A DNA stretch of 64,000 nt from Pseudomonadales bacterium (GTDB taxonomy: Bacteria > Pseudomonadota > Gammaproteobacteria > Pseudomonadales > Pseudohongiellaceae). The notes under the pieces were generated by a model. It worked only from the letters and a program-made list of their open reading frames with translations, did no database searches and was not told the DNA's origin. The position numbers were made by a program, and so were the translations under genes. The DNA lies in the NCBI GenBank assembly GCA_022819645.1, contig JAJEGU010000067.1:62001-126000 (forward strand), written 5' to 3'. The stretch's first letter is position 1. Each line of letters opens with the position of its first letter. Positions 1-64,000 of the stretch are shown here, one piece after another.

Positions 1-1275
1 TCCCTGGGCCCCGGGCTCCTTGCCTCGGCCTACCTGCTCAATGCGCTGTTCTTCGCCCTGCTGGCATTCGCTTTCGTCAGTATCTGCCGGGAGTTCTCCA
101 CGGACCGCCGCCTGCTCGCCCTGGCGGCGCTGACGATTCTGCTTTTTCCGGAAATCAACGAATACCGCTATCTCATTCTGCGCGATACCGGATTCTGGGC
201 CTTTTCCCTGCTCGGGCTGTGGTGCCTGATTGCCTATGGCGCCGAAAGTTCGTGGAAGTATTGCCTGTTCTTCGCCGCGGCGATGGTGTTCGCCACATTG
301 TTCCGCCCGGAGGCGGCGCTTTATCTGTTGCTTGCGCCATTATGCCTGCTCTTCGATCAACGCTACTCCCGGGCCGAGCGGTTCCTGCTGCGCTTTCGCA
401 TGTTGGTGGCGGCGCTGGGCGCCTTGCTGCTGTGTTTGCTGGGCGGCCTGGCATTCGGTTTGAACCTGTTCCATCAGATGATCGAATCGGCCTCTACCTA
501 TCTGCCCTTTGTGCAATCGCTGTTTGATCCCGCGAGCCAGCAGGCCGCCGCCGAGGTCATTTTCGGCGGGCATGCCGCCACCTGGTCCGGGCGTTATCTG
601 CCGCTGTTTCTGGTCGCGGGCTTGCTGGCGATCCTGGTGGTGGAACTGTTCTACGCCGTAGGCATGCCGTTCACGCTGATTCTGGCGTGGGGGTACTGGA
701 AACGGTGGCTATTGCCGGACCGCAATGCCGCCCTGCCGATCATCGCTTTCGCCCTCATCAATCTGCTCACGGTGCTTGGCTTCATCCTGCTGACGCGCTA
801 CCTGACAAGCCGTTACGCCATGGTGTTCAGCCTTTCCCTTGCCATCTTCGTGCCCTTCATCGCCCGGGAAATGCTGACAAGGGCGCTGCCGGGAAGCCGG
901 GCCGCGGCCTGGCTGCTCGTGTTGTTCTTGAGCTTCTCCGCGGTGGACTCCTTCTACAGCTTCGGCCGCTCGAAGACCTATGTCGGGGATGCCATCGCCT
1001 GGCTCGACGCCAATCACGACGGGGCCGCCGCGCTGATCACCAATGTCCGGGCGGTGGCGTATTTCAGCGGCCTGGTTCCCGAATACGACCAGGTCCAGCC
1101 GCAACTGGCCAAAGAGCAGATTCTTGCGGCGGAATCGGGCGATCTTGTTGTGGTGGAGACATCGGTGGTTCTCGACCAATTGCGGAATAAACCCGAAATT
1201 TCCGCATTGCTTGAACCCGTCGCCGACTTTCCCGAAACCGGCGCGCCCTCCATCTTCATCTACCGGCGCAGATAG
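1..1275 (+). CDS. Membrane glycosyltransferase-like protein, 5' end outside window
   Basis: The frame is open from the first base, so the gene starts before the window; 424 residues are visible. At least nine hydrophobic segments fill roughly residues 10-305 (for example LLNALFFALLAFAFVSI and LLLCLLGGLAFGL). A soluble C-terminal part of about 110 residues follows, containing WLDANHDGAAALITN. This layout, many membrane helices and a periplasmic-looking tail, is that of polyprenol-phosphate-sugar-dependent (GT-C, ArnT/PMT-like) glycosyltransferases, which modify lipid A, O-antigen or proteins from the periplasmic side. The catalytic N-terminal loop with acidic residues would lie outside the window, so family and substrate are inferred only. 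It converges on the LPS core operon with 14 bp between stop codons, which suits a role in surface polysaccharide synthesis. Confidence 0.6.
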   Translation, partial: SLGPGLLASAYLLNALFFALLAFAFVSICREFSTDRRLLALAALTILLFPEINEYRYLILRDTGFWAFSLLGLWCLIAYGAESSWKYCLFFAAAMVFATLFRPEAALYLLLAPLCLLFDQRYSRAERFLLRFRMLVAALGALLLCLLGGLAFGLNLFHQMIESASTYLPFVQSLFDPASQQAAAEVIFGGHAATWSGRYLPLFLVAGLLAILVVELFYAVGMPFTLILAWGYWKRWLLPDRNAALPIIAFALINLLTVLGFILLTRYLTSRYAMVFSLSLAIFVPFIAREMLTRALPGSRAAAWLLVLFLSFSAVDSFYSFGRSKTYVGDAIAWLDANHDGAAALITNVRAVAYFSGLVPEYDQVQPQLAKEQILAAESGDLVVVETSVVLDQLRNKPEISALLEPVADFPETGAPSIFIYRRR

Positions 1276-1289
1276 GAACGCGGAGAACC

Positions 1290-3050
1290 CTACCAGCTAT
1301 CCTCTTCCGGGCGGCGGGTGACCAGCAGGTCTTCGAGGATCAGGTATTTCAGGCCCGAATTGACGAACAGTTCAATGGCGTGCTCCGGCGAACAGACCAG
1401 CGCTTCGCCGGGGCGGCTCATGGAAGTGCTGATCAGCAGGGGATGGCCGGTTTCCCGCTCGAAGCGGGTCAGCAGGCGATGGAAATCCGGGAAGCGCCCG
1501 GCCTCGACCACCTGCACCCGGGTGCTTCCATCCTCGTAGGCGATGTGGGGATAGCGCTGGCGCCAGTCTTCCGCGATGTTCACCCCGATGCTGCGCCAGG
1601 GGTCCGCTTGCCGGCCTTCGAGCAGTTCCCCGGCGGCACTGGCACGCACTGCGGCAGCGAATGGCCGCTTGATCTCGCGAAACTTGAGCTGGCTGTTGAT
1701 CAACTCGGAAACGTTCTTCTGTTGCGGATGCGCCAGCACACAGCGATTGCCGAGGCTGCGCTGGCCGAATTCCAAAGCGCCGCGAAACCAGCCCACGAGT
1801 TCTCCCGCCGCCAGCAGTTCCACGGCCTTGCCGTGGGGATCGTCAAGCGCTTCCCACCGGGGTTTGTCGCGATGGTTGCGGCAGGCGGCAATGCACTCGC
1901 TGGAAGCATAGGCGGGGCCGAGCAACAGATTGTTCACCGGCGCCAGCTTCTTGCCCTCCGCCCGAATGACGTGGGCCGCCGCGCCGATGGCGGTTCCCGA
2001 ATCGCTGCAGGCGGGGTGGACGATGAGGCGTTTTACCTTGTCCCAGTTTGCCAGCCGCTGGTTAAGCCGCAGGTTCATGGCGCCGGTGCCCGCCACGGCA
2101 AGCACGCCGGTTTCCGCGAGCACATCGCCGAGATGGTGTTCCAGCAGTTGCAGGGCCAGGTCTTCGTAGAGTCGCTGGATGGCGGCGGCGTAGTGGAGAT
2201 AGGGGTCGTCCACCAGATTGCCGACCCGCCGCGGCCCGAGCAATTCCACCAGCTTCTGGCTGAAGTAATGGCCCCGGGAGCGGGCCTTGTAGCGGCGCAG
2301 CCCAACGGTGCCAATCAGCTTGTTGTTGACTCTGAGCCTGCCCCGCCGGCAGCTTGCCAGGGGCGACAGGTCGTACCTGCCCGGATCCCCCAGGGGAGCG
2401 ATCCCCATGACGCGCAATTCGCCGTCGAGAATTTCAAAGCCAAGGTAATCGGTGAGCGCCGCGTACATGCCGCAGAGCGAGTCCGGATTGTGGAATTCCT
2501 TGCGCTTGCGGATGCGACCCTCCTCGCCCACGGCGAAGAGCATGTTGCTGTACTCGCCCTTCACGTCATTGCAGAAGATTGCGGTTTTTTCCCCGGGTTC
2601 GTTCAGGAGATAGGCGCTGGCGGCATGGGCGAGCTGATGTTTCACCGGCAGGATTGGCGCTTGCTCCGGTGCGATGTGCAACTGCGCCAGCAACCCCCGC
2701 AATCGGCGAAGATAGCGGCGGTAGCGGCGGTTGCCGTTGAGCAGGCAGTCGAGGCTACGGTCCGGGGCGTACCAGTGGCGCCGGGCATAGTGCCAGCGCG
2801 CCGCGTCGAACAGGCTGATGGGGCTGTAGGGAATGGCGATGCGGTTGATTTCGCTCGCCCGGATGCCGGCGATCTGCAGGCATTGCCGGGCGGCGTGATA
2901 GGGCATTTCACCCCGGGCGTGACGCCGGCGCGTCAGCCTTTCCTCTTCCACCGCGGCGATCAGTTCGCCGTCGCGAAACAGCGCGGCGGCGGGATCGTGG
3001 CCGATGGCGCCGGCAAGGCCGAGGGTGTATGTGGAGCTGCCTGTGGTCAT
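1290..3050 (-). CDS. wapO: NodU/WapO-family O-carbamoyltransferase (LPS core decoration)
   Basis: 586 residues, the usual length for NodU/CmcH-family carbamoyltransferases, which move a carbamoyl group from carbamoyl phosphate to a sugar hydroxyl. The N-terminus has the family signature (GHDPAAALFRDGELIAAVEE, then ERLTRRRHA). The C-terminal YrdC-like half carries EFGQRSLGNRCVLAHP, matching the conserved FGPRALGNRSILADP box. The ATG overlaps the stop of the upstream glycosyltransferase by four bases (ATGA), so the two are translationally coupled. In Pseudomonas aeruginosa a member of this family, WapO, carbamoylates inner-core heptose II and lies next to waaF-waaC-waaG; the same neighbours occur here. 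The family is seen directly; the exact sugar target is inferred from context. The large frame on the opposite strand of this gene is a GC-rich shadow. Confidence 0.85.
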   Translation of the reverse strand: MTTGSSTYTLGLAGAIGHDPAAALFRDGELIAAVEEERLTRRRHARGEMPYHAARQCLQIAGIRASEINRIAIPYSPISLFDAARWHYARRHWYAPDRSLDCLLNGNRRYRRYLRRLRGLLAQLHIAPEQAPILPVKHQLAHAASAYLLNEPGEKTAIFCNDVKGEYSNMLFAVGEEGRIRKRKEFHNPDSLCGMYAALTDYLGFEILDGELRVMGIAPLGDPGRYDLSPLASCRRGRLRVNNKLIGTVGLRRYKARSRGHYFSQKLVELLGPRRVGNLVDDPYLHYAAAIQRLYEDLALQLLEHHLGDVLAETGVLAVAGTGAMNLRLNQRLANWDKVKRLIVHPACSDSGTAIGAAAHVIRAEGKKLAPVNNLLLGPAYASSECIAACRNHRDKPRWEALDDPHGKAVELLAAGELVGWFRGALEFGQRSLGNRCVLAHPQQKNVSELINSQLKFREIKRPFAAAVRASAAGELLEGRQADPWRSIGVNIAEDWRQRYPHIAYEDGSTRVQVVEAGRFPDFHRLLTRFERETGHPLLISTSMSRPGEALVCSPEHAIELFVNSGLKYLILEDLLVTRRPEEDSW

Positions 3051-4177
3051 GGTTTCGTTCGCGCGCCAAGCTGTTCGAGAACATCCACCGCTGCTTCGGG
3101 CATCTTATCGAGTTCTTCCTCGCGGCCATAGCGCAGGCCGTTCTCGCTCCAGGGCGCGCTGTGGAGTTGGCCGAGCATGTCTCCGAGGCGGCGGTTGAGT
3201 TCCCGCTGGGCGAAGGGTTCGCCACAGACTTCGCCAGCTTCGGCCCGGTTGACATGCACGGCATAGCCGCAGCTCGCGGTGGTCAGCACCGGCAGGCCCG
3301 CCACAAGGGCTTCGAGCAAAACATGACCGGCGCTTTCCGACCAGGCCGGATGCAGCAGCAGGTCCGCCGCCTGGTAATAGCGATCAATGTCGTCTCTTCC
3401 GGGCAGGATGTGGACCCGGTGGGCGACGCCGAGCCTGTGGGCCAACCGCCGGGGGCCAGCCGCGCGACCGCGGCCAATGAGCAGATAGCGGCAGTTTTCC
3501 CGGACTTCTTCCGGCAAGGAAGCCAGTGCGCGCAGGGAACGATCCACCCCCTTGATGCGAAAGCCCGAGCCTACCTGAAGCAACAGCCTTTCATTTGTTC
3601 CAAGCCCGAGTTCCCCGCGGCAGGCCTGTCTCGCGGCCGCATTGCGCCGGGCGACTTTGCGGTCGGCCGCAAGTCCCGGTGGCAGCAGGCGCACACGGTC
3701 GGCACAGCCCGGGTAGTGACGCAGATACTCCTCCCGTTGCCGCTCGCTCAGCAGCAGGGAAACCGTCGCGCTTGCCGGGCCGAAGACCGCCTGCTCGTAG
3801 GCGCGGAAATGGCGGAAGCGGGGGCCCAGGCGATACCAGGCGCCGCGCTGCCCGAGGGCCTTTTCGGCAAAGCAGGAGTCGGCGGCGAAATAGGCGTCGA
3901 GCAGGGGCATCTTGTTGAAACCGAGCACCAGGTCCGCCGTTTCCCTGGCCAACTCCTGTTCCAGCAACGTGGTATAGCTCCGGTATCGCCCGAGGCGGGT
4001 TAGGCCGCGGGCCGGGATCAGCCTGAGCCGCAGGTCTTCCGGCTCGGGGCCATGCCAGGCCATGGCGTACACCGTAACTCCGTGGCCCCGGGCGCGGCAT
4101 TCCCGGGCCAGACGCAGCATGTCGCGCTGCTGGCCACCGTGGGGGAACCAGGCATAGATCAGAAAGGCCAGCTTCAT
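3047..4177 (-). CDS. waaG: LPS core glycosyltransferase family 4 (WaaG-like)
   Basis: 376 residues. The N-terminal Rossmann half begins MKLAFLIYAWFPHGGQQRDM, as in WaaG/RfaG, where the Gly-Gly pair contacts the nucleotide sugar. The C-terminal half has the retaining GT4 signature around SESAGHVLLEALVAGLPVL (E-x7-E). WaaG adds the first hexose, usually glucose, to heptose II of the inner core at the cytoplasmic face of the inner membrane. Position supports the call: it follows waaC with a four-base ATGA overlap and overlaps the carbamoyltransferase in the same way. The kinase gene waaP, often next in Pseudomonas, is not present here. Family assignment is strong; the exact sugar transferred cannot be read from sequence. 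Confidence 0.8.
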   Translation of the reverse strand: MKLAFLIYAWFPHGGQQRDMLRLARECRARGHGVTVYAMAWHGPEPEDLRLRLIPARGLTRLGRYRSYTTLLEQELARETADLVLGFNKMPLLDAYFAADSCFAEKALGQRGAWYRLGPRFRHFRAYEQAVFGPASATVSLLLSERQREEYLRHYPGCADRVRLLPPGLAADRKVARRNAAARQACRGELGLGTNERLLLQVGSGFRIKGVDRSLRALASLPEEVRENCRYLLIGRGRAAGPRRLAHRLGVAHRVHILPGRDDIDRYYQAADLLLHPAWSESAGHVLLEALVAGLPVLTTASCGYAVHVNRAEAGEVCGEPFAQRELNRRLGDMLGQLHSAPWSENGLRYGREEELDKMPEAAVDVLEQLGARTKP

Positions 4178-5238
4178 GGGTTCACTGCCAGCAATTTTTC
4201 AAAGCGCCGCCAGACCGCATCGGGCCTGTGGCTGGCGAAACAGGGAGGCCGCACGGGGAAAGTTTCGCCCTGCTCCCGGTCGAACACCGGCTCACCCTGA
4301 TAGGCGCAGGTTTTCTTCATGCAGGGCGCGCAATCGATGTCCGCGGCGAGATGCAGTTGGCGGCGGCCGTAGGTGCCGCTGAGGTCGGGATTGGTGGGGC
4401 CGTACAGCGTCAGTGCGGGCTTGCCGAGGGCGGCGGCAAGATGGCCGAGTCCGGTATCCACGGCAATCACGCCATCGGCTTGCAGCATGTGCCGGGCCAG
4501 TCCGGTGAGACTCTGCTTCTCCAGCACCGTGGCGTTCGGGTTGCCGCCGGCAATCAACTCCGCCCGGCGTTTTTCCTCCGGGTCGCCCCAGGGAAGCTCG
4601 ATGCGGTAACCGGCGGCGGCGGCGTTTTGGCCGAGATGGCGCCAGTAGGCGTCGGGCCAGTGCTTGGTGGCCCAGGTCGTGCCATGGAGAAAGAGCACGA
4701 CGCCGGAAGACCCGGACGGAGCCTCCTGGCTGATTCGCCCCAATTCGATGCCGTAATCCACCGAGGACTTGCTGTAGCGATAGTTCAGCGCCCGGGAGAA
4801 TAGCTGCCGCAGCCGGTCCACGGCATGGGTGTCCCATGGCACCGAGTACGACTGGTTGTAGAACAGCGAGGAAAGCGGCTCCCTGGCGGTCTGGTTGCTG
4901 AGGCCGATGGTGAGCCCCTTGGACATGCGGCTGATGATGCCGCTCTTGATCAGGCCCTGGGCGTCGATGACCAGGTCGTAATGCTCGGCCCGCAGGCGTT
5001 GCCGGAACGCGCGAACCTCGCGCTGGAGCCAGGTTTTCAGCAGATTGCGCCGCCAGCGCCGGAGGGAGACGGGGATTACCTTGTCCACCGCCGGGTGCCA
5101 GGCGGGCACATCGACGAAGTTCTCTTCCACCACCCAGTCGAACACCACGTCCTTGCGGGCGTTGGCGGCGTCGGTGACGGCCGGCAGGGTATGGATGATG
5201 TCTCCCAGCGAAGAGACTTTGACGATCAGAATCCGCAA
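4174..5238 (-). CDS. waaC: LPS heptosyltransferase I
   Basis: 354 residues, GT9 family. The N-terminus MRILIVKVSSLGDIIHTLPA is diagnostic of WaaC, which transfers the first L-glycero-D-manno-heptose from ADP-heptose to Kdo. Later motifs fit the family: VVLFLHGTTWATKHWPDAYW in the middle and DTGLGHLAAALGKPALTLYG near the C-terminus, the latter part of the ADP-heptose site. The start codon is TTG; it places the family N-terminus exactly and is preceded by GGGGAAG at good spacing. The protein is about 30 residues longer than the E. coli enzyme, with a C-terminal extension holding four cysteines (CAPCMKKTC and PPCFAS). It lies 19 bp after waaF and overlaps the downstream glycosyltransferase by four bases, forming an inner-core operon. 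Confidence 0.93.
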   Translation of the reverse strand: MRILIVKVSSLGDIIHTLPAVTDAANARKDVVFDWVVEENFVDVPAWHPAVDKVIPVSLRRWRRNLLKTWLQREVRAFRQRLRAEHYDLVIDAQGLIKSGIISRMSKGLTIGLSNQTAREPLSSLFYNQSYSVPWDTHAVDRLRQLFSRALNYRYSKSSVDYGIELGRISQEAPSGSSGVVLFLHGTTWATKHWPDAYWRHLGQNAAAAGYRIELPWGDPEEKRRAELIAGGNPNATVLEKQSLTGLARHMLQADGVIAVDTGLGHLAAALGKPALTLYGPTNPDLSGTYGRRQLHLAADIDCAPCMKKTCAYQGEPVFDREQGETFPVRPPCFASHRPDAVWRRFEKLLAVNP

Positions 5239-5257
5239 TTCGCCGCTTCCCCGGAGT

Positions 5258-6316
5258 TTACCCCCGCAGTCTTTCGATGGCCCCGGCCACGAGTTCGGGC
5301 TGTATTCCGGTCAGGCAGCGCAAATGGCCATAGGGACACTCGCGCTGGTAACAGGGTTGGCATTCGATGCCGGTGGCGAGCAATTCTACCTTTTCGGCCA
5401 GTGGCGGGGTGAATTTCGGCGAACTTGAGCCATAGATTGCCGCCAGCGGCCTGTCCAGGGCGGCGGCGACGTGCATAAGCCCCGAGTCATTGGAGACCAC
5501 AGCCCCGGCCAGGGAAAGCAGGTCGATGGCTTCGGCAAGGCTCGTTTCGCCGGTGAGGTCGCGGCAGCGGGAAGACCATTCATCGCCGATACCGGCGATG
5601 ATTTCCGCCGCGATGCCCCGGTCGTTTTCCGAACCGAACAGCCATACCTGCCAACCCCGGCCAAGATAAGCCCGCGCCAGTTCGCCATGGGCCGCAGCGG
5701 GCCATTGCTTGGATGGCCCGAACTCCGCCCCCGGGCAGAGCGCGAGCACGGGCTGCTGCGGGTCCAGTTCCAGTCTGGCCAGGGCCCGGTCGCGGTCGGG
5801 CTCCCGCACCTGCAGGCGCGGCCGGGGCAGCTCGGCGGGGAGCGGGCTGTCCGGCGGCAGGCCCAATGCCACGAATCGTTCCACCATCCTGGGCAACTTT
5901 TCCTTGTTCAGGCGACGGCAGTCGTTGAGGAGCCAGCCGCGCCATTCGCCGCGCCAGCCGGTCCGCCGGGGAATTCCGGCATGGAAAGGGACCAGGGCCG
6001 ACTTGAAGGAATTGGGCAGGACGATGGCGTGGGTGAAGCCTCTTTGGCGCAAGCCACGGCCGAATTCCCGGCGCCCGCCCCAGCGCCACTCGCCGCGGCG
6101 GAAGGGCGAGTCGAGGCTTTGCTCCACTTCGGGCATGCGCTCAAGCAGAGGGCGGGTCCAGGCCGGCGCAAGGACGCTGATTTCATTATCGGGATGATTG
6201 GCCTTCAGTTGCCGGAAAAGCGACTGGGCCATGACCATGTCGCCGACCCAGGACGGCCCGACGATGAGATACTTTCCCGGCGCGGTCCCGGCTTCAGGCC
6301 CGGAGTCCGCCGTCAT
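5258..6316 (-). CDS. waaF: LPS heptosyltransferase II
   Basis: 352 residues from the ATG at 6316; a longer reading from 6388 would run 59 bases into the upstream protease gene and add a Ser-rich stretch unlike the family, so I prefer 6316 although no strong ribosome site precedes it. The GT9 signature is KYLIVGPSWVGDMVMAQSLF near the start, followed by the C-terminal ADP-heptose motif VVSNDSGLMHVAAALDRPLA. WaaF adds the second heptose of the LPS inner core. Four cysteines near the C-terminus (CQPCYQREC, then C) resemble the cluster in the neighbouring WaaC. First gene of the core operon, 13 bp after the M48 protease gene, so it may be co-transcribed with the long envelope cluster upstream. 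Confidence 0.93.
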   Translation of the reverse strand: MTADSGPEAGTAPGKYLIVGPSWVGDMVMAQSLFRQLKANHPDNEISVLAPAWTRPLLERMPEVEQSLDSPFRRGEWRWGGRREFGRGLRQRGFTHAIVLPNSFKSALVPFHAGIPRRTGWRGEWRGWLLNDCRRLNKEKLPRMVERFVALGLPPDSPLPAELPRPRLQVREPDRDRALARLELDPQQPVLALCPGAEFGPSKQWPAAAHGELARAYLGRGWQVWLFGSENDRGIAAEIIAGIGDEWSSRCRDLTGETSLAEAIDLLSLAGAVVSNDSGLMHVAAALDRPLAAIYGSSSPKFTPPLAEKVELLATGIECQPCYQRECPYGHLRCLTGIQPELVAGAIERLRG

Positions 6317-6329
6317 ATCGCCGGGACGA

Positions 6330-7811
6330 TCACTCGACGAGCTTGATCCATTCGCCAGGCTCCGGGTTGCCGATGGGGTAATGGCCATTGAGCAGACGCA
6401 GGGTTTCCTCGGGATACTCCTTGATCCTGGAGTTGCGGGCGGCGACGGCGTAATCGAAATTTTCGTCCGCCACGACCCAGTGGATTCGCAATTCCTCGGC
6501 GATTGCGATCTCGCCGCGCTCCATGGGCCGGAAACTGCGGATTGACTCCAGCAGCAGGGCGTCGGTTTCTTCCAGGGAATCGGGCGGCAATTCGCCGGTG
6601 ATCAGATAGGCCCGGGGGCCGAAATAAATCACCGCCACGCGCTCCTTGCCGCCGGTGGCGGGATTGAGCGCGACGCCGGTATGGCCGAGCAGGCGGAATT
6701 GTTCCAGGGCTTCGGATTGTTCGAGATGGGCCTGTTGCAGCCGGTCGGCGAGAAAGTCCCTGGGCGACTGGTTTCTTTGCAGGCGCAGGGCTTCCACCCT
6801 GAGTGAACCCTGGCCCGGCGCGCTGCCGGTGGCCGTGGTGGTGGTTTCGCTGATCGACCAGTCGTCGGGGAAGACCATGGTATAGCCGAGCAGGGTCTGG
6901 TAATAGCGATTGCGGGTTTCGTTGGTTCTGGCAAGGCGGCTCTCGCCGTAGATCAGTCCTTCGGTGGCTTCCCGGAAGCGGCTGTTGTCTTCTTGCGGAA
7001 TGGCCTGGGAACCGAAATCCCGCACCTGGGCGATGGTCTGCTGCAGCCGCTGGTCGCTGCGGGGATGAGAGGCGAACAGGCCGTGATAGCCGCCGCCGCG
7101 ATTGGTGGTGAGGCGGGTGAAGTCCTGATGGTTTTTCAGCACCGTGAGGGTTTCGATCATGCCGATGGGGTCGTAGCCCGCGTCGCGCATGTATTCGGCG
7201 CCAAGCTGGTCGGCTTCGAGTTCATGTTCCCGGCCATAGCCGCTGAGGCCGGCCCGGGCCCAGATCGAAGCCACCTGGGAAATCTGCGAGCCCACATAGC
7301 CGCTGCCGGTAACCACCGCGGTGGCGATTCCCCCCACCTGGGCCGCGGCGTTCGCCAGCGCTCCCCGGGCGTGTTGCTGCACGGCGTGGCGGGCGGTGAT
7401 ATGGGCGATTTCATGGCCGAGCACGGCGGCGAGTTCGGCTTCGCTATTGAGGTAATTGAGCAGGCCGCGATTGACATAGACATAACCGGCGGGGAGGGCG
7501 AAGGCGTTGATTTCCGGGCTGTCGACAATGTGGAACCGGTATTCGAGATCGGGCCGGTCACCTACTTGGGCCACCCGGTTACCAATTTCGGTTACGTAGG
7601 CATTGAGCGCCTCGTCTTCGTAGAAAACCGAGCTTTGGGCGATTTTCTCGTGTTCTTCCAGGCCGATTTCCTTTTCCCGGTCGCCGGACATCAGCACCAG
7701 ATTCGGCGTGCCTGTGGCCGGATTGACGGCGCAGGCCTCGAGCAGCAGGGCGGCAAGACAGAGCGAAGCCGTCGCCGCCAGGGATGGTAACCGGTCCGGT
7801 AATCTGTTCAT
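6330..7811 (-). CDS. M48-family metalloprotease lipoprotein
   Basis: 493 residues. A hydrophobic signal ends in LLLEAC, a lipobox-like site with cysteine 27, so the protein is probably a lipid-anchored periplasmic or outer-membrane enzyme. The zinc site is complete: HEIAH at residues 133-137 and HELEAD at about 196-201 supplying the third ligand. Family members of this build (BepA/YfgC, LoiP) degrade or help assemble outer-membrane proteins. The C-terminal 200 residues have no clear TPR pattern, unlike BepA, and contain a segment resembling a lipoprotein carrier or lipid-binding fold (LLGYTMVFPDDW). Last gene of the long minus-strand envelope cluster, 27 bp after the preceding lipoprotein gene. 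It may act as the quality-control protease of that system. Confidence 0.85.
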   Translation of the reverse strand: MNRLPDRLPSLAATASLCLAALLLEACAVNPATGTPNLVLMSGDREKEIGLEEHEKIAQSSVFYEDEALNAYVTEIGNRVAQVGDRPDLEYRFHIVDSPEINAFALPAGYVYVNRGLLNYLNSEAELAAVLGHEIAHITARHAVQQHARGALANAAAQVGGIATAVVTGSGYVGSQISQVASIWARAGLSGYGREHELEADQLGAEYMRDAGYDPIGMIETLTVLKNHQDFTRLTTNRGGGYHGLFASHPRSDQRLQQTIAQVRDFGSQAIPQEDNSRFREATEGLIYGESRLARTNETRNRYYQTLLGYTMVFPDDWSISETTTTATGSAPGQGSLRVEALRLQRNQSPRDFLADRLQQAHLEQSEALEQFRLLGHTGVALNPATGGKERVAVIYFGPRAYLITGELPPDSLEETDALLLESIRSFRPMERGEIAIAEELRIHWVVADENFDYAVAARNSRIKEYPEETLRLLNGHYPIGNPEPGEWIKLVE

Positions 7812-7838
7812 TGGGCCTACCCCGCGATCAGGCTGGTA

Positions 7839-8519
7839 TCAGCCTCCGATGACAAAACTTTTCAACTGGTCGCCAAGCCGCTGGCAGGCATTGGCCTCGA
7901 CCCGGGCGATGAGCGGGATCGGAATCACGATGGCCGGCATGAAGGACTGCCCGGTGGCGTCGGTGCTGATCTGGCCGACGCCATTGTAGTTCTCCACATC
8001 CCAGATCTCCGCATTGAAGCTGGCGTCGTCTTCCCAGGAACCATAGCCGAAGCAGCCGGCGCCGCCGGGGGCGACGGTGCAGGAGATCGAACCCACCCGG
8101 TTCAGCGTCTCGGTGAAACCATCGACCCAGATAATGTAGCGCACGCCGAAATCCCGCATGGTGAGGGCCACCTGTTCCTCCACCATGAGCCGCCCGAGGT
8201 GTTCGGGCTGCAATGGCGCGGTGCGGGGCTCGAACCAGGGGAACATGGCGTCGAGAAATTCCTGTTCGGGCACCACGCTGAGCCCGTCAACGCCCTGGGC
8301 GAGGCGGTCGCCCACGCATTCGACGAAATCGGAACTCGTCTCCCGGTTGCCGGCCTGGCGCCGGCCGAGGATTACCACGGATTCATGGCTTTCGATGCCG
8401 GTGTCGCCCTGGCGGAACTCGTCCACGGTGGTGCTGGTGCATCCCGCGATCAGCGCCAGCAGCAGCAACAGCCCGCCCGCCTTGCCCTGGCCGGTTTCGC
8501 GGAACTTGAGCGCATTCAT
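7839..8519 (-). CDS. Lipoprotein of unknown function in envelope cluster
   Basis: 226 residues from ATG 8519, chosen because GGAG lies nine bases upstream and because the signal peptide then begins at the N-terminus; a longer frame from 8594 would overlap the previous gene. The signal ends in LALIAGCTST, a good lipobox with Cys mature residue. The mature part has a central segment VEEQVALTMRDFGVRYIIWV and a Gly/Cys-rich patch (CTVAPGGAGCFGYGSWEDD) with two cysteines that could pair. I recognise no family. Sits 19 bp after another lipoprotein gene and 27 bp before the protease gene; likely an outer-membrane-anchored part of the cluster product. Confidence 0.7.
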   Translation of the reverse strand: MNALKFRETGQGKAGGLLLLLALIAGCTSTTVDEFRQGDTGIESHESVVILGRRQAGNRETSSDFVECVGDRLAQGVDGLSVVPEQEFLDAMFPWFEPRTAPLQPEHLGRLMVEEQVALTMRDFGVRYIIWVDGFTETLNRVGSISCTVAPGGAGCFGYGSWEDDASFNAEIWDVENYNGVGQISTDATGQSFMPAIVIPIPLIARVEANACQRLGDQLKSFVIGG

Positions 8520-8538
8520 CGGATATTCTCCGTCGGCC

Positions 8539-9147
8539 TCATCGGTTCGCCAGCCAGTCGCTGATCTCGGGCACCTGGGCGAAACTGAGCGCAAAGGTGG
8601 ACGCCAGATCCCGCAGCGCCACGATGGCGGCGTCGTTGATGGCGGTCTCGGTGCTCACGAAAGTTTCCGTGGGCGTCTTGCCGTAGGAAGTGAGCACCCA
8701 GTCGGCGAGATAATCGCCTTCGGTGGTAAGCAGCCGCATGTTGTACTTGATCCACACCTCGTACACGTCGAGCCGGGTCTTGGCCGGCAGGGCAAGCTGA
8801 AATTCCTCGATATTGGGCACGAAGATGGCGTCGACCCCCGCCCCGGCGCCTTCCTCCACGGCGTCCACCCGGATCACCCGGTCGAACATCGCCGGCAATA
8901 TGGCGTTGAACAGCTCGATATGGGACTGGCCGCTCTGGATATGGTACTCCTCCTGGCCGGTTTCGCTGTATTCGGTGTAAGTGAATTCCTCCAGGGTGTC
9001 GTCATAGACCACCGCCAGGGATAGCGGCAGCTTGCCGATATTGGGCGTGGGGAAACTGCCGCTGATCACCACGCTGCTGGCGCCGCAGGCGCTGAGCAGC
9101 AGCGCGGGCAGCAGGAGTTTCACGATGGCCGTGCCGGGATGATTCAC
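8539..9147 (-). CDS. Lipoprotein of unknown function in envelope cluster
   Basis: 202 residues. The signal peptide ends LLPALLLSACGAS, a canonical lipobox. The mature domain contains ISGSFPTPNIGKLPLSLAVV and QSGQSHIELFNAILPAMFDR, a mix of strand and helix signals. The pattern of an N-terminal strand followed by a helix that reads a partner (HIELFNAIL) recalls periplasmic lipoproteins that dock on larger complexes, but I recognise no named family. Seven bases separate it from the upstream VWA gene, so it is in the same transcript. The next gene downstream is also a lipoprotein, suggesting a pair. Confidence 0.7.
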   Translation of the reverse strand: MNHPGTAIVKLLLPALLLSACGASSVVISGSFPTPNIGKLPLSLAVVYDDTLEEFTYTEYSETGQEEYHIQSGQSHIELFNAILPAMFDRVIRVDAVEEGAGAGVDAIFVPNIEEFQLALPAKTRLDVYEVWIKYNMRLLTTEGDYLADWVLTSYGKTPTETFVSTETAINDAAIVALRDLASTFALSFAQVPEISDWLANR

Positions 9148-9154
9148 TGGTCGC

Positions 9155-10168
9155 TTACCTGAAGTCGTTTAGCCCCACGAATGTGCCGCCGTTGCGCTGG
9201 GTCAGCTCCCGCATCAGCGATGCGTAACGATAGCCGCTTTGCTGAAATCTGGCGGACCCGCTCAATATTACCGGAAAACCGATGCCGTGGATGCGCACCA
9301 GCCGGTCGCCGTTGGCGTCTTCCACATTGATCCGGTCGATATTGCGCAAAACCTGCTCGATGGAGCCTCCCTGCTGGAAATCGTCGCCGAGCACGTAGAC
9401 GCTGATTTTCCGGCCCGGCTCGTAAAACGAACCGATGGCCGCGGTGACGCCTTCCACCGGGCTGCTATTGCTGTACGGGTCCCAACTGCGCAGGGTGGAA
9501 ATGATTTGCACCCGGCGCGAGGGGGTGTCCGGAATCCATTGGTTGCGGAAGGAACTGAACATGTAGTCGCCCATGTCGTTCATCACCTGGATTCCCAGTA
9601 CCTGGGGATACACGTCGAGGGTTTCCTCGATCACTTCGAGCATCCTGCCCCAGGCGTTTTCGTACATGCTGCCCGAGGTGTCGATGACGAAAATGATGTA
9701 TTCGCTGTCCACGGGCACGCCGCCGATGTAACTGCTTTCCTGCACCGTGGTCTCATCGAACAGGCGCTGCATCTCTTCGGTGAGGCTTTGCCGGGCGAGC
9801 AGCAACTGGCCGATTTCCTCGGTAGTGTCATCGCCCTGTTCCCGGGCCAGGGCGTAGTCGCCTTCGAGTGCCTGCCGCTGGCTGCGCAGGCTGGCGTTGA
9901 GCTGCCGCACGCTGGCGTTGCGCGACTCGGCGGAATTGACTTCTTCCCGCAGCTCGGTGGTTTGCGAGCGGATGGCGAAAAGCTGCTCCTGCAATTCCTG
10001 GATGACGCCGGCGGGCAGGGTTTCGGTAAGCGCCTCGGTTTCCGGCGCCGCCGACTTGGTAATCATCAGCAGAATGATGATGGCGCCAAAACCACAGGAA
10101 GCCACATCCAGAAAGGATATGCTGAACTGCTCGACTTCGCGGTTTCTGCGTCTCATCTTGCCGCCCAT
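9155..10168 (-). CDS. VWA-domain protein with ExbD-like N-terminal membrane helix (copy 2)
   Basis: 337 residues. A short basic N-terminus (MRRRNREVE) is followed by one membrane helix beginning FSISFLDVASCGFGAIIILL, then about 100 residues of charged coiled coil (roughly 45-145), then a von Willebrand A domain with the metal-binding MIDAS motif DTSGSM near residue 163. The topology is N-in, with the VWA domain in the periplasm. The helix has an Asp in F-L-D-V, in the position where ExbD/TolR/MotB carry their proton-coupling Asp (L/F-I-D-V); the next VWA gene shares it. Paired with the MotA/TolQ/ExbB-like gene two genes upstream, this suggests an ion-driven stator with VWA domains as the output part; that role is inference. 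The start could also be the ATG 12 bases further in. Confidence 0.82.
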   Translation of the reverse strand: MGGKMRRRNREVEQFSISFLDVASCGFGAIIILLMITKSAAPETEALTETLPAGVIQELQEQLFAIRSQTTELREEVNSAESRNASVRQLNASLRSQRQALEGDYALAREQGDDTTEEIGQLLLARQSLTEEMQRLFDETTVQESSYIGGVPVDSEYIIFVIDTSGSMYENAWGRMLEVIEETLDVYPQVLGIQVMNDMGDYMFSSFRNQWIPDTPSRRVQIISTLRSWDPYSNSSPVEGVTAAIGSFYEPGRKISVYVLGDDFQQGGSIEQVLRNIDRINVEDANGDRLVRIHGIGFPVILSGSARFQQSGYRYASLMRELTQRNGGTFVGLNDFR

Positions 10169-10177
10169 GTAGTTCGC

Positions 10178-10277
10178 GTCATGGCCAGTCTCTTGGCGGA
10201 GACAGGAACGAGCCCGTGGTCGGCTTCGGATACGTCATGGCCAATCCCTCGATGGAGACAAAAACGAGCCTCTGGTC
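10178..10277 (-). repeat. Diverged tandem copy of the 3' end of the upstream VWA gene
   Basis: Two 44-bp segments, 10178-10221 and 10234-10277, are about 80% identical (35 of 44 positions by eye). Each encodes the same C-terminal tail on the minus strand, G-S-F-L-S-P-x-R-D-W-P followed by TGA. The 10234-10277 copy is the real end of the VWA gene that stops at 10235. The other lies between the two VWA genes, 56 bp further on and in a different frame, so it is not translated as part of either. It looks like the leftover 3' end of a deleted third VWA paralogue. Confidence 0.75.
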
Positions 10278-11338
10278 ATCATCGCCAGTTGCCAGTAGGC
10301 CGCCGCCGCGCTCGGGTCGCCTTCCAGCGGCATCAGTATGGTATTGACCGGAACGCCGGGTGGAAGTTCTTCGATTGCCTCCTCGAACAGCTCGATGCGG
10401 TCCCGGGGAGTCACCAGGCCGCTTGCCGGGCCGGGCCGGTTCACCGTGGGCAGGCCGTCGGTTATCAGGAAGATATTGTCCGGCGGCGGCGACATGCCCG
10501 CGGCCATGCGGAAGACCTGCTCCAGATTGGTGCCACCTCCGGGAATCGTCGCGCGCAGATTGTCCACCGCTTCCTCCAGGTCGTCGCGGTCGGCGATTTC
10601 GCGCCAGGCCTGGGCGTCCCCCGGCAGCGCCGGCGTCACATCGGTATTGAAGCTCCACAGCTGGTAGCGGCTGGTGACGGGAATCTGGGTGGTGATCCAG
10701 TCCACCGCCCGCAGCACCCGGCGCCACTTGGGCGCAAGCACCTTGCGTTGGTCGGGCATGTTGCGGGTGCGGATGATGTTGACCAGGGTTTCGTCGAGCA
10801 TGCTGGCGGAAGCGTCCATGAGAATCAGCACCCGCTGGCCGCCGAGAAACATCCCGGAAAGGTATTGCCGGTTGCCGTCGCCGAGGTACTGCCGCACATT
10901 GTTGCCCGAACGCTCGAATTCCTGGGCCTGCAATTCCTCGATGCGGGTTTCCAGGGATTCGATGTCGGACAGCAGCCGGTCGCGCAACTGGTCGCTGTCG
11001 GCGCCGCTGTTTTCCAGCAGTTCGAGTTCGCGCCGCAGCAACTCCACCTGCTCGCGCAATTGTTCGGATTCGACTTCGCCGCGCTCGTATTCCTCGCTGA
11101 GGTCCGCCAGCAGATTGCGCAACTCCCGGTTGCCTTCCACGCCTTCCTCGATCTCCCTTTGCAGCATGTTGAGTTCGATTTCCAGGTCCGGGCTGCTTTC
11201 CACGGTGGAAACCGTGGAGGTGTGGTCGAGAATCAGGAAGATCAGGATGACCGCGCCAAAGCCGCAGAACATGACGTCGAGAAACGCCAGGCTCAGCGGC
11301 GATACGCCGCGCCGTGCCCTTTTACGTCCGCCGGCCAT
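10235..11338 (-). CDS. VWA-domain protein with ExbD-like N-terminal membrane helix (copy 1)
   Basis: 367 residues. Basic N-terminus (GGRKRARRG), then a membrane helix around LSLAFLDVMFCGFGAVILIF, then a long heptad-rich coiled coil (about residues 50-150, many Glu/Leu/Arg), then a VWA domain whose MIDAS reads DASASM near residue 179. The helix shares the F-L-D-V-x-x-C-G-F-G-A pattern with the following VWA protein; the Asp matches the proton-relay Asp of ExbD/TolR. The gene starts 17 bases inside the preceding actin-fold-like gene, so translation is coupled. The VWA part includes FLITDGLPTV, typical of the domain. Function is not known; I infer an ExbD-like partner for the channel protein encoded two genes upstream, with a metal-dependent ligand-binding domain in the periplasm. 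Confidence 0.83.
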   Translation of the reverse strand: MAGGRKRARRGVSPLSLAFLDVMFCGFGAVILIFLILDHTSTVSTVESSPDLEIELNMLQREIEEGVEGNRELRNLLADLSEEYERGEVESEQLREQVELLRRELELLENSGADSDQLRDRLLSDIESLETRIEELQAQEFERSGNNVRQYLGDGNRQYLSGMFLGGQRVLILMDASASMLDETLVNIIRTRNMPDQRKVLAPKWRRVLRAVDWITTQIPVTSRYQLWSFNTDVTPALPGDAQAWREIADRDDLEEAVDNLRATIPGGGTNLEQVFRMAAGMSPPPDNIFLITDGLPTVNRPGPASGLVTPRDRIELFEEAIEELPPGVPVNTILMPLEGDPSAAAAYWQLAMMTRGSFLSPSRDWP

Positions 11339-12683
11339 CGCCCACCTCGATCAGCAGCAGTTCACCGGCGGCTTGTGGAAAACGGACCCGGTCGCCGAGC
11401 CGCAAGGGCTGGCTTCCCGTCACCGGAGCGTCGTTGAGGTGGAATTCGTTGTCGCCGCAGTCGAGCAATACCCGGGACTGGCGCAGGACGATTCGCCCGA
11501 GGGTTGCCGCCGGGCCCGGAACATCCAGGGCAAGGGCGCCGCCGGCGCTGCCATTGGCCTGGCTCACCAGGGGCAGATCATCTACCGGCAGGGCGCGGTT
11601 GCGGAACAGGACATGGGTGGGCATTGCCGGTGTATCCCCGGCCCCGGTCGTCTCGCTGGCTTCGTCCAACGCCAGCGACCGGATCCGGCGCACGCCCTCG
11701 CCCGCGGTAATCTGGTCCCCATGGCGCAGGCAGTTTTCGATGATTGTCCCGGGTCTGGCAATCCGCAACGGCCCCGCCTCGCCGAGTGCGGCGCGAACCC
11801 CCGGCAGATGCGCGAGCCGATGGTCGAGCAGGATGCCCGTGGCCGGGGATTCCAGCAGGGGGGCAAGGGACGCGAGCAGGCTCCGCCAGGGCTTGCCCAG
11901 AGCGGACAGGATCTGGTCCTGGGGCAGCTTGGCGCGATGGGTCATCGTGCCGGCGTCCAGCTCCATTGGCAGGTTTTCCCGGGCTCCTTCCCGTGCCCCC
12001 TCCTGTTCTGGTCCAGCCGAGTCGAGCCAGTCCGCGAGCAGGGAATACAATTGCTGTTCCGACGCCGCTTCATGCTGGGGATTGAAGCGGCACTGGCGGA
12101 TGAATGCGTCATTGGCGATTCGCAGCAGGGCGTCGAGCAATTGCTGGCGACCGATCTGGGGCGCCTGGACGACCCTGTCCACCGCGAGTTCGCCGCCACT
12201 GCGTCGCAGCCGGGTCAGCAGAATCTGATGCAGGTGCAGGGCGATGTACACCAGCTCATCCCCCGTCTCGACGTCTACGGCGGCGGCGAGAGCGGAGTCG
12301 ATCATACCGGCGACCTGGAAAGGGCACTGACCGGCGATGCCGAGCAGCAGCCCCAACTGTTCCCGGGAAAAATGCCCGGGCGCCGCGAATATGACTTCGC
12401 CGTCGATTTCCGCCTCTTCGGCGATGGCAAGCAAGTGGCTGTAGGCGAGGTCGGCATGGTGGCGGATGCGGCCGCGGGTGGCATGCAGCGGCTCCATGTT
12501 CAGTTCATGCCAGAACTTGTCATAACTGCTGGTGGGGTAGAGCCGGTGCCGGGCTTCGGCTTCCGCGCCGAGTATCACTTCCTTTCCCCGCACCAGCGCG
12601 AAGCCGGGGCTTGCCGCAAGCAATCCGGCCTCGGACCCGGCCCGCAGGGCAAGGTCATTGAGCTCGATCGCCACAAAACTCAT
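11322..12683 (-). CDS. Actin/Hsp70-fold-like protein with FHA-like C-terminal domain
   Basis: 453 residues from ATG 12683, which overlaps the stop of the upstream channel gene (ATGA); the longer frame from 12737 adds residues encoded inside that gene. No signal peptide, so cytoplasmic. The first 250 residues show an ASKHA-like pattern: FVAIELNDLALRAG at the start, a MIDSALAAA segment like the Hsp70 helix that precedes phosphate loop 2, then ELVYIALHLHQILLTRL. The last 80 residues read like a forkhead-associated domain: GRIVLRQSRVLLDCGDNEFH, LNDAPVTG and PLRLGDRVRF, although the typical GRxxxxD start is only approximate. Domain calls are from pattern only. FHA domains bind phosphothreonine; a Ser/Thr kinase is encoded 22 kb away. 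A cytoplasmic regulator of the membrane channel is a reasonable guess. Confidence 0.6.
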   Translation of the reverse strand: MSFVAIELNDLALRAGSEAGLLAASPGFALVRGKEVILGAEAEARHRLYPTSSYDKFWHELNMEPLHATRGRIRHHADLAYSHLLAIAEEAEIDGEVIFAAPGHFSREQLGLLLGIAGQCPFQVAGMIDSALAAAVDVETGDELVYIALHLHQILLTRLRRSGGELAVDRVVQAPQIGRQQLLDALLRIANDAFIRQCRFNPQHEAASEQQLYSLLADWLDSAGPEQEGAREGARENLPMELDAGTMTHRAKLPQDQILSALGKPWRSLLASLAPLLESPATGILLDHRLAHLPGVRAALGEAGPLRIARPGTIIENCLRHGDQITAGEGVRRIRSLALDEASETTGAGDTPAMPTHVLFRNRALPVDDLPLVSQANGSAGGALALDVPGPAATLGRIVLRQSRVLLDCGDNEFHLNDAPVTGSQPLRLGDRVRFPQAAGELLLIEVGDGRRT

Positions 12684-13495
12684 GATGGCGGTTCCTGGCC
12701 GGGCACTTGCAGGCGCCGCAGCAGGCGGTCGTCGCAATAGTTCTGGCAGTCGAGCACGAGCCGGTCCTGGAGCAGTTGCAACTGGTGCAGCAGGAACATC
12801 AGCAGAATGCTCACCACCAGGGCCACGAAGGTGGAGTTGAAGGCCACCCCGAGGCTCTGGGTCACCCCCACGATATCGCCGGCCACCGCCTGATAGGCCT
12901 GGCCGAGGGCCGTGCCGATGCCGCGCACGGTGCCGAGGAAACCGATGGAGGGAATCGCCCAGGCGATATAGCGCACGATGGTGAGTTCGGTCTCCATGCG
13001 GTCGGCTTCGGTGTCGCAGGTGTCGCGGATGGTGTTGGATACGTCCTGGATGTCCCGGGTGGTCTGAAAACGGTGCAGGCCGGCAAGCAGTGCCCGAGGC
13101 AGCAGCCTTTCGCGTTCCTTCTCCGGCAGCCCCTGCACCGGCCGGGAATAGTTGCGGGCGTCTTCGGGCAGGATGCTCATGCCTTCCGCAAGCGGAATCA
13201 GTGTGCGGTCGAGCAGTCTTCGCTCGCGCATGGTGGTCACGGTTTTCTGGCCGATGATCGACAGCGCCCAGAGGAAAAGAATGATGCAGGTTTCCTGCTC
13301 CACATTGCGCAGGATGATGTAGACCGAGCGTTCGGGCACATAGTCAGGGTTGGCCTGCTGAAGCTGGGCCTGTTGCTGCTGGATGAAGTCGGCATTGGGG
13401 CGGATGATCGCCACATAAATGGCGTGGACGATAATCACCGCGGTAATCAGCGCAGCCAACTGGTACAGCGTTTGGTTGAGCAGGCCTTGTCTCAT
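12680..13495 (-). CDS. MotA/TolQ/ExbB-family channel protein
   Basis: 271 residues with four likely membrane helices at about 12-32, 68-85, 175-195 and 220-240. The helix-3 signature WAIPSIGFLGTVRGIGTALG is the conserved core of the MotA/TolQ/ExbB family, which forms a pentamer that carries protons and drives a partner with a single Asp-bearing helix. The cytoplasmic loop between helices 2 and 3 (about 90 residues) is the usual size. Its partners in ordinary systems (ExbD, TolR, MotB) are missing here; the two VWA proteins downstream have an ExbD-like helix instead. It is preceded by a small acidic secreted protein gene and overlaps the actin-fold-like gene by four bases. Confidence 0.88.
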   Translation of the reverse strand: MRQGLLNQTLYQLAALITAVIIVHAIYVAIIRPNADFIQQQQAQLQQANPDYVPERSVYIILRNVEQETCIILFLWALSIIGQKTVTTMRERRLLDRTLIPLAEGMSILPEDARNYSRPVQGLPEKERERLLPRALLAGLHRFQTTRDIQDVSNTIRDTCDTEADRMETELTIVRYIAWAIPSIGFLGTVRGIGTALGQAYQAVAGDIVGVTQSLGVAFNSTFVALVVSILLMFLLHQLQLLQDRLVLDCQNYCDDRLLRRLQVPGQEPPS

Positions 13496-13530
13496 GCTGG
13501 TGGAGTCCTGGTGTGCTGTCCCATAAATTC

Positions 13531-13797
13531 CTAGATGTCCGCCGGGAAAGAGACGCCGAGGTCCCGGGAGACCTGCTCGGTGGGAATGAAGCGCTCGAAC
13601 CCGCCGTCTTCGCCGCTTTGTTCTTCTTCGGCTTCGGCGGCCCCGGTTTCCTCCTGTTGCTCCTGCCCTTGCTGTTGTTCGGCGGCGGCCTGTTCCGGCT
13701 CGTCCTGCTCCTGCTGCCGGGCGCCGGCAAATCCCGCGCCGGCCCCCGCCAGAACCAGGGCAAGCAGCAAGCTCAATCTGCGGTTGTCTTCACTCAC
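13531..13797 (-). CDS. Small acidic exported protein
   Basis: 88 residues. An N-terminal hydrophobic stretch (LSLLLALVLAGAGAGFAGA) is a signal peptide with a likely cleavage after AGA. The mature part is a Gln/Glu-rich, low-complexity linker (about residues 28-65) and a short conserved-looking tail, FERFIPTEQVSRDLGVSFP. It lacks a lipobox. The tail phrase 'PTEQVSRDLGVSFPADI' resembles the C-terminal ends seen in small periplasmic adaptor proteins, but I cannot name it. Three bases separate its start from the end of the PEGA gene, and it sits directly before the channel gene, so it is probably a periplasmic piece of the same machine. Confidence 0.6.
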   Translation of the reverse strand: MSEDNRRLSLLLALVLAGAGAGFAGARQQEQDEPEQAAAEQQQGQEQQEETGAAEAEEEQSGEDGGFERFIPTEQVSRDLGVSFPADI

Positions 13798-13800
13798 TGA

Positions 13801-15873
13801 CTATTCCTCCTCTTCCAGATAACGCGCCACCCGGAAGCCTGTATCGTAACGGGGTTCGGCGCCGAAATCCCGGTGGGAAAGACGCATTTCGGTGATGGAA
13901 GCATGGGCCCAGCTTGAGCCGCGCAGGGTATGGGATTCGCCGGATTCGGGCCCCAGCGGGTCGGTTGGCGCGTTTCCGCCCAGTCCCACCGAGCCGTAGT
14001 AGTCATGCATCCATTCCGCGACGTTGCCGGCAAGATCGTACAGGCCCCGGTGATTCGGCGGAAAAGTGGCCACCGGGGCCGTGACGGCTTCGCCGTCGTT
14101 GTAATCCCGCAGCACCAGGCCAAGAAAGGCGCGGGCGCTGATGTCGGCGAAATTGCCCGAACGCGGCGGCGGCGGCAGCGAATCGCCCCAGGGATAGCGC
14201 AGGCTGTTGCCCTCCGGGTCCACCCGGGCGGCCCAGGCCCACTCGGCTTCGGTGGGCAGGCGGTAGCCGGTGGATTCCGGGTCGAAACCCGTCACCTGGC
14301 CGTTGCCGACCAGATAGAAAGGCGCCAGCGACTCCTGTTCGCTGAGCCAGTTGCAGAACAGCGCGGCCTGTTGCCAGGACACCCGCACCACGGGCTGGCT
14401 GGCATTGTCCAGGGTCATGCCGGCGGTGGTGCCCGAGCTGTGTTCCGGCGCGAACAGGCGGAACTGTTCATTGGTGGTTTCGGTTTCGGCGAGATAGAAA
14501 GGCCGCTGGAGCTTGACTTCCCGCAGGGTTTCATTGGGCCGCCGGCCCGCTTCCCGGCGCGAGGAGCCCATGGTGAAGCTGCGCCCTTCGGGGAAGAACA
14601 GCTTCATGGTCTGGCCCGCGGCATTGGTTACCACGGCGATGTTTTCCAGCCGGGCCTGTTCCAGGGATTGCAGGGTGGCGCGGATGACCTGATCGAGGCC
14701 GGGGCGGGGAATGAATTCGGTGGCGTAGGGCACATAGCCATTGCTGCGGATTTCGATGCTCTGGCTGGCTGCAAGCAATTCCACGGTCTGGTTGGCGGAA
14801 CCGACCAGATCGCCATTGACGTAAAGCTCGGCGTCGGGCGGCTCCGCCTCCACCCGCACCGCCACCAGCACCGGCTCGAGTTCCACCGCCAGATCGTGTT
14901 GCTGGTCCGGACGGATTTCCAGCGGCACGCGTCTGGAGTGATAACCTTCCCGGATCAGGGTGAACTCGTGGCGCTGGCCCGGGGGCAGGCTGACTTCCAC
15001 CGGGGTCAGGCCCTTGAATTCGCCGCCCACGGTGACGCTGGCGCCGGAGGGGTTCGACTGAATGAAGACCAGGCCATCGGCGGGTTGCAGGTTCACCAGG
15101 GGCAGTTCCAGTACTTCGCCGGCTTTCAGTTCAATGCGCTGCTGCCAGGCCTGATGCCCCGGCAGGCGCAGGGTCAGGGAGCGGCGCCCTTCCAGGATTT
15201 CCGCAAACAGGGGCGTCTGGCCGGCGGTTTCGCCATCCACCAGCACTTCGGCGCCGGTCGGCTGGCTGCGCAGGCGCACTTCAGCCCAGGCCGGCTCCAG
15301 CTCCACGGCGAATTGCTGCTCGACTTCGCGGCCTTCCACGCTGATTTCGGCGCGGTACGGCAGGTAGCGGTCGAGACTGACAAGGAGTTCGTAATCGCCG
15401 GCTTCGACGCTGGCGTCGGCCACCGGGGTGGCGCCGATATCGGTCCCGCCAATGCTCACCCGGGCGCCGGCAAGCTCGCCGCTGCTCACCGAAATCCTGC
15501 CGGGAAGCGGGGTTAGCGCGTACTCGTGGGTTTGCGCGGCGTCCTCCCCCACCATCAGGGCGATGTCCCGGTCGTGGTAGCCCGCATGGCTCAGCCGCAA
15601 CTGGTATTCTCCGCTGCGCAGCAGATAGCGGGGGCCCACCTGAAAGCTCAGGCCGCCGCCGAGTTCAATATCCGCGGTGATGGGATCCACTTCGATATAG
15701 ACCGATCTGGCGGTAAGCACGAACCAGGCGGCAAAGCCGCTGAGGGCGGCGAATGTGGCAACGGCGCCGTAAAGCCAGCGCCAGCGGAAGACAAAACCCG
15801 GGCCGTCGCCTTTCGGCGGCGTGAATTCCACCGGGACGATGGGTTCAATGAGGTCGGAATCGCGTTCTTGCAT
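13801..15873 (-). CDS. PEGA-repeat protein with formylglycine-generating-enzyme-like domain
   Basis: 690 residues. One membrane helix near residues 31-53 (YGAVATFAALSGFAAWFVLT) puts the rest in the periplasm. Between about 60 and 410 there are several PEGA repeats (for example FIQSNPSGASVTVGGEFKGL and RLRSQPTGAEVLVDGETAGQ). Residues 425-685 form a sulfatase-modifying-factor/FGE-like fold: MGSSRREAGRRPNE, YRLPTEAEWAWAARV, YDLAGNVAEWMHDYYG and a final DTGFRVAR. FGE-like domains in bacteria are often non-catalytic ligand-binding modules; the active-site cysteine pair of true FGE is not evident in the usual C-terminal place. Two bases separate it from the TPR gene. Likely an envelope scaffold that binds a surface ligand. 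Confidence 0.85.
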   Translation of the reverse strand: MQERDSDLIEPIVPVEFTPPKGDGPGFVFRWRWLYGAVATFAALSGFAAWFVLTARSVYIEVDPITADIELGGGLSFQVGPRYLLRSGEYQLRLSHAGYHDRDIALMVGEDAAQTHEYALTPLPGRISVSSGELAGARVSIGGTDIGATPVADASVEAGDYELLVSLDRYLPYRAEISVEGREVEQQFAVELEPAWAEVRLRSQPTGAEVLVDGETAGQTPLFAEILEGRRSLTLRLPGHQAWQQRIELKAGEVLELPLVNLQPADGLVFIQSNPSGASVTVGGEFKGLTPVEVSLPPGQRHEFTLIREGYHSRRVPLEIRPDQQHDLAVELEPVLVAVRVEAEPPDAELYVNGDLVGSANQTVELLAASQSIEIRSNGYVPYATEFIPRPGLDQVIRATLQSLEQARLENIAVVTNAAGQTMKLFFPEGRSFTMGSSRREAGRRPNETLREVKLQRPFYLAETETTNEQFRLFAPEHSSGTTAGMTLDNASQPVVRVSWQQAALFCNWLSEQESLAPFYLVGNGQVTGFDPESTGYRLPTEAEWAWAARVDPEGNSLRYPWGDSLPPPPRSGNFADISARAFLGLVLRDYNDGEAVTAPVATFPPNHRGLYDLAGNVAEWMHDYYGSVGLGGNAPTDPLGPESGESHTLRGSSWAHASITEMRLSHRDFGAEPRYDTGFRVARYLEEEE

Positions 15874-15875
15874 GG

Positions 15876-17399
15876 TCAGCGCCTGCCGCCGAGGCGGTCA
15901 ACGCATTGCACCGTGACCCGGGCGGGTGTCTGGCCAAAACCCACGGTGAATTCTTCCCGCACATCGCGGTAGCCCACTCTTCGCCCCAACGCGACATAGC
16001 GCCCCGGTTTCAGTGAAAGGCTGGTCTGTTCGAACTCGCCGAGTTCGGCGATTCGCAGCACGGTGACATCGGTCAGGTTGTCGGAGGCGAAGCGTACTTC
16101 CACCGGAACCTGGGAATCGGCGAGCAGGACTTCGAGTTCATCGAGCTGCCCGGCAAGTCTTGGCCCCGGGGATTCGATGGTGCGGCCGGTGTAGTAGATG
16201 TCCAGGGCTTGCTGGTAGACCGGGTCCTCATTGAAACGGAAAGGGTTGGCGATGGCTTCGGTAAGCAGATTGTCGAGCAGGGCCCGGCGGGAGGCGTACT
16301 CGCGGCCTTCCTGGGCGAACACCACATTGGCGTCGATGGCGAGCACTTCGTCGTAGGCTTCCACGGCATCCTGCCATTGCTCGCCCTGTTCGGCGGTCTC
16401 GATTCCTTCGCGCAGCCGGGTAATTTCCACCGAGGCGATCTGGTTGCGGGTCTGATCGATGGCGCCCCGGGCCTGTTCATTGTTGACGCCAAGGCCTTCG
16501 GCGCGCTCGAATTCGGCGATCGCCGCCTCGGGGTCGCCGCCGTCGAGCAGGGCGAATCCCGCCGCCATGACCGCGGAGAATTCACCCTGGCGAATCTGTT
16601 CGGTGACTGCGCCGGCGCCGGCGCGGGCCTGTTCATTGGCCGGGTCCAGCGCGGCGGCCTGCTGGTAGGCAGCGAGCGCCTGCCGCAAGTCCCCACCTTG
16701 GGCGAGGCCCGCGGCGCTTTCGAGCAGGTCTGTGAATTCGGCGTGGTTGGCGGTTCGTTCGAGGCCAGCCCGGGCCTGGGCATTGCCCGGGTCGAGCAGC
16801 AAGGCGGTATTGAAGCGGGCTTCGGCAAGTTGCGGGTCACCCCCGGTGAGGGCGGATTCGCCTTCTGCCAGAGTTTCTTCCAGTCTGGAGGGGACCGACT
16901 CCAACAATTCTTCCAGGGTCGCCGCCGCGGTTAGATAGGAATCATTGGCCTGGTCGAATTCCCGGGCGCGATAGAACACATCGCCGGCCCGGGCGGATTC
17001 GAGGGCTGCGGCGAAGCTTTCGCCGGCCCATTGCTCCACCTGCAAGGCTTCGAGTTCAGCCTGGACATCGAGAATATCGGCAAGCACATCCTGGGCGCGC
17101 TGGCGCTCCCGGGCGGCGAGCGCTTCCTCGAATGGGGAAGGCGCCTCGGTATTTTGCGAAGCGTTGGAGGGGGGCGCCGGTTGGGGAAGATCAGCCCGGA
17201 GTTCGAGCGGCAATTCGTACTCGGTAACGACCACCGGCAGGACAAAGACCACCAGCAGGGCGACGATCAGCAAAAAGCCTACGCCCAGCCATAACCAGGG
17301 GGATGGCCGGCGGGTTTCCGGTGGCGGCAGCGCCTGTGCTCCGGCGGCGCCGTCATTCGCCTGCTCCGGCAATCGATGTGAGGATTCCTGTTCCGGCAT
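15876..17399 (-). CDS. Single-pass TPR-repeat membrane protein
   Basis: 507 residues. A Pro-rich cytoplasmic N-terminus of about 33 residues is followed by a strong membrane helix (LWLGVGFLLIVALLVVFVLP). The rest is periplasmic and dominated by tandem helical repeats with the TPR pattern (for example EARFNTALLLDPGNAQARAG, ALAAYQQAAALDPANEQARA and AIAEFERAEGL). TPR domains bind partner proteins. The C-terminal 80 residues are strand-rich, with LKPGRYVALGRRVGYRDVRE, similar to a PEGA-type ending. Precedes the PEGA-FGE gene by two bases; the two probably interact in the periplasm. Confidence 0.82.
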   Translation of the reverse strand: MPEQESSHRLPEQANDGAAGAQALPPPETRRPSPWLWLGVGFLLIVALLVVFVLPVVVTEYELPLELRADLPQPAPPSNASQNTEAPSPFEEALAARERQRAQDVLADILDVQAELEALQVEQWAGESFAAALESARAGDVFYRAREFDQANDSYLTAAATLEELLESVPSRLEETLAEGESALTGGDPQLAEARFNTALLLDPGNAQARAGLERTANHAEFTDLLESAAGLAQGGDLRQALAAYQQAAALDPANEQARAGAGAVTEQIRQGEFSAVMAAGFALLDGGDPEAAIAEFERAEGLGVNNEQARGAIDQTRNQIASVEITRLREGIETAEQGEQWQDAVEAYDEVLAIDANVVFAQEGREYASRRALLDNLLTEAIANPFRFNEDPVYQQALDIYYTGRTIESPGPRLAGQLDELEVLLADSQVPVEVRFASDNLTDVTVLRIAELGEFEQTSLSLKPGRYVALGRRVGYRDVREEFTVGFGQTPARVTVQCVDRLGGRR

Positions 17400-17459
17400 G
17401 CGTCATTATGGTACGGATTTCCGGGGCTGAGCCGTCGCTGTCGAGCCGCCTGCGGAGGA

Positions 17460-18671
17460 TCAGTTACCAGATACCGCCGAAGGCAGACTGCCGCGCTCGA
17501 CGGCGTAGATATCGGCGAGGATCTCGCGCCACTGCCCGTACTGCTCCTCGACGGTGCCAGTGAGGGTGATGGTCTGGTCTTCGAGACTGATGACCCGTGG
17601 CGCGACTTCGCCTTCGAGGGAGGCGCCCATCTCTTCCAGCGCCGCCATGTGGATTCTGGCTTCCGCCTGCCGGTCGAATCCGCTCTTGATCAGGTAGGCC
17701 CCGGCGCCGACGCCTGCCGCCCCGCCCACCTGGGTGACATAGTCACCGCCATTGGCGGCGGCCGCGAGACCCCCAAGCACGACCGCGGTGCCGAGGATGA
17801 AGCGGCGCCGCGCATTGTCTTCAAGCTCGCGTAGGGCCAGGGTTTCGTGATAGCTCTGTTCGCGCCAGGAATCGTATGGTTCGCGCATTTCCCGGGTGAA
17901 AGTCGAATAGTATTCCTGCACCGTGTCCATGAACATGTAGTCGCGCTCGCGAATTTCGCGGATGCGGCGCAGGGAGGGGTCGGACTCCGCCGGCAGCGCG
18001 GTCAGGTTGTAATTGCCTTCGCCGTCGGCAGCGAGAAAATCGCCAAAAGCATCCGGCGAGAATCGCTGGGCGAAACGCATTTCCGATATCGCCCGGATTT
18101 CGGCGATGTCCGCATTGTCGATATTGGACTTGCGATAGTCGAGCAAGTCGTTGGCGATGGAGTTGTACAGCACCTGGAAAGGATCGTTCTGGGCCCGCTG
18201 GCCGGGTTCGTAACTGAACTGGCTGATGGCCTCGCGGTACTCCTTCGTGTACCAGTGGCGACCGGCGGCGTCGCTCACCCGCACCCGCATGGCCATGCTT
18301 TCGCCGGTGGATTGCAGGATGGCGCCGTCGATGCGGATATCCATGGGGCTGGCGTCATTGGGCATGACGTAGACAATGCCCCAGTTGCCCGAACGGATCA
18401 GGGTTTCGGTGAGCAGGTAGGGGGCGTAGCGCGATTCCGCCAGGCGCACCTGGTGATTGGTGGTCTCTTCCTCGTCATCGTCGATTTCATCCAGGCCCGG
18501 GTCGAATATGGCCACGCCCACGTCCATCAGGAATTCTTCCGGAATCGCTTCGGTGTCGGTAACCACCGGTTCGTAGGTCGTCGTGCGCACTGTATGGGTG
18601 GCGCAGCCGCCCGCCAGCGCAGCCGCCAGGCCAAGCCCCATCAATCGCTGGAATGTCATTTTCATGTTCAT
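17460..18671 (-). CDS. Large lipoprotein of unknown function
   Basis: 403 residues from the ATG at 18671, where AGGAAAGG stands upstream and the signal peptide begins; a longer frame to 18833 would be translated from the inverted repeat. Signal ends LAAALAGGCATH, a clear lipobox. The mature protein has an acidic loop (DEIDDDEEETTN), a helical middle section (FMDTVQEYYSTFTREMREPY) and a small Gly/Ala-rich hydrophobic hairpin (residues about 310-350: FILGTAVVLGGLAAAANGGD). That hairpin is unusual for a lipoprotein and could insert in a membrane. No family is recognised. Gene lies 60 bp before the TPR gene and heads the compact part of the cluster. Confidence 0.72.
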   Translation of the reverse strand: MNMKMTFQRLMGLGLAAALAGGCATHTVRTTTYEPVVTDTEAIPEEFLMDVGVAIFDPGLDEIDDDEEETTNHQVRLAESRYAPYLLTETLIRSGNWGIVYVMPNDASPMDIRIDGAILQSTGESMAMRVRVSDAAGRHWYTKEYREAISQFSYEPGQRAQNDPFQVLYNSIANDLLDYRKSNIDNADIAEIRAISEMRFAQRFSPDAFGDFLAADGEGNYNLTALPAESDPSLRRIREIRERDYMFMDTVQEYYSTFTREMREPYDSWREQSYHETLALRELEDNARRRFILGTAVVLGGLAAAANGGDYVTQVGGAAGVGAGAYLIKSGFDRQAEARIHMAALEEMGASLEGEVAPRVISLEDQTITLTGTVEEQYGQWREILADIYAVERGSLPSAVSGN

Positions 18672-18721
18672 GGACCTTTCCTGCCGTAATCTGCGTTTCT
18701 CCGAAAAACTCCTTCCGTGCC

Positions 18722-18849
18722 AGGGCCTGTTCACACTATGCGCTGTCGCTCTGCCGGATCTCTTTTTCGTCCGGCAAGACGCCGCGAGCGCCTTGATTGG
18801 CGACGTGACAGACACAACAGAGCAACAGCGCATAGTGTGAACAGGCCCT
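18722..18849. mobile_element. MITE-like element with 25-bp perfect terminal inverted repeats
   Basis: The outer 25 bases, 18722-18746 and 18825-18849, are exact reverse complements (AGGGCCTGTTCACACTATGC and onward), and the match extends inward by about ten more bases with one mismatch. No open frame of note lies in the 78-bp centre. The right end abuts base 18850, and the last bases of the repeat form the stop codon (TAG at 18848-18850) of the next lipoprotein gene. It could be a non-autonomous mobile element or a long terminator hairpin; the lack of a T tract and the exact palindrome favour the former. I saw no clear target-site duplication. Confidence 0.6.
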
Positions 18850-19987
18850 AATTGCCTATGCCGGTGTAATTGCGATATTCGTCCCAGAGCGCTTCCCGCA
18901 GCTCCGGGTCGGGTTCGGTCATGGCCGCCTCGCGCAATTGCCGCGCCACCACATCATCATCGCGACCACTGGGAATATCGTCCGGCGGTGGAAAAGTCGG
19001 CTGTTGGGAAACGCCTGCCGGCGGGCCTCCCGGGCGATTTCCGTCGCTGGTCACATCGGCGCCGCCCACGCCATTGGGAACGCCGCCGGACTGTCCGCCG
19101 GGCGGCTCATTGCCGCCACCGCCACCGCGTTCCGCGGCGCCCCGGACGTCAGCCTGTTCCCGGCGCAGGATCTCGTCATAGGTTTCGTACGTGCGCCGCA
19201 ATTGATCGTCGAGCACAGCGGCGCGTTCCGCCGCGGTCATGGCGCCGCCGGACTGCCCTGAACCCGCACCGCCCTGGAATACTCCGCCTCCGGGCAAGGT
19301 GTCGAGGCTATAGTCGCCCCCGCCGGGCTGGCCGGGAAGATTGCCCGCGGCGCCGGTGGAACTGTCTCTCCCGCCTTCGCCGCCGGCGGGTTCAATCCCT
19401 GGCCGGGAACCACCTTCAGCGCCCCCTGCGGAACCATCCGCAGCACTGCCGGCATCGCCGCTGCCGCCGGGATCTCCGGGGCTGCCGGGAATGGAAGAAG
19501 ACGGCAGCCCGGGCAGTCCCGGAGGCGTGGACAGGGTGGGCAGCCCCGGAGCGCCCGGGGACGGTGCGCCCGCGGCCGTTGACGGCATTCCGCCGGAGCT
19601 GGATGGCATTGACGCCGAAGGCGAACCGCTCTGGCCCGACTGGGACGGAGTGGAAGGCATTCCGCCGGGGCTCGACGGCGACGGAATAGACGGCGAGCCG
19701 CCCGAACTCGATGAACTCGGCGAAGGCATGGGGGGCGAACCGCTGGAACCCGGCGAGCTCGGTGACGGCATCGAAGGCGAACCGCTGGGTGATTGTGGCC
19801 CCTGGGATCCACTCGGCGGCTGGGGCGGTGTGGGAAATCCGCTCGGGCTCGATGAGGGCATCTGGGGGCTTTGTGGCTGTTGCGGGCTCTGTTGGGTCTG
19901 GGTTTCGCAGGCGGCAAGCGCTGCCACCACTAGCCCGCCAAGGGCGAACTTTGCCAGTGCTGTGGGTCTGAAATTCAAAGCTTGCAT
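18848..19987 (-). CDS. Pro/Ser/Gly-rich lipoprotein
   Basis: 379 residues from ATG 19987 (AGGA upstream; the longer frame to 20212 would put 75 unlikely residues before the signal). Signal ends VVAALAACET, a lipobox. Residues about 30-270 are low complexity: repeats of Ser/Pro/Gly such as PSSPGSSGSPPMPSPS and long Gly/Ala/Asp-rich runs, probably unstructured. The C-terminal 80 residues are ordinary and charged (AERAAVLDDQLRRTYETYDE, then EAAMTEPDPELREALWDE) and likely fold. The gene's stop codon is supplied by the terminal repeat of the element at 18722-18849, so the C-terminus may have been truncated or altered by that insertion. First gene of the cluster in transcription order; function unknown. 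Confidence 0.68.
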   Translation of the reverse strand: MQALNFRPTALAKFALGGLVVAALAACETQTQQSPQQPQSPQMPSSSPSGFPTPPQPPSGSQGPQSPSGSPSMPSPSSPGSSGSPPMPSPSSSSSGGSPSIPSPSSPGGMPSTPSQSGQSGSPSASMPSSSGGMPSTAAGAPSPGAPGLPTLSTPPGLPGLPSSSIPGSPGDPGGSGDAGSAADGSAGGAEGGSRPGIEPAGGEGGRDSSTGAAGNLPGQPGGGDYSLDTLPGGGVFQGGAGSGQSGGAMTAAERAAVLDDQLRRTYETYDEILRREQADVRGAAERGGGGGNEPPGGQSGGVPNGVGGADVTSDGNRPGGPPAGVSQQPTFPPPDDIPSGRDDDVVARQLREAAMTEPDPELREALWDEYRNYTGIGN

Positions 19988-20267
19988 GATCCTGCCCCGC
20001 CGCGCCGACCTGTCGGGCCGACCCTCGTCTCGCCAAGGTTTTCCTGTTACGCCAACTCCACTACGCTGCTTGTACAAAGCGTTATACGGCATACGGCGCG
20101 CTCCCTGATTTCCGTTGCCAACTCCACTGCCCCCAAGCTTACCACTTTTCCGCCATGTTTCCGGGATATTGGACAGATTCCGCCGCCGGTAGTTTCCTGA
20201 ACGAGGCCACACATGGCCTGGCGAGGCTTGACATCCGCCGCGCCAGCCGATTCCCGTGCCAGGCCCG

Positions 20268-20335
20268 AGGAGCCTGCACCGCAGGAATTCACGGCTGCAA
20301 ATCCGCTCTCATCCACGCCCCGGCCGTTCGATTTC
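20268..20335 (+). repeat. REP-like repeat, copy 1 (forward half of an inverted pair)
   Basis: Begins GGAGCCTGCACC, then GCAGGAATTC, as in other copies, then a diverged tail. With copy 2 at 20339-20429 on the opposite strand it makes a head-to-head, BIME-like pair. The two fill most of the 445-bp gap between genes at 19988-20432; the rest of that gap (19988-20267) shows no gene, only a duplicated short phrase CCAACTCCAC at about 20048 and 20118. Confidence 0.7.
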
Positions 20336-20338
20336 GTT

Positions 20339-20429
20339 GCATATTCACCAATATTCGCCTCAACCGACCGGCCAGGGGCGCGGCGATAGCGAATTTTCGC
20401 TTTCGCGAATTCCTGTGGCGCAGGCTCCT
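20339..20429 (-). repeat. REP-like repeat, copy 2 (long form)
   Basis: Reverse-oriented long copy: GAGCCTGCGCC, AGGAATTC, then the palindromic block GCGAAAGCGAAAATTCGC, then GCGCCCC and a tail GAGGCGAATATTGGTG. Copy 3 at 26442-26535 matches it over about 90 bases. It begins three bases after the stop codon of the gene ending at 20433. Confidence 0.82.
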
Positions 20430-20432
20430 GGA

Positions 20433-21839
20433 TCAATACCAGTAGCGGTAGCGGAACTGATTGCCGTCGGAGCGGGCGATATCGCCCCCGGCGATCACCG
20501 GCCGGAACATCGTGTCCCGGATATTGCGCCGCACCCAGCCATGCTGGTTTTCGGCGACGGGCGAGGGCTCGCCCAGGGTCTCGATGTTGCGCACTTCCCC
20601 CCATTGGGTCACATCGAAACTCACGTCGATAAAGTCATGGCTGGCTTCGTCCTCATCCGCCATGAAGCCGAGGTTTTCGATCATCCAGCCGTTGTCGTCG
20701 GCCGCGTACACGGGAATCTCGCGCACTTGGCCAAAGAGCCGCTGGCGCAGTTCCTGGGCGTCCGCCTCGTCGGTCAGCGCATCCCAGGCCTGCTGATAGG
20801 TTTCCCGGGCCTGGCCGCGGCGGTTGAACAGGAGGTACCAGTCCGCCAGTTGCGCGGTGGCCTCGGCGAGTTGTTCGGTGTCTTCCTGTTCCCGGTAATA
20901 CGCCATGATGTTTTGCAGCGCGTCCTCCCCCGCGCCGAAGCCGAGCGGGCGGATGGGCAGGGAAGTGTCCACCATGATGGCGTCCCGCAGGGCTTCCTGG
21001 GGCGCCCGGAATTGCGCCCGGTCAAGCTCCCGTAGCAAGTCCTGGTTCTGGGCCACGAGATAGGCCGAGCGTGCCAGGCCCCGCTGGTACTCGACATATC
21101 TGGCGTCGTCCCTGCCGAAGTGCATGTCCACCAGCCGCGCGGCGGTGGCGAACAGCATCTGGGCGGAACTGAGCCGCATCGCCAGGGACTGGCCTTCGCG
21201 CATGGCAAAGGCGTGAATATGCCAGTTGGCCAACTCGCCCAGGGCGGGAATCAGCCTGGGGTCGGTGTTGCCATAGGTTTTCTGCTGAATGAAGAACAGG
21301 TAGTTGTGATAGGTGTCCACCTGGGGCCAGTCGCGCATGGCGATGTAACTTTCGATCATCCGCCGCACCAGCGGCGCCTGGTCGATGGTGTGCAGCCCGG
21401 CATTGATTCGCTGGACGTGAATCGCCCGCTCGTGGGTTTCTATCGCGCCGGAATAATTGCCCTGCTGCTGTTGCAGCGAACCCAGGGTGGTCAATTGCTC
21501 GACCAGGCTGTTGCCCCAGGCGCCGGCTATGGTTTCGGCATCGGCGATGGCTTCATTGAAACGGGAAATGCTACGGCTGCGCTCGGCGAATTCCGGGTCG
21601 AACCCCGGGTTTTCGGGCAACTCGGGCGGCGGCAGGGCGAAGTCCGCCCGCCGGGAAAGCGGCGCTCCGGGCTCAAGATACAGCACCGAAGTTCGCGGCG
21701 CAGCCGACCCGGTCTCGTCTGCAATCGGGGCTTCCCCTTCCTGGGCGAACACGGCGGCGGCGCCGAGCCAGAGCAGACCCGGCAAAACCAGGGAAATCGT
21801 CTGTGCAATGCGGAAGCTGTGCCGAACCGGGGCGTTCAT
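20433..21839 (-). CDS. Exported TPR-like protein with TonB-C-like tail
   Basis: 468 residues from ATG 21839. Signal peptide to about residue 33 (ISLVLPGLLWLGAAAVFA, then QEGE). The body is helical with TPR-like features (GSLQQQQGNYSGAIETHERA is an A-helix/B-helix signature). The C-terminal 75 residues look like a TonB C-terminal domain: IDVSFDVTQWGEVRNIET and MFRPVIAGGDIARSDGNQFR fit the strand/RPA pattern. Such stand-alone TPR-TonB-C proteins occur near TonB systems, and link inner-membrane energy to outer-membrane partners. Its neighbour cluster carries an ExbB-like protein, which makes a functional link plausible but unproven. Ribosome site is weak. Confidence 0.72.
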   Translation of the reverse strand: MNAPVRHSFRIAQTISLVLPGLLWLGAAAVFAQEGEAPIADETGSAAPRTSVLYLEPGAPLSRRADFALPPPELPENPGFDPEFAERSRSISRFNEAIADAETIAGAWGNSLVEQLTTLGSLQQQQGNYSGAIETHERAIHVQRINAGLHTIDQAPLVRRMIESYIAMRDWPQVDTYHNYLFFIQQKTYGNTDPRLIPALGELANWHIHAFAMREGQSLAMRLSSAQMLFATAARLVDMHFGRDDARYVEYQRGLARSAYLVAQNQDLLRELDRAQFRAPQEALRDAIMVDTSLPIRPLGFGAGEDALQNIMAYYREQEDTEQLAEATAQLADWYLLFNRRGQARETYQQAWDALTDEADAQELRQRLFGQVREIPVYAADDNGWMIENLGFMADEDEASHDFIDVSFDVTQWGEVRNIETLGEPSPVAENQHGWVRRNIRDTMFRPVIAGGDIARSDGNQFRYRYWY

Positions 21840-21934
21840 GAATTTTCGTACTTGGGCCCCTTGAATTGGCGGGGACCGGATAATGGCTTGAAATCCCCTT
21901 ATATCACCCCCTGAATAGCCGGGCAAATCAGGTT

Positions 21935-22255
21935 TCAGGCGGGCAAGAACCGCATGGTGGCGATGACCAGGCCAACCATCGTCAGATTCATGCCGGCCAC
22001 TTTCCAGAGCATCCCCGATTCCAAGGCCTTCATCTCCGTCCTGAGCAGCTCTTCCATGGACTTCATTTCTTCCCGAAGAGACTCTCCCAGGGTCGCCAGG
22101 GCATCTTTGGTGGATTTCTCGACGGTCTCAAGTTTTGCAGTGGTTGCCAATGGCGCGGCCACGGTGCGCACGAGGCCAACCACCGCTTCCGCTTCGGGTC
22201 GGGTCATGCCGGATTTCTCCAATTGTCGCGCGGCCATGAGGTCTGGTGTGGTCAT
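21935..22255 (-). CDS. Small coiled-coil membrane protein (CCDC90/DUF1640-like)
   Basis: 106 residues. The first 30 residues have the motif ARQLEKSGMTRPEAEAVVGL, which is the conserved start of CCDC90/DUF1640 proteins. A coiled coil follows (STKDALATLGESLREEMKSM), and a C-terminal membrane helix (LTMVGLVIATMRFLP) ends the protein. This is a tail-anchored arrangement. GGAG stands five bases before ATG. Mitochondrial relatives bind the calcium uniporter; bacterial members have no settled role. It lies 95 bp upstream of the TPR/TonB-C gene on the same strand and may be separately expressed. Confidence 0.7.
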   Translation of the reverse strand: MTTPDLMAARQLEKSGMTRPEAEAVVGLVRTVAAPLATTAKLETVEKSTKDALATLGESLREEMKSMEELLRTEMKALESGMLWKVAGMNLTMVGLVIATMRFLPA

Positions 22256-22462
22256 CTCAACTCCTTATAACATGAAATTACGGATATGGAGAAGAAAACG
22301 GCCATGGATTTTTGGCGCAGCCGGGACCGTTGCAGTCTCCAGGCTTAACTGTAGTAAGGATTATCGGAAGTGCACTGAATTTGACGTGAAATTTTCGTGG
22401 CGCCTGTCAGATCTTGAGCGCGGCCAGCAATTTTCATTATGGCGATGGGCGCGCTCACATTG

Positions 22463-22546
22463 GTCATCCCGCGCGCAGTCGCGGGATCTCATCGCGTGGC
22501 CACTGCAAGAGATTCCGCGACTACGCTTCGCTTCGCACGGAATGAC
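22463..22546. repeat. GTCAT-ended inverted repeat, copy 1
   Basis: 84-bp imperfect palindrome: GTCATCCCGCGCGCAGTCGC at the left and CTTCGCACGGAATGAC at the right; the inner arms GGGATCTC and GAGATTCC also pair. Matches copy 2 at 35381-35463. It occupies the middle of the 306-bp gap between the genes at 21935-22255 and 22562; nothing else is evident there. Confidence 0.65.
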
Positions 22547-22561
22547 ATGAAGGCTGGAGCG

Positions 22562-23797
22562 TCAAAATGAGAATTGCTGGAGCGCGGCGTAGTCGATTGA
22601 CTGCTTGAGGTCGATCTGCCCGTACTCCGCCGGCAGCGGATACTTCAGCCCGGTGGCGCAATTGAACAGCGCCACGCGCTCGTCCCGGCGGATGCGGCCG
22701 CTGGCCAGTTCCCGCTTCAGCGCCGCCAGGGTTGCGGCGCCTTCGGGGCATAGCAATATGCCTTCCCGGCGGGCGCATTCCCGCTGGGCGGCAAGAATAT
22801 CGGCGTCTTCCACGGCGACCGCAAAGCCGCCGCTCTCGCGCACCGCATCGAGTATCAGAAAGTCCCCCACCGCCGCGGGCACGCGAATGCCGGCGGCGAT
22901 AGTGTGGGCGTCTTCCCAGGGCTCGGCGTGGCGGCTGCCGGACTCAAAGGCCCGCACCATGGGCGCACAGCCAGCTGCCTGCACCGCCACCATGCGCGGC
23001 CGGCGGGAGCCGATCCAGCCAATGGCTTCGAGTTCGGCAAAGGCCTTCCACATGCCGATCAGGCCAGTGCCGCCGCCGGTGGGATAGAGAATTACGTCCG
23101 GCAGTTGCCAGTCGAGCTGTTCGGCAAGCTCCAGCCCCATGGTCTTCTTGCCTTCGATCCGGTACGGCTCTTTCAGCGTGGACGTATCGAACCAGCCCAT
23201 CTCCTCGCGACCGGCGCCGACAACCTTGCCGCAGTCATTGATGTAGCCATTGGCCAGATAGGTATGGGCGCCGAAAAAGGCGGTTTCCTCGATATTGACG
23301 CGGGGCGTGTCCGCAGGGCAGAACACCCAGGTTTCGATATCCGCCGCGGCGCAATACGCAGCTAGCGCGGCCCCGGCATTGCCATTGGTGGGAATCGCCA
23401 TGCGCCGAACGCCGAGTTCCCGGGCCATGGCCACCGCCAGGGCGAGCCCCCGGGCCTTGAAGGAGCCGGTGGGGAGGCGCCCTTCGTCCTTGATGAGAAT
23501 CCGCGCGCAGCCATAATCCTCCTCCAGCTTGCGGGCGGGCAGCAGCGGCGTCATCGATTCGCCAAGCCGCACGACATTCTCCGAGCGCCGCACGGGCAAA
23601 AACTCGCGATAGCGCCACAATTCGGGCTCCCGGTCGATCAGGTGAATCTTGCTGACCCCGGACGCCAGAGCGTCCAGGTCATAGCGAACCAGCAGCGGTT
23701 TGCCGGCTTCGGAAAGTCCCTGCAGCGTATCGGCGGGGTATTGCTTGCCGGTGTAGCTGCATTCCAGATGAGTGACAAAAGTGGGGTATTCAGTCAT
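22562..23797 (-). CDS. Threonine synthase-family PLP enzyme
   Basis: 411 residues from ATG 23797; an ATG at 23848 and a TTG at 23875 are open too, but the longer N-terminus comes from a repeat element and lacks homology-like character. The start MTEYPTFVTHLECSYTGKQY is a common form for threonine synthases of the longer PLP-fold II type, with Cys that bind zinc in some relatives (only one CxxC-like half remains here). PLP lysine: LPTGSFKARGLALAVAMA. Phosphate-binding loop: LYPTGGGTGLIGMWKA. Threonine synthase turns O-phosphohomoserine into threonine. Other fold-II enzymes (cysteate synthase, diaminopropionate-type) share these motifs, so substrate is uncertain. No other threonine gene is nearby, so I leave the symbol blank. 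Confidence 0.75.
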   Translation of the reverse strand: MTEYPTFVTHLECSYTGKQYPADTLQGLSEAGKPLLVRYDLDALASGVSKIHLIDREPELWRYREFLPVRRSENVVRLGESMTPLLPARKLEEDYGCARILIKDEGRLPTGSFKARGLALAVAMARELGVRRMAIPTNGNAGAALAAYCAAADIETWVFCPADTPRVNIEETAFFGAHTYLANGYINDCGKVVGAGREEMGWFDTSTLKEPYRIEGKKTMGLELAEQLDWQLPDVILYPTGGGTGLIGMWKAFAELEAIGWIGSRRPRMVAVQAAGCAPMVRAFESGSRHAEPWEDAHTIAAGIRVPAAVGDFLILDAVRESGGFAVAVEDADILAAQRECARREGILLCPEGAATLAALKRELASGRIRRDERVALFNCATGLKYPLPAEYGQIDLKQSIDYAALQQFSF

Positions 23798-23871
23798 TGC
23801 CTCCGGTCCAAAGTCTGCGGCCAAGTCCTTGCCACGGGTGAATGCCATTCGTTGAATATAGCCCAATGTTT

Positions 23872-24008
23872 GCAAAACAAAAGCGTGGTTTTATTTTGCT
23901 TCCGAATTCAATGGCTTGCTCCAGTCACGGAGCATGGCTCCGTACCGTTGCGGCCGCGCTCGAAGCCGCGCTTCGAGAACGCTTGCCTTCACCCATCGAA
24001 TTCGGCGG
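23872..24008 (+). repeat. 137-bp dispersed palindromic element, copy A
   Basis: Runs from GCAAAACAAAAGCGTGG to ATCGAATTCGGCGG. It contains three hairpin-forming palindromes: the outer CCGAATTC arms, CGGAGCATGGCTCCG, and CGCTCGAAGCCGCGCTTCGAG. Copy B at 44901-45037 is its reverse complement with six differences (131 of 137 identical by eye). It sits in the 366-bp divergent region between the threonine synthase-like gene and katG. Confidence 0.85.
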
Positions 24009-24053
24009 TCACGGCAATGACTTATCGATTTTTCCAATGAAAGGCGGCGGGAA

Positions 24054-24070
24054 TATCAATTATCCTGATA
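24054..24070. promoter_or_regulatory. Possible LysR-type (OxyR-like) operator upstream of katG
   Basis: TATCA and TGATA form an inverted pair seven bases apart (24054-24058 and 24066-24070), about 95 bp before katG. The T-N11-A type layout suits LysR-family regulators, of which OxyR controls katG in many species. Spacing fits but the full OxyR consensus is not present. Confidence 0.25.
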
Positions 24071-24097
24071 AGACAAGATGTGCTAAGTTCCCTGTGA

Positions 24098-26359
<2,262 letters not shown>

Positions 26360-26380
26360 TTCCAGGCAGGCCCTTCTGAA

Positions 26381-26434
26381 CCGGAACCGCCGCCGGGGCG
26401 CTTTCATGCGCCCCGGCGGCGGTTCCGGTATTTT
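26381..26434 (+). terminator. Rho-independent terminator of katG
   Basis: A perfect 21-bp stem, 26381-26401 paired with 26408-26428, with a six-base TTTCAT loop, begins 21 bp after the katG stop and is followed by TATTTT. Very GC-rich stem. Confidence 0.9.
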
Positions 26435-26441
26435 CGTGCCC

Positions 26442-26535
26442 AGGAGCCTGCGCCACAGGAATTCGCGAAAGCGAAAATTCGCTCTCGTCGCGCCCCTGAC
26501 TGATCGATTGAGGCGAATATTGGTGGATATTCAAC
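26442..26535 (+). repeat. REP-like repeat, copy 3 (long form)
   Basis: AGGAGCCTGCGCC, AGGAATTC, GCGAAAGCGAAAATTCGC, GCGCCCCTGA and GAGGCGAATATTGGTGG follow in order, matching the reverse copy at 20339-20429 through about 90 bases. Lies directly after the katG terminator and shares the 247-bp gap with the start region of the next gene. Confidence 0.82.
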
Positions 26536-26606
26536 TTTGCCTCCCGCAACTCAGGTGCTATCTTACCCACATTGAGTAGGATTTCCCCTGAATTCTGAGA
26601 TCAGCG

Positions 26607-27896
26607 GTGAACGGGGCGCCGCAAATCGGGAAAATGATGGATTTTGACGCGGCCCGCGCAATATTGCGAGGCAATGACCTGGGAACATATACGGTTCCGA
26701 CAAAAGGGCTATATCCGTTCCAGTGGAATTGGGATTCCGCCTTTACCGCTCTCGGCTGGCTCACTTTCGAGGAAGGGCGCGCATGGAAAGAGGCGCAGGC
26801 GATGTTCAGTGGCCAATGGGACAACGGCATGGTGCCGCATATCCTTTTTCATGGTCCTTCGGATTCGTATTTTCCCGGGCCCGGGATTTGGGGCGCTGAA
26901 TCCGGCATTCCCTCAAGCACGATCTCGCAGCCACCGGTCTGGGCCACGGCAATCACGCTGATGCTGCAACGTTCATCGGCAAGCTCGGCGGCTCGCGCCG
27001 CAGTGCGGGATCTGCTGCCACGAGTGATCGACTACCATCTCTGGTGGTACCGTGACCGCGATCTCGATAACACAGGACTGGTGGAGAGCTACCATCCCTG
27101 GGAATCGGGTATGGACAACAGTCCGGCCTGGGACGCTCCACTGGCCCGTGTGCCGCGGGTTGAGTGGGGCTACCAGCGCCGCGACCTGAACCATGTCGAT
27201 CAGGCACAGCGGCCAAGCGACGCGGAATACGATCGTTACCTCCATCTCATCGAATTGAACAGACGGCACCGATTCGAACCCCGGCGAGTGGCGCCCGCCT
27301 CGCCTTATCGGGTCATCGACATCGGCACAGTCGCCATACTGCAACGCGCCACCCACGACCTGATCAACCTCTGCAGGGAATTCGGGCAAGAGGAATCCGT
27401 GCCGGAGCTTGAGGCGGAACTCGTTCGCACCGGCAAGGCGGCCCGCCGCTGCTGGTCTGGCGAATATCGCTGTTTCCTCAATTGGGACAAAATTTCCGAT
27501 GCGCCGCTGCGGGAACACACTACCGCCGCGCTACTGCCACTTTTCGGCTATCTGGCCGATGCCAGCCAGGCTGGAGAAATGGCCTCACTGACGGAGCAGT
27601 GGCTGGCGGCAAGTGAATTTTCCCTGGCTTCAACACACCCGCGAAGCCCGCTCTACGAGCCGCAACGATATTGGCGCGGCCCGGTATGGCTGCATGTGAA
27701 CTGGATGATCGCCGATGGTCTGCGCGCCTATGGCTATACCGAACTGGCCGACCGGATCAAGCAGGAAAGTCGCAAATGCATCATGGCTGCCGGGGGGTAC
27801 TACGAATACTTCAACTCGGAAACGGGCAAGGGCTGTGGAGGTGCCAACTTCTCCTGGACAGCGGCGGTGGCGCTGTTCTGGTTTCAAGCCGGATGA
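26607..27896 (+). CDS. GH63/MGH1-like glycoside hydrolase
   Basis: 429 residues. It reads as an (alpha/alpha)6-barrel hydrolase: GLYPFQWNWDSAFTALGW early, QYWRGPVWLHVNWMIADG-type box (RYWRGPVWLHVNWMIADGLR) late and GGANFSWTAAVALFW at the end, all hallmarks of the GH63 group that includes mannosyl- or glucosyl-glycerate hydrolases and oligosaccharide glucosidases. No signal peptide, so it should act on a sugar after uptake. Start codon GTG at 26607; an ATG at 26634 with GGGAAA before it is equally possible. Convergent with the symporter gene, and together with the receptor and ROK regulator it forms a sugar locus. Substrate could be glucosyl- or mannosyl-glycerate, but that is a guess. Confidence 0.78.
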   Translation: MNGAPQIGKMMDFDAARAILRGNDLGTYTVPTKGLYPFQWNWDSAFTALGWLTFEEGRAWKEAQAMFSGQWDNGMVPHILFHGPSDSYFPGPGIWGAESGIPSSTISQPPVWATAITLMLQRSSASSAARAAVRDLLPRVIDYHLWWYRDRDLDNTGLVESYHPWESGMDNSPAWDAPLARVPRVEWGYQRRDLNHVDQAQRPSDAEYDRYLHLIELNRRHRFEPRRVAPASPYRVIDIGTVAILQRATHDLINLCREFGQEESVPELEAELVRTGKAARRCWSGEYRCFLNWDKISDAPLREHTTAALLPLFGYLADASQAGEMASLTEQWLAASEFSLASTHPRSPLYEPQRYWRGPVWLHVNWMIADGLRAYGYTELADRIKQESRKCIMAAGGYYEYFNSETGKGCGGANFSWTAAVALFWFQAG

Positions 27897-27910
27897 TTGC
27901 GCGATTGAAG

Positions 27911-29488
27911 TTATCCGCCAAACAGGTGTGGTATCAGCCAACCGATCAGCAACATTGCCGCGAAGGCCAGCAGCAGCGTGGCGGTTTCGTCGCGACGCCA
28001 GACTCCGGCAATCCCACCCGCATCCACTGGCCGTATTGCTGCTTTCATACCTCCAGAAAACGCTGAGGTCAGCAGGGCGGCGCCGAGCGCGGCAAGCAGC
28101 CCGGTCACATTCCACCACAACCAGAATATCTGCGGCTGGCCGATCCAGAGATACAGATTCAAGCCCACTCCCGCCAGCAGTCCTGTGTTCGCGCCCAGGG
28201 AGCCGACTCCGGGACGCAGAATCGCCAACAGGAAAGTTGCCAGGATCGGCCCGTAAAATACCGAACCGACCATGTTGATGGCCTCTATGACAGTGGGAGC
28301 GATGGCGCCGCCGAATACCGACAGGGCGACAATCAGAATGCCCCAGAACAAAACCGCCGCGCGGGACCAGAAGACATAGCTGTCCGGCTCCAGCTTCTTC
28401 CCCGCCAGCCGCGTGTAATCCTCGATGCTGACCGCCGAAAGCGAATTGACCACCGAACTCAGGGAAGACATCGACGCTGCGAGCAAGGCCACGATAAGCA
28501 GGCCGATCAGCCCGTTGGGCAGGTACTGGACAATAAACAGCGGAACCAGCGTGTCAGGGGATTGCGGGTCCACCTGGGCAAGAAAATCCGGATTCATCAC
28601 CGCGAAAGCGCCAAGCGCCAGGCCGGTTACGCAATACAGCAGCACGATGGGAAATCGCGCCAGTCCGTTCAGCATGAGAATCCGCCGCACCGAGTTTTCG
28701 TCTTTCGCCGAAAGCGTGCGCTGGGCTTGGGTCTGATCGCAGCCGTAATATGAGGCGTACAAAACGATACCGCCGAAAATCATCGGCCACAGCCCCCATT
28801 CATCACCTGCCAGGCCCCAGGAACCGGTGCGCAGCACGGTCAGGCGGGTAGGGTCGATATTGGCCAGGAAAGCCTCCAGCCCGCCCATGTTGCGCAGGGA
28901 GAACAGCAGGATCATGGCGACTCCGGAGAAAATCAGAATCATCTGCGCCGCATCGGAATACACCACCGCCTTCATGCCGCCCTGGAACGAGTAGATGAGC
29001 GTAATCACGCCGATTACGGCAATGGCGATGAAAAAATCAACGCCCATGGCGACATTGAGGATGAGCGCGGTGGCGTATATGGCTATGCTTGTGGCCAGGG
29101 CGCGGCTGATCAGAAACACGAAGGAAATCAGCAGTCGCGTGGATAGTCCGAAGCGGCTTTCGAGGAAGTCGTAAATACTGACAACTCCCGAACGGTACAG
29201 CACGGGCAGCACATAGACCATGAGCAGCAGCATGGCCAGCGGCACGGCGAATTCGTACGACAACCAGACCATGCCGCCGCCTTCCCGCAGCCCGACGAAA
29301 GCCGGGGCGGAAATGAAGCTGATGGCCGAAAGCTGGGTGGCCATGGTCGACAGGGTCAGGGGCAAGACACCGAGTTGCCGCCCGCCGAGGAAGTAATCCT
29401 TTTTGGAATGCTGCTCCTTGAAGAAATATCCCAGCCCAAGCAGCATCGCCAGGTAGACGGCGATGATTGCGTAGTCGAAGGCGTTCAT
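27911..29488 (-). CDS. Sodium:solute symporter (SSS family)
   Basis: 525 residues with about 13-14 membrane helices. The family start FDYAIIAVYLAMLLGLGYFF and DYFLGGRQLGVLPLTLSTMA (first helices and the sodium site region) match the SglT/PutP type, which import sugars, proline or related solutes with sodium. LSSVVNSLSAVSIEDY, a late helix segment, is also typical of sugar-type SSS proteins. The gene follows the TonB-dependent receptor gene by 36 bp on the same strand, so it is probably the inner-membrane step for the same solute. The exact solute is not determined by the sequence. Confidence 0.88.
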   Translation of the reverse strand: MNAFDYAIIAVYLAMLLGLGYFFKEQHSKKDYFLGGRQLGVLPLTLSTMATQLSAISFISAPAFVGLREGGGMVWLSYEFAVPLAMLLLMVYVLPVLYRSGVVSIYDFLESRFGLSTRLLISFVFLISRALATSIAIYATALILNVAMGVDFFIAIAVIGVITLIYSFQGGMKAVVYSDAAQMILIFSGVAMILLFSLRNMGGLEAFLANIDPTRLTVLRTGSWGLAGDEWGLWPMIFGGIVLYASYYGCDQTQAQRTLSAKDENSVRRILMLNGLARFPIVLLYCVTGLALGAFAVMNPDFLAQVDPQSPDTLVPLFIVQYLPNGLIGLLIVALLAASMSSLSSVVNSLSAVSIEDYTRLAGKKLEPDSYVFWSRAAVLFWGILIVALSVFGGAIAPTVIEAINMVGSVFYGPILATFLLAILRPGVGSLGANTGLLAGVGLNLYLWIGQPQIFWLWWNVTGLLAALGAALLTSAFSGGMKAAIRPVDAGGIAGVWRRDETATLLLAFAAMLLIGWLIPHLFGG

Positions 29489-29524
29489 CAGAAGCGCGGG
29501 AGTTGGCTCCTGCGGCGCAGACCC

Positions 29525-32023
29525 CTAGAAATCATAACTCATTCGAAGCGCCACCCTGCGGGGCAGAATCGGCCGGCCGACGAAGAACTGCGCGGGTTGG
29601 CCCGACTGGGCATTGCCTTGCCGGGGCGAGCCTTCGGTGATTCCCTGCGTATCGGTAAGGTTGAACACATGCAGGCTCACGCGAATATTGTCATCGCCCT
29701 CAAGCGGGAAGGAATATCCGGCTTCCAGTCGCCACAGGCCGTAGGAATCCAGGCTGACGGTGTTCGAATCGTTGGCGAAGTTGTCGCCGTGATAGTTGTA
29801 CATCAACAAGCCTTCGAAATTCTCCAGGGCGAAACGGGCGCCGAAATTGGCCATTTCGGTGGGTTGCCGCCGCAATTCGTTTCCGACGATCGCGGGATTG
29901 CCGTCGGCCTTGGTGAACTCGTGCTCGCGCAGCGTGACATTGCCGTTCAGGGAAACAAAGTCGTTCAGGTACCAGGTCAGTCCGGCCTCGACTCCAAAGG
30001 CCTCGGTGGACTGCAGCGATACGTCTTCAATGATGTTGCCGGGATTGTTCGGATCATTGATGAAATCGACGTTGCGCCGATCATCCAGGGTTGACCGGAA
30101 CAGGAGCGCCTGGGCGGTGATTGCCTGATTCTCATACTTCACGCCCGCTTCGATGGTATCGATGATTTCACCTTCGTAGGAAGCAAGCCTGCCCTGATTG
30201 AAAGGCACGCTGCGTATCTGCGGGAAGAAAAATCCGCGGGATGCGTTGGCGAACAGATTGACCTCGTCGCTCAAGCGGTACAGCGCGCCGGCTGAAAAGG
30301 CCCATTCGGTGGCGCCGAGAGAGTCGCTGGTGAGCGAGCCATTGGTGTAACTGACGACCTCAAGGTGATCGCTGACGCTCGGGTCGTTGCTCATCACATG
30401 GGATGAAGTATTGAATTGCTTGACATCGCCCTCAAGCCGTTCGAGCCGGATGCCGAGGTCATAGGACCAGCGGCCGCTTTCGATCTGATCGGCAATGTAG
30501 AAGGCGGCGCGCCGGGCGCTGCGGTCGCGGTATCCGGTCAGCCCGTTGGTTCTGGCGAGGCCGTTGCGTGTCCAGTGATACATCGCGGCGGGGTCATCGG
30601 CCATCACGAGTTCGCCGGATGCGTCTTCAACGACTCCCATCAGTTGCACGTCCACCATCAGGGGCGCATTGCGGAAATCGCCCAGATAGGTGGTGATGTA
30701 ATTGAGATCATCGGCCTGGGAATTCGAGAAGAAGCCTCCGATAGTCAGGCCATGGGTTGCGTCACCGACGAAAAATTCGTTTCCGAGGCTCATTTCCACC
30801 GACATGTCGGTGGCGTCGCGCCAGCGGTCGAGCGTACGGTTGCCGAACACGAGGTGATCCGGCGCCAGATTCCTGCCGGTCTGGGAATACTTGAAACGGG
30901 CGTGGCCATGGAACGCCGGATCGATTCCCCTCCGGGTGAGATACTCGGACTGCGTTTCGGGCGTGTTGGGCCCAAGGGCGTCGCCGTCAAGGAACAGATT
31001 GAACTGATGATCGTAGCGTGCGTAGCGCAGTTTCGCGTTGAGGGTCCATTCGTCATTCAGGTCCCGGTCGAGCACGGCGGCAAGCATGTGCCCGCGGGTG
31101 ACGACGCCGTCGCCTATGGGCGTCTGGAAACGACCACCGGGAGTATCGTACGCCAGACCGACCGCCTCAACCGTATTCATGGTGAAAACTTCGGCTCCAT
31201 CGTTGCCGGTGACGCGCTCCCGGGAGCGACCGTCAACGGGCAGGGGAAGAAAGAACTGTACACTGTCGTCGATCAATTGCGTATACAGCGTCAACGAGCC
31301 GGAGCCGTCATCGAACTCATGCCTGATGTTCCCCCTGATCTGGAAGCCCTGGGTGTCGAGCCCGGACTTGAGTGGGCCTTCGTCATTGCGGAAGTAGCCG
31401 GACAATGCGTAGAAGGTGCTGGAATCGGCGCCGCCGATCGGGCCGCTGAAGAAGTAGTCCCCCCGGAATCTGCCTTCTTCGGCGGTTTCAATCTGTACCG
31501 TGCCGGTTGGCTCCGGCCCGCCGGTGGCGGAGATATAGTTGATGATGCCGGCCACCGAACCGGGGCCGAACAGGTTCGACACGCCACCGCTGACAAACTC
31601 TGATCGCTCGATGCCGAGGTCGTTGCGGAAATAGACATCGAAAGCCGAGGAATTCAGGCCGAAAGTCGTAAACGCCGGCATGCCGTCATACAGCAGCGGC
31701 GTGAACGAGAACTGTCCTCCCGACGGCAGGGCGCGGTGGAAGACGTTGGTGGCGACTTCGCCGCCGCCGCCTTCGGCGCTGATGCCTGGCAACTGGGTCA
31801 GGATATCCGCCTGACTCGACGAGTTGAAGGATCTGAGATCTTCTTCGGTGAACTGGGACACCGACTGCGGCGTGTCAAAGCCTGTCCGTTCCACGCCGGT
31901 GCCGGTTACGATGATTTCTTCGATAACGCCGCCTGCCAGGGCCGGCGACTGTCCGGAAGCTGTGCTTGATGCGGCGCAGATGGTCGCGGCGGACAAGGCC
32001 GCGGTCAGGAAAGAGCGATTCAT
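29525..32023 (-). CDS. TonB-dependent outer-membrane receptor
   Basis: 832 residues from ATG 32023, with GGGGG eight bases upstream; a TTG two codons earlier is less likely. Signal peptide to about residue 24 (ALSAATICAASSTASG). The TonB box is IEEIIVTGTGVE, followed by a plug domain (DILTQLPGISAEGG, then LLYDGMPAF) and a 22-strand barrel ending in aromatic Phe (LRMSYDF), as outer-membrane proteins require. Likely brings a sugar or glycoside across the outer membrane, because the next gene is a sugar-type symporter and the upstream gene is a ROK regulator. Promoter and operator signals lie upstream at 32065-32127. Ligand unknown. Confidence 0.93.
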   Translation of the reverse strand: MNRSFLTAALSAATICAASSTASGQSPALAGGVIEEIIVTGTGVERTGFDTPQSVSQFTEEDLRSFNSSSQADILTQLPGISAEGGGGEVATNVFHRALPSGGQFSFTPLLYDGMPAFTTFGLNSSAFDVYFRNDLGIERSEFVSGGVSNLFGPGSVAGIINYISATGGPEPTGTVQIETAEEGRFRGDYFFSGPIGGADSSTFYALSGYFRNDEGPLKSGLDTQGFQIRGNIRHEFDDGSGSLTLYTQLIDDSVQFFLPLPVDGRSRERVTGNDGAEVFTMNTVEAVGLAYDTPGGRFQTPIGDGVVTRGHMLAAVLDRDLNDEWTLNAKLRYARYDHQFNLFLDGDALGPNTPETQSEYLTRRGIDPAFHGHARFKYSQTGRNLAPDHLVFGNRTLDRWRDATDMSVEMSLGNEFFVGDATHGLTIGGFFSNSQADDLNYITTYLGDFRNAPLMVDVQLMGVVEDASGELVMADDPAAMYHWTRNGLARTNGLTGYRDRSARRAAFYIADQIESGRWSYDLGIRLERLEGDVKQFNTSSHVMSNDPSVSDHLEVVSYTNGSLTSDSLGATEWAFSAGALYRLSDEVNLFANASRGFFFPQIRSVPFNQGRLASYEGEIIDTIEAGVKYENQAITAQALLFRSTLDDRRNVDFINDPNNPGNIIEDVSLQSTEAFGVEAGLTWYLNDFVSLNGNVTLREHEFTKADGNPAIVGNELRRQPTEMANFGARFALENFEGLLMYNYHGDNFANDSNTVSLDSYGLWRLEAGYSFPLEGDDNIRVSLHVFNLTDTQGITEGSPRQGNAQSGQPAQFFVGRPILPRRVALRMSYDF

Positions 32024-32064
32024 TTTCAACCCCCGCTGTTTGCGAACTGGAGCCAGAAGCCAAT

Positions 32065-32091
32065 CTTATACCCACATCGCGTAAATAACAA
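32065..32091 (-). promoter_or_regulatory. Candidate promoter of the TonB-receptor gene
   Basis: On the minus strand, TTGTTA (32086-32091) and TATAAG (32065-32070) are separated by 15 bases, slightly short. The predicted start would leave a leader of about 35 bases before ATG 32023, with GGGGG in it. The left half of the palindrome at 32078-32127 falls between the two boxes. Confidence 0.4.
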
Positions 32092-32127
32092 TACGATAAA
32101 TGTGAATATCAGGATTTAATTTACGCG
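32078..32127. promoter_or_regulatory. Candidate ROK operator: 9-bp inverted repeat
   Basis: CGCGTAAAT (32078-32086) and its exact complement ATTTACGCG (32119-32127) are 32 bp apart in an A/T-rich gap between the receptor gene and the ROK gene. One half overlaps the putative promoter spacer, as expected for a repressor. A link to the adjacent ROK protein is inference. Confidence 0.45.
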
Positions 32128-32148
32128 CCGTGGATATGTATTTCGGAT

Positions 32149-33324
32149 TCAACAGAAAAAATACTGCGTAAAAGGAAGCGCCGCAGCGCCGACAGAGACT
32201 GATTCACCACTGGCCTCGGCAGCGATGACGGGAGGCAGGGGGCGCTCATAGGAACGCCGCCGCTGGTCAAAAATTTCAATGTGGGGAATGATTTTTCGCG
32301 TCAGGGATTCGGGAATGCGGCCGCCGATCACGATTGCCGCCGGGTCGAGCAGCGCCGCGCTGGCCGAGACGATCAGCGAAAGCGAGTCGCGCACCCGCTC
32401 AATCCAGTCATCGACCCCGGGCCAGTCGGGGTTGAAATTCAGCACCAGATCCGAGACCGATTCGACTTCAACTCCTCGGCGGCGGACGAGTTCGCGCAAC
32501 AGTTTGAGATTCGGATGCGGATAGATCAGTGGCGGCAGCAATTGCCCCACCTCGCCGGCATTGCCGAAAACGCCCCGCACGAGCCGCCCGTCCTGGATAA
32601 CGCCGCCCCCCACTCCAGTGGCGATGTAAAGGTACACGAAACTACGCGCACGGCGTCCCACGCCGAACAGACTTTCGCCGATAGCCGCGGCGTTGCCGTC
32701 GTTTTCCACCCAGACGGGAAGTTCCAGGTCGTGGGACAACGCCTCTTCCAGGTTGATATTGGTCCATTCTTCAAGGACCAGGGGCGTATTGACCTGGCCC
32801 GTCTCACGCATGAAGGTGCCCGGAATGCCTATGCCAGCCGCGAAAACCCTGTGGGGGTCTATCGAACATTGCCGCGTCAACTCTCCGATCATGCGGCGCA
32901 CCTCAACCACTACGGCATCGTGCGACATCGTCGTCATGACGCGCTGCCTGCTGCCGATGATTTCTCCCTTGAAGTTCATCAGGGTCACAGCTACCGCGTC
33001 CCACAGGATTGCGATGCCAAAGGACCAGGCGTAATCCGGCACGATCTCGACCTTGACGCTGAGTTGACCCCGTTTGCCGGTTGATACCCGTTCGCCGGGT
33101 CGAAGCGACCCACGTTCCACCAAACGCGACAACAGCCGTGAGACGGTTTGCTGGGGGCGGTTGATCTCCCGTGATATCTGCGCCTGGGTCATGGCGCCGC
33201 GTCGCAGCACGAGGGCGGCTATCGCCCGCTCAACTTCGCTGGACGGGAGAAAAACATCATCGCGAAAATACTTCACGGTGGCGGGATCGAACCCCTGGAC
33301 CGGAGCTTGTTCGCTGTCTGACAT
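32149..33324 (-). CDS. ROK-family transcriptional regulator (NagC/Mlc type)
   Basis: 391 residues from ATG 33324; a GTG at 33339 is also open. Helix-turn-helix at about residues 40-75 (AMTQAQISREINRPQQTVSR). The ROK sugar-kinase-like domain follows: ENDGNAAAIGESLFGVGR and ATGVGGGVIQDGRLVRGVFG give the ATP/sugar-site signature. The zinc-binding CxCGxxGCxE motif usual in ROK proteins is absent; residues PLIYPHPNLKLL occupy that place. Such regulators repress sugar uptake genes until the sugar or its phosphate binds. The palindrome at 32078-32127, upstream of the receptor gene, is its likely operator. It is followed by the TonB receptor and symporter on the same strand. Confidence 0.85.
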   Translation of the reverse strand: MSDSEQAPVQGFDPATVKYFRDDVFLPSSEVERAIAALVLRRGAMTQAQISREINRPQQTVSRLLSRLVERGSLRPGERVSTGKRGQLSVKVEIVPDYAWSFGIAILWDAVAVTLMNFKGEIIGSRQRVMTTMSHDAVVVEVRRMIGELTRQCSIDPHRVFAAGIGIPGTFMRETGQVNTPLVLEEWTNINLEEALSHDLELPVWVENDGNAAAIGESLFGVGRRARSFVYLYIATGVGGGVIQDGRLVRGVFGNAGEVGQLLPPLIYPHPNLKLLRELVRRRGVEVESVSDLVLNFNPDWPGVDDWIERVRDSLSLIVSASAALLDPAAIVIGGRIPESLTRKIIPHIEIFDQRRRSYERPLPPVIAAEASGESVSVGAAALPFTQYFFC

Positions 33325-33363
33325 GTGGCCTGGGTTCACAATGGGTCGATATCAGGGGTCTAT

Positions 33364-33376
33364 GAGCCTGCGCCGC
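33364..33376 (+). repeat. REP-like fragment
   Basis: GAGCCTGCGCCGC, the first 13 bases of the REP core, sits between the ROK gene start and the stop of the dehydrogenase gene at 33378, two bases before that stop. Short, so possibly chance, but position agrees with the other copies. Confidence 0.35.
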
Positions 33377-33377
33377 A

Positions 33378-34244
33378 TTATTGGCGGGTGTAACGCCGCA
33401 ACAGGCTCGAAGTATCCCAGCGCCCCCCGCCCATCGCCTGCACTTCCGCATAAAACCCGTCCACCAGCGCCGCCACCGGCAACTCCGCGCCGACACGCCC
33501 GGCCTCCTCCATGGCGATTCCCAGATCCTTGCGCATCCAGTCCACCGCGAAGCCGAAATCGTATTCATCCCGCAACATGGTCTGATAGCGGTTGCTCATC
33601 TGCCAGGACCCGGCCGCCCCGCGGGAAATCGTTTCGATGACCGCCTCCCCGTCCAGCCCCGCGCATCGGGCGAAATTGAGCCCTTCCGCCAGGCCCTGCA
33701 CCACCCCGGCGATACAGATCTGATTGACCATCTTGGCCAACTGGCCGCTGCCCGCGGGCCCGAGCAGCTTGCTGAAAGCGGCGTAGGCGGCGAGTACCGG
33801 CTCGGCCCGCGCAAAGCCGTCCTTCTCGCCGCCGATCATGATCGTCAGCTTGCCGTTTTCGGCCCCGGCCTGGCCGCCGGATACCGGCGCGTCGAGAAAT
33901 CCCACGCCCCGCTCCCGGGCCGCCGCGTCGAGTTCCCGGGCCAGGGTGACCGACGCCGTGGTGTGATCGATCAGGATGGCGCCCGAATCCATTCCCGCCA
34001 GGGCGCCGCTCTCGCCAAGGGCCACCGAGCGCACATCGTCGTCATTGCCCACGCAGAGCATGACCATGTCACAGCCGCTCGCCGCCTCGGCCGGCGTCGG
34101 GGCGCTGCTTCCACCTTGCTCTTCGCACCATTGCCGGGCCTTCGAGGCAGTGCGGTTGTACACGCAAACCTCCCCCGCCTTCTGCCGCAAATGTCCCGCC
34201 ATGGGATAGCCCATGACGCCAAGGCCGATAAATGCAAGTTTCAT
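33378..34244 (-). CDS. Beta-hydroxyacid dehydrogenase (3-hydroxyisobutyrate / tartronate semialdehyde type)
   Basis: 288 residues. The N-terminal Rossmann start MKLAFIGLGVMGYPMAGHL is the family signature (GLGxMGxPMAxNL). NAD(P) oxidoreductase of the GarR/MmsB/GlxR group, which reduce 2-hydroxy-3-oxopropionate or oxidise 3-hydroxyisobutyrate. The substrate loop DAPVSGGQAGAENGKLTIMI (FLDAPVSGG) and the catalytic-lysine region around QLAKMVNQICIAG are intact, with Lys as the expected proton shuttle. No operon partner on the same strand except the kinase gene 52 bp upstream. Substrate not resolvable by eye. Confidence 0.85.
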   Translation of the reverse strand: MKLAFIGLGVMGYPMAGHLRQKAGEVCVYNRTASKARQWCEEQGGSSAPTPAEAASGCDMVMLCVGNDDDVRSVALGESGALAGMDSGAILIDHTTASVTLARELDAAARERGVGFLDAPVSGGQAGAENGKLTIMIGGEKDGFARAEPVLAAYAAFSKLLGPAGSGQLAKMVNQICIAGVVQGLAEGLNFARCAGLDGEAVIETISRGAAGSWQMSNRYQTMLRDEYDFGFAVDWMRKDLGIAMEEAGRVGAELPVAALVDGFYAEVQAMGGGRWDTSSLLRRYTRQ

Positions 34245-34296
34245 GATGCTCCTCTTGGGTTTTCTGAATGTTCCCTGAAAAAGTTTCGATCCCCTT

Positions 34297-35256
34297 CTAC
34301 ACCAGATCCGAGCGCCAGTCCTGGCGCAGCGCCCTCACCATGTCGCTCATGGAGTCGAAGCGGTCGGCTGGCTTTTTTTCCAGACAGCGCATGGCGACCT
34401 GCTCAAGCAGGGTGGGCACATGAATCCGGGTCAGCTCGGATGGCGGCGGCGGCGTATCCCGCAGCACGCTGTCGATGATCTGGTGCATCTTCTTCCCCCT
34501 GGCCGGCGGCTTGCCGCAAAGCGCTTCATAGAGTACCGCGCCAAGGCTGAAAACATCGGTGCGGTAATCGATTTCCGGGTCCTGGTTGATCTGCTCCGGC
34601 GACATGTACCAGGCCGACCCCTGGGCCTTGTGCTTGCCCGTGATATTGACATCCGCCACCGAAATCGCCGGTCGGCCGGCCACATCCCGCATGTCCTCGC
34701 CGGCGGCGCCCCAGACCTTGGCCAGGCCCCAGTCGAGCAGCAGGACCTCGCCATAAGGTCCGGCCAGGATGTTCTCGGGCTTGATGTCCCGGTGCGCCAC
34801 GCCATGCTGATGGGCGTACTCCAGGGCGTAGCCGATCTGCATCACCACTTCCATCAACTGGGTCAGGTCGTAGCGGGCGCGATAGTCGAGAATCTCGCGC
34901 AGGGTGTAGCCATGGACGAGTTTCATGGTGAAGAAGGGATTGCCCCGCACGTCCCGGCCCAACTCGTAGGTGGGCACGGTATTGGGATGCTGCAGCATGG
35001 CGGACACCCGGGCCTCGCGAATCAGCCGCCGCTGTTCCACTTCATCCCGGGCGAATTCCGGGCGCAGGGTCTTGTAGCAGACGAAACGCGACAGGTGCTG
35101 GTCCTTGCAGGACTTGATCAGCGACTTGCCGCCTTCGGCGATGGTGCTGAAAAAAGCGTAGCGGGTGCGCTGATCGATCTTCTTCGGCAGGGCCTTGTCG
35201 GTCTCTTCCAGGAAGATCGAAGCATACTCCCTGGGCGGCTCGGGGAAATTCAGCAT
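34297..35256 (-). CDS. Soluble Hanks-type Ser/Thr protein kinase
   Basis: 319 residues from ATG 35256; the frame extends to 35310 but the added residues are weakly supported. Kinase residues: FVCYKTLRPE gives the ATP-binding Lys (about 62), followed by a helix-C Glu (LIREARV, about 81), the catalytic loop VAHRDIKPENIL (HRD about 155-157) and the metal-binding loop LLDWGLAKVW, DWG rather than DFG, which is common in bacterial members. The activation segment ends SPEQIN. No membrane helix or PASTA domain, so it is cytoplasmic. It stands alone; no phosphatase is nearby. It could phosphorylate a target of the FHA-like protein encoded at 11322-12683, but no link is shown. Confidence 0.88.
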   Translation of the reverse strand: MLNFPEPPREYASIFLEETDKALPKKIDQRTRYAFFSTIAEGGKSLIKSCKDQHLSRFVCYKTLRPEFARDEVEQRRLIREARVSAMLQHPNTVPTYELGRDVRGNPFFTMKLVHGYTLREILDYRARYDLTQLMEVVMQIGYALEYAHQHGVAHRDIKPENILAGPYGEVLLLDWGLAKVWGAAGEDMRDVAGRPAISVADVNITGKHKAQGSAWYMSPEQINQDPEIDYRTDVFSLGAVLYEALCGKPPARGKKMHQIIDSVLRDTPPPPSELTRIHVPTLLEQVAMRCLEKKPADRFDSMSDMVRALRQDWRSDLV

Positions 35257-35380
35257 GTTCTGGAGCCCGCCTTCCGGATTCGGCCAACTGGAGAACCCCC
35301 ACACTACCAAATCCCGACCCGGTTCGCAGCAGCGCCGCCTCCCTCCCCGTCATTCCGCACGAAGCAAAGTCCGGCCGCCC

Positions 35381-35463
35381 GTCATTCTGCGCGAAGCGAA
35401 GCGCAGTCGCAGAATCTCAGGCAGCCACCCGGGGGGAGATTCTGCGACCACGCGCGGAATGAC
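35381..35463. repeat. GTCAT-ended inverted repeat, copy 2
   Basis: GTCATTCTGCGCGAAGCG at the left and CCACGCGCGGAATGAC at the right, with inner arms AGAATCTC and GAGATTCT. A partial unit GTCATTCCGCACGAAGC lies just before it at 35349. Related to the copy at 22463-22546. It fills the space between the kinase gene and the thioesterase promoter. Confidence 0.7.
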
Positions 35464-35480
35464 GGGAAGGGGAATTCGAC

Positions 35481-35486
35481 TATAAT
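35481..35486 (+). promoter_or_regulatory. -10 box TATAAT close to the thioesterase start (leaderless?)
   Basis: A perfect TATAAT ends seven bases before the ATG at 35493. A start site at the usual distance would fall at the ATG, giving a leaderless mRNA; no ribosome-binding sequence precedes the ATG, which agrees. The -35 region (around 35458-35463) is poor. Confidence 0.5.
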
Positions 35487-35492
35487 CCGCCC

Positions 35493-35933
35493 ATGTCCGG
35501 CACCCAGGCCAAACAGCGCGACTCCCACCAGTGCGTCGAAAGCGTTTTTCATGTCCGCTATGCCGAGACCGACAACATGGGCGTCGTGCATCATTCGACG
35601 TATCTGGTGTATTTCGAGGAAGGTCGCAGCCAGTACATGCGCGAGATGGGCAGTGACTACGCCCACGTGGAGGAAAGCGGCTACCAGCTCCCCGTCACCG
35701 AAGCCCAGCTGCGATTTTCCGGCAGTCTCCGCTATGGCCAGCAAGTGCGCGTTCGCACCTGGATCGCCGAAAGTCGCAGCCGCCGGCTCACTTTCGCTTA
35801 TGAAATCACCGCCGGCGACCATCCCCGGGTGCTTGTAACCGGATACACCCATCACGTCTGGACCGACGTGAACGGCAAGGTCACCCGGCTTCCGGAACGC
35901 TGGCGGAGCCATTTCCAGCCGAAGTTCGCGTAA
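35493..35933 (+). CDS. YbgC/4HBT-family acyl-CoA thioesterase
   Basis: 146 residues, a single hot-dog domain. The active-site region HVRYAETDNMGVVHHSTYLV, then YFEEGRS, is typical of YbgC/FadM-type thioesterases, with Asp as nucleophile or base. They hydrolyse short- to long-chain acyl-CoA or acyl-ACP; YbgC of E. coli associates with the Tol-Pal gene cluster, but no tol genes are here. Probably translated from a leaderless mRNA. The last 53 bases overlap, in opposite direction, the 3' end of an acyltransferase gene, so both can interfere with one another. Substrate unknown. Confidence 0.85.
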   Translation: MSGTQAKQRDSHQCVESVFHVRYAETDNMGVVHHSTYLVYFEEGRSQYMREMGSDYAHVEESGYQLPVTEAQLRFSGSLRYGQQVRVRTWIAESRSRRLTFAYEITAGDHPRVLVTGYTHHVWTDVNGKVTRLPERWRSHFQPKFA

Positions 35934-36807
35934 GCTCGCCCAGCGACTGCACCTGCCAGTAGAGAAAATCCGTCAATTCCTGGCGGCCCTGCAGGCCGCG
36001 CATGGATTCCCAGCCGATGGGCCCGCCGATTTCCACCCGCAAGGTCTTGCCGAACTTGTTGCGCGCCTCGTGGATCAGCAGCGCCATGCGCAGGGGCTCG
36101 GCGATATGCGAGGCCACGTGGAACTTGCGGCTGTTGCGGCCGTGGAAATAGATCGGCACAACCGTCGCCTCGGCGTCGCGCACGAGTTTGGCGGCGAAAT
36201 TGGTCCAGGGCGCATCGCGCACCGCGCCGAAGCCGAGCCGGTTCGCCGTGGACACCGCCCCCGAAGGAAAGATCAGCACCGGCACATTGTCCGCCAATGC
36301 TTCGAGGGCCAGTTGCCGCGAGCGGATATTGGTCTTGCGCGCCTGAGGCGCCGCGCTGAAATCGATGGGCAGAAAATAGGGCGCGAGTTCGCGGTCCTGG
36401 CACAGCAGGCTGTGCAGCATGATGCGGAAATCGCCCCGCAGCTTCACCGCGATATCGCACAGCACCATGCCGTCCACCACGCCGAAAGGATGATTGGCGA
36501 CAAACACCAGCGGCTGGCCGGGGGCCAGTCCGGCCAGCGGGGAACGGTCCATCTCCAGCTTGATGCCGGCCTCCTGCAAGCCTTCGGCGAAGAAATTTTC
36601 CACTCCGAGCTTCCGGTCCTTGAGTTCCCGGTAGATGCGTTCGATGCGGCGGCGCCCGGATAGGGCCTCCAGGGCCGCGATCAATTTCCTCTCCAGCCAG
36701 GAATCTTCCGGTTGCACATAGGAAACCCTGGGCGGGTCCCGCAGATAACAGGCGAACTGCGGATCCACTTTCCGCAGCCGGGCGGCGCTGAAATGATCAG
36801 TTTGCAC
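35881..36807 (-). CDS. PlsC-like acyltransferase (NHPFG type)
   Basis: 308 residues. Motif I is NHPFGVVDGMVL (the HPFG variant of HX4D, with His and Asp: NHPFGVVD). Motif III PSGAVSTANR and a late PIYFHGRNSRKF segment are also seen. This group includes the lysophospholipid acyltransferase and ornithine-lipid (OlsA/OlsB-like, hemolysin-type) enzymes. It starts 11 bases inside the end of the copper monooxygenase-like gene (both minus) and overlaps the thioesterase gene tail to tail. A small membrane-associated enzyme for lipid remodelling is likely; the precise acyl acceptor cannot be told. Confidence 0.8.
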   Translation of the reverse strand: MQTDHFSAARLRKVDPQFACYLRDPPRVSYVQPEDSWLERKLIAALEALSGRRRIERIYRELKDRKLGVENFFAEGLQEAGIKLEMDRSPLAGLAPGQPLVFVANHPFGVVDGMVLCDIAVKLRGDFRIMLHSLLCQDRELAPYFLPIDFSAAPQARKTNIRSRQLALEALADNVPVLIFPSGAVSTANRLGFGAVRDAPWTNFAAKLVRDAEATVVPIYFHGRNSRKFHVASHIAEPLRMALLIHEARNKFGKTLRVEIGGPIGWESMRGLQGRQELTDFLYWQVQSLGELTRTSAGNGSASVPEAG

Positions 36808-38497
36808 GATGGTAGGTGAAGTACCCGGTGAACATTTCTTCCCAGCTTTCCACGCCGAACCGCAGCTCGCTGTCCGGGTTGGGATTGTTGGGATTGGAAA
36901 TCGAATTGTCGAAGGCGCCGCTCACGCGCAGCACCGCGCCGGCGGGAATCGCCACCGGCTCGTCCAGGCGGTAATAAGGCTGCCAGCCGTAGTTGTAGGC
37001 CGGCACCGAAAAGACTTCCCGCAGGGGCTCGCCGGGGGCCTCCACGGCGAACTTCATGCGCTTGCCGCGAAAATTCATTCGCGCCCGCACGCCAAGGAGC
37101 ACCGCGTCGTGGTCAAGCCGGAAACTCGCCTCCAGGGGAAAATCGGGGGTATTGGGCGGCAGCACAAAGCGGGTGGAAACCGCGGCGGTAACCAGCTCCC
37201 GCCGCGGCGGCGCATCGTGAAAATACAGGCCGATGCGGCTGGCGTCGCTGGTGGACTGGCCATTGGTCACATAGTGGAACTGCATGGACAGCCTGTCCCC
37301 GGGGGCGATGCGAACTCCGGTTCCGGCGGGAAATTCGCGCAGCAGATCCTGGCCCGGGGCGTAGCCATCGAGAAACTTGCGGACGCTGTTTTCCCGCCGC
37401 TTTTCTTCGCCCCAGAAATCCTCTCCCTCGCCGGTGACGAAAATCATCAGATGATGCAGCACCGACTCATCTCCCGGCAGGTATTGCAGGGCGCGCACCC
37501 ACTTCTCTTCGGTGAATTCGAGCTCGGCGGTTTCGTAGGTGTAATCGAGCACGCCGGTGGGGGGGATGTCCTGCCGCGGCGCCTGGACGATATGATCGGG
37601 CTCGCCGAGGCGCCAGTCGATGGGCGGTGCCGCGGACAGCGCCTGCAATGGGTCGTTCTCTCCCGCCTCGCCCGGCGCGCCTGCGTCAATCCAGTTCACC
37701 AGCATCTGCAGGTCTTCGGTGCTGATGTGGCGGGCGTCCCGGGACTGGCCGACGCCGGAGTCAACCTGCATCGGCGGCATGCGCTTGTTGAGCAGCACTT
37801 CGCGGACCATCGGCGACCAGCCGAGCAGCATCAGGTAGCTGTCCAGGGCGAAAGGCCCCACCCCGCCCCGGCGATGACACATGCCGCAGTTCTCGATGAT
37901 TCGCGGCGCCACTTCGCTTGTGTAATCCGGCGGCTCGGCCAGCATGGCCTCGCGCAGGGGATAGGCGATGGGACATTCCCGCGGCGCCGTGCCACGAATG
38001 CTGTCGGCGATGCCGTCCCCGGACAGCGCCGCCAGCGCATGCGCGAACTCGACGCCGGGGCCGCCCTGGTAGAACAGCGACAGGCGTTCGGGGTTGAGCA
38101 GGGCCACTTCGCCCGCGCCGCGTAACTCCAGCGCCGCGGAAACGAGTTGCCCGCCATCCATGAGCAGCGGCAAATCGAGGTCGTCCGCAGCCGGGGCGTC
38201 ACCGCCGGAGCCGCGGGAATCGACGAAGACAAAGGCGATTTCACGATCCGCATGGCTGTCCGCCGCAGCGATGAACTGCGCCGCCATGGCGGGCATGGCC
38301 GGGCAGTCGGCGTCCCAGGCCATCAGCGCCAGGGCCCGCAGATGACGATAGCGGCTCAACTGGTGAAACACGCCGCCGGTATCGAGCAGCGCGAAATCGT
38401 CAATCCGCTCCGGCGCCGCCCGGGACTGGGCGCAAAGCGCAATCAGCAAAGCTGCCGCGAGGGTTTGCAGCAGGCGCCTGGCGGACGGATGTTCCAT
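36797..38497 (-). CDS. Copper type II monooxygenase-like protein with cytochrome c motif and altered copper site
   Basis: 566 residues with a signal peptide to about residue 27. Order: a thioredoxin-like part (residues about 30-150; only one Cys, WDADCPAM), a single c-type haem motif CGMCHRR (C204, C207, H208), and a peptidylglycine-monooxygenase-like domain (about 300-560). In this domain HH at 348-349 and H408 match the first copper site (VLHHLMIF, SMQFHYVTNG). The usual second-site HxH in P-H-M-H-x-R-G-K reads A-R-M-N-F-R-G-K here (R473 and N475 replace the histidines). So it probably lost the catalytic copper and may transfer electrons or bind substrate only. Its two relatives at 39808 and 41336 keep HxH. 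Confidence 0.72.
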   Translation of the reverse strand: MEHPSARRLLQTLAAALLIALCAQSRAAPERIDDFALLDTGGVFHQLSRYRHLRALALMAWDADCPAMPAMAAQFIAAADSHADREIAFVFVDSRGSGGDAPAADDLDLPLLMDGGQLVSAALELRGAGEVALLNPERLSLFYQGGPGVEFAHALAALSGDGIADSIRGTAPRECPIAYPLREAMLAEPPDYTSEVAPRIIENCGMCHRRGGVGPFALDSYLMLLGWSPMVREVLLNKRMPPMQVDSGVGQSRDARHISTEDLQMLVNWIDAGAPGEAGENDPLQALSAAPPIDWRLGEPDHIVQAPRQDIPPTGVLDYTYETAELEFTEEKWVRALQYLPGDESVLHHLMIFVTGEGEDFWGEEKRRENSVRKFLDGYAPGQDLLREFPAGTGVRIAPGDRLSMQFHYVTNGQSTSDASRIGLYFHDAPPRRELVTAAVSTRFVLPPNTPDFPLEASFRLDHDAVLLGVRARMNFRGKRMKFAVEAPGEPLREVFSVPAYNYGWQPYYRLDEPVAIPAGAVLRVSGAFDNSISNPNNPNPDSELRFGVESWEEMFTGYFTYHRAN

Positions 38498-38736
38498 GGC
38501 GCACGGCCTTCGGGGTGTGGAATGAAGGTGCTACTTTACTATTCCGGCGGGCGGCATTTCCAGCCCGAAACCCCGTCCTCTTGCGTAACATTTGCTTACA
38601 ATTCAAGCGTTTTCGATTCCATGCGCTCACTGGACGATTCGCGGCCTTGCCATTATGCTTTGTGTCTGCATTCCACGGGCAGGCACGCCATGGCGGGCTC
38701 TCGTGTGTTTTCGTCTGCACCAAGAGGAACCAATCG

Positions 38737-39678
38737 ATGCAACGCTTGTACCAACCCTTGCTGGCGCTTTCCGCCCTGTTGCTGATGGCCGTCGCCCCGC
38801 CGTCCCAGGCCCAGGCCCAGGACGACCAGCCCCGATTTCTTTCCCTGACGCCGCCCGAGGGGCTGCCGATCATCCCCCTGATGGAAGGCTGGGTCGCCAA
38901 CGAAGACGGCACCACCACGATTTCCTACGGTTTCATCAACCGCAATTCCGATCAGGACGTGACAATCCCCCTGGGGGAAAACAACTATATCGAGCCCGCT
39001 GAATTCGACGGCATGCAACCGACCCATTTTCCGTCGGGCCGCGGCACCGGCGTGTTTACGGTCACCCTGCCCGAAGGCCGGGAAGACACCGATGTCTGGT
39101 GGTATCTGAAGACCGGCGACTCCGAAGCCTTGCGGGTTCCCGGCCGGCGCGGCGCCTCGGCCTATGAACTCGACTTCATCCGCCCCCGCCCCCAGGGGTC
39201 GCTGCAGCCGCTGGCGGCATTCGGCGACAATGAACTCGCCGCCGGCCTGTTTGGAAACATCAACGATCACGACGCCGCGGTCACCGCGGGCGAGCAGGTT
39301 GAACTCGTGGTCAACGCCAGGGACCCGGCCGAGCGCGACCCGGAAGATCCCCGCTTTGGCGAGCCGCTGGACATGAACGTGGAATTCAACCTGCACCAGG
39401 GCCCCGGCCAGGTGAGCTTCGAGCGCGACCCGGGCGCTCCGGTGCCGGAAAACCCCTTTGACGAGGACGACCCGCGCTTCGAGTTCTTCACCGGGCCCGA
39501 AGGCAACGAGGCGATCATCGAAGGCGGGGAAGGCTCCGCCATGGCGCTGGCCACTTTTTCCGAACCCGGCGAGTACATTATTCGCGCCGCGGTAAACGTG
39601 CACACGGCGCCGGACAGCTCCTACGGCGACCAGTGCTGCTGGACCAATGTCTACTCGCGGGTCACGGTCACCGACTGA
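38737..39678 (+). CDS. Exported Ig-like/unknown protein beside copper enzymes
   Basis: 313 residues from ATG 38737, with AGAGGA upstream; the open frame continues to 38515 but the signal peptide (LLALSALLLMAVAPPSQAQA) fixes this start. No lipobox, no membrane helix after the signal. Rich in Asp, Pro and Gly, with strand-like stretches (TTTISYGFINRNSDQDVTIP and ATFSEPGEYIIRAAVNVHT) that suggest beta-sandwich domains. A vicinal Cys pair CCW lies near the C-terminus. I recognise no family. It is divergent from the altered copper enzyme gene and upstream of two related oxidases, so it may be a periplasmic subunit or carrier for them. Confidence 0.72.
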   Translation: MQRLYQPLLALSALLLMAVAPPSQAQAQDDQPRFLSLTPPEGLPIIPLMEGWVANEDGTTTISYGFINRNSDQDVTIPLGENNYIEPAEFDGMQPTHFPSGRGTGVFTVTLPEGREDTDVWWYLKTGDSEALRVPGRRGASAYELDFIRPRPQGSLQPLAAFGDNELAAGLFGNINDHDAAVTAGEQVELVVNARDPAERDPEDPRFGEPLDMNVEFNLHQGPGQVSFERDPGAPVPENPFDEDDPRFEFFTGPEGNEAIIEGGEGSAMALATFSEPGEYIIRAAVNVHTAPDSSYGDQCCWTNVYSRVTVTD

Positions 39679-39807
39679 GACCTGTTTCAAAATGTTGCAT
39701 TCGCCGGTACGGAAAAACCCGGCGAATCGTGGACTTGGGGCAGGGAAGAATTTAGTATCCGGCGGGTGTTCCGTCGGGAATATAGACCATCATCCGAGGA
39801 GAATGAC

Positions 39808-41160
39808 ATGAAACTGGCGCAAGCTTTGATCCTGGTCGGTGGCGCGGTGGCTTTTGGCGCCCTGGCCCAAGCCGCGAATGGGCAACACGACATCACCTAC
39901 AACGGTGACGTGGCAAGAATCATCAACGAGAACTGTGTGGTCTGCCACCGGGAAGGCGGCATCGGCCCGATGCAGTTCGAGAACTTCGACCAGGTCCGTC
40001 CCTGGGCGCCCCTGATTTCCCTCAAGGTCGCCACCCGGGAAATGCCTCCCTATGCCTATGATCACGGCATCGGCATCCAGGAACTGGAAGGCGACTGGCG
40101 GCTGGCCCAGGACGAGATCGACGCCATCGTCGCCTGGGTTGAGCAGGGCGCGCCCCTGGGCGATCCCGATGTGGTTCCCCCCATGCCGGAACTGCCCGAT
40201 CCCAGCGCCTGGAACTTCGAGCCCGAACTCGGCGCTCCGGACCTGATCATTCCTTCGATTCCCATGGACATTCCCGCCAACGGCAATGACCTGTGGAGCA
40301 AGCACTACGTCCCCAGCACCCTGACCATGGACCGTTGCATCAAGGCGGTGCAGGTCAAGCCCCGGGGCGACGCCACGGCGGTTGTGCATCACGCCAACTC
40401 CTATATCGAGGCGGAAAACGAAGACGGCGAATTCGAGCGCTTCGGCCAGCTCACTGAATACGCCATGGGCAAATGGGGCGAATTGATGCCGGAAGGCGTC
40501 TGCCGCACCATTCCCGCCGGCTCCCGCGTTTCCTGGGACATCCACATGTTCCCCGGTGGCGTTGGCGCCACTGCCGAAGGTCAGATGATCAAGGACAATG
40601 TGGTGGAAATCGGCCTCTGGTTCCACGATGAGGACTACGCGGAAACCGAAAGCCCCTACAAGCAGGATCTGCGCCTCTATCCCATGCGCTCCGGCTATGA
40701 GGGCGGCCATCTGATCGTGCCCCCGAATGGCTACACCATGACCCAGGGCTTCCACTCCTTCGACCATCCGGTTCGCATCGACAGCTTCCAGCCGCACGGC
40801 CATCTGCGCATGAACGCCGCTTCGCTGGAAATCTTCTATCCCGAAACCGGCCGCACCGAGCAGATCAGCCAGATCTCCAACTGGAGCGCCACCTGGCACC
40901 ACAGCCACATCTACGAAGCCGATGTGGCGCCGCTGCTGCCGACCGGCGCGGTGCTCGTGATCAAGCAGTGGTACGACAATACCGCCAACAACCCCAATAA
41001 TCCCGACCCGGACCAGTGGGTGTACGGCGGCAGCCGCACCGGTGACGAAATGTCCCATGCCTGGATCGCCATCACCCATCTGGACGATGAAGGTTACGAG
41101 AAGATCGTCGCCGGGCGCAGGGCCAAGGAGCAGCGCAGCCTGGCGGCATCCGACGACTGA
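39808..41160 (+). CDS. Cytochrome c/copper type II monooxygenase-like protein, paralogue 1
   Basis: 450 residues from ATG 39808 (GAGGAGA upstream), with a signal peptide to about residue 23. N-terminal haem c motif CVVCHREGGIGPM (C43, C46, H47) followed by a typical single-haem fold. The second part is a copper type II ascorbate-dependent monooxygenase-like domain: VVHHANSY (H194, H195), SWDIHMFPGG (H246) and PHGHLRMN (H330, H332), matching HH, H and HxH copper ligands. A third histidine cluster WHHSHIY lies near 364-367. These enzymes hydroxylate carbon next to nitrogen or similar groups in the periplasm; the substrate is unknown. Very similar to the next gene. A terminator follows. Confidence 0.8.
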   Translation: MKLAQALILVGGAVAFGALAQAANGQHDITYNGDVARIINENCVVCHREGGIGPMQFENFDQVRPWAPLISLKVATREMPPYAYDHGIGIQELEGDWRLAQDEIDAIVAWVEQGAPLGDPDVVPPMPELPDPSAWNFEPELGAPDLIIPSIPMDIPANGNDLWSKHYVPSTLTMDRCIKAVQVKPRGDATAVVHHANSYIEAENEDGEFERFGQLTEYAMGKWGELMPEGVCRTIPAGSRVSWDIHMFPGGVGATAEGQMIKDNVVEIGLWFHDEDYAETESPYKQDLRLYPMRSGYEGGHLIVPPNGYTMTQGFHSFDHPVRIDSFQPHGHLRMNAASLEIFYPETGRTEQISQISNWSATWHHSHIYEADVAPLLPTGAVLVIKQWYDNTANNPNNPDPDQWVYGGSRTGDEMSHAWIAITHLDDEGYEKIVAGRRAKEQRSLAASDD

Positions 41161-41185
41161 GTCTCGCGCAAGCGGTTCAAACCCG

Positions 41186-41217
41186 AAAGGGGCGGCCCAT
41201 GGGCCGCCCCTTTTTCG
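41186..41217 (+). terminator. Rho-independent terminator between paralogues
   Basis: Stem AAAGGGGCGGCCC (41186-41198) paired with GGGCCGCCCCTTT (41201-41213), two-base loop, then more T. It lies 25 bp after the first paralogue, so the second has its own promoter or attenuation. Confidence 0.85.
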
Positions 41218-41335
41218 TCTGGTTGCAATTGCAATTTGGCACATTTGGGCCGTTTCCGCTTCCCCGAAAACTGGAGTAGACTTGGGCGGGTGGATATTGC
41301 AGCCCAATAAATCAGGCAACAGAGAGGACAGGCAG

Positions 41336-42670
41336 ATGAAGCTGATCCGGACGCTTTCCCTGGCGGCGCTTGGTCTTCCCGCTGTGGCACTGGCCCAGCA
41401 GGACCTAAGCTACAACGAGCACATCGCCACCATCATCAACGAAAACTGCGTGGTCTGCCACCGCGAAGGCGGCATTGGCCCCATGCAGCTCGAAAACTAC
41501 GACCAGGTCCGCCCCTGGGCGCCGCTCATCTCACTGCGGGTGGCGAGTCGCGAAATGCCTCCCTATTCCTACGACCACGGCATTGGCATCCAGGACCTGA
41601 AAGGAGACTGGCGGCTGAGCCAGGAAGACATCGACGCCGTAGTTGCCTGGGTGGAACAGGGTTCTCCCCAGGGCGACCCGGACATTGTCCCGCCGGCGCC
41701 TGATCTGCCCGACCCGGACGCCTGGAACTTCGAGCCCGAGTTCGGCGCGCCGGACCTGATAATCCCTTCGGTGGCCATGGACATTCCCGCCAGCGGCAAC
41801 GATCTGTGGAGCAAGCATTTCGTGGAAAGCGGCCTCGCCGCCGACCGCTGCATCAAGGCGGTGCAGGTAAAGCCCAGGGGCGACGCCAAGGCGGTGGTGC
41901 ACCACGCCAACTCCGACATCTGGGCGCCGGATGAAAACGGCGAGTACGAGGAACTCGGGCAATTGACCGAATACGCCATGGGCAAGTGGGGCGAATTGAT
42001 GCCGGAAGGCGTCTGCCGCACGCTCCCCGAGGCGGCGCGCATTCGCTGGGACATTCACATGTATCCGGGCGGTGTCGGCGCTACCGCTGAAGGCCAGGTG
42101 ATTCGGGACAATGTGGTGGAAATCGGCCTCTGGTTCCACGATGAGGGCTTCATGGAGCGCGAGCAGCCCTACAGGCAGGACCTGCGCCCCTACCTCATGC
42201 GTTCCGGCTACGAAAACGGCGAACTGATCCTGCCGCCCCATGGCTACACCATGACCCAGGGCTTCCACTCCTTCGACCACCCGGTGCGCATCGACAGCTT
42301 CCAGCCACACGGCCACCTGCGCATGAATGCCGCTTCCTTCGAGATTTTCTATCCCGAAACCGGCCGCACCGAGCAGATCAGCCAGATCTCCAACTGGAGC
42401 GCCACCTGGCACCACAGCCACATCTACGAACCCGACGTGGCCCCGCTGGTTCCCACCGGCGCGGTGCTGGTCATCAAGCAGTGGTACGACAACACCGCCA
42501 ACAACCCCAATAATCCCGACCCGGACCAGTGGGTTTACGACGGCAGTCGCACCGGCGATGAAATGTCGCACGCCTGGATTGCCATCACCCACCTCGACGA
42601 GGAAGGCTACCAGAAACTCCTCGCCGAACGCGAAGCCAGCCAGCAACGCTCACTGGCAGCTTCCGACTAG
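41336..42670 (+). CDS. Cytochrome c/copper type II monooxygenase-like protein, paralogue 2
   Basis: 444 residues from ATG 41336 (AGAGGA upstream). Signal peptide to about residue 20. Same order as paralogue 1: haem c motif CVVCHREGGIGPM, HH, then DIHM, HxH (PHGHLRMN) and WHHSHIY. Long stretches are identical between the two proteins, particularly the C-terminal half, so they arose by tandem duplication; most change is in the first 30 residues and the mid-loop near FMEREQPY. The stop codon overlaps the first bases of a REP-like repeat. A terminator at 42730-42759 follows. Substrate unknown. Confidence 0.8.
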   Translation: MKLIRTLSLAALGLPAVALAQQDLSYNEHIATIINENCVVCHREGGIGPMQLENYDQVRPWAPLISLRVASREMPPYSYDHGIGIQDLKGDWRLSQEDIDAVVAWVEQGSPQGDPDIVPPAPDLPDPDAWNFEPEFGAPDLIIPSVAMDIPASGNDLWSKHFVESGLAADRCIKAVQVKPRGDAKAVVHHANSDIWAPDENGEYEELGQLTEYAMGKWGELMPEGVCRTLPEAARIRWDIHMYPGGVGATAEGQVIRDNVVEIGLWFHDEGFMEREQPYRQDLRPYLMRSGYENGELILPPHGYTMTQGFHSFDHPVRIDSFQPHGHLRMNAASFEIFYPETGRTEQISQISNWSATWHHSHIYEPDVAPLVPTGAVLVIKQWYDNTANNPNNPDPDQWVYDGSRTGDEMSHAWIAITHLDEEGYQKLLAEREASQQRSLAASD

Positions 42671-42719
42671 GAGTCTGCGCCGCAGGAATTCGCGAAAGCG
42701 AAAATTCGCTATCGCCGCG
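42669..42719 (+). repeat. REP-like repeat, copy 4
   Basis: AGGAGTCTGCGCC, AGGAATTC, GCGAAAGCGAAAATTCGC and ATCGCCGCG in order. The A-G of its first bases are the last two bases of the TAG stop codon of the gene before it, so insertion was exactly at the gene end. Confidence 0.8.
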
Positions 42720-42729
42720 GCACAATTCG

Positions 42730-42763
42730 AAGGCCAGCCGCATCTCCCCGGCTGGCCTTTGTC
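42730..42763 (+). terminator. Rho-independent terminator
   Basis: Stem AAGGCCAGCC (42730-42739) paired with GGCTGGCCTT (42750-42759), ten-base loop, then TGTCTT. It lies 60 bp after paralogue 2 and beyond the REP copy. Confidence 0.75.
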
Positions 42764-42821
42764 TTGTGTGCCTTCCATTTCCAGACAGAATGAGAATTGC
42801 CGCAGGAAAAGCGGTAGTGTA

Positions 42822-43340
42822 TCAGTTTGACTTTTCGTCAAGGGACGATAGACGGATGCCGCGACGGTCAAGCAGTACGTCACGCAATTCAACCCCGAGC
42901 ACATCGCGAACGCCGTCCAAATCAACACCGCGCTCAAAAGCGCTCTCCCTCATTTTCCCCAAGAGTCCCTCTGGCGGCTCGAAGTTTTGAGCATGGCCGA
43001 AAGCTGTTTCCTGTATTCCGAGCGCGTCCGCGCCTTCGGTTTGCTCGAACAACTTTTCCGCTTCGGCCTTCGCCCATGCCTTGGCATCCAGCTTTTCTGA
43101 AATCTGCGCCCCAAGTTCCGTTAGCCTGATCGGGCTGCTGGATGCGGTGGTCGGAGGTGGCAGTCGCTCAAGAATTTTCTTGATGTCCGTCCGCACTTCA
43201 CGAATGAAGTCTTTGAAGTTGGTCCTGTCGGTGTTAACTTCGCCCTGCCATTTTCCGTACTTGTAGGCGAATCCGATAGCAGCAAGAACCAAAGTAACTG
43301 ATATGGTGACTGCTGCTATCGCGAAATGTAATGCTGTCAT
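42822..43340 (-). CDS. Single-pass membrane protein, unknown function
   Basis: 172 residues. One N-terminal membrane helix (AIAAVTISVTLVLAAIGFA) followed by a soluble part with a short coiled helix (FKDFIREVRTDIKKILERL), then SPIRLTELGAQISEKLDAKA, which begins a helical domain. No signal cleavage site. Start ATG is usual; the GC content looks lower than in neighbours and it lies next to an IS remnant, so it may be acquired. I do not recognise a defined family. Confidence 0.6.
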   Translation of the reverse strand: MTALHFAIAAVTISVTLVLAAIGFAYKYGKWQGEVNTDRTNFKDFIREVRTDIKKILERLPPPTTASSSPIRLTELGAQISEKLDAKAWAKAEAEKLFEQTEGADALGIQETAFGHAQNFEPPEGLLGKMRESAFERGVDLDGVRDVLGVELRDVLLDRRGIRLSSLDEKSN

Positions 43341-43405
43341 GCCGTTTTCCCCCTCAGCGGCAGCGTATCATGGGGGTTTGCTGCGGACAATGCAACTTCT
43401 GTCGG

Positions 43406-43702
43406 CTACTTGCGTTCGGCGTAGCGGGTCCCGGGCTTCGGCCCTGGGCGTTGCGGCTCCGGGGCTGCCGCGTCGATCAGGCCGACGATCCATTCGCAAT
43501 CTCGCACGGTATGGTCAAGTCCGGCTTCCATCGCTGGCGTGACGCGCAGTGTCTTATGGATGCGGCAGAAATTGTAATGCACGAAATACAGGCTCAACAT
43601 GGCGACGTGCTTTTCGATCTTCTTCGAGAATGCGTTTGTCAGGCGAGTGAATCGACGGTTCCCCATGCGCATCGAGAGATTGTGACGCTCGAAAAGCAGC
43701 AA
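43406..43702 (-). pseudogene. IS1-like transposase, 3' remnant
   Basis: 98 residues of an open frame whose core, RMGNRRFTRLTNAFSKKIEK and YNFCRIHKTLRVTPAMEAGL, is the C-terminal region found in IS1-family-like DDE transposases. The catalytic Asp residues of the N-terminal half are missing, so the 5' part is lost and the gene is not functional. It lies between the membrane protein gene and purE. No inverted terminal repeats were visible. Confidence 0.72.
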
Positions 43703-43764
43703 GCTTGCACAGAGTTTGCTACTAGGTTAGTTTCCCCGGTTTTTGGCAGAGGAGATTGGGGTTG

Positions 43765-44265
43765 ATGAGTTCGCCTTTTGTCGCGATTTTGATGGGGTCC
43801 AAATCAGATCTTGAAGCCATGCGGGCCGGGGCCGATGTGCTGGAGAAATTCGGCATCCGCTACGAGATCAAGATCAGTTCGGCGCATCGTACGCCGGAAG
43901 CGACCAGGGAATACGTGGAAGCCGCCGTGGAGCGCGGCTGTCAGGTCTTTATCGCCGGCGCCGGCCTCGCCGCGCATCTTGCCGGCGCCATTGCCGCCCA
44001 TACTACCCGGCCCGTCATCGGCGTACCCATGGACGCCGGGCCCCTGCAGGGGATGGACTCCCTGCTTTCCACGGTGCAAATGCCCTCGGGGGTGCCGGTG
44101 GCTTCCGTGGCCATCGGCAGGACCGGCGCCAGGAACGCCGCCTATCTGGCGGCGCAGATTCTTGCCCTGGCCGATACTGCGCTTGCGGGCCGGGTTGCCG
44201 CCGACCGCAAGGCCGACGCCGAAAGAGTGCAGTCCCAGGACCGGGAGTTGCAGGCACAGCAGTGA
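43765..44265 (+). CDS. purE: N5-carboxyaminoimidazole ribonucleotide mutase
   Basis: 166 residues from ATG 43765 (GGAG about 10 bases upstream); a TTG at 43756 is open too. Class I PurE: it converts N5-CAIR to CAIR in purine synthesis, working with PurK. Motifs: [10 protein letters not shown] at the substrate pocket, SAHRTPE with the catalytic His, and [20 protein letters not shown]. The C-terminus has about 20 charged residues beyond the usual end. purK is not adjacent; the next gene is tsaC, starting inside the stop codon (GTGA overlap). Cytoplasmic octamer expected from family. Confidence 0.95.
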
Positions 44266-44855
44266 AGCCTCCCCGGGAGACCGACTGTGCAGCCGTGAAT
44301 TCCTGCGGCGCAGGCTCCGAGGAGGCGGCAAGCCGCCTGCAACGGGGTGAATTGATCGCCTGTCCCACCGAAGCCGTCTGGGGAATCAGCTGTGACCCTT
44401 TCAACGAGGCGGCGGTATTGCGCGTGCTGCGCCTGAAGCGGCGCCCCGTGGAAAAAGGTCTCCTGCTGCTCGCTGCGGGCATCGACCAGATCGAGGATTT
44501 GCTGGCGCCGCTTGCCCCGGAACAGATCGCAGAATTGCGCGAATCCTGGCCCGGGCCTGTCACCTGGCTGATTCCGGACCCGGACAAGCGTTACCCCGGC
44601 TGGGTGAAAGGAAAACACCCATCGGTCGCCATCCGGGTCAGCGATCATCCCGTGGCGGCGGCAATCAGCCGGAGCTTTGGCAAGCCCATGGTTTCCACTT
44701 CGGCCAATCTTGCCGGCGAACCGGAGATCCGGTCGAGGGAAGACCTGCACCGGCAGTTTGGAGATCGCATCCACTGTATCGTCAAAGGCGAACTCGGAGG
44801 GCGGGACGCGCCTTCTGAAATCCGCGACCTGTCCAGTGGCCGCAGAATCCGCTAG
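44262..44855 (+). CDS. tsaC: Threonylcarbamoyl-AMP synthase
   Basis: 197 residues from GTG 44262, whose GTG overlaps the stop of purE. TsaC/YrdC makes L-threonylcarbamoyl-AMP for the tRNA t6A37 modification. Motifs: GELIACPTEAVWGISCDP, LKRRPVEKGLLLLA, SWPGPVTWLIP and VSTSANLAGEPE. The first 19 residues (through SCGAGSE) are encoded partly by a REP-like repeat (44288-44318), so the N-terminus differs from relatives that start just before xLQRGELIACP. A second GTG (44295, inside the repeat) could be the true start. A hairpin overlaps the stop codon. Confidence 0.93.
   Translation: MKPPRETDCAAVNSCGAGSEEAASRLQRGELIACPTEAVWGISCDPFNEAAVLRVLRLKRRPVEKGLLLLAAGIDQIEDLLAPLAPEQIAELRESWPGPVTWLIPDPDKRYPGWVKGKHPSVAIRVSDHPVAAAISRSFGKPMVSTSANLAGEPEIRSREDLHRQFGDRIHCIVKGELGGRDAPSEIRDLSSGRRIR
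44288..44318 (-). repeat. REP-like repeat, copy 5, inside the tsaC coding sequence
   Basis: On the minus strand GGAGCCTGCGCC, GCAGGAATTC and ACGGCTGCA follow in order, one mismatch from copy 1 at 20269-20299. It encodes tsaC residues about 10-19 (A-A-V-N-S-C-G-A-G-S) in frame without a stop. Confidence 0.75.
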
Positions 44856-44883
44856 GGAGGCTCTGATCAAGTCAGAGCCTCCC
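44855..44883 (+). terminator. Hairpin at the tsaC stop
   Basis: Stem GGGAGGCTCTGA (44855-44866) pairs exactly with TCAGAGCCTCCC (44872-44883), five-base loop. It starts on the last base of the stop codon. No T tract follows, so it may be a processing or stabilising hairpin rather than a full terminator. Confidence 0.45.
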
Positions 44884-44900
44884 TGCGGCACATGGAAGTG

Positions 44901-45037
44901 CCGCCGAATTCGATGGGTGAAGGCAAGCGTTTTCGAAGCGCAGCTTCGAGCGCGGCCGCAACGGTACGGAGCTATGCTCCGTGACTGGAGTAAGCCATTG
45001 AATTCGGCAGCAAAACAAAACCACGCTTTTGTTTTGC
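44901..45037 (-). repeat. 137-bp dispersed palindromic element, copy B
   Basis: Reverse complement of the copy at 23872-24008 with six base differences. Same three inner palindromes. It fills most of the 265-bp gap between tsaC and the MauG-like gene. Confidence 0.85.
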
Positions 45038-45043
45038 GATAAT

Positions 45044-45069
45044 GAAAAACTCCACGGATGGAGTTTTTC
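45044..45069. terminator. Bidirectional terminator-like hairpin
   Basis: Stem GAAAAACTCCA (45044-45054) pairs exactly with TGGAGTTTTTC (45059-45069), four-base loop CGGA, with A and T tracts in the arms. It can serve the converging tsaC and MauG-like transcripts. Confidence 0.65.
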
Positions 45070-45082
45070 AGAGAATACCTAA

Positions 45083-45135
45083 GAGCCTGCGCCGTAGGAA
45101 TTCGCGAAAGCGAAAATTCGCTATCGCCGCGCCCC
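45083..45135 (+). repeat. REP-like repeat, copy 6
   Basis: GAGCCTGCGCC, AGGAATTC, GCGAAAGCGAAAATTCGC and ATCGCCGCGCCCC. On the minus strand it contains the stop codon (TAG, 45121-45123) and last four codons (G-A-R-R) of the MauG-like gene. Confidence 0.8.
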
Positions 45136-46389
45136 CGGGGGCGCCAGCCATTGCGGCGCAGTGTCGGGCGGCGCGTCGAGGCTGTGCAGAAAGGCTTCGA
45201 GCCGGCGCAGTTTCCGGCGCGACAGGCCAAGCGGTTTGGCCTCGTTGTGGCCGAGCATGGCCACCGGCGCTTCATTGTAGTGTTCCAGCACTTCCGCCAG
45301 AGTGGCGAAGGCGCCGGTGTGCATGTAGGGAGCGGTGCGGACCACATTGCGCAGGCCGGGAGTCTTGTGGGCCCCGGCAAGTTCGCTATCGTCCCTGGCG
45401 AAGCGCAGTTCCAGGCACTGGCCCGGCGCCGCGTCGCTGAATTCGCCCAGACAGTTGAAGGCATCCCGCCGCGCCTCTTCCACGCCGTCGAAGCGGCCCA
45501 TGGAAGGCATTTGTCCGGCGACAGGAAGAATGCCGGTATTGTGGAAGTCGTGATTGCTCAGCAGCGGGCCATTGTGGCAGTTGACGCATTGCGCCTCGCC
45601 GATGAACAGCCGCAGGCCCTCGAGTTCGTCCCGGCTCAGCAAATCATCCTGCCGCACGGCGCCGTCCTGCGCCACCCGGTCGGCATAGTCGTCAAAACGC
45701 CCCCGCCCCGGCATGAGCTTGCGCTGGTACGCCGCAAGGGCTTTGCCGGCATTGGCGAAAACGGTATCGATGCTGGCTTGCAGGGCAGGGTCGAGACTGC
45801 GCCACTGGGACTGCGCCGCCTCATTTCCCCCGGGTGATGCATGCCGGGGAATCTGCTCTGCCGGGGGCAATTCCCCGAACAATTCCCGATACATCGCCTG
45901 GTAAGCGGAATCTTCCGCAAGCAGCCTTGCCACCGCGCCGCGGCCCGCGCCCTGTTCAAAATGGGTTTCCAGCGGCGCCAGGGCCTGGGCCCATTGGCTG
46001 TCCCGGCGGCCGTCCCAATAGAACCAGGGACTGTAGGCAATGCCGATCAGGCCAGGCGTGTTTCTCTGGCCCACCCCGGTCCCCACGGCAATGGGCAGGC
46101 CGTCGCTGAAGGCAATTTCCGGACGATGACAGTGGGCGCAGGAAACCGCGCCGTTGGAACTGATCCGGGCATCAAAGAACAACCGGTGGCCCAGCCTCGC
46201 CGCGCGTTCGTCATCGGCCACCGCATTGCCCGGGTCCGGGGCCAGGGTAGGCAGGGCGCTGAGTGAGAGCGAGGCAATCAAGGCGGTTTCCGAATCGCTC
46301 CAGCGCTCGGGAAGGGGCGCCGGCGCCAGCAGCCAGATCAACAAGGCCGCCAGCGCCAGGGCGCCGACAACAGCAGGGGTCTTGCTCAC
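45121..46389 (-). CDS. Di-haem cytochrome c peroxidase / MauG-like protein
   Basis: 422 residues with an N-terminal membrane anchor (VVGALALAALLIWLLAP). Two c-type haem motifs: CAHCH at 84-88 and CVNCH at 268-272, spaced as in the CcpA/MauG family. Around the second are RLFIGEAQ and LLSNHDFHNTG, as in MauG-type proteins. Family members either reduce hydrogen peroxide or build tryptophan tryptophylquinone-like cofactors in partner enzymes. The last codons and the stop are inside a REP-like repeat (copy 6), so the tail PPGARR is not conserved sequence. The next gene overlaps by four bases and is a small YtkA-like protein, a common partner in such loci. Confidence 0.85.
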   Translation of the reverse strand: MSKTPAVVGALALAALLIWLLAPAPLPERWSDSETALIASLSLSALPTLAPDPGNAVADDERAARLGHRLFFDARISSNGAVSCAHCHRPEIAFSDGLPIAVGTGVGQRNTPGLIGIAYSPWFYWDGRRDSQWAQALAPLETHFEQGAGRGAVARLLAEDSAYQAMYRELFGELPPAEQIPRHASPGGNEAAQSQWRSLDPALQASIDTVFANAGKALAAYQRKLMPGRGRFDDYADRVAQDGAVRQDDLLSRDELEGLRLFIGEAQCVNCHNGPLLSNHDFHNTGILPVAGQMPSMGRFDGVEEARRDAFNCLGEFSDAAPGQCLELRFARDDSELAGAHKTPGLRNVVRTAPYMHTGAFATLAEVLEHYNEAPVAMLGHNEAKPLGLSRRKLRRLEAFLHSLDAPPDTAPQWLAPPGARR

Positions 46390-46784
46390 AGTTCGAATTC
46401 GAGGCTTGCGCTGTCCGGGTCTCCATCCAGCGCAATGCTGAAGTGCATCCGCCAGCGCCCCGGCATGTGAAAGCGAAGGCCTTCCAGCAGATAGGCCCCG
46501 GGCTCCGGCTCGCCGGTCAGCCGCGGCCGGGTCGGCAGGCCGTGGTCATGGTCGGGCATGCCCCCGGTGATGCTGATGTCCGCGCCGCGGATGGGCGCAC
46601 CATCAGCATCCGTCAGATACAGCCGCCAACTGTGGATGCGGTTGAGTGCCAGTGGCGACAATTCGCTGACGACGCGGAGTTGCTTGCCGCCGGAAGTGAG
46701 CAGGGTGAAATGCGGCTGTTCCCCGGCGAGGGCGGACAAGGGTGCAAGCAACAGCATCAGTGTGCAATGAAAACAGCGGAGCAT
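46386..46784 (-). CDS. Small exported YtkA/FixH-like protein
   Basis: 132 residues with a signal peptide (CTLMLLLAPLSALAG). The core GGMPDHDHGLPTRP, then GAYLLEGLRFHMPGRW, is the YtkA-like fold, found beside copper and haem proteins and in the FixH family of cytochrome oxidase assembly. The HDH pair in MPDHDHGLP may bind metal. It precedes the MauG-like gene and overlaps it by four bases (ATGA), so the two are coupled. Confidence 0.78.
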   Translation of the reverse strand: MLRCFHCTLMLLLAPLSALAGEQPHFTLLTSGGKQLRVVSELSPLALNRIHSWRLYLTDADGAPIRGADISITGGMPDHDHGLPTRPRLTGEPEPGAYLLEGLRFHMPGRWRMHFSIALDGDPDSASLEFEL

Positions 46785-46909
46785 GGCGGCGGCAATTGAG
46801 GGGCGGCGCCGCGGATTCTAGCAAATTCGGGCTGTTGGCGGCTTGTGCGGCGGGCAGCCGCGAAAGCCTGCCAGCGAGAATGGATTCCTTGTTCCGCAGG
46901 CGCTTTGCG

Positions 46910-47284
46910 CTATTCGGCCCTGGTGTGCGCCACCATCTCGAAGCAGCCGACGATCATGCGCGAATGATCGAAAATCTGATCGAAAGGAACTTCAAGCTGG
47001 TCGGGATGCATTCGCGGGTCCTGCCTCACCTTCGCCATGCCGGCGTCGCGGGCTTCCTTCGACTCCCAGACGATCCACGAAAAGCAGACAGTCTCATTCT
47101 CCTCCAGCGCAACCGCGCGGGTGAAGGAAGTTCTCTTGCCGACAGGCACATCGACCCCCCAGGAGTCGACGTACTCCAGGGCGCCGTGTTCAATGAAGAC
47201 TTTCGCCGCCTTGCGGGCGGCGCCAACAAACGCCTCCCTGTTGGCATTGGGAACCGGGGTGACGAAGCCGTCTACGTATTTCAT
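46910..47284 (-). CDS. DUF1428-family protein
   Basis: 124 residues from ATG 47284 (GAGGAAACTCCC upstream); an earlier frame start at 47320 lacks a ribosome site. The protein reads YVDGFVTPVPNANREAFVGA and WGVDVPVGKRTSFTRAVALE, which are typical of DUF1428/RNA signal-recognition-like stress proteins of ferredoxin-like fold. Possible stress or detoxification role; no substrate known. Lies at the edge of the defence island, which starts about 100 bp further on. Confidence 0.8.
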   Translation of the reverse strand: MKYVDGFVTPVPNANREAFVGAARKAAKVFIEHGALEYVDSWGVDVPVGKRTSFTRAVALEENETVCFSWIVWESKEARDAGMAKVRQDPRMHPDQLEVPFDQIFDHSRMIVGCFEMVAHTRAE

Positions 47285-47382
47285 GGGAGTTTCCTCGCTG
47301 TCTATTCTCATGAAAACCACAACGTTGGGATGCCGATGCTATTGATCTGGAGCAACCAAGGTAATCTTTATGGTTTGATTTG

Positions 47383-48954
47383 TCACTTTCCTGCCATTCT
47401 TCTGAGCCATTCAGACTCGTCAACTGCCGGACGAGACAGTGTTTCGGCGAATTTCTGTGCAATCCGCTGAGCATATTCGGACTTGAGTTCGCCTTGCCAC
47501 GCGTAGCGGTCGCCGCTAGTGTCGGTAAATTCGAAATCACCATTTGATCCCCGCTTAATCCCAACAACCTCTCTCCTGTCTACTGATGGACTGAAATTCA
47601 GTTGGACCAATGAGGCGGATTCAAGCTTCACGCTCATCCTGTGAAATTCATTGCCGAGCTTTACGATAAGTTGAATCCCCCATTTTTCTTCGGGCTCAAC
47701 CAGCGGCAGAAAAATGAACGAAGTATCCTCATTCAGCCTCACGCTGTCGCATCGGGGTCTCATGCAAATTAGATGCCTTTTGTTGCCATTTTGCCGCATT
47801 GTGACAATTGACCCCAGCCAAAGCGTGGGTGCAGGCGCGTTATAAAGAGTGCGGAAACTCATGATCCAAGCCAATCGCTCGTCTAGGCCAACGACATCGG
47901 GTTGCGCGAAGCCTGAAGTGAGAAATTCAAATGCCTTTTTCTTGAAGTTGTTCGAGAACGCCGTGCTTGCTTCCAAACCATCAGTTACCAGCTGTATCAC
48001 CTCTTCCAAGTTGAGTTGGTTCTTGCCGAACTTAAAGCCTTCCCTACCATCATTTCGTATCCAATGCTCCGCTGCTTGCTTGCCTGCGGGAGATATCGCA
48101 GCAACAGCCTCATCGGCGAGACCGCGAAGTTCCTCTGCAACATGGGCAACAATCTGACGCTCTGCCTCTTCGGGATTGGTGAGACAGGTCATATGAGAAA
48201 GATACGCCGGATCAAGTTCCGTTCTGAAACAGTCCAACACCTTGTGCGCACCTTCGCGCACTGCGGTCAAAGACGTAAGCGCGATGCCGGGAAGCAGCCC
48301 TTTGGTCATCGAGGCGAAGTCCTCAACCAGCCGCCCCGGAAGATCCTCTTCCGCGACGCTTCGATCCTTCAGCGAAGAAGCCAGATTCTTCATATCGGAC
48401 TTTGCGTATAGAACTACCCGCCCATGCCGATATCGAATTTCCATATTGGCCTCGTTTTCTTCCGGCTCAAGTTCCAGTCTCTCCAGTTCAGAGCGAATTT
48501 TCGCACCAATATCCGCCAATCCTGGTTCGCCGGTGTAAATCGCCACGAGCCTAAGCGAGTTCCGGTCCGCTTCTCCAGTCAGCAAGTTCCGCAGTAACTT
48601 AAGTGTGAAGTCTGGCTCATCTTGCAAGCGCCAATCGAGAATCACAATATCGGCCTGCCTCATCGTCTCTCTTACTTCATCTGTCGGACTGACAACACCG
48701 CAGATGATCCCGAGCCCGGAGAACGAACCGATGAGCGAACCGGCATCCAAAGTGTGGCTAGCCCCACGATAAGCCGGATTCTGCTCGTCTTGGCTCGATG
48801 GCCGAGCGTTTCGGCCGGGCTCCACTACCTCGGCCTTCGGTCCATTTTCACCATCCGAAGCCATATAGGCCTCGTCATCGACGACGACCGCAGTCTGGAG
48901 AAAACGCCGCGCCAATGCGCGGTTCCCAGTTGCAAACTCGTCTCCCGAACTCAT
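47383..48954 (-). CDS. Receiver-domain protein of restriction-linked two-component-like system
   Basis: 523 residues. The first about 150 show a receiver fold: acidic pair VVVDDE (26-27), likely phospho-acceptor VILDWRLQ (D107) and a Thr in LVAIYTGEP (T141). About 50 residues between the acidic pair and D107 form a longer insert than in ordinary CheY-like domains. The remaining 370 residues have no HTH or known output motif; they look helical, then strand-rich near the end. It starts nine bases after the GHKL ATPase gene and probably receives phosphate from it. Such receivers (Response_reg_2 type) occur next to MORC-like ATPases in restriction islands; exact output unknown. Confidence 0.7.
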   Translation of the reverse strand: MSSGDEFATGNRALARRFLQTAVVVDDEAYMASDGENGPKAEVVEPGRNARPSSQDEQNPAYRGASHTLDAGSLIGSFSGLGIICGVVSPTDEVRETMRQADIVILDWRLQDEPDFTLKLLRNLLTGEADRNSLRLVAIYTGEPGLADIGAKIRSELERLELEPEENEANMEIRYRHGRVVLYAKSDMKNLASSLKDRSVAEEDLPGRLVEDFASMTKGLLPGIALTSLTAVREGAHKVLDCFRTELDPAYLSHMTCLTNPEEAERQIVAHVAEELRGLADEAVAAISPAGKQAAEHWIRNDGREGFKFGKNQLNLEEVIQLVTDGLEASTAFSNNFKKKAFEFLTSGFAQPDVVGLDERLAWIMSFRTLYNAPAPTLWLGSIVTMRQNGNKRHLICMRPRCDSVRLNEDTSFIFLPLVEPEEKWGIQLIVKLGNEFHRMSVKLESASLVQLNFSPSVDRREVVGIKRGSNGDFEFTDTSGDRYAWQGELKSEYAQRIAQKFAETLSRPAVDESEWLRRMAGK

Positions 48955-48963
48955 TCTGTTCTC

Positions 48964-51921
48964 CTATGAATCCTTAACCGGCACAACGCCGAATACCGCA
49001 CCTCGGTCGCCATCGATCAGCTGCAAATCGAACCCGACCCGGCGTAGAGTTTCCCTTCCGATATGCAATCCCATTCCTCGTCCACCGGGTTTTCGGCTGA
49101 AGCCGAACTCGAAAATCGCCTCCCGGTCACGAATATCGACCCCTGGTCCGGTGTCCGAAACAAGCAGTGTGCCTCCTTTCTCATCCAGGGTAATGTTCCG
49201 CTTGCCCTTTTCTGGATTCTGTTGCGATAACCAGAATATGGCGTTGTCCACCAGGTTCACGAAGACGGGATAGAAATTTGAAGGAAAGCCCACGATTTTG
49301 GCACCGACAAAAGCCTTTGTCGCTTTCAATGTCACGTTATGCCGCGCCAGACGCGCTCGAAATAACTCTTCAAGGAAGTCTCGTATCTCGGAACCGCGAA
49401 TTTCTACAGCCTTTCTGTATAGTCGCCGTTGCAGCGGTGTGAACAGCGTCAGATAGCCGTCCAGATGATCGAAGCTCGTCCTGATACTATCGTACAACTC
49501 CCCCAGACCCTCGTTTACGTCAGCCCATGCCTTCAGTCTTCGCAGGCCCCTTCGTACGGTTCGTATCGTTCCTGAGAACTCATGGTTGATGATCTCGATC
49601 GCCATTCCCAATTGCGCCAACTGCGCATCGGCTTCGGCTTCCTCTTCCAGCAGAAGGTTGCGCTGCTCGATTGCCATTAGTTGTTCAGCTGTGGAACTCT
49701 CACCCGTCACGTCCACGGCCAGAAGCTGCTCCAAAACCGATTGCAACAACGTTGTCTGTTCATTCGCGACCTTTAGTACTCTGGTTTCAAGTTCATCTCT
49801 GGTTTCGACGAAGATCTCGTCGGGCATTTCCGCAAGATCGATTCGCTGAAACTCGCTAAGCACCTCACGTAGTTCCGACTCGACCGCTTTGATGGATCGT
49901 CCTGCCACCTCTCGCGCTTTCGAAGCGACCACGTCCGCTTCCGCTTTTACAGCCTGACCCGACTTGCCCGTGGTCTTTCGCGCTTCCTGGCCGAGGCCAT
50001 CGAGCGCGGCTTCCGTTCTTACTCGACGATCAAGCGACAACGCCGCTTTTTTGGCCTCTTCACCGACTAGATCATCAAGCATACTCCGCGCCGGCTTGAA
50101 CACATTCTCCTGAAGCGATGCAAACTCCGTGTTGTACACTCGCCAATCGCGAAGCGTAGCCTTGCTCAATCCGATTCGCGGGCGAGAAATGCGGTAACGA
50201 GCCTCAAGATTCCTGATGTCCGCATGCGCGTTACGTTCGAGATCGAGTATCGTGCGTCCCGCTTGTTCTCGATCCGCCATATCGCATGCCGACCGCAACT
50301 CCGAAGCCACACGCTCCGTTAACTTCAATGCTTCGTTTTGGGGTTCTTCGTTCTTGAGTTTGTCGAAGAAACTGTTCAGGCTGGCCTCGAATGTCCTCTT
50401 TCGCTCAACAACCTGTTTTTCCCGCCGCTTCCTTGCCTCGTCTTCTTTTGAAAGCTCAGACTTTCGCAGATCGAACGCTTCAGCGTGTACTCCTTCGGAG
50501 CGGAAAAAATCCGCGGCCATCTGAAGGAAAAAGTTCTGAAGTATGGACCGAAATTGCCGGTACGCCTTGTTCTCCTGGAATCCCTCTCGCCCCGCTTTTT
50601 CCAGCAGATTTCGATTTTTCTCGGCGTCGATCTCAACCGCTCCAAACATCTTGCGATGAGAGAAGTAGTAGTAGTAAGCACTTTTCGTTCGCCTGAATTC
50701 AATGTCCAGCCAATCGTATTCGGTGTCGCCGTAGGGCAGCACTCGAATTCCGTTTCGGTAAATGTACAGTCCTCCGAGTTGTTCGGCCTTGTTTCCCAAT
50801 CTTGCGTGTTCTTCGTGTGGGATAGTCGAGTGCCTGCTTTCACCCTCGAAAGCGGCGAAGTCTATCGAGAAAGGACCGCAGAGCGTCCGTGCGCCGCGTC
50901 CGCCGCCCCAAGGAATTACGTGATCGTCAATCGTTTCTCCATAAATCGAGATTTCTCCTCGGAATTGGCCGAACTTGTCGAACGATCCCCATATCCGGTG
51001 ATCGGCATTGCTAAATTCATCTGGCGTGAAGAATTCATCTTCTTCAATCAGGTCGTCGGCCAATTCGTCTGTCTTGTGGTCGCGGAATGCGGTTTGGATC
51101 ACGGTTTGCGAACTCGGTGTCATGGTGTTACTGAATCCAAGCAGCGCCTTTTTCAAGGGCGTTGCCTTCTTCAAGGCGGCTGCTTTGCTTGCTGTTGAAT
51201 CGCCGTCAATATCGTCTGTCAACAGTGGTGACGCCGGCTTGATGATAAAGTGCGTTCCGCTACCGTTCCCGCCAAGCGACGGGTCCCGCAGATAGGAGTC
51301 GATGTGTTGCGGGTCTACGTCGAAAAGGGACAACTCGCCTGCAAGTTTCTCTACAAGTCGCCGCTCAACATCTTGCCCCAGGGATTCGGCTCCCTCACGA
51401 AACTCCCCTACCATCTCCACCACGTCCCGTGCCGATGGAAGCGCTCCTTTCGAAAACGATCGCAACGGGATATTGATTTCCTCCAGGTCAATCCCGGGCC
51501 ATTCGAAAATACTCCAATTCAAGAAAGCTACTGTAATGTCGGATGCTCCATCTTTGGTTTTCGCTCGCGTAATAACCAGGAGTTGCGGGCCGATAGTCGC
51601 AATCGCGAGCCTCCCGATACCTTTCTCTCCGAGCATTGGACGCGATGCCTTGTCAGGATCGCTTGGTGGTCGTCGTTGGGGGTCGAATTTGCTTTCGGTG
51701 CCGATCGTCAGCCATCGTGCCGCGAAGTCTTCCCGGCTCATCCCGATTCCGTCGTCCCTCAAGACGAAGAGACCGTCAGACCGGTAGAAATCTATCTCGA
51801 CGCGATCCGCATAGGCGTCATGCGCGTTCTTGAACAGTTCGCTTATGGCCGTAGGGATGCCGGCAATCTGCTGCCTCCCGAGCATGTCGAGCGTACGGGC
51901 GCGTGTCTTGAAGGTGGCCAT
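48964..51921 (-). CDS. Dual-GHKL ATPase: N-terminal MORC/Hsp90-like, C-terminal histidine-kinase-like
   Basis: 985 residues. N-terminal GHKL module: ISELFKNAHDAYADRVEI (N32), RDDGIGMSRED (56-61) and MLGEKGIGRLA (98-104), the Bergerat ATP site of Hsp90/MutL/MORC proteins. Then a long coiled middle (about 480-780). C-terminal module: an H-box-like INHEFSGTIRTV (H780), N-box FVNLVDNAIFWL (889-893), DTGPGVD (923-927) and GGRGMGL (946-952), as in histidine kinases. Its ATG overlaps the stop of the methyltransferase gene by one base (TGATG). GHKL ATPases of this kind next to restriction-modification genes were described as MutL/MORC relatives (Iyer, Abhiman and Aravind). Having both types in one chain is unusual. 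Confidence 0.78.
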   Translation of the reverse strand: MATFKTRARTLDMLGRQQIAGIPTAISELFKNAHDAYADRVEIDFYRSDGLFVLRDDGIGMSREDFAARWLTIGTESKFDPQRRPPSDPDKASRPMLGEKGIGRLAIATIGPQLLVITRAKTKDGASDITVAFLNWSIFEWPGIDLEEINIPLRSFSKGALPSARDVVEMVGEFREGAESLGQDVERRLVEKLAGELSLFDVDPQHIDSYLRDPSLGGNGSGTHFIIKPASPLLTDDIDGDSTASKAAALKKATPLKKALLGFSNTMTPSSQTVIQTAFRDHKTDELADDLIEEDEFFTPDEFSNADHRIWGSFDKFGQFRGEISIYGETIDDHVIPWGGGRGARTLCGPFSIDFAAFEGESRHSTIPHEEHARLGNKAEQLGGLYIYRNGIRVLPYGDTEYDWLDIEFRRTKSAYYYYFSHRKMFGAVEIDAEKNRNLLEKAGREGFQENKAYRQFRSILQNFFLQMAADFFRSEGVHAEAFDLRKSELSKEDEARKRREKQVVERKRTFEASLNSFFDKLKNEEPQNEALKLTERVASELRSACDMADREQAGRTILDLERNAHADIRNLEARYRISRPRIGLSKATLRDWRVYNTEFASLQENVFKPARSMLDDLVGEEAKKAALSLDRRVRTEAALDGLGQEARKTTGKSGQAVKAEADVVASKAREVAGRSIKAVESELREVLSEFQRIDLAEMPDEIFVETRDELETRVLKVANEQTTLLQSVLEQLLAVDVTGESSTAEQLMAIEQRNLLLEEEAEADAQLAQLGMAIEIINHEFSGTIRTVRRGLRRLKAWADVNEGLGELYDSIRTSFDHLDGYLTLFTPLQRRLYRKAVEIRGSEIRDFLEELFRARLARHNVTLKATKAFVGAKIVGFPSNFYPVFVNLVDNAIFWLSQQNPEKGKRNITLDEKGGTLLVSDTGPGVDIRDREAIFEFGFSRKPGGRGMGLHIGRETLRRVGFDLQLIDGDRGAVFGVVPVKDS

Positions 51922-53021
51922 CAGGTCAGTCTTCCCACTTCCTTTAAATGCTCGATGAATCGCTTGCCGACTTGCATCGCCAATCGAACCGGGACGGCAT
52001 TTCCAATCTGCTTGGCCATTGACGTCACGCCACCCTCGAATACGAAATCATCTGGGAATGTCTGCAGACAAGCCGCTTCGCGGACGCTAATGGCGCGGTC
52101 CTGCTCCGGGTGGCCGAAGCGTCCGTTCGAGTAGCTGACGCATCGCGTGGTCAGCCCCGAAGCGGGAGCGTCCCAGGACATCCGGCCGTAGACATCCGTA
52201 TATCCCGAAAAATTCTTGTGACATTCGAGCTTCAGGTGTTCCGGCCAATCCCTGTGACCACCGCCTTCCGGGGTCGCTCTGACGCGTTCCAGATTCAAGG
52301 CCGAAAGATTGGCCGCTACATGATTTAGCACTCGGCCATGCTCTTCTCCGGCACGAATAGGCGGCAGGTGAGATATGGAATCCCGGACTGTAACGTATTG
52401 TTTAGTAGGTGCGCCCAGCCCGTGCGTCTCGTCTGGTAGACGGATTGGCCCATGGCGGCTCGCAACCAAAACCAATCGTCGCCGAGTCTGCGGTATGCCG
52501 TACTTGGCCAACCGGGCAGACCGGTAATCCAACCACCGGTATCCAGCAGCGTAGAGGCGACACAGAAAGCTACCGAACGGTTGACTGTCGCTCTCCAGCT
52601 TTTGCAGACCAGGCACGTTTTCCACAAACACAAGGTCTGGTTCGCAAACCTCCACCAAGTGCGCGAAATAATCAAGCAACGGTACGCGATCATCCTCGTC
52701 GAACTCCGGTCGTTGTGTGTTCTGTTTGGTGAAGGGTTGACAAGGCGCACAGCCGGTAAACAACACGGGATTTGGCCGTTCGGACTGGGTCCGTCGCCGG
52801 ATGTCTTCGACATTCACGTCCTCAATATCCAACGACTCGAAGCGGGCATTGGGAAAGTTTGCTTGAAAACTAGCCTTGGCGTCTGCGTCGTGGTCCAGCG
52901 CGAACGAAATTTCCATGCCGGCGGCCCGAAAGCCACAGCTTGCGCCGCCGCATCCTGAGAAAAAATCGTATACTCGCACAGTCATTGGCCCGACACCGTT
53001 TCTGCCCGATAGATGCCGCAT
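51921..53021 (-). CDS. C5-cytosine DNA methyltransferase
   Basis: 366 residues from ATG 53021 (GGAA upstream); ATG 52985 is an alternative that starts nearer the first motif. Motif I: DFFSGCGGASCGF. Motif IV with catalytic Cys: PCQPFTKQ (C94). Motif VI: ENVPGLQ (134-138). Motifs VIII (QTRRRLVLVA) and X (IGNAVPVRLA) are also present, so it is complete. It transfers methyl groups from SAM to cytosine C5 and fixes the recognition sequence; the variable region (about residues 190-310) cannot be read for specificity. Stop overlaps the start of the GHKL ATPase gene. Follows the type I subunits by about 100 bp. Confidence 0.92.
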   Translation of the reverse strand: MRHLSGRNGVGPMTVRVYDFFSGCGGASCGFRAAGMEISFALDHDADAKASFQANFPNARFESLDIEDVNVEDIRRRTQSERPNPVLFTGCAPCQPFTKQNTQRPEFDEDDRVPLLDYFAHLVEVCEPDLVFVENVPGLQKLESDSQPFGSFLCRLYAAGYRWLDYRSARLAKYGIPQTRRRLVLVASRHGPIRLPDETHGLGAPTKQYVTVRDSISHLPPIRAGEEHGRVLNHVAANLSALNLERVRATPEGGGHRDWPEHLKLECHKNFSGYTDVYGRMSWDAPASGLTTRCVSYSNGRFGHPEQDRAISVREAACLQTFPDDFVFEGGVTSMAKQIGNAVPVRLAMQVGKRFIEHLKEVGRLT

Positions 53022-53124
53022 GACGTTCCGCAGTTAATCAGACGACTCAAAAGCGATTGGCCCCGGTCGCCAAAGCGAAACGGAATCATCAACCCTCTTC
53101 TCCGCTTAGTGTTCACGATGACTG

Positions 53125-54285
53125 TCATGAGTCTACCTTCAGTGATCGATTCATCAACGAAGAACTGAGCTCGAATACTCGACCGGTAGTGTCGATTGCA
53201 GTATCAGCAACGCGACGCATTCTGGTGATGATATTGCAGTATCGAATCTGCAGATCGATAGGTGGTATCGGAACTGGAAAGCCGCCGAGTTGCGTCTTGT
53301 TGATGCTTGCAATTCCGGTAGTTCGTTTGGCAACTGAGAGGAAATACGATTTGCCGTAACTACTGCCAGCAACATCACGAAGATAGTCTGTCAATACAAT
53401 CTCTCGATAGGGCCTAACCCGAAAGATGTGGTTTTGGTGGGCGCAGTATGGAAGTTCACCATTCCACACGGCGGCTCGCCCCAACTTGTCTGAATCACCG
53501 CCCTCGGTCATTACGAGATCACCCGGTTCTAGTGCATATCTGTTCTCTTCGTTTCTCCGAATTCGAATAGTCTTGACTTCATCGAGATTCAGAAAGCCTT
53601 CCTGAACATTCGCAACACGAAGATACGGCACTTCGAGAGCCTGACCGGGGTCAATTTTTCGACCCTTTGTAGCACCTGACGCAATAGCGGCTACATCCCT
53701 GAGTGGCATGTACGGATAGCTCGATTTTATTCGTTCGTTATCCCCGAACATCTTTACAAAAAGTGCTGGGATGAATTCCCGAATCCGCCCCTGAGCTTGC
53801 CTCCGCAGCTGCTCGATTTTCGCCGCCCGGTTCAGGATGCCGACAATCCGCCGCTGTTCGTCGAGCGGTGGTAGGGGTATCTGAAGCGATTTCAGGTTCT
53901 TTTGGCTAATGGCTGCGAATGTACTGCCTTGTCCCATCGCAACAAGTTTGGTCTCTCTATGCCTGAGGCTCCAAAGCACGAAATCCCGAAGCGCTGCAGT
54001 TCCATCAGGCCGAATTGCCGCCAATCCACGCCCGATGCAGCATCGAGAGTCTGCGACATTTGTAGGACCGACGGGAGCACGAACGGATATCAGAATATCA
54101 CCGCACTCAGCGATTTTCTTGGGTGCTATGCACCATTTCCGGGCTATTGGATGAACCTCACCGAAGTCAGTCTTTCCTTGAAAAAACGGAAGCCCAACAC
54201 CGCTATCGTTATAGGTGTGGCTGGGCGGTGACTGGCCTGCGATCACAGTCGTAACGTCGCTAAGTGGCACAAGCGGAAAGTTCAT
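53125..54285 (-). CDS. hsdS: Type I restriction specificity subunit
   Basis: 386 residues with two target-recognition domains (about 1-125 and 190-345), each followed by a conserved helix. After the first: LQIPLPPLDEQRRIVGILN; after the second: FPVPIPPIDLQIRYCNIITR. This is the HsdS plan: each TRD reads one half of a split DNA site. The ATG overlaps the stop of hsdM by four bases. It lies in lower-GC DNA than the genes outside the island. The second helix is shorter than the first, which sets the site spacer. Recognition sequence cannot be predicted by eye. Confidence 0.92.
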   Translation of the reverse strand: MNFPLVPLSDVTTVIAGQSPPSHTYNDSGVGLPFFQGKTDFGEVHPIARKWCIAPKKIAECGDILISVRAPVGPTNVADSRCCIGRGLAAIRPDGTAALRDFVLWSLRHRETKLVAMGQGSTFAAISQKNLKSLQIPLPPLDEQRRIVGILNRAAKIEQLRRQAQGRIREFIPALFVKMFGDNERIKSSYPYMPLRDVAAIASGATKGRKIDPGQALEVPYLRVANVQEGFLNLDEVKTIRIRRNEENRYALEPGDLVMTEGGDSDKLGRAAVWNGELPYCAHQNHIFRVRPYREIVLTDYLRDVAGSSYGKSYFLSVAKRTTGIASINKTQLGGFPVPIPPIDLQIRYCNIITRMRRVADTAIDTTGRVFELSSSLMNRSLKVDS

Positions 54286-55916
54286 TTAACCATTGCCTCA
54301 TCACGCACAGCCTTTGCCAACTCGTCGATCTCCTCCAGGATTTCCTTCTCAATGCCCCGCAACTCCTTCAAAATCTCCAGCGGATCTCGGTGTTCCACCT
54401 TCTCCCGACTCCGCGGCCGGTGACGGTTGGCGCTGAGGTTGAAATCGGCTTCGCGGATTGCGTTGGCATCTGCGAACCACCAATTCTCAGTCCACTCCGA
54501 ATCTGTATCGTGTCGGTACCAGTCGTCGAACCTAGCATCCTTGTCCCGAAACGCTTCGATCAATCCGGACAGGTCATCTTCTTCTATCGGCTGATCATGG
54601 TTCGCGTCGAGCTTGAAGCCGTCGTTGTCGGCGTGCAGGAACATCACTTGTTGCGTCTGGCCTCCCTTGCGGAACAAGAGCACCGAAGTCTTCACCCCGG
54701 AATAGGGGTTGAACACGCCGCCCGGCAGCGACAGCACTGCCTCGACGGTGTTGTTGTCGATCAGCCTTCGCCGCAGTTCCCTGTGGGCGCCGGTGGAGCC
54801 GAACAGCACGCCCTCGGGAACCACCACCCCGCAACGGCCACCCTCCTTCAACTGGTTCAACATGTATTGCAGAAATAGTAGTTCGGTTTGCGCCGTTCGC
54901 CCAATTTTCAATTCCTCGACGATGCGATCCTTGTCCAGCCGCCCGGAAAACGGCGGATTGGCGAGGATGACGTCGAATCCGTTCGCTGGCAGCCCAAGTT
55001 CGCTCTTGGCGGCGCGGTCGAGCGAGCGGGTCAGCGCGTCGCGACGCAGGATGCGCACCTGGTCCAACCCGCGCAACGTCAGGTTCATCGTAGCGAGGCG
55101 CACCATCTGCGGGTCCACGTCAGCACCGTAGAAGGTATCCTCGCGCAACTGCTTCACCGCGTCGCGGCTAAGCGTGTCGCCGAGTCCGCGCAGAACCGAT
55201 TTGCCGTCGGCTTCTATCTCTTCGATGCCCTCAGGAGACGAGTTGGCGAACCGGATATGGTCCCATGCACCGACCAGGAAGCCGGCGGTGCCGGCCGCCG
55301 GGTCGTAGATCGTTTCGCCAATGCGGGGATCAACCAGTTGAACCAGAGCGCGGATGACATGACGCGGAGTGCGGAACTGTCCCAGTTCGCCAGCCTGCCG
55401 AATCTGGCGCAGCACATGCTCGAAGAGGTCGCCCTTGGTGTCCGCGTCCACTCGATCGAGATGGAGGTCGTTCAATTGGCTGACCACCTGCGTCAACACG
55501 GTCGGTTCGTCGATCACCAGTCTGGCGCCGTCCATGAAATCCGTTACGCCGTTTTGCGCGAGTTCGGCGTGAAATGGAAAAACTTCTTCGCGCACCCAGT
55601 TGACGAGCCGTTCGCCGTTGAGCGCGTCCGCCCAAGATGACCAGCGCAGCAGTGAGCGCGGCACCGCCCCCTTTCCGGGCTCGCGGGCGTTGCGCGGGTC
55701 GCGCAGCTCCCATTCGTCGTCAAAAACGCTTTGATATGCTTCCGCGCCCGGCCTTTGCGAAGAGCGCACCCTGGCCGCATCCGCCGCCTCGTACATGTAG
55801 AAGTAGATCAGGAAGCTGAGTTGTTCCGCATTCTGGGCCGGGTTCGGGTAGCCGCCGCCGAACAGATAGTCGCGGATGCGGTCGATGCCGCGCCGGAGCT
55901 CGGGCGTCATGGGCAT
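54282..55916 (-). CDS. hsdM: Type I restriction-modification N6-adenine methyltransferase subunit
   Basis: 544 residues from ATG 55916, with GGAGGAAGGA at good spacing; a longer frame to 56015 would overlap hsdR. Starts with a helical HsdM N-terminal domain (LRRGIDRIRDYLFGGGYPNP). Motif I: DPAAGTAGFL (about 205-214), FGTEHLxR-like boxes follow, and the catalytic motif NPPFSGRLDK (320-323). It methylates adenine in the sequence chosen by HsdS and forms the M2S core. The C-terminus has helix pairs (EILKELRGIEKEILEEIDEL). It lies 61 bp after hsdR. Confidence 0.92.
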   Translation of the reverse strand: MPMTPELRRGIDRIRDYLFGGGYPNPAQNAEQLSFLIYFYMYEAADAARVRSSQRPGAEAYQSVFDDEWELRDPRNAREPGKGAVPRSLLRWSSWADALNGERLVNWVREEVFPFHAELAQNGVTDFMDGARLVIDEPTVLTQVVSQLNDLHLDRVDADTKGDLFEHVLRQIRQAGELGQFRTPRHVIRALVQLVDPRIGETIYDPAAGTAGFLVGAWDHIRFANSSPEGIEEIEADGKSVLRGLGDTLSRDAVKQLREDTFYGADVDPQMVRLATMNLTLRGLDQVRILRRDALTRSLDRAAKSELGLPANGFDVILANPPFSGRLDKDRIVEELKIGRTAQTELLFLQYMLNQLKEGGRCGVVVPEGVLFGSTGAHRELRRRLIDNNTVEAVLSLPGGVFNPYSGVKTSVLLFRKGGQTQQVMFLHADNDGFKLDANHDQPIEEDDLSGLIEAFRDKDARFDDWYRHDTDSEWTENWWFADANAIREADFNLSANRHRPRSREKVEHRDPLEILKELRGIEKEILEEIDELAKAVRDEAMVK

Positions 55917-55977
55917 ATCGTTGTCCTTCCTCCATGCTGAATTGTCCAGGTGCGGTGATGTCGCACCCGTTCGTCGC

Positions 55978-58083
55978 TCACGACCGGTCGAATACCGCGG
56001 CGTTGAAACCGGCAATCAGCCGGTCGAGGTTTTCTTCGCCGCCGAACACACGCCGCGCCTGATTGTAACCTCCCAGCGCGGCGAAGGGATGTTCGTCGAA
56101 ATCCCACCCGCCGAACGTTTCCATGTTCATCGCGTCCGCCCTGACGCGGCTGCCGATGAGGCTGGCCCAGCGAGACTGTTCCGCGTCGAAGTCCTCGTGT
56201 TCGCTGCGCCACTCCTCAATACGAACCCCGACTTCGGCGGCTCGGGATTCGTGTTCAGGCGTGCGGACGATTCTGCCGTTCTCGTCAAGAGTAAGCCAGT
56301 CCCGGCTTGCCGGGTCGATATGGTCGTTCACATCCAGTGTCAGCAGGGTGCCGGGATTGGTGGGAGAGTCGGAAGGTAGGCGTTCCTGAACGAAACCTCC
56401 GCTGATCTCCTCCTCGTCATCGCCGTGGAAGTCGCTCACGCCGACAAAGTCGAAGAGCGTGAACCCGTCCTTGCCGATATGCGGAGCCTTCCTTGTGCCC
56501 CTGCCCCGCATCTGCCGGTACAGGATGGCGCTGCGGGTGAACCGCGCCATGACCAGATTTACGACCTCCGGGCAGTCGAAACCGGTATCGAGCATATTCA
56601 CGCTCACCAGGATTTTCGGAAACTCCTCTTCCTTGAAGCGCTTGATGATGGCGCTGGCGTCGGGAGCGGGACCACCACCACCGGCATCGCTCACCACGAA
56701 ATCCGCATAGCGCGTGGCGGGGTGTGGTTTTTGGTCGGCGAAATGCTGGTCGAACATTTCGGCGAGCGTTTCCGCATGACGCTTGGTGACTGCGAACACG
56801 ATGGTCTTGCCCCATGCGGGCCATCGCTGAATGCCGTCGCGGCCCATAAACCCCTTTTCGTGGGCGTCGCGAAACTCCCGCACCATGGCGCGGTTGCGTT
56901 CGGGGATAGTGAACTTGCGCTCCAGGGCGTGCGGGTCCACCCTGAATTGATCTGAAGTCGTGAAGAGTTCCTCGAATTCGGCGCGGGTTTGCTCGTCCAT
57001 CGCGCTCCAGTCAAGTTCTCCCCTCCCGATCTCAAATCCATTTTCCTCGGCGGTCTTGACAGTCATCGCCCGGTATATGCGGTAAGGGACCAGATGACCT
57101 TCCCTGATTGCCTGACCCAGGGTGTAGCGATAAGTGGGTTCGGCCAGTTCGAAGAATCGCAGCGTATCGCGTACGAACAGTCCATCCTCGGGATCGGGCA
57201 TTTCATCGGAATCCACGACGCAGGGAGTGGCGGTCAGGCCAAGCTGGATGGCGTCAAAATGCCCGAGCGCGCCGCTCCATTTGCCATAAATCGAACGATG
57301 GCATTCATCGGTGATGACGAGATCAAAATAGCCGGGGGAGAGGTCACGGTATTCCGTGATCATGGTTTGCAGTGTTGCGATGGTGATGCGCTTGGCGCGG
57401 TCGAAGTTTCGGCTCGTCCGCAGTACCTGGCAGGGATAGTCGCGCAAATTGTCGATAAAGGCGTCTTCGGCCTGCCGGGCCAGGGCGATCCGGTCAACCA
57501 GAAAAAGCACACGGGTTACGATGCCTGCCTCGAACAGCCGTTTGATGAAGGCCGCCGCGGTACGGGTCTTGCCGGTTCCGGTGGCCATTTCGACGAGGAG
57601 TTTGCGGCGCCCGAGGGAAACTTCGGTTGAAAGCGCCTCAATGCAGTCGAGTTGGTAGTCACGGTTTACGATTTTCTGGTCGATGGCCACTGTCGAGAGG
57701 TTGCGACTGACCTGCCGTGCGGCGATCCGCCTCTCAAGATCGTCCTGGGCGAAAAAGCCCGCGATCTGCCGGGAGTGGGCGGCGGTTTCCCGGTCCAGAA
57801 AACGCACTTCCTCGCCATTCGAAAGAAATACGAACGGCACGTTGAGTTGTTCGGCGTAATGCCGTCCCTGATCCTGGGCCGTAATGGGATCGATACTTGA
57901 ACGTTTGGCTTCCAGCGCAGCCATGGGCCGGCCCTGCCGGTCGCAGAGGACATAGTCCGCCTGGGTGCCATCGGGCAACGATTGCTCGAACAGTACGCTT
58001 GAACCATCCGTGAGATTCCAGCCGGCGTCCTTGAGCAGGGCATCAATCTTGACGCGCGAGAGAGCCTCGGTCTTGTTGTTCAT
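55978..58083 (-). CDS. hsdR: Type I restriction subunit HsdR (compact)
   Basis: 701 residues, shorter than the 900-1100 common in HsdR; compact forms of the EcoEI-like class exist. N-terminal nuclease: D43 and EAK at 58-60 (MAALEAKRSSIDP) give the PD-(D/E)xK site. Helicase: ATGTGKT (167-173), ITDECHRSIYG (DECH 259-262), LGLTATP (motif III-like) and a C-terminal RecA half with SVNMLDTGFD and QMRGRGTRKA. This subunit translocates unmodified DNA and cuts it. First gene of the six-gene defence operon; the region upstream (58084-58090) leads into a truncated gene. Start site is not strongly fixed; no good ribosome sequence. Confidence 0.9.
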   Translation of the reverse strand: MNNKTEALSRVKIDALLKDAGWNLTDGSSVLFEQSLPDGTQADYVLCDRQGRPMAALEAKRSSIDPITAQDQGRHYAEQLNVPFVFLSNGEEVRFLDRETAAHSRQIAGFFAQDDLERRIAARQVSRNLSTVAIDQKIVNRDYQLDCIEALSTEVSLGRRKLLVEMATGTGKTRTAAAFIKRLFEAGIVTRVLFLVDRIALARQAEDAFIDNLRDYPCQVLRTSRNFDRAKRITIATLQTMITEYRDLSPGYFDLVITDECHRSIYGKWSGALGHFDAIQLGLTATPCVVDSDEMPDPEDGLFVRDTLRFFELAEPTYRYTLGQAIREGHLVPYRIYRAMTVKTAEENGFEIGRGELDWSAMDEQTRAEFEELFTTSDQFRVDPHALERKFTIPERNRAMVREFRDAHEKGFMGRDGIQRWPAWGKTIVFAVTKRHAETLAEMFDQHFADQKPHPATRYADFVVSDAGGGGPAPDASAIIKRFKEEEFPKILVSVNMLDTGFDCPEVVNLVMARFTRSAILYRQMRGRGTRKAPHIGKDGFTLFDFVGVSDFHGDDEEEISGGFVQERLPSDSPTNPGTLLTLDVNDHIDPASRDWLTLDENGRIVRTPEHESRAAEVGVRIEEWRSEHEDFDAEQSRWASLIGSRVRADAMNMETFGGWDFDEHPFAALGGYNQARRVFGGEENLDRLIAGFNAAVFDRS

Positions 58084-58090
58084 TCGCCGT

Positions 58091-58249
58091 TCAGTCTGTT
58101 CCGGTGAGCTTTATCGTTGAAAATCGTGCATGGGTTGTAAGAATTACAACAATGAATCGGGCAACACGCAGCCTTGGCATCATTCGCCGCGCGCCAGCGG
58201 CCATCAGGATTGAAGCCGGCAGCGCGATGAATCCGAGAGTGAGTTTCAT
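58091..58249 (-). pseudogene. Truncated 5' end of a signal-peptide gene at the island edge
   Basis: 52 codons from ATG 58249, with GGAGAAATTAC directly upstream, a good ribosome site 13 bp after the HupE-like gene's stop. The first 19 residues (MKLTLGFIALPASILMAAG) look like a signal peptide. After residue about 22 the sequence becomes arbitrary (MMPRLRVARFIVVIL) and stops before hsdR. I read this as the start of a normal gene cut by insertion of the restriction island. The partner end was not found within the window. Confidence 0.5.
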
Positions 58250-58262
58250 GTAATTTCTCCAG

Positions 58263-59330
58263 TCAAACGATTACCAGCGCCGGCAGGCGCTCGATGAACC
58301 AGTAGGTGGCGATGGCGCCGAGGCCGTAGGCGAGGCCGCGTTCCACGCTGAACAGGAGTTCGCGCCCCAATCGGTTCAGCGCGTACCATGCACCCAGCAG
58401 GACACAGATGAATCCCACCTGGCCGAGTTCCACGCCGATATTGAAAAACAGCAGCGCCAGGGGAATATCGGCGTCGCTGAGGCCGAGTTCCCCCAGAGCG
58501 CCGGCAAAGCCAAAACCATGCAGCAGGCCGAAAAGGAAGGCTACCAGCCAGGGGCGGCGGTGGACCAGGGTCTCCTCGCCGCGCTGACCCATGATGATCT
58601 CCCGGGCGAGAAAGGCGATGGACAGGGCGATGAGCACTTCCACCGGCGCCCCGGGCACGGGAAAAATTCCCAGCACGGCGCAGGCTAGGGTGATGCTGTG
58701 GGCGATGGTGAAGGCGGTTACTGTCTGCACCAGCTTCCAGAAGCCCCGCATCAGCAGCAACAGGCCAAGCACGAACAGCAGATGATCGATGCCGAACAGG
58801 ATATGTTCGGCGCCGCTGATGAGATAGCGCCCGGCGAGCCGGCCCCAGGAACCCGCGCCAGCCTTGAGTTCGCCCATGGGAACTTCGATTCCCGCGCCAT
58901 CGCCGGAGATATAGGCGCTGACGCCATCGCCTTCCAGCCAGTTGGCGATGACCAGCACGCCGGAAAGCCCCCAGGGGAAATCCAGGCTGTCTTCGATGCT
59001 CAGCGCCGGCTCGCAGGCGAAGCGATAGGCATAGGCGGCCGGCGGCAGGCCGGTGCAGCGTTCGGGCAATATACGCTCGATATTGAACAGCGGCGGCACC
59101 TGGGCGTCGACCACTGAAAGCCGGTACCTGCCGGGTGTTTCCTCCTGCAGAATCACCCGGGCGACGCCGGTGATATTGATGTCGTGGGCAGCGATCGGCA
59201 AGGCGGGCAGCAACAGCGCCAGCGCGAGCAGTTGGCCGGGGATGCAACGCGCGAGCCATGGCGGCCCCCGCCATTTCGGCCCGGCGAAGCCGGTCCTTCC
59301 CGAGGGGTCAGTCATTGATGACGATGACAT
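58263..59330 (-). CDS. HupE/UreJ-like membrane protein
   Basis: 355 residues from ATG 59330, with GGGAAGAC upstream; overlaps the previous gene by 23 bases. Signal-like hydrophobic N-terminus, then an exported domain of about 150 residues with cysteine pair (ERCTGLPP, FACEPA), then 6-7 membrane helices. The family motif is AEHILFGIDHLLFVLGLLLL followed by TAFTIAHSITLACAVLG and LHGFGFAGALGE, seen in HupE/UreJ permeases for nickel or related transition metals. No hydrogenase or urease genes are near, so a metal role is inferred from family only. Confidence 0.82.
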   Translation of the reverse strand: MSSSSMTDPSGRTGFAGPKWRGPPWLARCIPGQLLALALLLPALPIAAHDINITGVARVILQEETPGRYRLSVVDAQVPPLFNIERILPERCTGLPPAAYAYRFACEPALSIEDSLDFPWGLSGVLVIANWLEGDGVSAYISGDGAGIEVPMGELKAGAGSWGRLAGRYLISGAEHILFGIDHLLFVLGLLLLMRGFWKLVQTVTAFTIAHSITLACAVLGIFPVPGAPVEVLIALSIAFLAREIIMGQRGEETLVHRRPWLVAFLFGLLHGFGFAGALGELGLSDADIPLALLFFNIGVELGQVGFICVLLGAWYALNRLGRELLFSVERGLAYGLGAIATYWFIERLPALVIV

Positions 59331-60126
59331 AGTCTTCCCACAGCCGGTCGACTTCTACTTGCAGCAGGCGGTCTTCTTCGGTGGCGATCCAGTCGAGCCG
59401 CACCCGGTCGATGATTTGGTCGAACTGCGGCAGTTCCGCCTCTTCGCGGTCCCGCACCCGCATCCAGTGCTGGCCGCGGTTGCTGATATGGGGCCCCACC
59501 CATTCATCCATCGCCGCAGCGAAGACTTCCTCCGCAAACTCATCGCTGAAGATATTCGAAAGGTCGAAGATGTTCACCCGGGGCAGGGGCGAGACCGTGC
59601 CCTCTTCCAGCGCGAGCATTGCCCCGGGCTCCTCGTCCGCCGCAAGCATGGCGGTGACTTCCGGCGCAAGCCCGTCTGCGGTGTCGAATACGAGTTCGTC
59701 CACGGTTACCGTTTCCAGCGAGGTATAGCGTTCGCGATTGGCGTCGTAGTAACTGCGCAGTTCGGCGTCGTCAGGCTGGATCACCTCACCGGAAAGCACG
59801 TGGCGCATCTTTTGGGCAAGCATGTCGTGGATGCGGGCGTCATTGTCGAGTTCGAGCCGCTGGGCCTCGCGCACCAGAATCTGCTCCTCGATGTACAGCG
59901 AGGTGGCTTGATCGCGTTCCTGTTCGGTCAGTTCCCGGCCGGCGGAAAGTTCCCGCATGAAAATGCGGGCGTCGATATCCTGCCGGCTGATTTCAAGCAG
60001 CTCGCCGCCGCCAAGGCTGGAAGCGCCATAGACGCCGAACAGCAGCAGCGCCAGCACCGTGAAATGCGTCATGGGCTCGCGCAGCAGCTTGCGCAAGATG
60101 GATGTTTCCGGCTGGTTTTCCAACAT
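59308..60126 (-). CDS. Membrane-anchored parvulin-like (PpiC/SurA-type) protein
   Basis: 272 residues from ATG 60126 (60135 is also open). One membrane helix near the N-terminus (FTVLALLLFGVYGASSLGG), then a helical SurA/PpiD-like chaperone section (EQERDQATSLYIEEQILVRE) and a parvulin-like PPIase segment (VTVDELVF, later NRGQHWMRVRDREEAEL). Conserved parvulin His/Phe residues are only partly present, so enzymatic activity is doubtful. Likely a periplasmic chaperone that helps the HupE-like protein or another exported protein fold; the two genes overlap by 23 bases. Confidence 0.72.
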   Translation of the reverse strand: MLENQPETSILRKLLREPMTHFTVLALLLFGVYGASSLGGGELLEISRQDIDARIFMRELSAGRELTEQERDQATSLYIEEQILVREAQRLELDNDARIHDMLAQKMRHVLSGEVIQPDDAELRSYYDANRERYTSLETVTVDELVFDTADGLAPEVTAMLAADEEPGAMLALEEGTVSPLPRVNIFDLSNIFSDEFAEEVFAAAMDEWVGPHISNRGQHWMRVRDREEAELPQFDQIIDRVRLDWIATEEDRLLQVEVDRLWEDYVIVIND

Positions 60127-60246
60127 GGCCCGCACCGCGGATTTTTCCGTCAGGCTGAGTTTCTATATAGTAGGGGTTCGATGCAAGCGCTTCCCCTGGA
60201 ACCACGAACCGGGCCGCGCGGATTGTAACCGGGAATACCCGCCGGA

Positions 60247-60987
60247 ATGGAACGACTGAGCGACGAATATCTCGCATCCTGCCCCAGGGACGGCAAGCTC
60301 ATCCTGCGCGGGCACAACATGACCCGCATCGAGACCTTCGTCGATGCGGCCTTCGCTTTCGCCCTGACCCTGCTCGTCATCAGCATTGACGAGATTCCCC
60401 GCAGCCCGGCCCAGCTCGTGGAAACCGCCAGGGACATTCCCGCCTTCCTGATCAGCGCCTTTTTCATTGGCCAGTTGTGGCTGGTTCACGTGGGCTGGAG
60501 CCGGATATTCGGCTTGCAGGATCGGCTCACCGTGGTGCTCAGCCTCGCCATCGTCATGTTCGTGCTGGTGTTCGTCTACCCGTTGAAGCTGATGTTCCAG
60601 TCGGGCATCTTCTACTTTTCCGGCGGCGCCCTTGGCGCCAATATCATGGTGGATGACGGCGAATGGACCGATATCCACGTGGCCGACATGTTTCTTTTTT
60701 CGGCCGCCGGCGTACTGGGTCTGGCGCTGATCGTCATCGGACTGTATCTGAATGGGCTCCGCCACCGCGTGCCGCTGCGCCTGACTCCCTACGAAGTGTA
60801 TCTCGGTTGGCGGCGAATCGCCCTGGCGTCCACGGTGGGCGTGGTGGCGATACTCTGCGGCGGCGGCGGCTTGTTCCTGACTGGCGCGAATCTGCCCTGG
60901 GCCGGTCTGGGCTATTCCGTCCTGTTCATCGCCATGCCGCTGGTGGGCCGGATCTTCTCCTATCTGTACCCGCCCCCGGACGGTTGA
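60247..60987 (+). CDS. TMEM175-family membrane protein (possible potassium channel)
   Basis: 246 residues with about six membrane helices. The family signature lies in the first helix: RIETFVDAAFAFALTLLV, matching the RxxxFSDAxFAIAxTLL motif of TMEM175 proteins, some of which are potassium channels. Its first about 24 residues are soluble. ATG 60247 lies in a weak ribosome context; ATG 60319 just before the signature is an alternative. It is divergent from the parvulin-like gene, and ends 70 bp before guaB. Transport role is inferred from family. Confidence 0.8.
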   Translation: MERLSDEYLASCPRDGKLILRGHNMTRIETFVDAAFAFALTLLVISIDEIPRSPAQLVETARDIPAFLISAFFIGQLWLVHVGWSRIFGLQDRLTVVLSLAIVMFVLVFVYPLKLMFQSGIFYFSGGALGANIMVDDGEWTDIHVADMFLFSAAGVLGLALIVIGLYLNGLRHRVPLRLTPYEVYLGWRRIALASTVGVVAILCGGGGLFLTGANLPWAGLGYSVLFIAMPLVGRIFSYLYPPPDG

Positions 60988-61026
60988 CACCGCAGCGGCA
61001 AGCTATACAGCCCCGGCGCGCGTCTG

Positions 61027-62528
<1,502 letters not shown>

Positions 62529-62531
62529 TGA

Positions 62532-64000
62532 ATGACTGACATCCACGCACAGAAAATCCTGGTGCTGGATTTCGGCTCGCAATACACCCAGTTGATTGCG
62601 CGCCGGGTGCGCGAAGCCGGGGTGTATTGCGAGATTCGCGATTACGACATCAGCGAGGCCGAGGCGCGGCGGTTCAATCCGCGGGGCGTCATCTTTTCCG
62701 GGGGGCCGGAATCCGCCGGGGAGCGCGCCGCGCCGGTGCCGCCCGATCATTTGTATGCGCTCGGCGTGCCGATACTCGGCATCTGCTATGGCCTGCAGGT
62801 CATGGCGGAGCGCTTTGGCGGCAAGGTGGAAGCTTCCCCCAAGTCGGAATTCGGCTTTGCCCAGGTCATCATGGAAAGCCAATGCCGTCTCCTGCGGGGA
62901 ATCGAAGACCGCATCGACCTCGATGGCAGGGCCCAGCTCGATGTCTGGATGAGTCATGGCGACAAGGTAAGCCGGGCGCCCTCGGGCTTTGCCATTGCCG
63001 CCGCCACCGACAGCGCCCCGATTGCCGCGCTTGCTGACGATGAGCGGGGCTTTTATGGCCTGCAATTTCATCCCGAAGTCACCCATACCGCCCAGGGACA
63101 GCGCATCATCGAGCGCTTTGTGCATGAAATCTGTGGCTGCGAATCGCTGTGGACGGCAGCCAATATCATTGACGACGCCATCGCCATGGTGCGTGACAAG
63201 GTCAGCGGAGACCGGGTCCTGCTCGGCCTTTCCGGCGGCGTCGATTCCGCGGTGGTGGCGGCCCTGCTGCATCGCGCCATCGGCGATCAATTGTGCTGTG
63301 TTTTTGTGGACAATGGCCTGTTGCGCCTGCGCGAAGGCGATCAGGTCATGGCTACCTTCGCCGCCAATATGGGCATTCGGGTCATCCGCGCCAATGCCGA
63401 AGAACAGTTCCTTGAAAAGTTGCGGGGCGTGGCGGAACCCGAGGCCAAGCGCCGCATAATCGGCAATACCTTTGTCGAAGTTTTCGAACGGGAAGCGGCC
63501 CGGCTAAGAGGAGTGCGCTGGCTCGCCCAAGGCACCATCTATCCCGATGTGATTGAATCCGCCGGCGCCCGCACCGGCAAGGCACGGGTGATCAAGTCAC
63601 ACCATAATGTGGGCGGCCTGCCGGAAACCATGAAGCTTGAATTGCTTGAGCCATTGCGGGAATTGTTCAAGGATGAAGTGCGCAAACTCGGGCTTGAACT
63701 CGGGCTGCCATACAAGATGGTCTACCGACATCCTTTCCCTGGTCCCGGCCTTGGCGTGCGGGTAATCGGCGAAGTTCGCAAGGAGTATTGTGAAGTATTG
63801 CGCCGGGCGGACGCCATCTTTATCGAGGAACTGCACCGGGCGGGAGTGTATGACCAGGTCAGCCAGGCCTTTGCGGTTTTCCTGCCGGTAAAATCCGTGG
63901 GCGTGGTGGGGGACGCCCGCCGTTACGCCTGGGTGATCGGCCTGAGGGCGGTGGAAACTGTGGACTTCATGACTGCGCGCTGGGCGCGGCTCGACGTGGA
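62532..64000 (+). CDS. guaA: GMP synthase (glutamine-hydrolysing), 3' end outside window
   Basis: The frame is open from ATG 62532 to the window end, 489 codons plus two bases; the full gene should have about 525. It makes GMP from XMP, ATP and glutamine. N-terminal amidotransferase: [17 protein letters not shown], catalytic Cys in [11 protein letters not shown], and QFHPEVTHT for the His-Glu pair. ATP pyrophosphatase part: P-loop [20 protein letters not shown] and the start of the C-terminal dimerisation domain ([13 protein letters not shown]). In the guaBA operon, three bases after guaB. Confidence 0.97.

Follow-up and report, generated by a model that had tools for sequence, protein, structure and literature searches.

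The closest described relative of the locus analysed here is the set of a C5 methylase and a HEF_HK (PF19191)/Response_reg_2 (PF19192) pair published by Bellieny-Rabelo et al. (2021, PMC8011034). According to that paper, the HATPase_c_3, HEF_HK and HATPase_c layout defines group 1 (174/222), and HEF_HK genes have restriction-modification (R-M) systems, Vsr genes and elements of type I systems among their neighbours. It also reports that the founding genes, from a plant pathogen, were induced in potato tubers and speculates that the pair controls R-M systems. MORC-type ATPases of the GHKL superfamily, the paraMORC and prokaryotic MORC proteins, also occur in R-M loci (Iyer et al., 2008, PMC2292703), and BbrUII and HgiDII are GHKL restriction enzymes (NF050001). 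In Vibrio cholerae, TgvAB is described (PMC11411939) as a self-standing two-gene defence system that lies within an R-M operon of type I. Literature searches on two-component phage defence, and on Vsr, C5 methylase and kinase in phage defence, returned nothing on the cassette itself.

The locus lies within the window, the 64,000-nucleotide stretch of a Pseudomonadales genome that was analysed. Positions 47383 to 58083 of its minus strand contain six open frames in the order hsdR-hsdM-hsdS-C5-kinase-receiver (Table 1), as the initial annotation had called them, and Pfam domains fit every gene call. The junctions had been described as overlaps of 1 to 4 bases or small gaps. This holds for hsdM/hsdS (overlap of 4 bases), C5/kinase (overlap of 1 base) and kinase/receiver (gap of 9 bases); the spacing is looser between hsdR and the likely hsdM ATG at 55916 (61 bases) and between hsdS and the C5 gene (103 bases, or 139 if the latter starts at the alternative ATG). 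The open frame of hsdM reaches a TTG at 56015 that is probably not the true start. The spacing suggests that the six genes may form a single transcript. In a consensus scan, the gap between hsdS and C5 showed no promoter-like site, and promoter- and terminator-like sites in the region did not exceed those of shuffled sequence. The base composition of the locus has two layers: GC3 was 0.72-0.76 in hsdR and hsdM, with 0.75-0.80 in the flanking genes, whereas hsdS and the three genes of the cassette had 0.50-0.61.

Table 1. Features of the six-gene locus (positions in the window).
Feature	Coordinates	Strand	Basis
hsdR, type I restriction subunit, 701 aa, EcoAI/EcoEI-like	55978..58083	-	Pfam ResIII, HSDR_N, EcoEI_R_C; PADLOC REase_I
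hsdM, type I methyltransferase subunit	54282..55916	-	Pfam N6_Mtase 9e-56; PADLOC MTase_I 3e-133
hsdS, type I specificity subunit, 386 aa	53125..54285	-	Pfam Methylase_S (2 stretches); Specificity_I 1.4e-100
C5 cytosine methyltransferase, 366 aa, possibly from ATG 52985	51921..53021	-	PF00145 6e-48; dcm TIGR00675 above cut-off
paraMORC-like histidine kinase, 985 aa	48964..51921	-	PF13589, PF19191, PF02518
Codon of H780, predicted phosphoacceptor histidine (HEF motif), CAT	49582..49584	-	Conservation in kinases
Response_reg_2 receiver protein, 523 aa: receiver 18-187, output domain about 200-523	47383..48954	-	PF19192
Codon of D107, predicted phosphoacceptor aspartate, GAT	48634..48636	-	Conservation in receivers
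Block hsdS + C5 + kinase + receiver, swapped in G427 for hsdS' + GHKL-Mrr fusion + methyltransferase + 107-aa frame	47289..54291		Nucleotide breakpoints

The first three genes are predicted to encode a complete EcoAI/EcoEI-like type I system. All three products carry the family domains according to Pfam and PADLOC. HsdR has D43...E58-A-K60, ATGTGKT at residue 167 and DECH at residue 259, and HsdM carries an NPPF motif. Compared with known EcoAI/EcoEI-like systems, these genes in themselves show nothing unusual.

The next three genes match the published cassette. The C5 methylase, with PCQ at residue 93 and ENV at residue 134, adjoins the kinase-receiver pair. In the kinase, two GHKL ATPase domains enclose the HEF_HK phosphoacceptor: Pfam places HATPase_c_3 at residues 24-133, followed by a long middle region, HEF_HK at 770-836 and HATPase_c at 884-976, all three above their cut-offs. 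Among the 85 kinases of other loci, the H, E and F of the HEF motif are conserved in 85, 84 and 80, respectively, and both sets of ATP-site motifs, including the GHKL motifs, are conserved; the conservation of N32/D35 and K442/R445 is partly built in, because the scan patterns contain these residues. The initial annotation had judged that the full combination with type I genes seems unusual; the analysis did not support the view that it is one unusual combined system. The C5-kinase-receiver part, including the kinase layout, is a published unit, and what differs from the systems in PMC8011034 is its position directly behind a complete, one-strand hsdRMS operon.

Other comparisons were less close. 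The cassette shares with paraMORC loci an N-terminal GHKL module, a context of R-M, C5 and Vsr genes and a sporadic spread, but its protein has a histidine-kinase half rather than a fused nuclease or TIR domain and is predicted to work with a receiver. The N-terminal ATPase (residues 9-138) is related to BbrUII/HgiDII (1.2e-20) and likewise adjoins a DNA methylase; its score of 73.6 bits, however, is far below the family cut-off of 550, and a Pfam search at E up to 0.1 found no nuclease family in the kinase. As with TgvAB, a putative defence module accompanies a type I operon, but TgvAB is described in PMC11411939 as GmrSD-like type IV enzymes, whereas the window has methylase, kinase and receiver. 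MADS components scored low (MAD2, 140 of 720 bits; MAD5, 32 of 400 bits), and none of the six proteins matched DrmA or DrmB of DISARM up to E 0.01 among the matches listed (the best 25 for three of the proteins).

We then compared the cassette across related loci, using the best 80 by identity of at least 474 confirmed relatives and calling neighbouring genes as greedy open frames. Of the neighbouring proteins, the Pfam tallies took in 55 of 66 upstream, 50 of 59 downstream and, in addition, 3 Vsr. The receiver directly follows the kinase in 79 of these 80 loci, a C5 methylase lies upstream of the kinase on the same strand in 72, and 76 have a C5 methylase at any position. By record title, the cassette order extends over Proteobacteria, Bacteroidota, Cyanobacteria, Chloroflexi and archaea. 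Type I genes were nearby in at least 8 of the 80; among the 41 loci flanked on each side by 5 kb or more, they were present in at least 2. These counts are lower bounds because the type I profiles (E up to 1e-4) were built from few seeds. The near-constant order of the cassette and the count of type I loci point to two modules rather than one obligate six-part machine. Only in the window did all six genes stand in this order on a single contig; a congener (G415) and two other metagenome-assembled genomes (L029 and L031) have the order in part, and we rejected a conserved six-part unit. The initial annotation had reasoned that ATPase and receiver would be chance neighbours of R-M genes if found mostly without them. 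In the DNA examined they do occur mostly without type I genes, yet a C5 methylase is almost always present, and in 42 of the 80 loci a Vsr gene lies no more than about 3 kb from the kinase.

The genus itself provided a second view of this modularity. In the window, hsdRMS and the cassette fill a slot between HupE and DUF1428 genes that is empty in all four other congeners examined (L158, L159, L168 and L169). In G427, the same slot holds hsdRMS with a GHKL-Mrr fusion (859 aa) and an N6/N4-type methylase (468 aa), and no kinase or receiver was detectable in that genome; two of its contig ends have 141 identical bases in common. Nucleotide similarity between the window and G427 ends at 47288 and restarts at 54292, except for a 73% stretch inside hsdS. 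The exchanged unit is hsdS plus the cassette, hsdS being the beginning of the low-GC block. In G430, hsdR-hsdM occupy the slot, the DNA beyond DUF1428 resembles G427 and not the window, and searches of the assembly found neither a kinase nor a receiver. In G415, hsdR-hsdM-hsdS (partial) and the kinase end-receiver are on two separate contigs, and C5 was not seen. The structure is modular, and its parts are gained and lost separately. We therefore favour, with a probability of roughly 0.6, two defence modules in one island, a type I system and the known, probably self-contained C5-MTase/HEF_HK/Response_reg_2 cassette, the latter acting through the phosphotransfer mechanism outlined below.

The initial annotation's proposal of one combined system corresponds to an integrated machine in which kinase and receiver sense infection and control the type I enzyme, with HsdR or HsdM/S as output. 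Operon-like spacing and the exchange of hsdS with the cassette as a single block would fit it, as would L037, in which hsdM-hsdS lie on one side of the cassette and an hsdR-like gene on the other. L031 has C5-kinase-receiver-hsdR and L029 has hsdM end-hsdS-C5-kinase-receiver; their hsdR and hsdM fragments match those of the window at 79% over 161 aa and 74% over 156 aa, respectively, and their kinases match at 77% and 78%. HsdR and HsdM thus co-diverge with the kinase, and the similar closeness, a point against the favoured two-module reading, suggests that type I genes and cassette have long travelled together rather than independently. The association with R-M is in this respect non-random. 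Type I restriction enzymes are self-sufficient, however, and the scarcity of type I genes at cassette loci, the persistence of hsdRMS in G427 with another cassette and the G430 slot make an integrated system unlikely.

About equally unlikely is that the modules are mere neighbours at a site that collects defence genes, each with its own promoter. The 103-139 bp gap and the difference in GC3 between the modules are in keeping with this, and cassette neighbours elsewhere are varied: DISARM, type III, McrBC, SIR2 and AAA proteins. In L036, L039 and L040, the only loci with drmA/drmB beside it, the cassette sits between drmMI and drmA-drmB; in L033, a type III methylase adjoins it. Both placements, like the GC3 difference, also fit the favoured two-module reading. 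The cassette is sporadic as well, present in 3 of 97 relatives and, across the phylum, in 10 of 398 genomes. Against mere neighbourhood stand the shared strand, the tight gene order and the finding that metagenome-assembled genomes titled Rhodothermales and Gammaproteobacteria pair similar cassettes with similar type I genes.

The receiver protein was compared using 73 of 84 usable receivers plus the window's own; the 11 dropped were short, near-identical or left out by choice, and the receivers of L064 and L086 failed the start-motif rule. All 74 have aspartate at the position of D107, which agrees with its earlier assignment as phosphoacceptor; the codon was verified. With H780 and both ATPase sites also intact, the kinase and receiver are predicted to be a signalling pair. 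The output domain has conserved residues R233, D248, H254, C397-x4-C402-D403 and R406. Beyond the receiver, no further Pfam family, DNA-binding or other, was common to the 74 proteins, PDB profile searches with the receiver protein and the output domain separately gave no convincing sequence relative, and PHROGs had no family for the protein. In the 398 genomes, all nine matches to the output-domain profile were receiver proteins, one truncated ahead of the receiver. The dN/dS of the receiver protein was 3-4 times that of the kinase in two congener pairs; patches of high dN (residues 271-370 in G415 and 431-485 in G418) also had high dS, so we read them as replaced segments and not as proof of positive selection. 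In these genomes the output domain is private to the cassette's receiver proteins, and it is fast-changing. A plain two-component regulator of methylase or R-M expression without a defence effector, although the domains resemble two-component systems and PMC8011034 speculates on R-M control and reports induction in tubers, is very improbable given this lack of a known output family, the nearness of the N-terminal GHKL part to restriction enzymes and the elevated dN/dS.

For the favoured two-module reading, we propose the following mechanism. The C5 methylase would mark self DNA, and the N-terminal, MORC/MutL-like GHKL part of the kinase would serve as a clamp, driven by ATP, that senses DNA which is foreign or carries the wrong modification. 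Closure of the clamp would lead the C-terminal kinase half to phosphorylate H780; transfer of the phosphate to D107 would then switch the output domain, which might be the effector itself or might license a nuclease. Behind hsdS, the cassette would add a second layer of self/non-self checking to the island, and its phosphorelay may achieve in trans what G427 accomplishes in cis with its GHKL-Mrr fusion. Tentatively, then, this could be phosphorelay-gated restriction: a MORC-type clamp ATPase-histidine kinase reporting non-self DNA to a receiver with a new effector domain (C-x4-C-D, R233, D248, H254), as the in-trans counterpart of GHKL-nuclease enzymes and interchangeable with them behind the same type I operon.

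Textbooks present two-component phosphorelays as regulators of genes. A relay that gates DNA restriction would form a direct link from histidine-kinase signalling to the recognition of self and non-self and, if true, would provide a bacterial counterpart for the way in which MORC-type ATPases read DNA methylation state. The natural swap of GHKL-kinase and GHKL-nuclease cassettes behind one type I operon makes their equivalence testable with closely related pieces. New relative to PMC8011034 are the exchange of cassettes at the slot, the embedding in DISARM loci and the output domain, which is private and evolves fast; this domain is a first concrete target for a family to which that paper assigned no function.

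The nuclease step would have no fixed partner, because Vsr is near the kinase in only the 42 loci noted above and is absent beside the window's cassette. A Vsr-type endonuclease gene was found in 46 of the 80 loci, in three different positions, and 31 of the 42 near the kinase are on its strand; we rejected the idea that Vsr is an obligatory fourth component. The sole Vsr gene found in the window's own genome is unlinked, on contig C1, where it adjoins a second type I-like locus.

Profile searches with Pfam, PADLOC and NCBIfam matched the gene calls of the initial annotation, which had described a six-gene defence operon at 47383..58083 that could be signal-controlled; the six-gene observation is confirmed. 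The source genome is a 3.1 Mb assembly of 85 contigs, 97.7% complete, and the motifs of the six-gene set were intact.

Genes of the window and of the corresponding site in a congener (genome G427, locus L166)
Feature	Position	Strand	Evidence or content
hsdR	58083-55978	minus	Pfam, PADLOC
hsdM	about 55916-54282	minus	Pfam, PADLOC
hsdS	54285-53125	minus	Pfam, PADLOC
C5 methyltransferase	53021-51921	minus	Pfam, NCBIfam
Kinase, 985 aa	51921-48964	minus	N-terminal HATPase_c_3, HEF_HK phosphoacceptor domain, C-terminal HATPase_c
Receiver, 523 aa	48954-47383	minus	Response_reg_2, then ~320 residues without family
GHKL(HATPase_c_3)-Mrr fusion + N6/N4-type methylase	L166 5484-9315 (G427:C87)		Occupies the slot of the triad

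Among 398 genomes from across the phylum, 10 had PF19191. A genome_contigs scan returned at least 474 relatives, and the locus counts use the 80 best of them; a viral_contigs scan returned nine more. According to record titles, the best 80 came from Proteobacteria, Bacteroidota, Cyanobacteria, Chloroflexi, Acidobacteria, Gemmatimonadetes, Methanosarcina and others. Of these 80 loci, 79 have the receiver directly behind the kinase. A C5 methylase is encoded on the strand of the kinase and no more than 1.7 kb upstream of it in 72, and anywhere in the fetched DNA in 76; Vsr lay within ~3 kb of the kinase in 42. Type I genes were near the triad in at least eight (L029, L031, L032, L037, L041, L042, L047 and L077), and in at least two of the 41 loci with 5 kb or more of DNA on both sides. 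The unit is therefore the triad of methylase, kinase and receiver, not the six-gene set. The six-part interpretation is partly supported: it retains the intact signalling motifs and a link to type I genes that is more than scatter, but not its claim to be one unit.

That link rests on parallel cases of type I genes and triad staying or travelling together. In L031 (titled Gammaproteobacteria), an hsdR lies behind the triad; over the 161 residues available it shares 79% identity with the window hsdR, versus 77% for the kinase. In L029 (titled Rhodothermales), hsdM and hsdS precede the triad; hsdM is 74% identical over 156 residues, versus 78% for the kinase. L037 has the order hsdM-hsdS-Vsr-C5-kinase-receiver, with an hsdR-like gene two genes further on. 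The triad also attaches to other DNA-restriction systems, as it was found between drmMI and drmA-drmB in three DISARM-like loci (L036, L039, L040), immediately downstream of a type III methylase (L033), and near McrBC (L099) and a PDC-M23B-like helicase (L032).

Within the genus, full-length kinase was found in two of 84 genomes, the window's own and G418. A receiver search (97 relatives) added G415, in which the contig ends within the kinase gene. One G415 contig carries HupE-hsdR-hsdM-hsdS and another the kinase end-receiver-DUF1428; the C5 gene was not seen because the locus is divided between them. The HupE-DUF1428 site was empty, meaning a gap of 653-1278 bp that may still hold small genes, in all four more distant congeners examined (G495, G510, G419, G454). 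In G427, whose HupE is 98% identical to that of the window, one contig carries HupE-hsdR-hsdM and another hsdM-hsdS, an 859-aa protein, a 468-aa protein and DUF1428; the two contig ends have 141 identical bases in common. The 859-aa protein combines HATPase_c_3 with an Mrr-type nuclease domain (Mrr_cat 21.3, cut-off 21). Its 468-aa neighbour is a DNA methylase of the N6/N4 type. No GHKL-Mrr protein was found in G000 (the window's genome), G415, G418 or G430. Similarity between window and G427 DNA ends at 47288 and restarts at 54292, with one 73% stretch between them, inside hsdS; hsdS and the cassette were thus exchanged together. GC3 of this block is 0.50-0.61, versus 0.72-0.76 for hsdR/hsdM. 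The swap suggests that a GHKL-nuclease fusion with a methylase may be equivalent to a GHKL-kinase fusion with receiver and methylase. Exchange at one site does not prove a common function of both cassettes.

G430 retains hsdR-hsdM at the site, and a genome search found neither the window kinase nor the receiver; its DNA past DUF1428 matches G427 over 1.1 kb. A conserved open frame of 107-119 aa adjoins DUF1428 in G427 (L166 4955-5278) and G430 (L167 4073-4432); the L166 copy matched no Pfam family.

The predicted phosphoacceptors were conserved throughout, H780 in 85 of 85 kinases and D107 in 74 of 74 aligned receivers, as were both kinase ATPase sites. From this conservation, a working relay would be expected. 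The output domain is private to the receiver: all nine profile matches in 398 genomes were receiver proteins, including one that a contig end truncates ahead of the receiver domain and one divergent member. C397, C402, R233 and D248 of this domain were invariant in 74 receivers. The receiver outpaces kinase and methylase in change, partly through replaced segments (dN/dS of 0.25-0.30 versus 0.07-0.11 in two congener pairs, and 0.16-0.18 versus 0.07-0.08 for L029 and L031). In a possible mechanism, the C5 methylase would mark self DNA, the GHKL N-terminus of the kinase would sense DNA in the manner of MutL/MORC clamps, clamp closure would lead to phosphorylation, and the receiver would be the effector or its controller.

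Anticodon nucleases are known from type I loci, and Detocs is a two-component defence. As described in PMC11411939, TgvAB of Vibrio cholerae is a defence embedded in a type I operon; the authors of that paper also point to embedded genes reported by Payne and colleagues. A GHKL-nuclease defence is VcSduA, earlier named paraMORC3 (PMC12137116). The triad itself is of a known kind, since its parts and context appear in two papers. Bellieny-Rabelo et al. 2021 (PMC8011034) defined HEF_HK and Response_reg_2, linked at 91.6% in 644 regions, and reported frequent C5 methylases upstream of the pair and Vsr genes in 20 genera, with enrichment of R-M domains, mostly type II but also type I; control of R-M by the two-component system is those authors' speculation. 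The window kinase shares its exact domain layout with 174 of their 222 proteins. MORC and paraMORC ATPases had already been assigned to R-M loci (Iyer et al. 2008, PMC2292703). A partial survey of the literature on HEF_HK/Response_reg_2 found no experimental follow-up. The triad is thus known; what is added here is the exchange at the slot, the embedding of the triad in several systems and an output domain private to the receiver.

Elsewhere in the genome, a second type I-like locus (L154 5807-11285, G000:C1) has three consecutive genes, which encode Vsr, an hsdR-like protein of 1033 aa and hsdS. In the window, two adjoining ~1.4 kb genes at 39766-42670 look tandem-duplicated (300-nt repeat, 79% identical, spacing 1513), and a 98-aa frame at 43406-43702 (minus) resembles a transposase end by eye. 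A 53-nt intergenic repeat (42667-42719 and 45079-45131, 94% identical) has an inverted 28-29 nt copy at 44294-44322 and also matches congener DNA several times.
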